Below are positions 1 to 40,928 of a stretch of DNA of 40,928 bases, piece after piece; position 1 is the stretch's first letter, and every line of letters starts with the position of its first letter. Position numbers and translations under genes: made by a program. The stretch is from an uncultured Clostridia bacterium (GTDB lineage Bacteria > Bacillota > Clostridia > TANB77 > CAG-508), in assembly GCA_949280815.1 (NCBI GenBank), contig CASDJM010000011.1, positions 1-40,928 of the forward strand. The letters run 5' to 3'. A model generated the notes under the pieces. That model saw only the letters and a list, made by a program, of their open reading frames with translations. It ran no database searches and was not told the origin of the DNA.

Positions 1-25
1 TTTCCGTTAATGTTTAGAAATTTTT

Positions 26-40
26 GGGACATTTTCAAAA
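26..40. repeat. Fragment of a dispersed repeat end
   Basis: The bases GGGACATTTTCAAAA at this position recur at 31209-31223 and, inverted, at 31016-31030, where they form the ends of a palindromic element. Here only one end is visible in the first 60 bases, so this is either a solo end or an element cut by the window edge. Confidence 0.45.
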
Positions 41-74
41 GTTATTGACATAGTTGAAAACCAAAAAAAATTTG

Positions 75-159
75 GGGACGGAGGAAAAAATCATGGTTTA
101 TCTCAACAAACATACTTAAAATGCCGTTTTAATATAACCATGATTTTTTCTTCCGTCCC
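75..159 (-). terminator. Long inverted repeat and probable terminator after rpmA
   Basis: Arms 75-98 and 136-159 pair over 24 bases with a single G-U wobble; the loop is 37 bases. Read on the minus strand, the hairpin starts about 10 bases after the rpmA stop and is followed by a run of T (the A run at 62-70), so it can end the rplU-rpmA transcript. The stem is longer than an ordinary terminator, and 19 of the first 20 bases of its left arm recur at 40191-40210, so it is probably a repeat-family member serving as a terminator. Confidence 0.6.
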
Positions 160-169
160 TAAAATCATT

Positions 170-430
170 TTATTGTTCAATTGGGTAAACACTTACTTGT
201 TTTTTATCTTTTCCTTTTCTTTCAAATTTTACATTTCCATCTACTAATGCATATAGTGTATCATCACTACCTTTACCAACATTAGTTCCTGGATGCATTT
301 TAGTTCCTCTTTGTCTTACTAGGATATTTCCTGCTAAAACAAATTGACCATCAGCTCTTTTTACACCAAGACGTTTAGATTCACTCTCTCTTCCGTTATG
401 GCTACTACCTTGACCTTTCTTATGAGCCAT
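170..430 (-). CDS. rpmA: 50S ribosomal protein L27
   Basis: L27 is a large-subunit ribosomal protein whose flexible N-terminus reaches the peptidyl-transferase centre. The 86-residue product has the family start [16 protein letters not shown] and the [10 protein letters not shown] and [12 protein letters not shown] blocks. The protein begins directly at the mature-type sequence. Most Bacillota make L27 with a short N-terminal extension that the Prp protease removes, and encode prp (ysxB) between rplU and rpmA. Here neither the extension nor prp is present: only 61 bases separate the two genes. It is co-transcribed with rplU and followed by a long hairpin. Confidence 0.97.
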
Positions 431-491
431 GCTTTCTCACTCCTTTCAGTTTTCCTTTCTATTTGCTGGATTTTATTTCTAAAATTTAGTT

Positions 492-851
492 TTAAGCTTC
501 TACTTTTTCAGTAGCTTTTTTTGTATCTTCTTTTTTAGTAGCTGTTTTTATAGATGTAATTTCTACTTTTGTATATGGTTGTCTATGTCCTTGTTTTCTT
601 CTATAATTCTTTTTAGCTTTCATTTTGAAAACAATGATTTTTTTTGCCTTACCATGAGAGACTACTTTTCCTTCTACTTTTACACCTTTTACATATGGAT
701 TTCCGATTTGTACTTTTCCTTCATCAGATACAAAAATTACGTTATCAAAAGTAACTTTTTTACCTTCCTCTGCATCTAATTTTTCAAAAAATACAACATC
801 TCCTTCTGTTACTTTGTATTGTTTTCCACAGCTTTCAATGATTGCGTACAT
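492..851 (-). CDS. rplU: 50S ribosomal protein L21
   Basis: L21 binds 23S rRNA in the large subunit. The first roughly 100 residues match the family ([14 protein letters not shown] start, [21 protein letters not shown] near the end). A lysine/threonine/glutamate-rich tail of about 18 residues (from [11 protein letters not shown]) extends beyond the usual length of about 103 and is probably disordered. A strong AGGGAGGTG ribosome site lies 8 bases before the ATG. It is the first gene of the rplU-rpmA operon and has its own promoter at 957-985 and a leader of about 100 bases. Confidence 0.97.
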
Positions 852-950
852 TTAAAATGCACCTCCCTTATTTGTATACTCGCTAATCCTTAATTTTCAG
901 GCAATTAACTTTTCATTAATATTTAGGTACCTTGACTAAGCGGATTACAA
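852..950 (-). promoter_or_regulatory. Untranslated leader of rplU (possible L21 leader)
   Basis: The promoter at 957-985 leaves about 100 bases of mRNA before rplU. Within it TAATCC (with GCTTAG after it) can pair with GGATTA in GGATTAGCGAG shortly before the ribosome site. Bacillota often carry an autoregulatory L21 leader RNA in this position. I infer the class from position and the short pairing only; no covariance model was run. Confidence 0.35.
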
Positions 951-956
951 TTTGCA

Positions 957-985
957 ATTCTATCATAATTCTACTTATTTGTCAA
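957..985 (-). promoter_or_regulatory. SigA-type promoter for rplU-rpmA
   Basis: On the minus strand TTGACA (980-985) is followed after exactly 17 bases by TAGAAT (957-962). The -35 box lies inside the 3' end of rdgB, so rplU has its own promoter and does not depend on read-through from upstream. Confidence 0.75.
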
Positions 986-1549
986 TTGTTTTTCTAAATT
1001 TTCCAGTGCTCTTTTCCTGTGGCTGATTTTATTCTTTTCTTTTTTAGATAATTCTGCATAAGTTTTCCCATTTTCTAATTCAAAAATTGGATCAAATCCA
1101 AATCCATTATCTCCTCTTGGCTCTTTGGCTATTTTTCCTTCTATCTCTCCTTCTGCTACCACAAATTCGCCATTTTCATAATAAACTACTGCACATACTA
1201 CTTTTGCTTTTCTTTCTTCCTCTTTTAAATTTTTCATCTTCTCTAATATAGCTTCATTTTTCTGACTTGGTGTTGCATCTTCACCTAAAAATCTATCTGT
1301 ATAGACACCTGGCCAACCGTTAAGAGCATTTATACATAGACCACTATCATCTGCTATACATGGCATATTAATTAGTTCTGCTGTTTCCTTTGCTTTTTTC
1401 TTTGCATTTCCTTCAAAGGTCTCTTGGTCTTCATTGACTTCTATTTTACAGTTTACATCTTTTAATGTTAATAATTCATAATTTTTTAGAATGTGTTTGA
1501 TTTCTTTTAATTTTCCTTGATTGTTAGTTACTACTACTATCTTTTTCAT
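971..1549 (-). CDS. rdgB: XTP/dITP diphosphatase (RdgB/HAM1 family)
   Basis: It hydrolyses non-canonical purine triphosphates (dITP, XTP) to monophosphates and pyrophosphate, cleaning the nucleotide pool in the cytosol. The 192-residue protein is of normal family length. Visible motifs are TNNQGK at residues 8-13, FEGNA with the metal-binding glutamate near 46, DDSGL at 67-71, GFGFDPIF near 149-156 and SHRKRAL near the end. An AGGGAG-type ribosome site precedes the ATG. Its 3' end carries the rplU promoter. The gap of 131 bases from the upstream dehydrogenase leaves open whether they share a transcript. Confidence 0.95.
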   Translation of the reverse strand: MKKIVVVTNNQGKLKEIKHILKNYELLTLKDVNCKIEVNEDQETFEGNAKKKAKETAELINMPCIADDSGLCINALNGWPGVYTDRFLGEDATPSQKNEAILEKMKNLKEEERKAKVVCAVVYYENGEFVVAEGEIEGKIAKEPRGDNGFGFDPIFELENGKTYAELSKKEKNKISHRKRALENLEKQLTNK

Positions 1550-1680
1550 TTCTTTCTCCCTATTTTTATCTCTTAATGTATAACTTTTTAACTCTGCATT
1601 TAGATTTCTGTATACCCTTTAACTTTTGTCTCTTTTTTTCTTTAAATTTGATTCATGCTCTACTCTCTTTATAATATTCT

Positions 1681-2373
1681 TTAATAATTTTCTATATCTT
1701 TTATTCCAAACTCAGGAATCATAACATCTTCATCGCAACTAATAATAAACTCAATTGCTTTTGCAACTTTTTCTGTTTCTAATCCTGTTGAAGTATCATA
1801 ATCATTTCCTGCTTTTTTAAATATATTGGTCTGCATAAATCCTGGATAAAATCCTGTTACTTTTATTCCCTTTTTACTTACATCTTTTTGAATCGAACGA
1901 TTAAATCCTCTCATAGCCCATTTGGAAGCATTGTATACTGTTGAAAAATCATCACTATCAAAACTCGCTTGAGAACAAACATTAATGATTAAGCCTTTTT
2001 TGTTTTCATACATACTTGGTAATACTGCTTTTGTCATATATATTGGACCTTTTGTGTTTACATCTATACAATTACTTATAACATCATAACTACATTCAGT
2101 CAAATCTCCTGCTAACCATACTCCTGCATTATTTATTAATACATCTATTCTCTTACACTTTTGAAGTATATTTTTTATTGCCCTTTCTATACTATTACAG
2201 TTTGTTACATCACATAATTGATAATCCGAATTTGTTTCTTTTGCAACATCTTTTAATCCATCTTCTTGGTTTGATAAAATAATAATTTTATTTTCCTCAT
2301 TTTGTGCTAATCTTTCTGTGATTGACTTCCCTAATCCTTCACTTCCACCTGTAATAACAATTACTTTTTTCAT
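1681..2373 (-). CDS. Short-chain dehydrogenase/reductase, substrate unknown
   Basis: A classical NAD(P)-dependent oxidoreductase of 230 residues. The cofactor motif TGGSEGLG is at 8-15, NNAG at 81-84, the catalytic serine is in the NVCSQAS segment (about 134-137), and Y147 and K151 form the YNASK active-site motif. Overall it resembles SDR proteins annotated as 3-oxoacyl-ACP reductase-like, but the substrate cannot be read from sequence. It stands at the boundary between core genes and the degraded region upstream. Confidence 0.88.
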   Translation of the reverse strand: MKKVIVITGGSEGLGKSITERLAQNEENKIIILSNQEDGLKDVAKETNSDYQLCDVTNCNSIERAIKNILQKCKRIDVLINNAGVWLAGDLTECSYDVISNCIDVNTKGPIYMTKAVLPSMYENKKGLIINVCSQASFDSDDFSTVYNASKWAMRGFNRSIQKDVSKKGIKVTGFYPGFMQTNIFKKAGNDYDTSTGLETEKVAKAIEFIISCDEDVMIPEFGIKDIENY

Positions 2374-2634
2374 ACTATCCTCTCACTTTCTATATCTATT
2401 TTGCTTTTTTAACATTTCATCTTTTCCCTTTTATCACTAGTAGCTTCTTGTCCTACATCTACATTATATGACTTATTATCAATTTTACTTTATTCCATGT
2501 ATGATATGTATGAGTTTTTTTGGCTGGGGATTTTCCTTGATTTAAACTACATTTAGTTTACGATATTATTTTTTAAAATTCAATCTTAGTAAGCCAAATT
2601 ACTATGTTCTTTAACCTTTTCTTTAGTTTATTAA

Positions 2635-2893
2635 CATTAATTCACTGCATTTTTTCCACTTGTTAAATGCATTACAACTATAGAATTGATACCTTTATAT
2701 CATAAATGTGCAAAACTATATTTAGTCCTATTTTATTTATATATTCTATTTGTTCACCCAATTATGCTCATTATATTCATTGCTTTCCCAATGAATAAAG
2801 ATATTCTAATCCTGATTCTTTAATTGAATTAAGTATCTCAATATCACTTATTGCTTTATTATCATTACTTACAATTACAGCTACCTCTTGCAT
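2635..2893 (-). pseudogene. Remnant of a sugar phosphate isomerase/epimerase (TIM barrel)
   Basis: No intact gene lies between 2374 and 2895, but the minus strand holds a decayed one. A start codon at 2893, two bases after the HD gene stop and with a GGAAG ribosome site, opens a frame reading MQEVAVIVSNDNKAISDIEI then LNSIKESGLEYLY before a stop. A second frame continues EQIEYINKIGLNIV, and a third reads IVVMHLTSGKN. These match successive segments of AP-endonuclease-2-like sugar phosphate isomerases as I recall them. At least two frameshifts and internal deletions are needed. It was probably once translationally coupled to the HD gene. 2374-2634 shows nothing recognisable. Confidence 0.55.
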
Positions 2894-2895
2894 AT

Positions 2896-3687
2896 CTACA
2901 CTTCCATTCTTAATCTATCTTCAATATATTTTATAGCATGTTGTCTAATATTTTCCATTTTTTGTTTTGTATCAACATTTTTATAATCCACTCTATTTAC
3001 TAATCTGTTTATATAATCATTTTCATATAAATACTTAAGTCCCGAAGTAAAGTTATAATCAAAAATAAATGCTATATAAGATACCCACATATCCATGTGT
3101 GTTTTTCTATCTGCTCTTAATATCACTTTACTGTTCATAAAATCATTATAAATATTTTCACTAATTGTTTGTTTTTCTAACACTTCTTCTGTTACTTCAG
3201 TATCAAAAATAGCCTCAAACTTTTCTATCTCTTTTACTCTAAAATTATCGGTCTTGTCTGCATCTCTTACTAATTTTGCATGTAATAACTCTTTTTCATT
3301 TAGCCCATCTTCTATTTTATATTTATTGTGATTAAATATTGCTTTATATATTATATCATCATATTTGTCATTTTCTATAAATTTTCTAATTAAGTTTTCT
3401 TCAAATAATATTTTTACTCCATAATCTGCATAATCATTATTTTCCATATTATCTATAAAATTATCAAATATCTTTATTTGTTTAAATCTACCAATATCAT
3501 GTAACAATGCTATCAATTTTGCTAAATCAATATCTTCTTCACTAAGGTTTAAATCTTTTGCTATATACTCGCTAGCTTTTACAACTCCATATGTATGTAC
3601 TATCTTTAACTTGTTTTTCTCTTTTTCTGTGTCAAAATTTTTTAAATATTCTTTAAAATGCTTTTCAGCATTATTAATATCCAACAT
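2896..3687 (-). CDS. HD-domain phosphohydrolase
   Basis: A 263-residue cytosolic protein with the metal-dependent HD fold. The first metal histidine is H31 in KIVHTYGV, the HD pair is H63-D64 in LLHDIGRF, and later FNHNKY and RDADKTDN supply the remaining ligands of the pattern. HD proteins of this size usually act on nucleotides or cyclic nucleotides; the substrate is not evident. It is followed after two bases by the start of the isomerase remnant. The gene is intact within an otherwise decaying stretch. Confidence 0.8.
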   Translation of the reverse strand: MLDINNAEKHFKEYLKNFDTEKEKNKLKIVHTYGVVKASEYIAKDLNLSEEDIDLAKLIALLHDIGRFKQIKIFDNFIDNMENNDYADYGVKILFEENLIRKFIENDKYDDIIYKAIFNHNKYKIEDGLNEKELLHAKLVRDADKTDNFRVKEIEKFEAIFDTEVTEEVLEKQTISENIYNDFMNSKVILRADRKTHMDMWVSYIAFIFDYNFTSGLKYLYENDYINRLVNRVDYKNVDTKQKMENIRQHAIKYIEDRLRMEV

Positions 3688-3714
3688 AATTTATCTCCTT
3701 TTCAATCTCTAATG

Positions 3715-4022
3715 TTATTTTTTGTTTAGTCCTTTTTTCTTTTCTTTTTCTAACTGTTTCAAACTCTTTTTAGGTGTTGACAAGTCTTCTGGCATAGTTC
3801 CTCCATGTTCTTTTATTGTTTTTCTTATTTTTGAACCAACCTCATAATGAGCCTTATTAGCTTCTTTTTCACTTTGAATATTATCTTTTTTTAATTTTTG
3901 TTCTGTTTGAGATATTCTAAATAAATTTGCTATAAGTTCATACTTCCCATATTGTCTAAAATATCTTCTCTGTATCTCAATCCTTTTCTTTTAGCAATGT
4001 CATCAGCTGTTTCTCCATTTTT
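3715..4022 (-). pseudogene. C-terminal remnant of DNA-damage-inducible protein D (DinD)
   Basis: The minus strand encodes, in two frames, NGETADDIAKRKGLRYRED then ILDNMGS, and after a one-base shift ELIANLFRISQTEQKLKKDN, followed by SEKEANKAHYEVGSKIRKTI and GGTMPEDLSTPKKSLKQLEK to a stop at 3715. This is the C-terminal third of DinD, whose family ends in the same AHY.VG..VR.TI..LGGTMPE.LPTP pattern. The N-terminal part is missing and the fragment abuts a histidine phosphatase fragment, so two broken genes are joined. Confidence 0.7.
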
Positions 4023-4107
4023 CACTTAATTCACAATCTATTTATCCTTGAAGTAATTTTTTCTGATTATATGTACTTTCTGTATGACGTATTAAAGTTA
4101 TTTTCAT
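4023..4107 (-). pseudogene. N-terminal fragment of a histidine phosphatase
   Basis: Starting one base after the GNAT stop, the minus strand reads MKITLIRHTESTYNQKKLLQ then G, a stop codon, and IDCELSEK in the same frame. This is the phosphohistidine RHxES-type start (here RHTES) of the phosphoglycerate-mutase-like phosphatases, with one in-frame stop where the family has a polar residue. Homology ends after about 30 residues, where DinD sequence begins. Confidence 0.65.
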
Positions 4108-4108
4108 A

Positions 4109-4549
4109 CTACACCTTTTTATAATAAAATTTTAGATTAATTTCATGTGCATCATAATATTTCAAGATTCTTTGCATTCTTTTATTTTCATCACCTGTAG
4201 CACATGATACTATTTTTATATCTTTGTTTTCTTCTCGTAGTTTTTCTATTAATTTAAAGAACACACCACATTTTCTATATTCTTCTTCAACATACATTTG
4301 AGAAATCCATAAAACTTCGCCATCATTTGCCCAATAGAAATATGAGTATAGAATCATACCAACAGGCTTATTATCTATTTTTGCAACTAAACAATGAAAT
4401 TTAGGATTATCACAAAAATAATCTTTACCAATATTTTGTTCCAAACCACTTGTTTGTTCTGTATCATTAACATTGTTTATTATATTGTTAGCACGTATTA
4501 TAAATTCTTTATGTTCTTTATTCGCTTTTAACACTTTTATTTCTTTCAT
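4109..4549 (-). CDS. GNAT family N-acetyltransferase
   Basis: A 146-residue acetyl-CoA-dependent transferase. The core is visible as LWISQMYVEEEYRKCGVFFK, i.e. the beta-4 strand followed by the acetyl-CoA loop (R/Q-x-x-G type, here YRKCG), then IKIVSCATGDENKRMQRILK and a C-terminal FYYKK strand. Acceptor substrate unknown. It overlaps nothing and is followed directly by the histidine phosphatase fragment, suggesting a former operon. Confidence 0.8.
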   Translation of the reverse strand: MKEIKVLKANKEHKEFIIRANNIINNVNDTEQTSGLEQNIGKDYFCDNPKFHCLVAKIDNKPVGMILYSYFYWANDGEVLWISQMYVEEEYRKCGVFFKLIEKLREENKDIKIVSCATGDENKRMQRILKYYDAHEINLKFYYKKV

Positions 4550-4567
4550 AATTGTCTCTTTCTTTTA

Positions 4568-5352
4568 TTAAAAAATATTATTATAAATTTCAAATGCATA
4601 AGCAATTTTTTCTTGTTCTGCAAGATTTATCATTAGTTTATGATTATAAATTTCATTAGGATTATTTATAACATTGATAAATGCATTATTTTCCATTTTA
4701 TTAATTAAATTATCAGAAATAATTTTCTTTGTTTCATCATTAGTAGCAAAAGCAGGAATAATAAAATCAGCACTAGTAAAAATTGTTTCTAAATCAACCT
4801 TTTTATAATCATTATCTTTATTCGACCTATTCCAGTAAATAACTTTCATTCCTAAATTAGAACATAATTCAGCAACTCTACTACCAATCGTTCCTAATCC
4901 AATTATACCTACAGTTTTATTTCTAATTTCAGTTGTTAACATATTTTTTGAATATTCCATTTTAAAATCATTTTTTAATTGCAATGGAAACTTCTTTGCT
5001 AAACACATCATTAAAAATATAGCATATTCTGCTATAGAATCTGTTGAATATTTAGGAATATTTGTAACTATTATATTATTATTTTTACAATATTCTAAAT
5101 CTATCCAATCATAAGCTGTTGTAGATAAACAAATAGCTTTTAAATTTTTAATTTTACTTAAATGTTTTTCATTTATATCCCAGTTATACCAGTCAGAATC
5201 TACTAGTAATATTTTTTCTTCGTTATCTCCTAAATATGGGGCTTTATCTAACTCAAAAATTTTTCCTAGTAAAATAACCTTACCTATATTTTCTAAATTT
5301 GTATTTGATTTTCTGTAAAACTATATTTCGTATATGTAATATAAATATTCAT
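4568..5352 (-). pseudogene. D-2-hydroxyacid dehydrogenase, frameshifted and C-terminally truncated
   Basis: An ATG at 5352 opens MNIYITYTKYSFTENQIQI and stops; a one-base shift near 5300 continues NLENIGKVILLGKIFELDK through to 4568. The Rossmann part is clear: TVGIIGLGTIGSRVAELCSN and VIYWNRS. The expected catalytic arginine segment (usually N.SRG) reads INVINNP, and the protein ends at FEIYNNIF, before the catalytic histidine region that normally follows. It is therefore probably inactive. An intact NAD-binding half could still be translated from the internal ATG at 5011. Confidence 0.65.
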
Positions 5353-5394
5353 CACAATGCCTCCTAGCTATATATTTATAACATATATATTGGA

Positions 5395-5665
5395 TTTAGG
5401 TCAAGTATTAGATAGCAATAATCTACGACATATTAGGTTACACGATTTAAGGCATAGTTGTGGTACTTTATTAATTCAGAATGGTGTACCAGTTAAAGAT
5501 ATACAAATATGGTTAGGTCATTCTAGTTACAATACTACAGCAAATATATATACTCATGTAGATACAGAATCAAAACAAAATTCTGCCTTAGTAATTGGTA
5601 ATAGTTTAAACTTTACTGACCCTAGTCAAGATGATGACGAAGAAGATGAAGAAATGGAGTTATAA
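5395..5665 (+). pseudogene. C-terminal fragment of a tyrosine integrase
   Basis: The plus strand encodes the catalytic end of a phage-type integrase: HDLRHSCGTLLIQNG (His-x-x-Arg), IWLGHSSYNTTANIYTHVD (second His and the nucleophile Tyr), then an acidic tail DDDEEDEEMEL. The N-terminal domains, the first catalytic Arg and the Lys are missing. The open frame starts at 5357, but its first dozen residues do not look like integrase. It points towards the attachment site at 5845, so it looks like the scar of an earlier element at the same hotspot. Confidence 0.7.
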
Positions 5666-5844
5666 ATAAGAAAATTGTTAGAAATGTTAGAAAATTTAGA
5701 AATTAAAAAATCCTTATTTAAGCCACTAAATAAAGATTTTATAAAAATAAAATGTTGTGAATTTTGTAGAACTTTTTGTAGAACTACAAAATTTTTTAAA
5801 ATTAAAACCTCAAGCTTAATCTTACAAAACGCTTAAGGTTCTAA
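5666..5844. other. Gap between the integrase remnant and the attachment site
   Basis: No gene is seen. The stretch has short A/T-rich direct repeats (TTAGAAA at 5678-5702, TTTTTGTAGAACT-type repeats near 5764-5787) and an imperfect palindrome around CTCAAGCTTAATC...GCTTAAGG at 5811-5839. The repeats may be integrase arm-type sites of the older or the present element; this is inference. Confidence 0.3.
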
Positions 5845-5917
5845 TGGTGCAGATAAGCAAATTAAAATTGCTATTATCTCTGCTTATATCAAGTGTTTTC
5901 AAATTTCGTATCTTTGT

Positions 5918-5932
5918 CCCGACATTGTCGGG
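5918..5932. repeat. Perfect small palindrome at the left element end
   Basis: CCCGACATTGTCGGG is a palindrome of two CCCGACA heptamers in opposite orientation. It lies between the attachment site and the integrase stop. It could terminate int transcription (the T run is weak) or bind a protein. The same heptamer occurs twice in direct orientation at 17564-17570 and 17577-17583, upstream of repA. Confidence 0.5.
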
Positions 5933-5966
5933 AATATATTTTTCTATCAAATTATTTATTATTATC

Positions 5967-7418
5967 TTATTCTTTTATCGTATTATTTTCAAGTATCTTT
6001 TCATATTTTTCATTCATCTTTTGCATATATTCTGTGTATTTATACATTTGATTTTTCTGATGGTAATCAAATATATCTCCATAAATATTTATTGTAGTTT
6101 GAATGTTAGCATGTCCTAGTACTTTCTGAAGTGTTGCTAAATCCATACCTGCCTCTATACATCTAGTTGCAAAGGTATGTCTTAACATATGAACGTTTAC
6201 ATCACTCGTTTTTTCATTTACATAGTGAATACCTTTTGTTTTAGAGTCTTTCTTGTGTTTAGTCATAATTACTTTTATTCCTGCATTTTTACAAATTCGT
6301 TTAAATGCACTATTTACTTGACTATTTTCGTATATCTTGCCATCTTTTCGAAGAAATATCATATTCCTTTTATTTGATGTCATTTCATTAATTGCTCTTT
6401 CTGAAATCTCTTTTGAATTTTTATCTAAATGTAAATTTCTTTTACCATTTTTCGTTTTAGTAACATTTCCAACTATTCTTTTTCCACTTTTATTTTTAGT
6501 AATTGTTTTATTAACACTAATTGTTCCATAATCTTCATCAAAATTAAAATCATCTGTAGTTAATGCTAAAACTTCTCCAATTCTCATACCTGTATATAAT
6601 GCTAGTAGTAGCATATTGTTATATTGTGTATAATGAGTGTTCATATATTGAATTAATATATATTCTTCTTTTATTGTAAATGCTACAACATCTTTATCTT
6701 CTTTATGACTTTTAGGCTTTTCTATTGGATCAATACTAAAATCCAAAGCAATTTCTTTATCTATAAGATGTTTTTTATAAGCTAAATCAAAAGCATTTTT
6801 TATTATGCTATATTCCTTTGATATAGTGGAATTAGATTTATGTCGTTCTGCTTGTAAAAATCTCTCAATCTCATTTCTCGTCACATTTTGAATAGGTTTG
6901 AACATAAAGTTGTATGCACTACAAGCTTTTATTGTTTGCATATTTCTATTATAACCAGAGCCATGAGTTGCTGAAAGTTTATATTTGTTTTCTTCGATTT
7001 CTTTAGCTAATTCAATTATTGACACTTCATTTGGTGTATAAATAGTTTCTTTAATTCCTTCTTCTTTGTTTTTTATATATTGTGCTTTCAACTTTTCTAA
7101 AACAATTTCTTCCGATTTACCAGAAAATGATTGTCTAATAGCTTTTCCTGTATTTGCATTTATTCCAAGTTTTAATAATCTTCCTTCGTATTCATCATAA
7201 AAATTAAACTTATCACATAAAGTGTTATCACTGCAATTTTTACATTTATTACATCTTTCCATAGTTTCTTTATTTCTACGATTTAAACATAAATTCTTAT
7301 GATTGCAATTTTCACATATAGGACAAATGCTTTTCTTTGGATTCTTTATAAACTTTTTTCTTTTTCTAATTGTAATAACATAGTCGATACCTTCGACAAA
7401 GTCTTTCTTCTTACTCAT
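5967..7418 (-). CDS. int: Tyrosine-type site-specific integrase with N-terminal Cys-rich domain
   Basis: It integrates and excises the element by DNA strand exchange. I choose the ATG at 7418 because GGGAG precedes it at good spacing; an ATG five codons upstream (7433) has none. Numbering from 7418, the catalytic set is R279 (TGMRIGE), H410 and R413 ([10 protein letters not shown]), H436 (LGH) and the nucleophile Y446 (NIYGD). A core-binding SAM-like domain spans about 130-220. The unusual part is residues 32-68, where C-x2-C-x2-C-x5-C occurs twice exactly 24 residues apart, probably binding zinc. The 3' end faces the attachment site. A nested inverted repeat lies in its leader. Confidence 0.92.
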
Positions 7419-7442
7419 TTTTACTCCCTTCATAAAAATTTA

Positions 7443-7516
7443 AAGGGAATGTCTTGCAAGTAAATACTTACTTGTGCTATAATAATTTTGTGAGTTTATA
7501 GGGAAGACATTCCCTT
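7443..7516 (-). promoter_or_regulatory. Nested inverted repeats in the int leader
   Basis: AAGGGAATGTCTT (7443-7455) and AAGACATTCCCTT (7504-7516) are perfect 13-base arms. Inside lies a second palindrome, CAAGTAA-ATAC-TTACTTG (7457-7474). In int mRNA the arm nearest the gene ends in TTCCCTT, which can also pair with the AAGGGAG of the int ribosome site, so the leader could switch between two structures. A protein operator is the alternative. The effect on int is inferred. Confidence 0.5.
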
Positions 7517-7525
7517 GTACTTAGT

Positions 7526-7559
7526 AGAGGTTTAGAAGTGCGATTTCTAAATCTCTTTT
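7526..7559 (+). terminator. Stem-loop between xis and int
   Basis: Arms 7526-7537 and 7545-7556 pair over 12 bases (one G-U), with a short loop, and are followed on the plus strand by a short T run. It could end a plus-strand transcript from the TATAAT at 7480-7485 (TTGCAA 18 bases upstream), which would give a short RNA opposing the xis-int interval. It could also simply separate xis from int. Only the hairpin is certain. Confidence 0.4.
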
Positions 7560-7564
7560 GCTTT

Positions 7565-7768
7565 CTAGCAAATAATATGCCTAGAACTCATATAATTTCT
7601 TAAAGCATTTGCTTCAATTCCGAAACCTCTGCCATATTTCTGTGCTGGAAAATCAGCTCTGTGAAATAGTTCTAAACATTTTACTCTACCAATATGAAAC
7701 ATTTTGCAAATATCTTTTGTTGTATAAATTATTGGCATTGGTTTTTCTTTAGATTTAACTTCTAACAT
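7565..7768 (-). CDS. xis: Excisionase-like helix-turn-helix protein
   Basis: Start chosen at 7768, seven bases after an AAAGGAGG site; the open frame extends upstream to 7804 without a ribosome site. The 67-residue product has the MerR/AlpA-like winged-helix pattern of excisionases: IYTTKDICKMFHIGRVKCLE is the helix-turn-helix and ALRNYM the final helix. Such proteins direct the adjacent integrase towards excision. It lies directly upstream of int on the same strand and is divergent from the gene at 7970. The assignment rests on fold pattern, size and position. Confidence 0.7.
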   Translation of the reverse strand: MLEVKSKEKPMPIIYTTKDICKMFHIGRVKCLELFHRADFPAQKYGRGFGIEANALRNYMSSRHIIC

Positions 7769-7792
7769 TAGCATTCCTCCTTTCGTTGCTAT

Positions 7793-7941
7793 TAAATTTC
7801 TCAATTTCTATTGCATAATTCTTTGTTTTGTAGTATTATTAAAATAGATAGTGAGAAATTTTACTTTTGATTTGCATTGTTATTATACTAAAGGTATTAT
7901 AAGATGTCAATACAATTTACCAAATTTCTAAAATTTCTCAC
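7793..7941. promoter_or_regulatory. Divergent control region with repeated AAATTTCT boxes
   Basis: Between xis and the gene at 7970 the motif AAATTTCT(C/A)A recurs: a tandem pair around 7794-7810, an inverted copy GTGAGAAATTTT at 7851-7862, and another tandem pair ending AAAATTTCTCAC at 7930-7941. The inverted copy and the last copy are perfect 12-base mirrors. This arrangement suits operators for a repressor controlling both directions. No regulator gene is obvious besides the excisionase. Confidence 0.4.
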
Positions 7942-7969
7942 AAAATATTTATGAAAGGAAAAAATACTA

Positions 7970-9094
7970 ATGAATAATAAAGCTGATTTATCTAACGAAA
8001 AAGGCTTTTACATATGGTTTGATAAAAATAATAAAAAAGAGTATTATACTACCACTTTAACATTATATAACTCAAAAATTGCTACTAGTAAAAACTCTAA
8101 ATATTCTTACATATACTATACTGATAGCTTCTTACCTAAAGTTTCTCCTAAAAGGAATCGAGCTGAATATATAAAAAACGCTTTAAAACCAAAACCACTA
8201 GATTTATATAATCCTTATGAAGAACGATATGGTATGCTTTTAATAAATTTCTTAAATGCTAGATTAGATGATTGGAGACATGCATATAAAGATTTTATAT
8301 ATGCTTATGGACTGGGAATAATAGAAAAATATTCTAGTAAAAAAATGAGATTATCATATACAGATATAAATTCATTTATAGCAAATGCAAAAGGAATTTT
8401 TGAAAGTGCTCAAGTAAAATTATATGGACTTCAATTAGAATTAAAAGAATGTGTAGATTACATATATAATTTAAATGGAAATGAAGAAGATAAAGAATAT
8501 GAACCATATACAAAATTTCAAGCATATTCGTTAAAACATAATTTAATAAATAAACATACACAAAATACAGAAGTATTATTAAATTCCTTGAGTATTTTTA
8601 AGAATGATTTTGTTTCTGCTAAATTAAGTGAACTTACACAAGGAATAAATGGCATAAATATGCAAAATGGTATTAAATATTCAAGTAGGTATTTAGATAA
8701 TATTTGTTTTATAGTTTTAAGTGAATTGGTAAATAATAATATAACAATTAAAACTTGTAAACATTGTGGCAGATATTTTATTCCAGTAAATAGACAAGCT
8801 GAAGTTTATTGTGATTTAACACCTCGTTCTGGAAATGGAAAGAAATGTAGAGAACTAGGAGCTCGTACTGCATATGCTAAAAATGTTAAAGAAGTTGAAG
8901 GTCTTTTAATTTATAGAAGAACATATCAAAAAAGATTAATGGAATTAAGTAGAAATCCAAATACTTCTGAAAAAGATAAGAAGAAATTTAATACTTGGAA
9001 GAAAGCTGCACAAGAAAAAATTAAAGAATTTAAAAAAGAAAAAATTACCGAAGAACAGCTAAAAATTTGGATGGAAGAAAATAAAGATTTATAA
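7970..9094 (+). CDS. Unknown protein with C-terminal zinc-finger (DUF6076-like)
   Basis: A 374-residue soluble protein. The N-terminal 250 residues are rich in Tyr/Asn/Lys and show no motif I know. Around residue 262 a zinc-finger-like motif appears: TCKHCGRYFIPVN, then YCD and KKCREL, giving Cys-x2-Cys...Cys...Cys. A charged helical tail follows (EKDKKKFNTWKKAAQEKIKE). I recall this finger with GRYF in DUF6076-type proteins of mobile elements, but cannot confirm it. A GAAAGGA ribosome site precedes the ATG. It is transcribed away from xis-int and ends at the hairpin at 9105-9150. Confidence 0.6.
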   Translation: MNNKADLSNEKGFYIWFDKNNKKEYYTTTLTLYNSKIATSKNSKYSYIYYTDSFLPKVSPKRNRAEYIKNALKPKPLDLYNPYEERYGMLLINFLNARLDDWRHAYKDFIYAYGLGIIEKYSSKKMRLSYTDINSFIANAKGIFESAQVKLYGLQLELKECVDYIYNLNGNEEDKEYEPYTKFQAYSLKHNLINKHTQNTEVLLNSLSIFKNDFVSAKLSELTQGINGINMQNGIKYSSRYLDNICFIVLSELVNNNITIKTCKHCGRYFIPVNRQAEVYCDLTPRSGNGKKCRELGARTAYAKNVKEVEGLLIYRRTYQKRLMELSRNPNTSEKDKKKFNTWKKAAQEKIKEFKKEKITEEQLKIWMEENKDL

Positions 9095-9104
9095 AAAAAT
9101 GCCG

Positions 9105-9150
9105 TTTCCCGACCATTTTTTATATATTTATACATAAAAGTGGTCGGGAA
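9105..9150 (+). terminator. Terminator hairpin
   Basis: TTCCCGACCA (9106-9115) pairs perfectly with TGGTCGGGAA (9141-9150), and the flanking T/A run inside extends the stem. A long T run follows (9155-9164). It ends the transcript of the zinc-finger gene and separates it from the cargo block starting at 9197. Confidence 0.7.
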
Positions 9151-9196
9151 TATTGATTTTTTTTAAAAAATATAATAATATAATTATGGTGATGAT

Positions 9197-10426
9197 ATGG
9201 AAAAAATATATAAAAGAGAAGATTATTTAAAGAAAATTCGTGGATTTTACAATGATGATATGATTAAAGTTATATCTGGAATAAGAAGATGTGGCAAATC
9301 ATTCTTTTTGAAATCTATTATACAAGAACTAATAGAAAATGGTATAAAAGAAAAAGATATTATATATATAGAATTAGATAAAAAAGATTATAAGAATATT
9401 AGAACTTCAAAGCAATTAGAAAAAGTGATTGATAAACAAATAGTAGATAATGACTTTAAGTATCTATTTATTGATGAAATTCAAAATGTTAAAGGCTTTG
9501 AAACTTTAATAAACTCTTACAGAGAAGAAGGCAATATATCTATTTTTATTACTGGTTCTAACTCATATCTTTTAAGTGGCGAATTAGTAACAAAATTAAC
9601 TGGTAGATATATTGAAATAGAAATGATGACTCTTTCTTTTTATGAATATGTAGATATGAAAAGATTTTTAAATAAAAGTGTTAATGAAAATATATACTTA
9701 GAATTTGAAGAATATATTAGAGATGGTGGTTTCCCAAAGTCTTTATATTATGATAATTACGAAGAAAAGATTACTTATACTTCAAGTGTTATAAATCAAA
9801 TTTTTGAAAAAGATATTAAGACAAGTAATAGAATAAATGATAAAGCTTTATTCGAAAGAATAGAAAAATTTATAATTAATAACTTTGGTGCAGTCATTTC
9901 TATAAAAAATATATATAATTACTTACAAAAAGAAGCAAAGATAAATGTAGATAGAAGAACAATAAAAAGATATTTAGACATTTTAGAAAAAGCTAAAATT
10001 ATCTATTCTTGTGATTTATTCGATATAAAATCAAAATCGGTGTTAAAGGGTGAAAAGAAATACTATCTAGCAGACTTAAGCATTTATTATTCGCAAAATA
10101 CTGATAATAGAATAAATTATGGACCAGTTCTTGAAAATGTAATGTATTCTTATTTAAAAAGCAAGAATTATAAACTTTCTGTAGGTTATATTGGAAAGCT
10201 AGAGTGCGATTTTATCGCAAGAGCAAATTATGATGATTACTATTATATTCAAGTTTCTAAAGACATTAGCAATAAAGATACTGAAGAACGAGAATATAGA
10301 CCATTTTATATGATTAAAGAGCTATATCCAAGATATTTGTTTACTATGGATATGCTACTTCAAAAAAGAGATGGCGTAAATCATGTGAATATTGTTGATT
10401 TTATTTATAATAATAAAAATTTGTAA
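9197..10426 (+). CDS. AAA-type ATPase of the DUF4143 family
   Basis: A 409-residue P-loop protein. Walker A is GIRRCGKS at 28-35, Walker B is YLFIDEIQ with D93-E94, and ITGSNSYLLSGE holds the sensor-1 region. A winged-helix segment follows (about 240-290) and the C-terminal DUF4143 region has LECDFIARANYDDYYYIQVS, like a reduced PD-(D/E)xK fold (D...Q-x-S). Family members are widespread with unknown role; some are linked to mobile DNA or toxin-antitoxin-like functions. The start has a modest GGTGAT ribosome site. First gene of the block 9197-14388, 60 bases before the next. Confidence 0.85.
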   Translation: MEKIYKREDYLKKIRGFYNDDMIKVISGIRRCGKSFFLKSIIQELIENGIKEKDIIYIELDKKDYKNIRTSKQLEKVIDKQIVDNDFKYLFIDEIQNVKGFETLINSYREEGNISIFITGSNSYLLSGELVTKLTGRYIEIEMMTLSFYEYVDMKRFLNKSVNENIYLEFEEYIRDGGFPKSLYYDNYEEKITYTSSVINQIFEKDIKTSNRINDKALFERIEKFIINNFGAVISIKNIYNYLQKEAKINVDRRTIKRYLDILEKAKIIYSCDLFDIKSKSVLKGEKKYYLADLSIYYSQNTDNRINYGPVLENVMYSYLKSKNYKLSVGYIGKLECDFIARANYDDYYYIQVSKDISNKDTEEREYRPFYMIKELYPRYLFTMDMLLQKRDGVNHVNIVDFIYNNKNL

Positions 10427-10485
10427 AATTTTCTACTGGATTATGAATTTTCAAGAAAAAAGATTTGGAGAGATGAAATTATAAG

Positions 10486-12000
10486 GTGGATGTAAAAGAA
10501 TATTTAATAGATAATAAAAAATTAATGAAAGAATGGGATTATAATAAAAATATTAATCTTAATCCAAAAAAATTATCTAAATACAGTAATAAAAAAGCAT
10601 TTTGGATATGTAGTAAATGCAATCATAACTGGATGGCAAGTATTTCTACTAGAAGTGCAGGACATGGATGCCCTGCATGTAGTGGACGAGTAGCAACAAA
10701 AGATAATAATTTAGAAAAAGTTGCTCCTAATTTAGCAAAAGAATGGCACCCCATAAAAAATGGTAATTTAAAACCAACAGATGTCTTGCCTTATTCAGAG
10801 AAAAAAGTATGGTGGCAATGTAAGAGGGGGCATGAATGGAAAGCAAGTGTAAGCAATAGATATCAAGGAAGAAACTGCCAACAATGCTCTTATGAGTTGA
10901 GAACTTCATTTCCTGAACAATGTTTATTGTTCTATCTTTCAAAATTTTATTATACAGAATCAAGGAAAAAAATTAGTAATTGGGAAATTGATATTTATTT
11001 GCCTGAATATAACATTGGAATTGAATATGATGGTATAGCTTATCATAAAAGATTAAATTTAGAGAATAGAGAAAAAAGAAAAGAAAGTGTGTTAAAAAAC
11101 GAAAATATTAGATTAATAAGGATAAAAGAAGATTATAAAAAACAAGAAGAAGATAATGATGTTATATATTTTATTGTGGATCATAAATATTCAAATTTGG
11201 AATTTGCTTTGAACAAATTATGCTATAAAATCAGTCATATTACCAATAAAAATATAATATTTGATATTAATCTTGATAGAGATAGACAAAAAATATATAA
11301 AAATTATATCTCTTATGAAAAGAAAAATAGTTTTGCTACAAAATTTCCAGAATTATTAAGATTATGGAATTATGAAAAGAATGAAAACTTAATACCTGAA
11401 TATTTTTCGTATAATAGTAATAAGTCAGTTTGGTGGAAATGCAAAAAATGTAGTGGCGAATGGAAAGAAAGTGTAATAAATGTTGCGAAAGGTAATCGTT
11501 GTCCGTTTTGCTCTGGTCATAGAGTTTTAAAAGGATACAATGACCTTGAAACTTTAAATCCTATTCTAGCAAAAGAATGGAATTATGAAAAAAATGATAT
11601 TTTATTACCTAGTATGGTAACTTGTGGAAGTAATAAAAGGGTATGGTGGAAATGTAAAAATGGACATGAATGGTTTGAAACGATAAATCGAAGAAACAAA
11701 GATACTGTATGTCCATATTGTTCTGGAAGGCATAAATCTATTCCATTAAAACAAGAACAATGGCTAAAGAATTATAATCTTGCAAAAAAATATTTTGAAG
11801 ATAATGGAAACCTTAATATAAATTCAAAATATATAACTAAAGATGGTATTAAGTTAGGTAGTTGGATTAGAACACAACGAGTATCATATAAGAATAAAAG
11901 TCTAACAGATGAAAGATACAAATTACTATGTGATATTAATATGGTATGGAAATTAAATCCTGGAGTCAAAAAGGAGAAATATTATAATGAAAAATTATAA
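10486..12000 (+). CDS. Zinc-ribbon / Vsr-like nuclease / helicase-associated domain fusion
   Basis: GTG start. The 504-residue protein is modular. Four treble-clef zinc ribbons of the DUF4379 type lie at about 7-68, 72-135, 283-345 and 350-413, each with a WWKC..GHEW-like first knuckle and a CPxCSG-like second knuckle (first pair C42/C45 and C62/C65). Between the second and third sits a Vsr/DUF559-type endonuclease domain (140-215): FPEQ with E144, WEIDIYLPE with D169, and IGIEYDG with E180 and D182, then RLIRIKE. A helicase-associated-type domain (423-490, WLKNYNLAKKYFEDNGNLN...GSWIRTQR) closes it. The layout suggests sequence-specific DNA binding and cutting; function is unproved. Confidence 0.8.
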   Translation: MDVKEYLIDNKKLMKEWDYNKNINLNPKKLSKYSNKKAFWICSKCNHNWMASISTRSAGHGCPACSGRVATKDNNLEKVAPNLAKEWHPIKNGNLKPTDVLPYSEKKVWWQCKRGHEWKASVSNRYQGRNCQQCSYELRTSFPEQCLLFYLSKFYYTESRKKISNWEIDIYLPEYNIGIEYDGIAYHKRLNLENREKRKESVLKNENIRLIRIKEDYKKQEEDNDVIYFIVDHKYSNLEFALNKLCYKISHITNKNIIFDINLDRDRQKIYKNYISYEKKNSFATKFPELLRLWNYEKNENLIPEYFSYNSNKSVWWKCKKCSGEWKESVINVAKGNRCPFCSGHRVLKGYNDLETLNPILAKEWNYEKNDILLPSMVTCGSNKRVWWKCKNGHEWFETINRRNKDTVCPYCSGRHKSIPLKQEQWLKNYNLAKKYFEDNGNLNINSKYITKDGIKLGSWIRTQRVSYKNKSLTDERYKLLCDINMVWKLNPGVKKEKYYNEKL

Positions 12001-12039
12001 AAAGAAAATGATGTTTTAAAAATGAAAGGAGAAGCATAG

Positions 12040-12588
12040 ATGGCAAAAGAATACTTTGATTTATTAGATGAAAATGGGAATAAAACAGGAAAAACAAAAT
12101 TAAGAAGTGAAGTTCATAGAGATGGAGATTGGCACAAAGCAGTACATATATGGATTATAAATAGTAATGGTGAAATATTATTACAAAGAAGATGTGCAAC
12201 AAAAGATAGTAACCCTAATATGTTAGATATATCTAGTGCAGGACATTTATCTGCTGGAGATGACTCATTATCTGGAGCAATAAGAGAATTAAAAGAAGAA
12301 CTTAATTTAGATGTTGAACCAGAAGAATTACAATTTATAAAAACTTTAAAAAGAAGTTCCAAATATACAGCTACTTTTATAAATAATGAATTTGATGATT
12401 TATATATTTTAAGAACTAATAAAAGAATTGAAGATATGAGATTTCAAAAAGAAGAAATATCAGAAATATTCTTTGTACCATATAAAAAATTTAAAGAAAT
12501 GGTAACTAATAAGCAACCAGATTTATTAATGCATACTGAAGAATTTGAAATTCTATTTAATATGTTTGATAATGAATTTGGAAGATAA
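12040..12588 (+). CDS. NUDIX hydrolase (IPP-isomerase-like subgroup)
   Basis: A 182-residue NUDIX protein; the family cleaves nucleoside diphosphates linked to another group, and the subgroup resembles isopentenyl-diphosphate isomerase. The start MAKEYFDLLDENGNKTGKTK and GDWHKAVHIWIIN are typical of this subgroup. The NUDIX box at 68-90 reads GHLSAGDDSLSGAIRELKEE followed by LNL: the REL..EE core is kept, but the first glutamate position is Asp and the last glycine is Asn. AAAGGAG lies 8 bases before the ATG; the gene follows the nuclease fusion by 40 bases and precedes the next by 22. Confidence 0.88.
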   Translation: MAKEYFDLLDENGNKTGKTKLRSEVHRDGDWHKAVHIWIINSNGEILLQRRCATKDSNPNMLDISSAGHLSAGDDSLSGAIRELKEELNLDVEPEELQFIKTLKRSSKYTATFINNEFDDLYILRTNKRIEDMRFQKEEISEIFFVPYKKFKEMVTNKQPDLLMHTEEFEILFNMFDNEFGR

Positions 12589-12609
12589 ATAATTTGTAGG
12601 AGCATTATA

Positions 12610-14388
12610 GTGGAAAATGATCAAATAGAAGAATTAGCTGTTAATATTATAGAACATGAAATCTTAAAATATAGTGATTTAAAGTCAAATATTACAAAAG
12701 GAGATAAAGGAATTTCTTGGGATGGATATATAACTGTTTTTGATGGTAAAGGTAGAGGTAAAGATAATTTTGAATACAAAATTGATGTGCAAGTTAAAGG
12801 AAGAATTGTTAAGAAAATTCAAAAAGGAAACACTAAATTCTCTATTGAAAAGGCTCATTTAATAAATTATCAAAAACAAAATAGTGGAACCTTACTCTTA
12901 TTGGTAGATATCGTTGATAGTCTAACATACCAAATTTATTATGCAAATTTATTACCTGTAGATTTAAAACAATTGATAGAAAGCAATAAAAGCAAAGCAA
13001 AAAAACCTAAAGTAAGTATTTTACTAAAACCAATAAAGGATTCTTCAGTTTCATCTTTGAAAAATATATGTAGAAATTTTGCTCTAAATTCTAAAAGGCA
13101 AATGGGAATACCTATAAAAGATTTAAGTGAGTTAAAAAATATTGATACTATTGAATTTAAAGTTATTTCAGAAAATGGAAAACACTTTGATTATATACTT
13201 AATAATGATGTATATACATATGCAATACTTAATGATGAATTAAAAACAATGGTAGCATTGCCTAAAGGTGATTTTGTAGCAATACAAAATAAGATAGAAA
13301 AAAATATTCAAATAAAAGAAAAAATATACTATACTTCTTACATGTTAACAAGACAAAAAGATCATGAAACTATTACAATGGGAAAAGGAATTGTTTTTAA
13401 CTTTGAAAGCAGAAAAATTAATTTTAGCTTTCAAGGAACATTGCAAGATAGAATAACAGATATGGAGTTCTTTATAGACTTAATTAAAAATAAAACCGTA
13501 ACGATAAATGGAGCTACTTTAAATTTACCAGAGTATAAGAAAGATATAAATGAAAAAAACAAACTTATAGAAGATTATAGCAAGAAAGTTAATGACCTGA
13601 AAATGTTAAGGGATAAGTTCTTAGAACTCAAGATTGACTTTAAAGAAGATATCGATAAATTAGATAAACAAAGTAGAAATAATTTATTACTATTCAAAAA
13701 AATTTTTTGTGATAGCATTGTACCAACAAATATAAATATACAACAAAGTGGAGTACATTTTATAAGAATAGGCAATTGTTATATAGCTGTTCTAGCACAA
13801 AAAAATAAAAATGAAGAATTAAAAATATATAATTATTTTGGAGAACTAAAAGATATTATTAGTGTTGTTATCTCTAAAGAAGGAGAAAAACCTTCTGCTG
13901 AAAACAGGACAAGTCCATATTTTGTTATGAGTTCTGAGGATATACTTAAATTTTCAAATTTTAACTCAGAAGTGATTTTTAATTCACTTAATGTTATTCA
14001 AAATTTTGAAAATCAATCTGATTATATAAATGCCTTTATGCTAGAATTACTGAAAGCGTATGATAAAGATAATAAAAGAAAAGATATATTAGATTTGGCA
14101 GATAAAATTAATAATTTGCTAATGCAAAATGAAATAAGCATAACTAACCAATTAAATAAATTTCAAATTATAAAAAGAAAAAGAGATTTTAAGCCAGATG
14201 AAAGAAATATCTTGCTAGATTTAAGAAATAATTTAGAAAAAAATGATTATTTTAATAATAATCAATGTGGCATAGCGATTTTATTAGAAAATAAAAATGA
14301 TTATGAGTTTTATCATAATGCTATGGATAAAGAAACACAAAAAGAATTTGATACTTATCCGATTACTAATCTAATAAATAAAAAGTAA
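12610..14388 (+). CDS. DUF4365-type nuclease-fold protein with coiled coil
   Basis: GTG start with AGGAG upstream. The N-terminal 150 residues have the DUF4365 pattern, a PD-(D/E)xK-like fold: SWDGYITVFDGKGRG with the acidic residue, then YKIDVQVKGRIV carrying the Q-x-K signature. Residues about 310-360 are a charged coiled coil (NEKNKLIEDYSKKVNDLKML...). The rest of the 592 residues has no motif I recognise. DUF4365 domains occur in restriction-like and other accessory proteins. It ends the cargo block; its stop overlaps the terminator at 14387-14410. Confidence 0.7.
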   Translation: MENDQIEELAVNIIEHEILKYSDLKSNITKGDKGISWDGYITVFDGKGRGKDNFEYKIDVQVKGRIVKKIQKGNTKFSIEKAHLINYQKQNSGTLLLLVDIVDSLTYQIYYANLLPVDLKQLIESNKSKAKKPKVSILLKPIKDSSVSSLKNICRNFALNSKRQMGIPIKDLSELKNIDTIEFKVISENGKHFDYILNNDVYTYAILNDELKTMVALPKGDFVAIQNKIEKNIQIKEKIYYTSYMLTRQKDHETITMGKGIVFNFESRKINFSFQGTLQDRITDMEFFIDLIKNKTVTINGATLNLPEYKKDINEKNKLIEDYSKKVNDLKMLRDKFLELKIDFKEDIDKLDKQSRNNLLLFKKIFCDSIVPTNINIQQSGVHFIRIGNCYIAVLAQKNKNEELKIYNYFGELKDIISVVISKEGEKPSAENRTSPYFVMSSEDILKFSNFNSEVIFNSLNVIQNFENQSDYINAFMLELLKAYDKDNKRKDILDLADKINNLLMQNEISITNQLNKFQIIKRKRDFKPDERNILLDLRNNLEKNDYFNNNQCGIAILLENKNDYEFYHNAMDKETQKEFDTYPITNLINKK

Positions 14389-14410
14389 AGGAGCTAAATT
14401 CGCTCCTTTT
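14387..14410 (+). terminator. Rho-independent terminator of the cargo block
   Basis: AAAGGAGC (14387-14394) pairs perfectly with GCTCCTTT (14402-14409) around a seven-base loop, and T residues follow. The stem starts in the stop codon of the DUF4365 gene. The relaxase gene on the other strand ends at 14415, so it may serve both directions. Confidence 0.85.
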
Positions 14411-14414
14411 TAGT

Positions 14415-15699
14415 TTATCTAATTCTATCTTTCTTCTTTTTCTCTTGCATTTCTTCAGCTTGTTTTCGTTCTTCTTCTAGCTTTTGATGAAGTTCAAATC
14501 TCTTAATTTTTTCTAATCTTAATTCTATATTATCACAATGCTTTATTTCTTCAGCAAGTGGTGTTATCTTTTTAGAAATTTCTACAATCTGACTTTCAAT
14601 ACTTGCCTTTTCATCTTCTGTTTTTGCTCTTTTATGCTTTTTCCATAAATTTTCTCTCTCACTTTTCAATGGGTTAATTTTTTCATAAGAAGATTTTTGA
14701 TAATCTAGCAATTCTTGTTCTGTATTGATATTATTTTTACACACAAATCTAACTTGTTTAGAAAATTCATCCATTTTCTTAATTGCACTTATTAATTCTG
14801 GCGTCATTTTCGTTATATTAGGTTTTGAGACGATTTCTATATTGATACCGAGTAATTTCTCATAGTGAAAAATTAAATATGAAATAGAGCCTTTAAATTG
14901 CAAATGATTTTGTTTTTCATTGTTATATCTTTCATAACTTCTGTTAGCTAATAAATATGGAGCTGGAGAATATGGATATTCGGGCTGTGTTTCTAATATT
15001 CTTTTATAAATATTTTCTTTTGAGTAATTATTTCCAAATTGTCTTTCAATTCTAGTATTTCGTTTATATGGCTCTCTTCTTATAGACAATGTTTCGTTTT
15101 TGTCTGTAACAATATAATCTAAATCTTGTAATATTTTAATAAATTCGTTATAGTCTTTAGCATTTGCTATTGCATAATCTATACTATCTTTCATAAGTTC
15201 CTTATATAAGCTACTTGTAGCATATTTATTGTATTTTTCTTCTTGTTTCAAAACACTTAGTCCATATTCTTCACAAAGTTTATCTGAAGCCTTTCTCATT
15301 AGAGCATAGTCTTTCTTTGTATTACAAAACTTCTTACCATCTAAAAATGAAACAGAGTTTAAAACAAAATGGTTGTGTAGGTTGTCTGTGTTTAGATGAG
15401 TAGAAACTACTATTTGAAATTTATCTCCCCATAGTTCTTCAGCGAGTTTAATTCCAATTTCATGTGCTTGTTCTGGTGTTACTTCTCCTTTTACAAAAGA
15501 TTGTACTCCATGAAAACATTGTATTCCAGTTGTCTTGAAAAATTGCTTTTTAATATTTCTCATTTCTTGTAGAGCAGTATCAGGCATACAATTTATACCT
15601 GATACATATAATTTTTCTTCTGTTTTTTCTCCGATTTACTGCATATTCTATTGTAGTATCTAATCTATCTCTTACCTTCCATATTTTTGTTACTGCCAT
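14415..15699 (-). pseudogene. MOBP-type relaxase, frameshifted near the N-terminus
   Basis: This is the relaxase of a mobilizable element (Tn1549-like Rlx), which nicks oriT and leads the strand in transfer. An ATG at 15699 opens MAVTKIWKVRDRLDTTIEYA with the putative catalytic Tyr19, but the frame shifts by one base at the A-run near 15625 (GGAGAAAAAACAG). The other frame continues EKTEEKLYVSGINCMPDTAL to 14415. The HUH-like metal site is intact in that part: STHLNTDNLHNHF. The tail is a basic coiled coil. If the indel is real, Tyr and His motifs are on separate products and the protein is dead; an assembly error in the A-run is possible. Confidence 0.8.
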
Positions 15700-15705
15700 A
15701 ATCTA

Positions 15706-16053
15706 TTACCACCCACTTACATTCTTTTCCTTTTGTGGTATAAGATAAACTTCTTGTAATGCTAGTATAAAATTTTGTATTTGATTTAATAAAGGATTTA
15801 TTTTATCTTCTCTCATATATCCTTGATATTTATTATAAGTTCTTGCCATTTGATTTAAGTTTGTTGCCATACCTCGAAGTTGTGAAAGTATCTCATAAAA
15901 TTTTTCATCTGGTTTTTCTTTTAGCTGATAATCTAAAATTATTTTTCTAAAAAATTCTGATTTATTCAAGCCAGACCTTTTAACTTTCTCATTTAGAATT
16001 TTGTTTTCATCTTCATTTAAAAACACATTGATTTTTATATTTCTATTTCTCAT
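15706..16053 (-). CDS. mobC: MobC-type relaxosome accessory protein
   Basis: A 115-residue ribbon-helix-helix protein that binds oriT and helps the relaxase. The RHH start is visible: RNIKINVFLNEDENKILNEK, then SGLNKSEFFRKIIL. The MobC signature LRGMATNLNQMARTYN follows at about 60-75. It is seven bases upstream of the relaxase, as in Tn1549-like elements, and just downstream of the candidate oriT. Confidence 0.88.
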   Translation of the reverse strand: MRNRNIKINVFLNEDENKILNEKVKRSGLNKSEFFRKIILDYQLKEKPDEKFYEILSQLRGMATNLNQMARTYNKYQGYMREDKINPLLNQIQNFILALQEVYLIPQKEKNVSGW

Positions 16054-16090
16054 TTTTTCATCTCGCTTTCTGTTTTTTCTTATTAGGGTT

Positions 16091-16139
16091 TGGGACTTGT
16101 CCCATTCCTCTTTAGTATTTGTGGCGTGAGTACAAATAC
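16091..16139 (-). other. Candidate oriT of the MOBP system
   Basis: In the 119-base gap upstream of mobC two palindromes stand side by side: TGGGAC-TT-GTCCCA (16091-16104) and GTATTTGT (16115-16122) with ACAAATAC (16132-16139) around the loop GGCGTGAGT. A hairpin with a G-rich neighbour next to mobC is the usual layout of a transfer origin. The nic site cannot be placed from sequence alone. Confidence 0.5.
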
Positions 16140-16172
16140 GTTGCTTGCATATTCAAGAAATTTAGAAAGTAC

Positions 16173-16499
16173 TCACTTTAAAATTCCTATTTTTTTGAAG
16201 AAAAAGTATGATTCTTTACCACCTAAAAAGAAAATTTCTCTTTCTTCTATCGATTGCATATCGTAATAAATTTGTACCAATTTTGAAAGTGAAAAGCATT
16301 CTTCGTTTGATAAATTTCTGCCTTTAATATCTCCTTCTAGTATCCAAGTTAAGTTTTCATTTTGTTCTAATATTTTGTTATATTCGTTTTTTAACTCTGC
16401 ATATTTTTCATTATTATCTTTTAAATATCTTCTACTATTTTCTAAATATTCTTCAAACATATCTTCATATTCTTTATAAAAACTTTCTATTTTTTCCAT
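16173..16499 (-). CDS. Small unknown protein of mobilizable elements (DUF6664-like)
   Basis: Start set at 16499 because GGAGG lies eight bases before it; the open frame reaches 16523 and would overlap the TnpV stop. The 108-residue product begins MEKIESFYKEYEDMFEEYLE and has a conserved-looking block WILEGDIKGRNLSNEECFSL and IYYDMQSIEEREIFFLGGKE. I recall such proteins next to TnpV and RepA in Clostridia elements. No enzymatic motif is present. It lies between TnpV and the oriT region, on the same strand. Confidence 0.6.
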   Translation of the reverse strand: MEKIESFYKEYEDMFEEYLENSRRYLKDNNEKYAELKNEYNKILEQNENLTWILEGDIKGRNLSNEECFSLSKLVQIYYDMQSIEEREIFFLGGKESYFFFKKIGILK

Positions 16500-16515
16500 A
16501 ACTTTAACCTCCATT

Positions 16516-16911
16516 TTAAACATAAATTAACTCATTAAATATAATTTCTTCTACACGATTTTTAATATTATTCATTCTGCAAACCCATTCTATTTGATTA
16601 TTAGCTTTTAGTTCTTCAGTTATATTTTCTTGTTCTATAAATTGTTTCATTAACAAATTAAATCTTTCATTTGCTGTTTTATCTATTTTTAATAAATGAC
16701 TTCTTAATTTATTTTCAACCCATAAAATTGTATAATCTACTTTTTTATGCTCTAGCAAATACTTTAATCTTAACTTTCCATATTTACCAAGTTCATTAGC
16801 TTTTACACTAGCTGAATCAACTAAATTTGGAAAGTAATAATCACCTTTTCTTATATATTCAATACCAGTTTTCTCATCAATAAACCTTTCTTTTAATTCA
16901 TTATTATCCAT
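16516..16911 (-). CDS. tnpV: Transposon-encoded protein TnpV, copy 1
   Basis: The 131-residue product carries the TnpV pattern: GIEYIRKGDYYFPNL at the start, then LGKYGKLRLKYLLEHKKVDY, a central LRSHLLKIDKTANERF and the ending IIFNELIYV. TnpV was named in Tn4451; its function is unknown, perhaps an accessory of excision or a regulator. Two further copies are at 19192 and 21167 with moderate divergence, so they are not a recent duplication. It sits 17 bases after repA. Confidence 0.82.
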   Translation of the reverse strand: MDNNELKERFIDEKTGIEYIRKGDYYFPNLVDSASVKANELGKYGKLRLKYLLEHKKVDYTILWVENKLRSHLLKIDKTANERFNLLMKQFIEQENITEELKANNQIEWVCRMNNIKNRVEEIIFNELIYV

Positions 16912-16928
16912 ATCTAACTTCTCCTTTT

Positions 16929-17480
16929 TTAATTTTCATACAAATTATTTGCATATAAAAAATCTAAATTATCATAATGCCTCTGCTCATAATTTTGATA
17001 ACTGTTTTTCTTTCCTTTATAGTTATAATTATTATTGTTATAGTTAGGTCGTAAATTTTCCGTGTCGTGAGTCGTAGATTTTACGATTCGGGACTCGTAA
17101 TTTTTACGAATCACTTGTATGAGATTTTCATCATGGTCTATTTTTCCAACATAGATTAAATTAGGCTTATTAGCACCTTGCTTTTTCTCATTTATTAGCT
17201 TACATTCCTTTAATTGATTAAATGCTTTTGTAACAGTTTTATCAGATAGATTTAGTTTTTCTTGAACTTCTTTTCTCGTAAATATTAGAAAAACTTTTTC
17301 ATCTTCATCAACCCAATTATTTCTAGCTGATAATGTTAGTCTATTTAGTAAAAATCCATAAAGAATTTTACTGTCTGAATTTAACTTATCTTTATATTTT
17401 GGATTGAAGAATAATTCCATTGGTATTTGATAATATAAATGCTCAAAGCATTCATTAGCTTTATATGGTATAAATTCCAT
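16929..17480 (-). CDS. repA: Replication initiator protein A (RepA_N)
   Basis: The 183-residue protein matches the RepA N-terminal domain of Bacillota plasmids and integrative elements: FEHLYYQIPMELFFNPKYK, then DSKILYGFLLNRLTLSARNN and a winged helix EVQEKLNLSDKTVTKAFNQL. It probably allows the excised circle to replicate. The C-terminal third is Asn/Tyr-rich and of low complexity. That coding region contains palindromic CGTA repeats (17049-17112) that may be the origin, as known for RepA_N replicons. Confidence 0.88.
   Translation of the reverse strand: MEFIPYKANECFEHLYYQIPMELFFNPKYKDKLNSDSKILYGFLLNRLTLSARNNWVDEDEKVFLIFTRKEVQEKLNLSDKTVTKAFNQLKECKLINEKKQGANKPNLIYVGKIDHDENLIQVIRKNYESRIVKSTTHDTENLRPNYNNNNYNYKGKKNSYQNYEQRHYDNLDFLYANNLYEN
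17049..17112. repeat. CGTA palindromic repeats within repA, candidate origin
   Basis: Two units with the pattern TCGTAnnTTTTACGAnTC lie at about 17071-17090 and 17093-17112, and a partial copy (TCGTAAATTTTCCG) at 17049. Each unit is itself a palindrome. RepA_N-type replicons often carry the origin inside rep. Note that GC and codon pattern here differ from the surrounding AT-rich gene. Confidence 0.45.
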
Positions 17481-17698
17481 TTTTCATCCTTTCTGATAAA
17501 TGGAATAGGAATAATAATAAATAAAGGGATTATTTGATAGACTTATCAAAGATTAAAAATTTTCCCGACATGCAATCCCGACATTTTATATACATTTTAG
17601 GGTATTTTTTAGAACTTTTCAAAACTGTTCCAAAATTCCTTTCAAATTGGCACTTTTACCGAAATTACGCAAAAAAATACAGGTTAGAAATTTGATTT
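17481..17698. other. Upstream region of repA with CCCGACA direct repeats and a hairpin
   Basis: No gene is present. TCCCGACA occurs twice, at 17563-17570 and 17576-17583, 13 bases apart, about 85 bases before repA. The same heptamer forms the palindrome at 5918-5932. A strong hairpin, CAGGTTAGAAA (17680-17690) with TTTCTAACCTG (17696-17706), stands at the end of this region and looks like a terminator of the recombinase remnant that follows. Confidence 0.45.
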
Positions 17699-17815
17699 CT
17701 AACCTGATATTTTGGTGCCGTTGGCGTAGATATCTACAACTTTTTAGGCTCTCATAACGATTGATACAAATATCAATCAATTTATTAAAGTATATCATAT
17801 TTTTAGTAAATTGCA
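17699..17815 (-). pseudogene. Fossil 3' end of a recombinase/integrase gene
   Basis: On the minus strand NKLIDICINRYESLK is followed, after a one-base shift, by VVDIYANGTKISG and a stop, directly before the hairpin at 17680-17706. The VVDIYANGTK ending is one I recall from C-termini of integrases in Clostridia. Only about 30 residues remain and nothing upstream is coherent. The segment is less AT-rich than its surroundings. It may mark the edge of a nested element between repA and the asparaginase gene. Confidence 0.35.
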
Positions 17816-17969
17816 ACAAAATTATTAAAATTAATATATGTTTATTAATAACGCAAACAATACACATACTGTATTGTTATACTTGACTTTTTTAATAGCG
17901 TATAATAAAATCTCTTTATATTAATGATATTTTTATTATTAAAATTTTTAATGTATAAGGAGAAAATTT

Positions 17970-19079
17970 ATGGATGATAACGAAAAAAGACTAAAAATAT
18001 ATACAACTGGAGGTACAATAGGTGGACAATCTTCTGACCCTAATGCTAAAGTTGATGAATCTTCAAATTTAATTTTACAAGATATTAATGATATACAGAG
18101 ACAATATAATGGTAATTGTAAAATTGATATTGAAGAATTATATAATATAGATAGTGCAGAGGTAACTCCAAAACATTGGTCAATAATAAGTAATAAAATA
18201 CAACAAGATTATGACAATTATGACAATTTTATTATACTTCACGGAACGAATACTATGTCAAGAACTGCATTTGCACTTACATGTGCACTTCCTAATATTG
18301 AAAAACCCATAATATTAACTGGTTCTCAACTTGCAAGAAGTGCTCCTAATACAGATGCAAAACAAAATCTTGATAATGCTATCCATTTTGCTATGAAAAA
18401 TTCACAAATTATAGGATCTGTCATTGTATTTGGCGAAAATATAGTAAGTGGAAATAATTCAATAAAAATAGACAATAAAGCAAGAAATGCATTTGTACCA
18501 TTTGCTCAAAATGAAGTTTTAGGAAAAATTAATGATGGAGACATTGAATATAATGAAAATGCAATTTCTGAACATAACAATTCATTTGGGAAATTTTCTA
18601 GTAATAAATTATTAAATTGTAGTAAATTCAATACAAGTAGACACATTACTTTAACAGATTCTACTGGATTAAACCCTGATATAGTATTATTTTTATTACA
18701 AAGTGGTAAAGTTGATTCTTTAACTTTAAGATGTTCTGGAGATGGAGACCCTAATATGCAATTATTATCAAATGCTTTTTGGTATATGAAAAATAATAAT
18801 ATACCTGTTGTTCTTGTTGGAGAAAGCACCAACTCTATAACAACTGAAACTGGATTAAATGATCCAGGAGCATTAGCTAGGAGTAAATTTAATGCAATAC
18901 CAGCAGGTAACTTGCCTGAACATGCTGCAACTATAAAATTGCAATGGTTACTAGGATTAGGTGTTAAATATAAAGATTTAAATGAAGCTATGAAAAAAAG
19001 TCCTTATGATATTGTAAATGAATATATTTATGAAAATGCTTCTAAATCTTATAAAGATACCAATTATGTTAGAGAATAA
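17970..19079 (+). CDS. Asparaginase family protein with altered active-site motif
   Basis: Asparaginases hydrolyse asparagine to aspartate and ammonia. The 369-residue protein has the nucleophile loop TTGGTIGG at 12-19 (T16) and the second loop ILHGTNTMSRTA, where the family has HGTDT. N93 thus replaces the Asp of the Thr-Lys-Asp triad; the lysine (about 165, NSIKID) seems present. TGSQ and the GDGDPN and GLNDPGA C-terminal-domain segments are also family-like. No signal peptide, so cytosolic. It is the only gene here on the plus strand between repA and TnpV, with AAGGAG before the ATG. Activity or specificity may be changed. Confidence 0.85.
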   Translation: MDDNEKRLKIYTTGGTIGGQSSDPNAKVDESSNLILQDINDIQRQYNGNCKIDIEELYNIDSAEVTPKHWSIISNKIQQDYDNYDNFIILHGTNTMSRTAFALTCALPNIEKPIILTGSQLARSAPNTDAKQNLDNAIHFAMKNSQIIGSVIVFGENIVSGNNSIKIDNKARNAFVPFAQNEVLGKINDGDIEYNENAISEHNNSFGKFSSNKLLNCSKFNTSRHITLTDSTGLNPDIVLFLLQSGKVDSLTLRCSGDGDPNMQLLSNAFWYMKNNNIPVVLVGESTNSITTETGLNDPGALARSKFNAIPAGNLPEHAATIKLQWLLGLGVKYKDLNEAMKKSPYDIVNEYIYENASKSYKDTNYVRE

Positions 19080-19149
19080 ACGTGTATTATATTTATTTCA
19101 CTATCAAAGTGATTATAAGTTATGCAATAATATTTTTCTAGTATTCGAA

Positions 19150-19182
19150 AAAAGCGAATGATTTTTTAACCCATTCGCTTTT
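19150..19182. terminator. Bidirectional terminator
   Basis: AAAAGCGAATG (19150-19160) and CATTCGCTTTT (19172-19182) pair perfectly over 11 bases. T runs lie on both sides, so it can end the asparaginase transcript and the TnpV transcript arriving from the opposite strand. Confidence 0.8.
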
Positions 19183-19191
19183 AACAATTTT

Positions 19192-19581
19192 TTATACATA
19201 AATCAATTCTTTATAAGCAATTTCTTCAGCTTGAGCCTTAATAGAGTTCATAGTACCTACCCAATAAAGCATATCTGTATTTTTCATATTTTCTGCCAAA
19301 TCGCTTTTAGCTTTCAACTCACTAATAATCTGTTGCACTCTATTATCAGCCGTTTCTTGTAGTTCTTTCAAATGTGTATTTAATGTTCCGTCCATAAACA
19401 TTATAATATATTCAGCTTTTTTGTGTTCTTTCAAGTATTTTAATCTCATTCTTCCATACTTATTTAACGTGATTTTTTCTTGTTTAGGCATTGATAGGTT
19501 TGGTATATAATAATCTCTCTCTAAATGATATTCAATGCCTGTTCTTTCATCAATTTTTGTTTTTGGTAATTCATTATTCAT
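19192..19581 (-). CDS. tnpV: Transposon-encoded protein TnpV, copy 2
   Basis: A 129-residue TnpV: GIEYHLERDYYIPNL, then LNKYGRMRLKYLKEHKKAEY, IIMFMDGTLNTHLKE and the ending EIAYKELIYV. It is closer to copy 3 (21167) in the AEYIIMFM segment than to copy 1. It follows the MobV gene by 17 bases on the same strand and is probably co-transcribed with it. Confidence 0.85.
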   Translation of the reverse strand: MNNELPKTKIDERTGIEYHLERDYYIPNLSMPKQEKITLNKYGRMRLKYLKEHKKAEYIIMFMDGTLNTHLKELQETADNRVQQIISELKAKSDLAENMKNTDMLYWVGTMNSIKAQAEEIAYKELIYV

Positions 19582-19598
19582 AGCTTTTTTTCCTCCTT

Positions 19599-20990
19599 TT
19601 AAAATCTGGTATCATTATCTTTCTTTTTATTCTTTATTTGCTTGTTTTCATCTGGTATAGTTACTCTTCTAGCAATATTATTAGCGATTTCATTATCGTT
19701 GTTGTCGAATATGCCATTTTTATATAGGTCATCACTAACAATTTTATAGTTACTATCCTTGTCATAGCAAATTCTTTTATGAAAATGGCTCATAATACTA
19801 TGCCAAAAGCCTTTAAACTTCTGCAATTCTTGTTTTAATTTTTCTTTTTCAGCTTGTAGTTTGCCTACAATCTTATCTTTAGTAGATAATTCGCCTTTCA
19901 AACCATCTATTTCATCATCTTTTAGTTCTAATTGGTATTTAAGAGAACGATTTTCTTGCCTTATTTCAAAAGAACTCTGTTCAAAATCTTTAATCGCCAT
20001 ATTTAAGCCATTTACACTTCTAATAGTTTTAGTAGTATCTTTTACCTTATTTGTGTAATCTTTTATTATTTGGACATCCTCGTTTGAAATAACCATATTA
20101 TTTTTATTTAGTTTAGTAGGTTTTAAATTATCTAGTATGGTGTTTATATCTTTAGTTGTATTATCTAGTTTTTTAGTTTGATTATTGGCTTCTGCGAGTT
20201 TTTTCTCTTTCTGTTCTAGTTGTTTTTTTATTTGTCTGTAATCTCCCATATCTTTAACATCTATATCTTGATTTCTTCCTTTTTTCTTTTGTTTTAGTAT
20301 AGAAGTCTTTTCATAGTGTTTATTATATGATTTTATACAACAAACTCTCATTTCATCTTGTATTTGTTGTAAAGACTCTTTTGTAAATACTTTTGACTTT
20401 GCAGGTTGCTTTTTCATACCTTTCTTATAACCATCTTTTACAGGAACACCAACTAAATGTATATGTGGAGATAGTTCATCAAAATGTATTACTGCATTTG
20501 CAACTTTAAATTCTGGTACAATTCTCATTAAGTCTAATACTTGCTCTTTGTAAACATATCTCATATTCATTCTATAATCTAAATTTTTATTATTCCAAAA
20601 GTCCATATCTCCAAGTTCTATTATTAGTTCACACGCCAAGTCTTTTTGCTTATCTTGTGATATATGCTTAAAATAGTTATCTATCTTTCTATCTTCACGA
20701 GTTTGCTTATTATTATATTCTAGTCTTGCTTCTTCAAATTCTTGTAAATATAGGTCTTGAACATCTTGATATAAGTTATCTGTTCCATATAAAATGTAAA
20801 TATTATCTTTATTATTATCATAATCTCTTAAATTGTGTTTATTCACTTTCGATAGCTGTGTTGCATTCTGTATTCCATTGTTTGCAAATGATGTTTCTCC
20901 AGATGGATTGTTTTTTGCAACTTTTTTAGCTTTAGTAGTTTTGTTTTTATCACTACCTAAGTGAATAGAATATGCTAATTCTTCGCTCAT
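19599..20990 (-). CDS. MobV (Pre/Mob) relaxase
   Basis: A plasmid-recombination/mobilization relaxase of 463 residues that nicks its own oriT. The N-terminus MSEELAYSIHLGSDKNKT leads to the metal site IHFDELSPHIHLVGVP at about 168-183 (H169, D171, E172, H176, H178). Two long coiled coils occupy about 240-390. The hairpin at 21024-21050 just upstream is the probable oriT. This is a second, unrelated mobilization system in the island, besides the MOBP one. Confidence 0.88.
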   Translation of the reverse strand: MSEELAYSIHLGSDKNKTTKAKKVAKNNPSGETSFANNGIQNATQLSKVNKHNLRDYDNNKDNIYILYGTDNLYQDVQDLYLQEFEEARLEYNNKQTREDRKIDNYFKHISQDKQKDLACELIIELGDMDFWNNKNLDYRMNMRYVYKEQVLDLMRIVPEFKVANAVIHFDELSPHIHLVGVPVKDGYKKGMKKQPAKSKVFTKESLQQIQDEMRVCCIKSYNKHYEKTSILKQKKKGRNQDIDVKDMGDYRQIKKQLEQKEKKLAEANNQTKKLDNTTKDINTILDNLKPTKLNKNNMVISNEDVQIIKDYTNKVKDTTKTIRSVNGLNMAIKDFEQSSFEIRQENRSLKYQLELKDDEIDGLKGELSTKDKIVGKLQAEKEKLKQELQKFKGFWHSIMSHFHKRICYDKDSNYKIVSDDLYKNGIFDNNDNEIANNIARRVTIPDENKQIKNKKKDNDTRF

Positions 20991-21023
20991 CTTTTTCCTC
21001 CTTTAGAACTTACTTCGTAGCAT

Positions 21024-21050
21024 AGGAATTTGACTTTAGTCAATATTCCT
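21024..21050 (-). other. Candidate oriT hairpin of the MobV system
   Basis: AGGAAT-TTGAC (21024-21034) pairs with GTCAA-T-ATTCCT (21039-21050) leaving one bulged T and a four-base loop. It lies 34 bases before the MobV start, between this gene and the divergent tnpV, a usual place for a Pre/Mob transfer origin. Confidence 0.45.
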
Positions 21051-21166
21051 AACCCAGTGAGAATAAGTTAAGTACACTTTATAAAAATTTTATTTATAGA
21101 CAGCTTTAGCAGATATAAAATTATAGTTCTAAAAGTAGTGAAATTAAATTTTAGGAGGTTTTAGTT

Positions 21167-21529
21167 ATGGTAGAGATAACTTATCACAAAGAGGGAGATT
21201 TTTTCGTTCCTGACTTATATTTGGAAAAGGAGAATTACGAAAATGGTTATATTATTGGAAAATATGGGAATTTAAGATTAGAGTATTTGAAAAATCACAA
21301 AAAAGCTGAATATATAATAATGTTTATGAACAATACTTTAAGAAAACATATTGTAGAAACTGACAAACAAGCTAAACAAAGATTTGAAATACTTATGAAA
21401 CAAATGCTAGAAAAAAATCCCATTGATGAAAACTTAAAAAATACTGACCCTTTAAAATGGACAGGACTTATGAATAATTATAAGCATTCAGTTGAAGAAA
21501 TTATATTTAAAGAATTAGTTTATTGCTAA
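21167..21529 (+). CDS. tnpV: Transposon-encoded protein TnpV, copy 3
   Basis: The 120-residue product has the same pattern as the other two (ITYHKEGDFFVPDLYLEKEN, then IIGKYGNLRLEYLKNHKKAE and EIIFKELVYC at the end). It is the only copy on the plus strand and lacks the N-terminal lead of about 10 residues seen in the others. TTAGGAGG precedes the ATG. It is divergent from MobV and is closed by its own terminator, so it forms a single-gene unit. Confidence 0.83.
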   Translation: MVEITYHKEGDFFVPDLYLEKENYENGYIIGKYGNLRLEYLKNHKKAEYIIMFMNNTLRKHIVETDKQAKQRFEILMKQMLEKNPIDENLKNTDPLKWTGLMNNYKHSVEEIIFKELVYC

Positions 21530-21538
21530 AATTAATAT

Positions 21539-21568
21539 GAGAAATCCTTTTTTTGAATTGGATTTCTC
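21539..21568. terminator. Bidirectional terminator
   Basis: GAGAAATCC (21539-21547) and GGATTTCTC (21560-21568) pair perfectly around a T-rich loop between the convergent tnpV and DUF1016 genes. Confidence 0.7.
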
Positions 21569-21574
21569 ACTAAT

Positions 21575-22673
21575 TTATTTATTTTCTTCATTACTATCTT
21601 TTTCATGTTGCAAATTAAATATTGTCTTTTGATTTTCGATTTCTGCCCTTAATTCATCTTCAGTTGGTAGATATAATTTATATTTTGAAGTAAATAGTTG
21701 CTCATTACCTTGTAAAATAGAGTATTTCGCTATATCTGCATCCGTTTCTGAACATAGTAAAATTCCAATTGTAGGATTATCTTCTTTAGATTTTTTAAGT
21801 TCATCGTACATTCTTACATACATATCCATTTGTCCAACATCTTGATGCGTTATCTTTTTAGTTTTTAAATCAATTAACACAAAACATTTTAAAATATAAT
21901 TGTAAAAAACTAAATCTATATAGTAGTCTTCTTTCTCTGTATGAATATGTTGTTGTCTTGCTACAAAAGCATAGCCTTTTCCGAAGCTCCATTAAAAATT
22001 TTTGCAAATTATTTATTATGCTTGTTTCTAATTCTGTTTCAGTAAACTCACTATCTAATGAATAACCTAAAAATTCTGCTATTACTGGATTTTTTACAAA
22101 TTCTAATTTTTTCAATAAATAATGTTCTCTATTTTTTTCTTGCATTTCTTTTATTACAGGTTCTTTAACTTGTGATTTTAAAAGTCGATAATAGTATTGA
22201 GTATCAATATTTCTTTGTAGTGTTCTTGTACTCCAAGTTTGCTCAAATGCTTCTTTTTCATACCAATCTCTAGCTTGTTTATCAAAAACTTGTAATAAAG
22301 TTCTATAATGTGTCCAAGATAATAACATTCCAGATTGTCGACTCAATGCGTCGACAATTTGTGGAAAATTTTTATAAAAATTTAAAAATCGATATAAATT
22401 GCTTCTATCAAAACCCTTTCCATATTCTTTTGTCAGTTCTTTAGACAATTTTTTAATTACTTCTATACCATAGTCTGCTCTATCTTTACCTTTTAATTCT
22501 TCTTCTGCAATTCTATATCCAATTAACCAGTTTCTTTCTACTAAAGCCATATTAACTGATTGATAAGCATAATTCTTTGCAGAATCAATAATAGAGCAAA
22601 CATCTTCTAATACATTATCTGTATTTTGATATTTAATAATCATGGAATTGTTATTTTTCTTTTCTAAATCCAT
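21575..22673 (-). pseudogene. DUF1016/YhcG-type PD-(D/E)xK nuclease, frameshifted
   Basis: The first part, from the ATG at 22673, is the DUF1016 N-terminal domain: SVNMALVERNWLIGYRIAEE and SWTHYRTLLQV. After NLQKFLMEL (near 21990) one extra base shifts the frame to a wrong ending. Dropping it restores GKGYAFVARQQHIHTEKEDY, then YIDLVFYNYILKCFVLIDLK and TKK, the catalytic D...LKTKK nuclease core, which continues to 21575. So a gene of about 365 codons is split by a single indel. The family binds or cuts DNA and is common in restriction or mobile contexts. An assembly error remains possible. Confidence 0.85.
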
Positions 22674-22775
22674 TATTTACCTACTTTCTATTTAGTATTT
22701 TTATTCTTTAAATCAGATAAAACATAAAATTTTATGTGACACATTTTTTATACTATATCAAATTTTTAATTTTCA

Positions 22776-23951
22776 CTACTTTATAACCTCGTATTTTAAA
22801 TTGATGTATGAATCTTCTAATATATTACATTCAATTAATTTTAAAGCTTTTAGTTTATTCAATTCTTCTACTTCTTTAATTGCTTTTCCATCAATCAATG
22901 TGTTAGTATTAGCTCCTCCAACTAAAAGAGGTGCAATAACAACATTTACATAGTCAATTAAATTGTTTCTCAAAAATTCTCCATTTAATGTTCCACCAGA
23001 TTGAATTGTTATCTTTTCGACACCATAATCTTTTTTTAAATCTTTCATTAATTTTAATAAGTCTATATCATCATAGTATAATACTTCTAAATTATCAAAC
23101 TTATCTAATAATTTGTATGCAGGATGTTGTTTATTGTCTGTTACAATAAAAGTTTTTTCTGTCCAATTACATAAATATTCTATTCCTTTTTCATTTAAAT
23201 GTGGTTTCCTATCTAATATTACAAATCTAACTTCAACCTTCTTTGGTTTTTCATTTCTTTCATTTATTCCTATTTTCGCCATTACTCTACCAGTATTCAA
23301 AGAATACCAGTCAGTTGTTTGCTCGATTTCATAATACTGATGTAGTCCCTCTTTTACGCCATCTATTTTGCACCAATCCTTATCTGGATCTAATTTGTCG
23401 CTATCACCACTATTAATTTTTCCATCTAATGACATTAGCATAAACAATGTATTTATTGGAATATCATAAATCGGTTTTTCATAACAAAACCAGCTAATAT
23501 CATACATGTTCGTTTCTCCACAAGACTTATAACCTAATTTATTATATATTGATAATGCAGATGGATTTGTTTTACTTACTAAAAAATGTATACCATCAAA
23601 TCCTCTTTTTTTAACATCATTCTCAATATATTTTACCAATTTTTTAGCCAATCCTCTGTTTTGAAACTCCTTTAATACACCTATTCTCGCTAAATCACAA
23701 GGTTGTTTTATATCTCTGCTCCAACAGGTTAAATCTTCAAGTTCAGTATCTTTTCCTGCAGCTGCTACAGCAATTATTTTATTTTTATCACACATAACAT
23801 ATAACGATTTTTTGCTAATATCATTTCTTATATCTTCCATTGAAGGATATTCTTCACTCCAAGTACATCCTAGTGTTCCTATTAATGAATGATATATTTC
23901 TAATATTTCATTTTCATCTTTACTATTTGCCATTCTTATATTTATATCCAT
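22776..23951 (-). CDS. GNAT acetyltransferase fused to a RibD C-terminal reductase domain
   Basis: A 391-residue two-domain protein. Residues 1-155 are a GNAT fold with the acetyl-CoA loop RIGVLKEFQNRGLAKKLV. Residues about 163-391 are the dihydrofolate-reductase-like RibD_C domain: NTLFMLMSLDGKINSGDSDK, then IQSGGTLNGEFLRNNLIDYV and APLLVGGANTNTLIDG. RibD_C proteins reduce pyrimidine-linked riboflavin intermediates or related substrates with NADPH; here no deaminase is present, so a riboflavin role is not implied. Neither substrate is known. The gene has a GGAG site and its own A/T-rich upstream region. Confidence 0.85.
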   Translation of the reverse strand: MDINIRMANSKDENEILEIYHSLIGTLGCTWSEEYPSMEDIRNDISKKSLYVMCDKNKIIAVAAAGKDTELEDLTCWSRDIKQPCDLARIGVLKEFQNRGLAKKLVKYIENDVKKRGFDGIHFLVSKTNPSALSIYNKLGYKSCGETNMYDISWFCYEKPIYDIPINTLFMLMSLDGKINSGDSDKLDPDKDWCKIDGVKEGLHQYYEIEQTTDWYSLNTGRVMAKIGINERNEKPKKVEVRFVILDRKPHLNEKGIEYLCNWTEKTFIVTDNKQHPAYKLLDKFDNLEVLYYDDIDLLKLMKDLKKDYGVEKITIQSGGTLNGEFLRNNLIDYVNVVIAPLLVGGANTNTLIDGKAIKEVEELNKLKALKLIECNILEDSYINLKYEVIK

Positions 23952-24260
23952 TCTTAATCTCCTTATTTTCTTTTTAAAAGCTTTTCAATAAGTAAATTAT
24001 ATCATGTTTTTCAATTTTTTCAACTGAATTTCCCATATTTCTTGACATTTACATAAAAAGATGATATATAGTATGTGTATTCTATAGTACACTGAAAAAT
24101 TAATAGACACGAAACACGGTTAATAAAGTGGTACAATAAGTTATTCTCCCACTTCCGATACATAGAGAATTAAGATTTGTAATAAGCTTATTAACCCAAT
24201 GCGGTGAAATATATTTGGCTGGTTTAGAATGAATAATATGTAAAATGTCCAGCAGTGGTT

Positions 24261-24350
24261 AAGACCGATTAGCATGTTTCAAGTAAAACTCACTACTTTG
24301 CAAAAAAATTGCAATATTGGTAGTTTTATTTGTTGTGCCTAATCGGTCTT
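24261..24350 (+). ncRNA. Structured RNA candidate with terminator-type outer stem
   Basis: AAGACCGATTAG (24261-24272) pairs perfectly with CTAATCGGTCTT (24339-24350) over 12 bases, followed by TTTTG. Inside is a second helix between TAAAACT..CTAC and GTAGTTTTA, and a third, TTGCAA with TTGCAA around an A run. The three nested helices span 90 bases in a stretch without genes, so this is more than a plain terminator. It could be a small RNA, an attenuator before the mobilization genes, or a replication control element. Confidence 0.45.
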
Positions 24351-24416
24351 TTTGTTATGTTAAAAAAGACTATATAGGTATTTGCTCTATATTCTTACAA
24401 CGCATAGCAAAAAGAT

Positions 24417-26240
<1,824 letters not shown>

Positions 26241-26261
26241 CATTTTAGTATTGAAATTTAT

Positions 26262-26328
26262 GCTTGGAATATGGTATATTATGACTACTACAGAAGTAGT
26301 AACTATAATTTTATATCGTATTTCAAGC
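26262..26328. repeat. Long imperfect hairpin upstream of tnpX
   Basis: GCTTGGAATATGGTATA (26262-26278) can pair with TATATCGTATTTCAAGC (26312-26328) over 17 positions using G-U pairs, and a small inner hairpin GACTACT-acaga-AGTAGT crowns it. It lies 20 bases before the tnpX start and may regulate recombinase synthesis or bind the protein. Confidence 0.45.
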
Positions 26329-26347
26329 TGTCTGATGAAAGGAGTAA

Positions 26348-28018
<1,671 letters not shown>

Positions 28019-28040
28019 ATATTAAAATAAGCTATTTTAT

Positions 28041-28277
28041 AGGGAGAATATTTTAGTGTACTTAACTAAAGCGTTCTCCCCTATGAGTTTCGTCATGCTA
28101 ACAAAACTCGGGGGCTCTGCGAGGCAATAAATTTTCTCCCATTGGGATAAAATTTATCAAATTAACTATCGCCTCGTCAAAGCAAACTTCACTTCACCAA
28201 AGGTCATATTGCCATCTGACCTTTTAGTTCGTTTCGTTGCTTTTCCTTTTTCCCAAAAAGCACTGCTTTTTGGGAGC
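28041..28277. repeat. Hairpin cluster between two convergent serine recombinases
   Basis: Successive palindromes: AGGGAGAA with TTCTCCCCT (28041-28082), GAGTTT..AAAACTC (28085-28110), CGAGGC with GCCTCG enclosing ATAAATTTT/AAAATTTAT (28119-28178), AAAGGTCA with TGACCTTTT (28199-28225), and TCCCAAAAAGC-ACT-GCTTTTTGGGA (28252-28276). The last one may terminate the recombinase arriving on the minus strand. The right element end lies in the first loop. No gene is seen. Confidence 0.5.
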
Positions 28278-28289
28278 CTTATTGCTCTG

Positions 28290-30221
<1,932 letters not shown>

Positions 30222-30232
30222 TCATAACCTCC

Positions 30233-30278
30233 TAACAAAAAAGAGACATCAAAGTACACGAGTACCGTTGACATCTCT
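30233..30278 (-). promoter_or_regulatory. Attenuator-like hairpin before the serine recombinase
   Basis: On the minus strand the bases corresponding to 30278-30242 form a stem of about 11 pairs (two G-U) topped by a GTAC/GTAC helix, followed at once by six or more T. This is a complete intrinsic terminator placed between promoter region and ribosome site. It would let only part of the transcripts into the recombinase gene. A recombinase binding site is an alternative. Confidence 0.55.
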
Positions 30279-30425
30279 TAAATCCATTTATCATAAACTA
30301 AAATACAATAATGCAATATAATATAAATTTTTCAAAGTACTCATATATATAACTCTTGCCGAGTAAATATAAATTTTTATTGATTATATTATACTACAAT
30401 TTTAAGAAATGTCAAATATTTACAA

Positions 30426-30698
30426 TTATAATTTTTTCAAATATTCTTCTAATTCTGATAATTTAATCTTTTTAGTCAAATTTGAAATATACACGTCATT
30501 AGAATAATTGAAAACTAAAAAAGTAATATTTTTAATAATCATTCTATGTGGTTCAATATATGTAAGATTAGTTCGCTCTAATTTTCTAATACTACCATTG
30601 ATAAAAGTAGGGCTAACCTTTGAAAACTCACATATAAACTCTAGCCTTTGTTTTAGACATTCCTCAAATTCTAGTTCTTGCTTAATTATCTTAACCAT
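30426..30698 (-). CDS. Small protein of unknown function
   Basis: Start set at 30698, where AAAGGAGG lies about eight bases upstream; the frame extends to 30737 without one. The 90-residue product MVKIIKQELEFEECLKQRLE ... SELEEYLKKL is charged and helical at both ends with a hydrophobic strand ITFLVFNYSNDVYI in the middle. I do not recognise it. It is the last gene before the tRNA and lies on the element side. Confidence 0.5.
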   Translation of the reverse strand: MVKIIKQELEFEECLKQRLEFICEFSKVSPTFINGSIRKLERTNLTYIEPHRMIIKNITFLVFNYSNDVYISNLTKKIKLSELEEYLKKL

Positions 30699-30738
30699 AA
30701 AAATAATCCTCCTTTCCGTTGGAAGATTTTTTCGCAAA

Positions 30739-30770
30739 CAAAAAAATCAACCATTTTACTGATTGATTTT
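30739..30770 (-). terminator. Terminator downstream of tRNA-Leu
   Basis: Read on the minus strand, AAAATCAA and TTGATTTT (from 30763-30770 and 30743-30750) form a perfect stem around a 12-base loop and are followed by T residues. It lies about 45 bases after the tRNA 3' end. A second small palindrome, TCTGTTC...GAACAGA, occupies 30779-30804 next to the attachment site. Confidence 0.65.
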
Positions 30771-30812
30771 CATATCTATCTGTTCTATAAAAAGTTCGAA
30801 CAGAAACGTCGT

Positions 30813-30900
30813 TGGTGCAGATGGCCGGAATCGAACCGGCACGGTTTATTCAACCGCAGGATTTTAAGTCCTGTGCGTCTACCAGTTCCGCCACATCTGC
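30813..30900 (-). tRNA. tRNA-Leu (anticodon UAA)
   Basis: An 88-base tRNA with encoded CCA. The acceptor stem pairs GCAGATG with CATCTGC; the anticodon loop CTTAAAA sits on a CAGGA/TCCTG stem, giving anticodon TAA; a long variable arm (GGTT...AACC) is typical of class II leucine tRNA; the T arm is GCCGG-TTCGATT-CCGGC. Its 3' end is the proposed attachment site of the island on the downstream side. Confidence 0.95.
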
Positions 30901-31015
30901 ATGTTTTTATAATTATAGGTTGAACTGGTTATCCCTAACAACAATTGATATTATAATATGTTGTTATTTTTTTGTCAATACATTTTTCTCAATTTTCCAA
31001 AATTTTATAATTAAC

Positions 31016-31224
31016 TTTTGAAAATGTCCCAACCTTTAATTTTAGAAAATGTCCCGTTTATGCCGAGAAAACTTATTGATTTTGAGTAATGCTTTGGTAT
31101 GCTTTTGAACCACAAAACATTTATTCCATTAGCTTTGGTGAAAATAGGTTTCCAAAGGATTAGAAGCTTAAAATCAATAAGGATATTGGAATAAATGGAA
31201 CATGGTTTGGGACATTTTCAAAAA
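31016..31224. repeat. Palindromic repeat element with GGGACATTTTC ends
   Basis: TTTTGAAAATGTCCCAACC (31016-31034) is mirrored by GGTTTGGGACATTTTCAAAA (31205-31224) with one base of difference. Further mirrored pieces lie inside: CTTATTGATTTT against AAAATCAATAAG, and ATTTATTCC against GGAATAAAT. The whole 209 bases can fold back almost end to end. There is no gene, so it resembles a MITE or a REP pair. An end of the same kind is at 26-40. Confidence 0.6.
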
Positions 31225-31444
31225 TTAGCGACAGAAAAAATAATAAAAAATATATTAGATAAAGCAATAAAAAAGTCGAATTTACTCTTGCACAAGCTAA
31301 AAACCCACTTTAATTTTTTAATTTTAGGTATGTTTTAATTATTCTATAATTTACCAATTTTTTTAACCTGTCATTTAGTCTTTCATTTCAAGCTGGAATT
31401 TACTTTTTTTACTTAACTTTTTCAAAATTTCTATTCTATTATAA

Positions 31445-31748
31445 CTATTTAATCAATGCTGTCACCTAACTCTAAAATCCTACAAGCGTTGATTTTAATT
31501 AAATAAATAGGTAATCTAAAAATATGGCTGAAAATTCGAATGCAACTGAAAAATATTTAGAGATTCTTATCTGACAAAATGAGGGATGTTCAAGCCAAAT
31601 GCTACTATATCAATATTTTCTCAATTTTTCGGTTACCCTACATAACGCTAAGAAATATTTTATAGATTATCTGTTTTTATATAAGTAAATATTATTAAAT
31701 TAGTACTTATAGGATTTTGAAGTTAGGTTGACAGCATTGACTATTTAA
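31445..31748. mobile_element. 288-bp MITE with 8-bp target duplication
   Basis: Terminal inverted repeats of about 32 bases begin TCAATGCTGTCA at 31453 and end TGACAGCATTGA at 31740, with one gap and three substitutions. Both sides are flanked by a perfect direct repeat, CTATTTAA, at 31445-31452 and 31741-31748. The 288 bases between carry no gene. This is the structure of a non-autonomous insertion. The right target copy contains the pdp stop codon, so the element inserted exactly at the end of that gene. No matching transposase is in the window. Confidence 0.8.
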
Positions 31749-33045
31749 TAACCTCCCATATTGTCTTTCCCTTTTCAACAATGCCATTCGAAACTTTCAC
31801 AATCTCTTTCAATTTAATTTTAGTCTCTCTCAATTTATCTTCATCATTCGCATGCACATAAGCTAAAACATCGTTTTTCTCTACTCTATCTGCCACTTTT
31901 TTAGACAATACAATTCCTACTGATGGGTCTATTGCATCTTCTTTCTTCTCTCTTCCTGCTCCTAACATTCCTGCTAACTTCCCAACTTCTTTACTATCAA
32001 TTTCTTGTATATAGCCATCTTCTTCGCTGTAAATTGATTCTATATAAGTAGCTTTTGGTAACTTTTCTAAATTCTCAATATAAGAAATATCTCCCCCTTG
32101 CTTTTGTACTAATTCTAGAAATTTATGATAAGCTTTTCCATTTTGTATGTTTTCTAATAATCTCTTCTTATTTTCCTCTAAATTTTCTCCTTTATTGGCT
32201 AATTGTAGCATATAAGCACCCAATTCTAATACCACTTGTTTTAAATCTTTTGGCATATTTCCCTTTAAAAATTGAACTGCTTCCATCACTTCTAATGAAT
32301 TTCCAATCGCATAACCCAATGGTTCATTCATATTGGTTAATACGCAAGCAGTTTCTCTATTTGCTAATTTTCCTATCTGAATCATCATATTGGATAATTT
32401 TCTTGCTTCTTCCATGTCTTTCATAAAAGCACCTTTGCCAACTGTTACATCTAATACTATTTTTTGAGCACCACTAGCAATCTTTTTACTCATAATACTA
32501 GAAGCTATTAGTGGTATACTTTCCACACAAGAAATACTATCTCTAAGTGCATAGAGTTTTTTATCAGCTGGTGCTAAATTTAAAGTTTGTGAAATCATGC
32601 TAATACCAATTTGTTCTACATTTTTTACAAATTGTTTCAATTCAATCGCTGTTTGATAACCAGGAATAGACTCTAATTTATCCACTGTTCCACCTGTAAA
32701 ACCAAGCCCTCTTCCTGACATCTTAGCAACTGGTACACCCAAGGAACTAACTAATGGTAAAAGAATAAGAGAAACTTTATCTCCTACTCCACCTGTGGAA
32801 TGTTTATCCACAATCACTTCTCCTAATGTGGATAAATCTAATACTTCTCCTGAATATGCCATAGCTAATGTTAGGTCTGTTGTTTCTTGGTCTGTCATAC
32901 CATTTAAATAAATTGCCATCACGAGAGCCGCTACTTGATAATCAGTCACTTGATTATTTGTATAAGCAGTAATAAAATATTCAATCTCTGTTTTTGATAA
33001 TTCTTTTTTATCTCTTTTTTTCTCTAAAATCTCTAAAAAGTTCAT
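31741..33045 (-). CDS. pdp: Pyrimidine-nucleoside phosphorylase
   Basis: It converts uridine, thymidine and deoxyuridine with phosphate to the base and (deoxy)ribose-1-phosphate in salvage. Start set at the ATG of MNFLEILEKKRDKKEL (33045) after TAGGTGA; the frame is open to 33105. The 434-residue length is normal. Motifs: the phosphate loop VDKHSTGGVGDK at about 80-91, the family block KMSGRGLGFTGGTVDKLESI, and the C-terminal biotinyl-like fold. The stop codon TAG lies in the target duplication of the MITE, leaving the protein intact. It is 67 bases downstream of rnhB and probably co-transcribed. Confidence 0.95.
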   Translation of the reverse strand: MNFLEILEKKRDKKELSKTEIEYFITAYTNNQVTDYQVAALVMAIYLNGMTDQETTDLTLAMAYSGEVLDLSTLGEVIVDKHSTGGVGDKVSLILLPLVSSLGVPVAKMSGRGLGFTGGTVDKLESIPGYQTAIELKQFVKNVEQIGISMISQTLNLAPADKKLYALRDSISCVESIPLIASSIMSKKIASGAQKIVLDVTVGKGAFMKDMEEARKLSNMMIQIGKLANRETACVLTNMNEPLGYAIGNSLEVMEAVQFLKGNMPKDLKQVVLELGAYMLQLANKGENLEENKKRLLENIQNGKAYHKFLELVQKQGGDISYIENLEKLPKATYIESIYSEEDGYIQEIDSKEVGKLAGMLGAGREKKEDAIDPSVGIVLSKKVADRVEKNDVLAYVHANDEDKLRETKIKLKEIVKVSNGIVEKGKTIWEVIK

Positions 33046-33112
33046 TACTATTTCACCTATAATAATAGATAAAGTACTAAAAACATTCTCTAGTACCCAT
33101 TTCATAAATAAT

Positions 33113-33745
33113 CTATCTTCCTATAAAATTCTTTGTAAAACTTCTTCTGTGTATTGGACACAATCCATATTCTTTGATAGAGGCTATGTGATTGGCAGTT
33201 CCATAACCTTTATGTTGTGCAAAACCATATTGTGGATATATTTCATCCCATTGTCTCATAATTCTATCCCTTGTTACCTTTGCTATAATAGAAGCCGCTG
33301 CTATATTATAACATTTAGCATCTCCTTTAATGATAGAATCATATGGTATTCCCTTTGTATTAATATGAGTTAAAGCATCTACCAAAATTAAATCTGGTTT
33401 TATTTCTAATTCTTCAACAACCTTAGTAACACCTTGTTTGGTTGCATTTAAAATATTAATTTCATCAATAATGTCTTGCCCAATAATAGCAACAGAATAA
33501 CCAATGGCTTCTTCTAAAATTAAATCATACAATTTTTCTCTCTTTTTTTCAGAAACCTTTTTCGAATCATTCACACCTTCTATCATGGAATCTTCTGGCA
33601 TAATAACTCCTGCTACTACAACTGGACCAGCTAAAGGACCTCTTCCCGCTTCATCAATTCCACATATTTTCTGAAATCCTTTTTGATATAAATCTTTTTC
33701 CATTTCTTTTAATTTCGTTAATCTCTCTTGCTCCTTTTCCTTCAT
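33113..33745 (-). CDS. rnhB: Ribonuclease HII
   Basis: It cuts the RNA strand of RNA-DNA hybrids and removes misincorporated ribonucleotides. The active site begins CGIDEAGRGPLAGPVVVAGV with D31 and E32, with a further Asp in DLILVDALTH and another in KVTRDRIMRQ. The GYGTANHIASIKEYG and HRRSF segments near the end are family-typical. Length 210. An N-terminal charged helix of about 25 residues precedes the core. Confidence 0.96.
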   Translation of the reverse strand: MKEKEQERLTKLKEMEKDLYQKGFQKICGIDEAGRGPLAGPVVVAGVIMPEDSMIEGVNDSKKVSEKKREKLYDLILEEAIGYSVAIIGQDIIDEINILNATKQGVTKVVEELEIKPDLILVDALTHINTKGIPYDSIIKGDAKCYNIAAASIIAKVTRDRIMRQWDEIYPQYGFAQHKGYGTANHIASIKEYGLCPIHRRSFTKNFIGR

Positions 33746-33842
33746 TGTTTATCCCATTCCTTACTAGATATTTTATAAACACTATTACTCCAACGTTTCA
33801 TCTATTTTTTCAATTTACAGTCTGTATGCAGTCAATGAAAAT

Positions 33843-34355
33843 TTATTCTTCTATTTGGTCAATGGCTGTTAAAGAATAATTACCTTGGTATCCTTTCGTA
33901 TTATATATCTCTACTGTTACATTTGTTTCATCAAATTGAATTAAATATTTTTCATCACTTTCCAACTTCATTTTATTTAATCCCCAACTTGCTTGAGCTT
34001 CTGGTGTTAACCAATAACAAGTAATCGTATCAGTTATCTCAAAACCAGATGGTATTTCACTATCTGTTGCTTTTTGTAATTTAGCATTTTCTACATAGAC
34101 ATCATTTCTAACTTTAGCCTTTTTAGACTCATCTGGGTTAATTCCCATTTTGAAAGTAGCATCTTCAACATATTCTCTAGCTTTGGCTTCTATTAAAAGC
34201 ATATTAGTCTTCAATTCTTCTAATTTTGCTTTTTTTATAATATCTGTACTACTATAAATACCAATTCCTGCTAAAATTATCATCACAACTATCGTAATAG
34301 ACAAGGCAACTAATGTCACGCCCTCTTCTCTCTTTTTCATCTTTTCTATATTCAT
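33843..34355 (-). CDS. Pilin-like / type II secretion-like surface protein
   Basis: Start set at 34355 (AAGG about nine bases upstream); two ATG lie slightly upstream. The 170-residue product has a prepilin-type leader: KKREEG then VTLVALSITIVVMIILAGIG, i.e. a charged leader, Gly at the cleavage site and a single hydrophobic helix. The Glu at +5 typical of true type IV pilins is absent (Ala). The remaining domain is soluble. Many small proteins with this leader occur in uncultured Clostridia; role unknown. No pilus machinery is nearby. Confidence 0.65.
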   Translation of the reverse strand: MNIEKMKKREEGVTLVALSITIVVMIILAGIGIYSSTDIIKKAKLEELKTNMLLIEAKAREYVEDATFKMGINPDESKKAKVRNDVYVENAKLQKATDSEIPSGFEITDTITCYWLTPEAQASWGLNKMKLESDEKYLIQFDETNVTVEIYNTKGYQGNYSLTAIDQIEE

Positions 34356-34468
34356 AATTATCATCCTTCACGTTTTCAATTTTTCTACATTATATAGTTT
34401 TATCATAATATTTTCAATACAAAGACAACTTTTTTTCACATAAAATTCACAAACCTCTTGTATTATAT

Positions 34469-34477
34469 TGCTATAAT
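34469..34477 (+). promoter_or_regulatory. Extended -10 promoter for htrA
   Basis: TTGCTATAAT gives an extended -10 (TGC followed by TATAAT at 34472-34477) with only a weak -35. The leader of roughly 85 bases contains a hairpin, ATCCAGT with ACTGGAT at about 34512-34550, just before the GAAAGGA ribosome site. Confidence 0.5.
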
Positions 34478-34569
34478 AGGTTATTATAGTAATAAATATT
34501 TTTAAAATTCTATCCAGTAAACACTACTACTTAACTAATAAACTGGATTTTAGAAAGGATGATATTAAA

Positions 34570-35838
34570 ATGCAAGAAAATGAAAAAAAAGAAAGAAATG
34601 TACAAAATTTTAAAACAGTACAAAATCCAAGTACATATAAGACGATTTACAAAAATGAAACTACACCTAAATCAAAAATTGGATTTGGGAAAGGAATTTT
34701 ATTACCTTTCTTTAGTGGTGCTGTAGGATGTGCTGTGGTATTAGGAACCTGTCTTAGTATTCCCTCTATTCGATTAAAAATAGTCAATGAAACTTCTCAC
34801 ATGGAAAGTACTACGAATAATACTTCTCAAAGCTCAGGATATGTGAGTCAAACTTCACTTTCTAATTATTCTGACACAGCAGTTTATGCTGCTAATAAAA
34901 TCTTACCCTCCATTGTAGGAATTGAAGTAGAATACAATGTAAATTCGCTTATCTCTATGTTTGGCAGACAAACCCAAGCTAATACAGCAACAGCTAGTGG
35001 CTCTGGTATCATTATTAGCGATGATGGTTATATTCTTACCAACAATCATATTGTGGCTACCTCTTCTTCTGAATCATATTATGAAGTATCAGAAGCCACC
35101 AAATTAACTGTCACTCTGTTTAATGATGAAACCAAATACGAAGCCAAAATTGTTGGAACAGATGAGCAAACCGATTTGGCTGTTATTAAAATCGAAAAAA
35201 CAGGACTTTCTAGAGCAGAATTTGCCGATTCTGACAATATAAAAGTAGGAGAATTTGCCATGGCTGTTGGTAATCCACTAGGAATGCAAAGTAGTATTAC
35301 TTGTGGTGTAATTAGTGCTGTTAATAGAGAAGTAACTGACTCAGACGGAAAAAAATTCACCTTGATGCAAACAGATGCTGCTATTAATTCTGGCAATAGC
35401 GGTGGTGCTTTGGTTAATAGTGAAGGTAAAGTTGTTGGTATTAACACATTAAAACTTTCAGGAACTGGAATTGAAGGCATGGGATTTGCTATTCCAATTA
35501 ATGCTACAACTGATATCACTTCTCAATTAATTCAATACAGTAAAGTAAAAAGACCTTATATTGGAATTTCTGGAATGGATTTAAACGAAAAAACTGCTAA
35601 AGCTAACAATTTAGCAGTTGGTATCTATGTAAAATCTGTTGATGATTTTTCTGCTGCTGAAAAAGCTGGAATCAAAATTGGAGATGTTATTGTTGAAGCA
35701 AATGGTAAAAAAATCTCAACAATGGATGAACTAAATGAAATAAAAAATTCTCATAAAATTGGAGATGAAATGAAAATTAAAGTAAACCGTGATGGACAAG
35801 AGAAAGAATTGACAATCACATTAGGCGAACAACCATAA
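34570..35838 (+). CDS. htrA: HtrA/DegP-type membrane-anchored serine protease
   Basis: A 422-residue quality-control protease at the outer face of the membrane. A cytosolic lysine-rich tail (1-40) is followed by one membrane helix (about 41-63), a linker rich in Ser/Thr (75-105), the trypsin-like domain with H160 (LTNNHIV), D202 (TDLAVIK) and S277 (NSGNSGGAL), and a single PDZ domain (about 325-415). A hairpin lies in the leader. It may be stress-induced, but no known operator is visible. Confidence 0.94.
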   Translation: MQENEKKERNVQNFKTVQNPSTYKTIYKNETTPKSKIGFGKGILLPFFSGAVGCAVVLGTCLSIPSIRLKIVNETSHMESTTNNTSQSSGYVSQTSLSNYSDTAVYAANKILPSIVGIEVEYNVNSLISMFGRQTQANTATASGSGIIISDDGYILTNNHIVATSSSESYYEVSEATKLTVTLFNDETKYEAKIVGTDEQTDLAVIKIEKTGLSRAEFADSDNIKVGEFAMAVGNPLGMQSSITCGVISAVNREVTDSDGKKFTLMQTDAAINSGNSGGALVNSEGKVVGINTLKLSGTGIEGMGFAIPINATTDITSQLIQYSKVKRPYIGISGMDLNEKTAKANNLAVGIYVKSVDDFSAAEKAGIKIGDVIVEANGKKISTMDELNEIKNSHKIGDEMKIKVNRDGQEKELTITLGEQP

Positions 35839-35984
35839 CAATCGTTCGCCTGTGTTACAAAAATGAAATTTGTTTAGTTTTCACTTTTTGTTCACACAAT
35901 GGACAAAATCAATTAGTAAAATACAAATATAGTCAGTAAAAAGTAATACTGATTGATATTAAAAACATCCCCTTTTATTTAAGA

Positions 35985-36010
35985 AAAAGAGAAGCTAGCA
36001 CTTCTCTTTT
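35985..36010. terminator. Bidirectional terminator
   Basis: AAAAGAGAAG (35985-35994) and CTTCTCTTTT (36001-36010) pair perfectly around a six-base loop with T/A tracts on both sides. It separates convergent htrA and the gene at 36035. A further palindrome, AGGCGAAC with GTTCGCCT, overlaps the htrA stop. Confidence 0.75.
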
Positions 36011-36034
36011 CTTTTATTTATTCTGTTGTTATTC

Positions 36035-36892
36035 TTATATAATAATCAAATCAGTTTCACTAGTAAATGTATCATTTCCATAAGCATAAATGATATATAA
36101 AGTATTATTCGTCAAATAAAATTGCTTAGAGTTTTCTATTTTATAAATATTACTTGTAACATCTCGTCCATAAATGTTATATCCTAGATTTTTCAAGTCT
36201 TCTACCTTTTTTTGCTCTATCTCAATTTCATTTTTAATTTTATTTTGTAATTCAAATGAATCTATATCTTCTATTTTCAACACTTCTTCTAATGAAATCT
36301 CTTTATTATTTCTTAAATCATAATTATAAGTTTGTATAATTACCCTCTGAGCACTTGAACCTTCTTTCAAATTAGAGCGAATCATTACTGACAAAATATC
36401 ATTTTGCACATTAGCCACATATTCTACTGTATAAATTATATTTTTATTCTGACTTTCCAAAATATTACTTGTCTTTTCTATAAAACCTTCGATTTCTTTA
36501 TTATACTCTTCTACAATTTCATTATCAATATTAATATAAGGTATATGGACTTCTACATCATAGCTATTTAATTTGCTGTTATTTCCTTCAATTCTCGTAT
36601 ACACAAGTGGTTTATCATCTTCTTTCTTTTTATTGCCTTGCCCATCCCCATTCTCTATACGATTCGTAAAAATTTGGTCAAATTCCGATTTCAACACTTC
36701 TATTTGCTCTTCTGTTTTCTTCCCCAACTCACTTTTTGACTCAAAACCAAATAATCTTCCAATATCAATTCTAGCATAAAATTGAACACAAAAGCCGATA
36801 ACGACAGATATAATACATATAACTATAATGATTACATAAATAGCTATTTGTCTTTTATTAAACACTTTTTTCTCTGGTATAACTACGTTCAT
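36035..36892 (-). CDS. Membrane-anchored protein, DUF4163/RsiV-like
   Basis: The 285-residue protein has one N-terminal membrane helix (about 15-37, QIAIYVIIIVICIISVVIGF) and an extracellular part. The segment YDVEVHIPYINIDNEIVEEY NKEIEG resembles the DUF4163 domain found in peptidoglycan deacetylases and anti-sigma factors, followed by a DUF3298-like half (ISLEEVLKIEDIDSFELQNK). I infer a cell-envelope role only; no catalytic residues are visible. It is monocistronic and convergent with htrA. Confidence 0.55.
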   Translation of the reverse strand: MNVVIPEKKVFNKRQIAIYVIIIVICIISVVIGFCVQFYARIDIGRLFGFESKSELGKKTEEQIEVLKSEFDQIFTNRIENGDGQGNKKKEDDKPLVYTRIEGNNSKLNSYDVEVHIPYINIDNEIVEEYNKEIEGFIEKTSNILESQNKNIIYTVEYVANVQNDILSVMIRSNLKEGSSAQRVIIQTYNYDLRNNKEISLEEVLKIEDIDSFELQNKIKNEIEIEQKKVEDLKNLGYNIYGRDVTSNIYKIENSKQFYLTNNTLYIIYAYGNDTFTSETDLIII

Positions 36893-36982
36893 TGCAATCT
36901 ATCCCTCTTCTTTCATTTCTCTATTTCATTATAACATTGTTCTAAAATTTTGCCAAGAGGAACAGACATTTTTGGCAATTTC

Positions 36983-37115
36983 GTCCCCACTGGTTCCGGG
37001 ATTAAATGGGGACACTTTAGACTTAAGTATATTTTAAATTAAAAAATAGAATAAACTTGTTGGAAAAAATCAATAAGCTAAATTGTCCCCATTTAATCCC
37101 GGAACCAGTGGGGAC
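36983..37115. repeat. Inverted REP pair (REPIN-like) upstream of clpE
   Basis: Two identical arms of 32 bases (36983-37014 and 37084-37115) face each other across 69 bases. Each arm is itself closed by GTCCCCA at one side and TGGGGAC at the other, so it can also form its own small hairpin. This double palindrome is the architecture of REP doublets mobilized by Y1/RAYT transposases. No such transposase is in the window. It lies between divergent genes. Confidence 0.75.
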
Positions 37116-37141
37116 AATCAAGAAAAATATCTTTATAATTA

Positions 37142-37170
37142 TTGACTATTTCGCATTTTTAAGGTATGAT
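37142..37170 (+). promoter_or_regulatory. Promoter of clpE
   Basis: TTGACT (37142-37147), 17 bases, TATGAT (37165-37170). It begins 27 bases after the REP pair, so the repeat sits directly upstream of the promoter. I see no clear CtsR operator. Confidence 0.7.
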
Positions 37171-37212
37171 ATTATAGATTAAATTTAAATAGAAATGAGG
37201 AATTAAAAAAGT

Positions 37213-39582
37213 ATGTTATGTTCAGAATGTAATAAAAATCCAGCTATCCTTTTTTATAAAAAAATAGAAAACGGAAAAGAATCCATGGAAGGTTATTGTT
37301 ATGACTGTGCTAAGAAAAAAGGAATTAACCCAAATGAAGTATTAGCAAATCAAAATGATATCCTATCCAATGATAAAATAAATTTGTCAGACATGACAAA
37401 GCAGTTTGAAAGTATCTTTAAAGATTTAGCTGAAAATATCAATTTAGAAGATATCGAAAATATAGAAGGTGCTATTACCTTTGAAAACACAGACTCTAAT
37501 AGTGACTCTGATGAGAATGCTTCCAAAATAGCAGGTGCTGCTATTCCACTTGGTTCCCTATTCTCTAATATGTTTAATGGACAAAATAGTAAAGAAAAAG
37601 AAGAACAAGGTGAACCAATTAGTGGCAGAAAAAAAGTAAAAATAGAAAAAAAGAAAAACACAAAACAAAATAAAAAGAAAAAATTTCTAGACACTTATGG
37701 AACGAATTTGACAAGTAAAGCAAAAAACAATGAACTTGATATTATCATTGGTCGAGACAAAGAAATTCAAAGAATTGTTCAAATCCTAAATAGACGTTCT
37801 AAAAACAATCCTTGTTTAATTGGAGAACCTGGTGTTGGTAAAACTGCAATTAGCCAAGGTTTAGCAATAAAAATTGCAAATCAAAATGTTCCTGCTAAAC
37901 TTTTAAACAAAGAAGTTTATTTATTAGATATGACCGCTGTTATTGCTGGAACCCAATTTAGAGGACAATTTGAATCCAGAATGAAAGGTATTATTGATGA
38001 ATGTAAAGAATATGGAAATATCATTCTAGTCATTGATGAAATCCATAATATTATTGGTGCTGGTGATGGTGAACACTCTATGAATGCTGCTAATATTTTA
38101 AAACCTGCTTTATCTAATGGAGAAATTCAATTAATTGGTACCACTACCCTAAAAGAATATAGAAAATACATTGAAAAAGACTCTGCCCTAGAAAGAAGAT
38201 TTCAACAAGTATTGGTAGAAGAGCCAAATATCGATGATTCGATTGGTATTTTGGAAGGGATTAAAAAATATTATGAAGAATATCACAAAGTAAAAATATC
38301 TTCTGATGTCATTCGTCAAGCTGTTATTATGTCTGAAAAATATATACATGATCGATTTTTACCAGACAAAGCAATTGACATTTTAGATGAAGCTTGTTCT
38401 AGAATCAACTTAGAAAACAAAGACTTATATAAATTAGAAATGCTAAAACAAGAACTTTCCCATGTACAATCCGAAAAAGAAGAAGTCATTGCAGCTGACT
38501 CAACAGAAGATTATCAAAGAGCTGCTGATTTAAAAACTCGTGAATGTCAATTAATTGAGCAACTTGATCAATTAAATAGCAAAATGAAATTAAAACAAAT
38601 TACCATTCAAGACATTGCTAATGTAATAGAGAGTTGGACAAAAATACCAGTAAAAAAAATAACAGAAGCTGAAACACAAAAACTATTAAATTTAGAAACC
38701 AATCTTCATAAAAGAATTATTGGACAAGAAGAAGCTGTTAGTAGTGTAGCAAGAGCCATTCGAAGAAATCGTGCTGGTCTACAAAGTACAAAAAGACCAC
38801 CTTCTTTCATCTTTGTTGGTCCAACTGGTGTAGGAAAAACGGAACTTGCCAAATCTCTTGCTTACGAAATGTTCGGAAGTGAAGATGCCATTATTAGAGT
38901 TGACATGTCTGAATACATGGAAAGTCATTCTACTTCTAAATTAATTGGTGCCCCTCCTGGATATGTTGGCTATGATGATGCTGGTCAACTAACAGATAAA
39001 GTAAAAAGAAAGCCTTATTCCATCATTTTATTAGATGAGATTGAAAAAGCACATCCTGATGTATTTAATGTTCTGCTTCAAGTATTAGATGATGGAAAAT
39101 TAACTGACAGTCAAGGTAATTCTGTTAGTTTCGCAAATACCATTATCATTATGACTTCTAATGCTGGTTCTAACTTGAATAACAATTCTATTGGATTTGG
39201 TGGGCAAACCATTAGCAAAAATAAAATTATAGACAGCTTAAAAGACATATTTCGCCCTGAATTTTTAAATAGAGTTGATGAAATTGTAGCATTTGATAGT
39301 TTAACCAAAGAGCAATTAATGCAAATCGTTGATTTAATGTTAAAAAATACAATAACTGCTTTAAAAGAAAAAGACATTCAAATTGAAATCAGTAAATCAG
39401 CAAAAAACTTCATTTTAGAAAAAGGTACTGACACTAAATTTGGTGCAAGACCTTTAAGAAGAGCCATTCAAAGATACATTGATGATGAACTTTCTGAAAT
39501 GATTTTACGTAGTGAACTTTTAGATGGAAATACTGTAGTTGTCAATTTAAAAAATAATCAATTAGATTTTAAAATAAAATAG
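37213..39582 (+). CDS. clpE: Clp ATPase with N-terminal zinc finger (ClpE type)
   Basis: A hexameric unfoldase feeding ClpP. The 789-residue protein has a zinc finger with C3/C6 and C29/C32 instead of Clp_N repeats, which is the ClpE pattern; then a low-complexity, lysine-rich linker (about 125-160); AAA-1 with GEPGVGKT (204-211) and ILVIDEIH; a UVR-like coiled segment (about 430-455); and AAA-2 with GPTGVGKT (536-543) and [10 protein letters not shown]. The SIGFGG tripeptide loop near 655 is the ClpP-binding type. It is 9 bases before pgsA and forms an operon with it. Confidence 0.92.
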
Positions 39583-39591
39583 GAGAAAATT

Positions 39592-40185
39592 ATGTTAAAA
39601 TATGTACCAAATATCCTAACTGTTATACGAATTTTATTAATACCTGTTATTGTAGTTTTTATTTTTACAGGCAATTACATATTAGCATTTGTATTCTTTA
39701 CTATATCTGGTATAACAGACATTGCAGATGGTTTCATTGCTAGAAAATTTAATTTAGTTTCTAACTTTGGAAAATTGATGGATCCTTTAGCTGATAAATT
39801 AACACAAATAGCTACTTTAGCCTCTCTTGTGTTTACCCATATCATTCCTATCTGGATTTTACTAATTGTATTTTTAAAAGAATTTATTATGATTTGTGGT
39901 GCCTCTTTCCTTTATGGAAAAGATGTCGTAGTCTATAGCAGATGGTATGGTAAACTTGCCACTGTTCTATTCTATATTGCTATTGTCATTTCTCTTTTAC
40001 TAAAACAATTTAATCTAAATGACATTTGGCAAAATTTTGATTTAGGACTATATACTTTGGCTTTAGTAGCAACTATTTTCTCTTTGATTATGTATGTGAG
40101 AGATTTATATCAGAAAGGCTTTATCGATAAACAAGACTTAAAAAAAGAGGTCACTGTTGATAAGAAAGAAAAAAAGAAGAAATAA
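39592..40185 (+). CDS. pgsA: CDP-diacylglycerol-glycerol-3-phosphate 3-phosphatidyltransferase
   Basis: It makes phosphatidylglycerophosphate, the first committed step to phosphatidylglycerol, in the membrane. The CDP-alcohol phosphotransferase motif is complete: DGFIARKFNLVSNFGKLMDP then LADK, fitting D-G-x2-A-R-x8-G-x3-D-x3-D. About five membrane helices are visible in 197 residues, and a basic cytosolic tail (KKEKKKK) ends it. AGGAG lies before the ATG, and transcription is shared with clpE. Confidence 0.93.
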   Translation: MLKYVPNILTVIRILLIPVIVVFIFTGNYILAFVFFTISGITDIADGFIARKFNLVSNFGKLMDPLADKLTQIATLASLVFTHIIPIWILLIVFLKEFIMICGASFLYGKDVVVYSRWYGKLATVLFYIAIVISLLLKQFNLNDIWQNFDLGLYTLALVATIFSLIMYVRDLYQKGFIDKQDLKKEVTVDKKEKKKK

Positions 40186-40190
40186 TTTTT

Positions 40191-40210
40191 GGAACGGAGG
40201 AAAAAATCAT
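40191..40210. repeat. Copy of the GGGACGGAGG repeat end
   Basis: The 20 bases here match 75-94 in all but one position. The match starts six bases after the pgsA stop. With the ATTTTTTC at 40222-40229 it can form a small hairpin that may terminate pgsA. Only one arm of the longer inverted repeat seen at 75-159 is present. Confidence 0.5.
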
Positions 40211-40246
40211 TTCTTCTTTTATTTTTTCAAATAATTCTTTGTATCT

Positions 40247-40928
40247 TTATTTTATTATATAAGTCCCATCTAAATTTTTCTCCAATTGGACATTAGCATT
40301 GAGACAAACCAGAGGTCTAAAACCAACGTTAACGTTCCCCTTCCATCCATAACCAATCTTTTCGGACACATTAAGAGAATTCCATGTATGAGTCTCAGAA
40401 GGGGATGCTAACCAAGTAGCAGAAGCCGTCTCTTCATTTGCTATACTATACAAATCATCAAATACTCCAGTAAAATAAACATCATCTGAAGTCCAGTTAG
40501 ATCCCCCATCTGTACTTATTTCATATCCTACGTTACTACTTGCTCTGGCTTGATAATTTGTACCATATTTTTGATTATAGGATTTGAACAACAATTCTAT
40601 GGTTGGTCCACCTATCGCATATTCTGCCTTGTTTCCTTTATATACATTCCATACATTTGTATCCAACATATAAGCTACTGCTTTCATATTATCATTAGTA
40701 CTTGTGTATCCCTTTGTAAAATAGTGACTATTTAATGCTTTTAATTTTACATCTGTTATATCACTTGAACCTGAATAATCTGATGTTACATTGTTAAATG
40801 ATAATTTATAGTCAGAATTTTTATAGATTGTTTGTGTCGCTGATGATGGGCAATAATCGTAGTGAATATAATCATCTGCAATCAAGTATATATTATTTGT
40901 ATCTGCATAAAATATCTTCCAGTTCTTT
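40247..40928 (-). CDS. C-terminal part of a surface-type protein, 5' end outside the window
   Basis: The minus frame is open to the window edge, so the gene starts beyond 40928; the TTG at 40885 is not its true start. The visible 226 residues begin NWKIFYADTNNIYLIADDYI and end with WLASPSETHTWNSLNVSEKI, then GFRPLVCLNANVQLEKNLDG. The WLAS...GFRPLVCL pattern recurs in secreted or pilin-leader proteins of uncultured Clostridia, as far as I recall. No catalytic motif is seen. Composition is rich in Asn, Ser and Tyr, fitting an exported protein. Confidence 0.6.
   Translation of the reverse strand, partial: KNWKIFYADTNNIYLIADDYIHYDYCPSSATQTIYKNSDYKLSFNNVTSDYSGSSDITDVKLKALNSHYFTKGYTSTNDNMKAVAYMLDTNVWNVYKGNKAEYAIGGPTIELLFKSYNQKYGTNYQARASSNVGYEISTDGGSNWTSDDVYFTGVFDDLYSIANEETASATWLASPSETHTWNSLNVSEKIGYGWKGNVNVGFRPLVCLNANVQLEKNLDGTYIIK

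Follow-up and report, generated by a model that had tools for sequence, protein, structure and literature searches.

A REPIN-like repeat doublet between divergent promoters in an uncultured Clostridia bacterium and its candidate RAYT transposase

A perfect inverted pair of short palindromic repeats separates the promoters of the divergent genes orf285 and clpE in an uncultured Clostridia bacterium, and it is very probably a REPIN-like element that was mobilised by a RAYT transposase and landed at this site in a common ancestor with two related genomes, G097 and G101. As we picture it, the doublet would be a piece of non-autonomous mobile DNA made of two REP units in inverted orientation, on whose single-stranded hairpins a Y1 (HUH) tyrosine transposase encoded elsewhere would act, recognising, cutting and rejoining them. 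The acting enzyme would be the RAYT that lies between dnaB and tilS on another contig, C67, with the same unit at its flanks. Landing would have taken place between the two promoters in the ancestor of the species, G097 and G101 with neither promoter broken, and the doublet would since have been kept intact in two of these three species, those retaining the RAYT.

The doublet was examined in a stretch of 40,928 nt (contig CASDJM010000011.1), referred to below as the window. Each of its arms is a 31-nt unit, here termed REP-A, and the two units are identical and face each other (Table 1). Sequence comparison bears out the original prediction of identical, facing 32-base arms, each with a GTCCCCA/TGGGGAC stem: the first 32 nt agree between the arms (GTCCCC...GGGGACA), the repeat unit proper being 31 nt, and the arms can be extended to 38 nt (36983-37020 and 37078-37115) at 97% complementarity. 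Each unit can form a weak hairpin of its own, with a 7-bp stem, and the 133-nt stretch as a whole is predicted to fold as a single strand at -46.3 kcal/mol (z -15.2), which none of 200 shuffles equalled. TGGGGAC occurs five times in the window, where 0.71 would be expected, a number of occurrences reached in 0 of 100 shuffles, and four of the five occurrences are stems of the doublet. An Rfam scan of the window returned one tRNA and nothing else.

Table 1. Positions of the doublet and of neighbouring features in the window
Feature	Position	Strand	Remark
orf285, 285 aa, divergent from clpE	36035..36892	-	
orf285 promoter, sigma-70-type: TTGGCA, 17 nt, TATAAT (11/12)	36928..36956	-	consensus match only
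REP-B palindrome TTGCCAA-N15-TTGGCAA, a REP type other than REP-A	36950..36978	+	
REP-A left arm, stem GTCCCCA/TGGGGAC, 17-nt loop	36983..37013	+	
AT-rich spacer of the doublet, 71 nt	37014..37084	n/a	
REP-A right arm, identical to left	37085..37115	-	
clpE promoter: TTGACT, 17 nt, TATGAT (10/12)	37142..37170	+	consensus match
clpE, Clp/Hsp100 ATPase with N-terminal McsA-like stretch	37213..39582	+	

REP-A forms a dispersed and mostly extragenic family. A BLAST search with the doublet region against its own genome (2.12 Mb, 126 contigs) gave 108 hits on both strands, and an exact-stem pattern recovered 25 units genome-wide (reversed control, 0). An ungapped sliding comparison over 36 stretches (35 from the own genome and the window) counted at least 59 copies with no more than 7 of 31 mismatches, which is a lower bound (reversed control, 0). 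By a count made on an earlier list of 59 copies (fuzzy pattern, indels allowed) against open-ended ORFs rather than gene calls, 49 of the 59 lie outside any ORF of at least 100 aa. The family is strictly ordered: of the 21 cases in which neighbouring copies lie no more than 400 bp apart, 17 are facing pairs, four share a strand and none points outward. Identical arms are present in eight of the 17 facing pairs against 1.6 expected, and 0 of 20,000 partner shuffles reached eight; two of the pairs, both on contig C6, have common flanking sequence and may not be independent. Units in facing pairs carry 1.47 mismatches to the consensus on average, relative to 2.6 for other copies.

Spacers are far less uniform, ranging from 9 to 266 nt, with few alike and most unrelated. 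Bases 29-45 of the doublet's spacer form a 17-nt core that recurs in the spacer of a doublet on contig C20, and this, together with the matching arms, speaks for movement of a doublet as one unit; given the variable lengths and the few alike spacers, such movement is indicated only weakly. The idea that the spacers arose by deletion from the RAYT gene and its surroundings was considered and rejected, as the matches apart from REP units were short and AT-rich. On contigs C5 (L037, about 507-751) and C7 (L038, about 582-612), REP-A abuts another inverted-repeat element, whose ends resemble AGCAATGCTGTCAACTTA and which may represent a distinct MITE family.

A sample of 97 genomes from the genus was scanned for exact-stem units: the own genome has 25, G010 has 31, G068 has 27 and G024 has 8, and each of the rest has two or fewer, with some counts including unrelated palindromes. 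Named genomes with the REP-A pattern, among the matches listed, are uncultured Clostridium sp. MAGs and Clostridia bacterium ABMPRH_46_3. A literature search of limited coverage found no description of the repeat in Clostridia or Firmicutes. The original interpretation as a REP doublet, for which counting genome copies and looking for a RAYT-type gene flanked by the same REP had been proposed as checks, is supported by this multi-copy distribution, by the strict facing orientation and by the gene described next.

The own genome encodes three Y1_Tnp genes. The one on C67, P0001 (251 aa), has dnaB and tilS as its neighbours. Two REP-A units lie at one of its flanks and a single unit, in inverted orientation, at the other, and this Y1 RAYT gene therefore carries the REP of the doublet at both ends. 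P0001 matches the NCBIfam RAYT model NF047646 with an E-value of 1.9e-18 at 66.7 bits, under the cut-off of 80; the best solved-structure match of a 10-sequence RAYT profile is TnpArep (4er8, E 7.8e-4), and phmmer of P0001 alone against the PDB returned nothing. All 10 RAYTs in the alignment have H60, H62, Y120 and N124, and we take H60 and H62 to be the HUH motif and Y120 to be the single catalytic Tyr of P0001. Residue roles in HUH/Tyr transposases are also treated in PMC6006769. Judged from its sequence, the C67 protein belongs to the RAYT/TnpAREP type rather than to the IS200 type. An AlphaFold2 model built from three RAYT sequences was poor (pLDDT 50.9), with confident C-terminal helices at residues about 170-245, and this helical part, as modelled, is compatible with an HTH tail. 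A Foldseek search with the model gave no match at E <= 0.001, and no conclusion on the fold is drawn from it; Pfam returned no HTH domain for P0001 and a weak HTH_23/HTH_28 match for P0002 (E 0.07). The other two RAYT-like genes of the genome (L009 and L010, on C9 and C12) have direct flanking palindromes, TGGCGAGTTTGGGACAGGCACAAACTCGCCA and TGTGACAAGAGGGTCGTCCCTTTTTGTCACA.

The closest relatives of P0001 are found in G010 (70%) and G068 (68%); both are flanked by a REP-A unit, and these are also the two other sampled genomes with at least 25 exact-stem units. REP-A units with no close P0001 relative are seen in G024 (77% complete) and, as a point against the proposed pairing, in the incomplete genomes G105 (three exact units, 10 within three mismatches) and G102 (one exact unit, 15 within three mismatches). 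In four species (L027:3973-4043 on the own C67, L182, L144 and L159), REP-A units are also read in phase within the first part of the tilS ORF that adjoins the RAYT, adding peptides such as PEPVGTS..NPGTSGD.

The gene keeps its location in nearly all genomes tested. A RAYT was found between dnaB and tilS at 17 of 18 loci, corresponding to 15 of 16 distinct genomes (two genomes are represented twice, judged by equal coordinates), with G051 as the exception; the encoded proteins share 44-79% identity, and in G101 fragments only are left. Such constancy is the behaviour of a domesticated RAYT, for which a fixed place is described in PMC8049555, and is unlike that of an IS element. It bears on the suggestion that an ordinary insertion sequence of the DDE or IS200 kind gave rise to the doublet as its MITE, in place of a REP doublet served by a RAYT. 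Inverted ends and a non-coding middle would suit a MITE, and the RAYT gene, with oppositely oriented units on its two sides, is IS-like in build, but the only flanking transposase found, in a search that covered Y1_Tnp genes, is a Y1 gene, and the RAYTs of this lineage stay in place as IS elements do not; a MITE origin is very unlikely. The dnaB-tilS RAYT is broken in G101 (L261, middle lost), G104 (L257) and G098 (L256), through a missing middle, stops or a split over two pieces, and REP-A units remain in these genomes.

At its own site, the doublet occupies the space between the divergent orf285 and clpE promoters, upstream of both predicted starts, with both promoters intact. The clpE product has library matches to the ClpB/ClpA class and to McsA, the name clpE being that of the original prediction, and orf285 has no match in Pfam or NCBIfam. 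Synteny of the two genes is retained in all nine MAGs tested, and the clpE promoter is conserved in aligned congeners. Between the right arm and the start of the clpE -35 (37142), 26 bases were counted, so that the predicted distance of 27 bases was right to one base. The position also bears on whether the doublet acts as an insulator or bidirectional terminator blocking read-through between orf285 and clpE. Hairpins can be formed by either arm alone and by the two together, and PMC6006769 reports that REPs can have a part in termination. A terminator scan of 36850-37300 found none, however; the doublet's position upstream of both predicted starts means that neither gene's transcript should cross it, and relatives do without it. 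We consider a terminator function extremely unlikely.

The same intergenic stretch has been a landing place for other repeats. REP-B lies next to the doublet on the orf285 side, and a looser version of its pattern, TTGCCA-N12-22-TGGCAA, is found at 20 genome sites, including 36950-36978 (control, 0). REP-B stands beside REP-A in the window, on C8 and on C16, the only three composites seen. It overlaps the -35 of orf285, and its stem supplies the TTGGCA box. By eye, REP-B is whole in G101, its left half survives along with TTGGCA in G097, G106, G105 and G098, and the -35-like strings of G107, G099 and G104 are different ones. It is tempting to suggest from these alignments that an old REP-B may have been taken over as part of the orf285 promoter. 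Because G100 bears yet another REP type in the stretch, the gap between orf285 and clpE has been hit more than once. Elsewhere in the window, a third REP-like pair, facing, is located at 45-98 and 136-189 (TTTGGGGACGGAG..AAAAAATCAT) and resembles the RAYT flanks of L119 and L120. REP-B, the orf285 promoter and this third pair go beyond the original prediction.

Comparison of the site among relatives dates the insertion. REP-A is absent from 29 of 29 other congeneric clpE upstream regions (two of these span less than 300 nt). In the nine MAGs with the orf285-clpE arrangement, three of which recur in the genome set from which the 29 regions were taken (by equal coordinates), both arms are present in G097, degenerate arms in G101 and none in the other seven. 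The arms of G097 have 0 and 1 mismatch, and the spacer, which is homologous to that of the window, is longer and partly in inverted orientation. G101 has a degenerate left arm (five mismatches) and traces only of the right, and both genes persist. The outer junctions match in the window, in G097 and, as far as readable, in G101, so that one insertion in a common ancestor is the simplest reading; and since the doublet is shared with G097 and, as a ruin, with G101, the insertion predates the split of these species. Recent mobilization, which had been suggested from the perfect identity of the arms, is therefore half right: an insertion did occur, but before the split from G097 and G101, and the arms have been kept since. 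In the gap of G097 (L233), a CAGACTGTA-like motif is seen in a further insertion nested within the doublet's spacer.

The arms have been preserved to a degree that the surroundings have not. A single difference is found among the 62 arm positions when window and G097 are compared, whereas the flanks are 9-14% divergent and predict 6-9 arm differences (binomial 0.02 to 0.001). Local selection would account for this preservation, as would upkeep through the RAYT, and a perfect doublet at an insertion that is not new leaves room for the former. Accordingly, a local regulatory dyad was weighed, in which the arms bind a regulator of clpE, orf285 or both, or act as a cruciform switch between the promoters. 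The placement of the doublet exactly between two divergent promoters would suit such a dyad, as would its unspoiled arms, but REP-A is present at dozens of other places, the site lacks it in all 29 congeneric upstream regions and in seven of the nine MAGs, and in G101 the doublet has decayed while clpE and orf285 both persist. A single-copy sequence conserved in all relatives had been named as the outcome that would favour a local regulator; the multi-copy element found here, absent upstream of clpE in most relatives, argues against one, and we regard it as unlikely. The effect on clpE expression or supercoiling raised in the original prediction may exist but is not required by any result obtained here.

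Upkeep through the RAYT, as the other explanation of the perfect arms, was approached by relating unspoiled units (no mismatch) to those with three or fewer mismatches. The ratio is 55/255 in five genomes with an intact RAYT orthologue, 4/105 in three with a broken RAYT and 4/46 in four without one (rank test of five versus six genomes, p 0.026, with G107 and its one unit excluded). These counts are biased, as the pattern derives from the own consensus, the consensus of G098 starts with T, and the genomes are related. The pattern fits upkeep by the RAYT, as a hint only.

Hairpins recur at the RAYT flanks examined in the genus. When the flanks of 30 RAYT loci (from 81 genomes with a match) were compared with no use of palindromicity, a flank repeat scoring at least 20 was present at 25, C67 included, nearly always inverted (null maxima 11-20). 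The remaining five (L100, L114, L117, L119 and L120) score below 20, and hairpin units lie near all of them nonetheless. Units could be aligned for 24 of 32 loci, with the own C9 and C12 genes, L097 (orientation) and five loci lacking a clear repeat excluded. They share a 7-bp stem that is 91% paired, against 26-50% when the partner is slid, and double changes in the stem occupy 31 cells versus 6.2 in shuffles, a clear covariation of the hairpin. The loop reads GGTTCC in six loci at least 52% identical to P0001 and GGGAC/GGGTC in the other 24; REP-A itself keeps the loop GGTTCCGGG, and other RAYT flanks carry GGGGACG. Stems vary even among the six P0001-like loci (GTCCCCA, GTTGCCA, TGTGTCA). 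We tentatively suggest, as a possibility that falls somewhat short of even, that the RAYT has been kept at dnaB-tilS since before the sampled species split while its hairpins turn over, with the core of the loop kept by clade (GGTTCCGGG in one, GGGGACG-like in the rest), the stem rewritten by paired changes, and doublet populations following the new stem.

Like the REPINs and RAYTs of Pseudomonas fluorescens and E. coli (PMC3116915, PMC8049555), REP-A occurs in inverted pairs with a variable spacer, mostly intergenic, its facing-pair arms are nearer the consensus, and there is a RAYT in a fixed place flanked by its own REP. REP-A differs from REPINs in the missing GTAG/GTGG tag, in its Clostridia host and in very uneven spacers: GTAG/GTGG was found within 6 nt either side of the hairpin in 0 of 59 copies. 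Nor does REP-A show the feature of the CGTC-tagged REP superfamily, as base -1 is C in 6 of 59 copies and GTC lies within the stem. The doublet shows the REPIN-type features that could be tested, and is neither a GTAG REP nor a CGTC REP.

On sequence grounds, it appears closest to the terminal inverted repeats (TIRs) of TIRYT transposases (Di Nocera et al. 2013, PMC3733652), which are thought to equal RAYT group 1 or TnpAY1 subclass 2.1 (PMC6006769). TIRYTs likewise have a RAYT-like gene bounded on either side by inverted repeats, and no GTAG REPs, and some TIR families are, like REP-A, self-complementary, found as dimers and moderately abundant. A GGGGAC string is also present, and the predicted C-terminal helices of the RAYT would be compatible with the C-terminal HTH of TIRYTs (Bac_DnaA_C, HTH_23 or HTH_28). 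Nonetheless, the TIR consensus GGGGWSAS given in PMC3733652 is matched by just 5 of 59 REP-A copies, so that the likeness is one without the published motif. For subclass 2.1, PMC6006769 reports no REP-like sequences nearby, whereas the flanking repeats seen here are clear hairpins. As in the BIMEs (bacterial interspersed mosaic elements) of the same source, different REP types lie adjacent, but here in only three composites with no regular alternation. In kind, the doublet looks like an element already known, though its type has been poorly described.

Taken alone, the doublet is an ordinary mobile repeat ahead of clpE. The wider family is a natural experiment on how RAYTs read hairpins, with the same gene in the same place, differing stems and constant loops, and it offers cases for comparing RAYT loss with repeat decay. 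It also bears on the question, raised in PMC6006769, of whether subclass 2.1 RAYTs have REP-like partners. If hairpins do turn over as tentatively proposed, the loop would be the letter code that is recognised and the stem mainly a shape, in contrast to the GTAG-guide view, and the "TIRs" of group 1 RAYTs would be true REPs.
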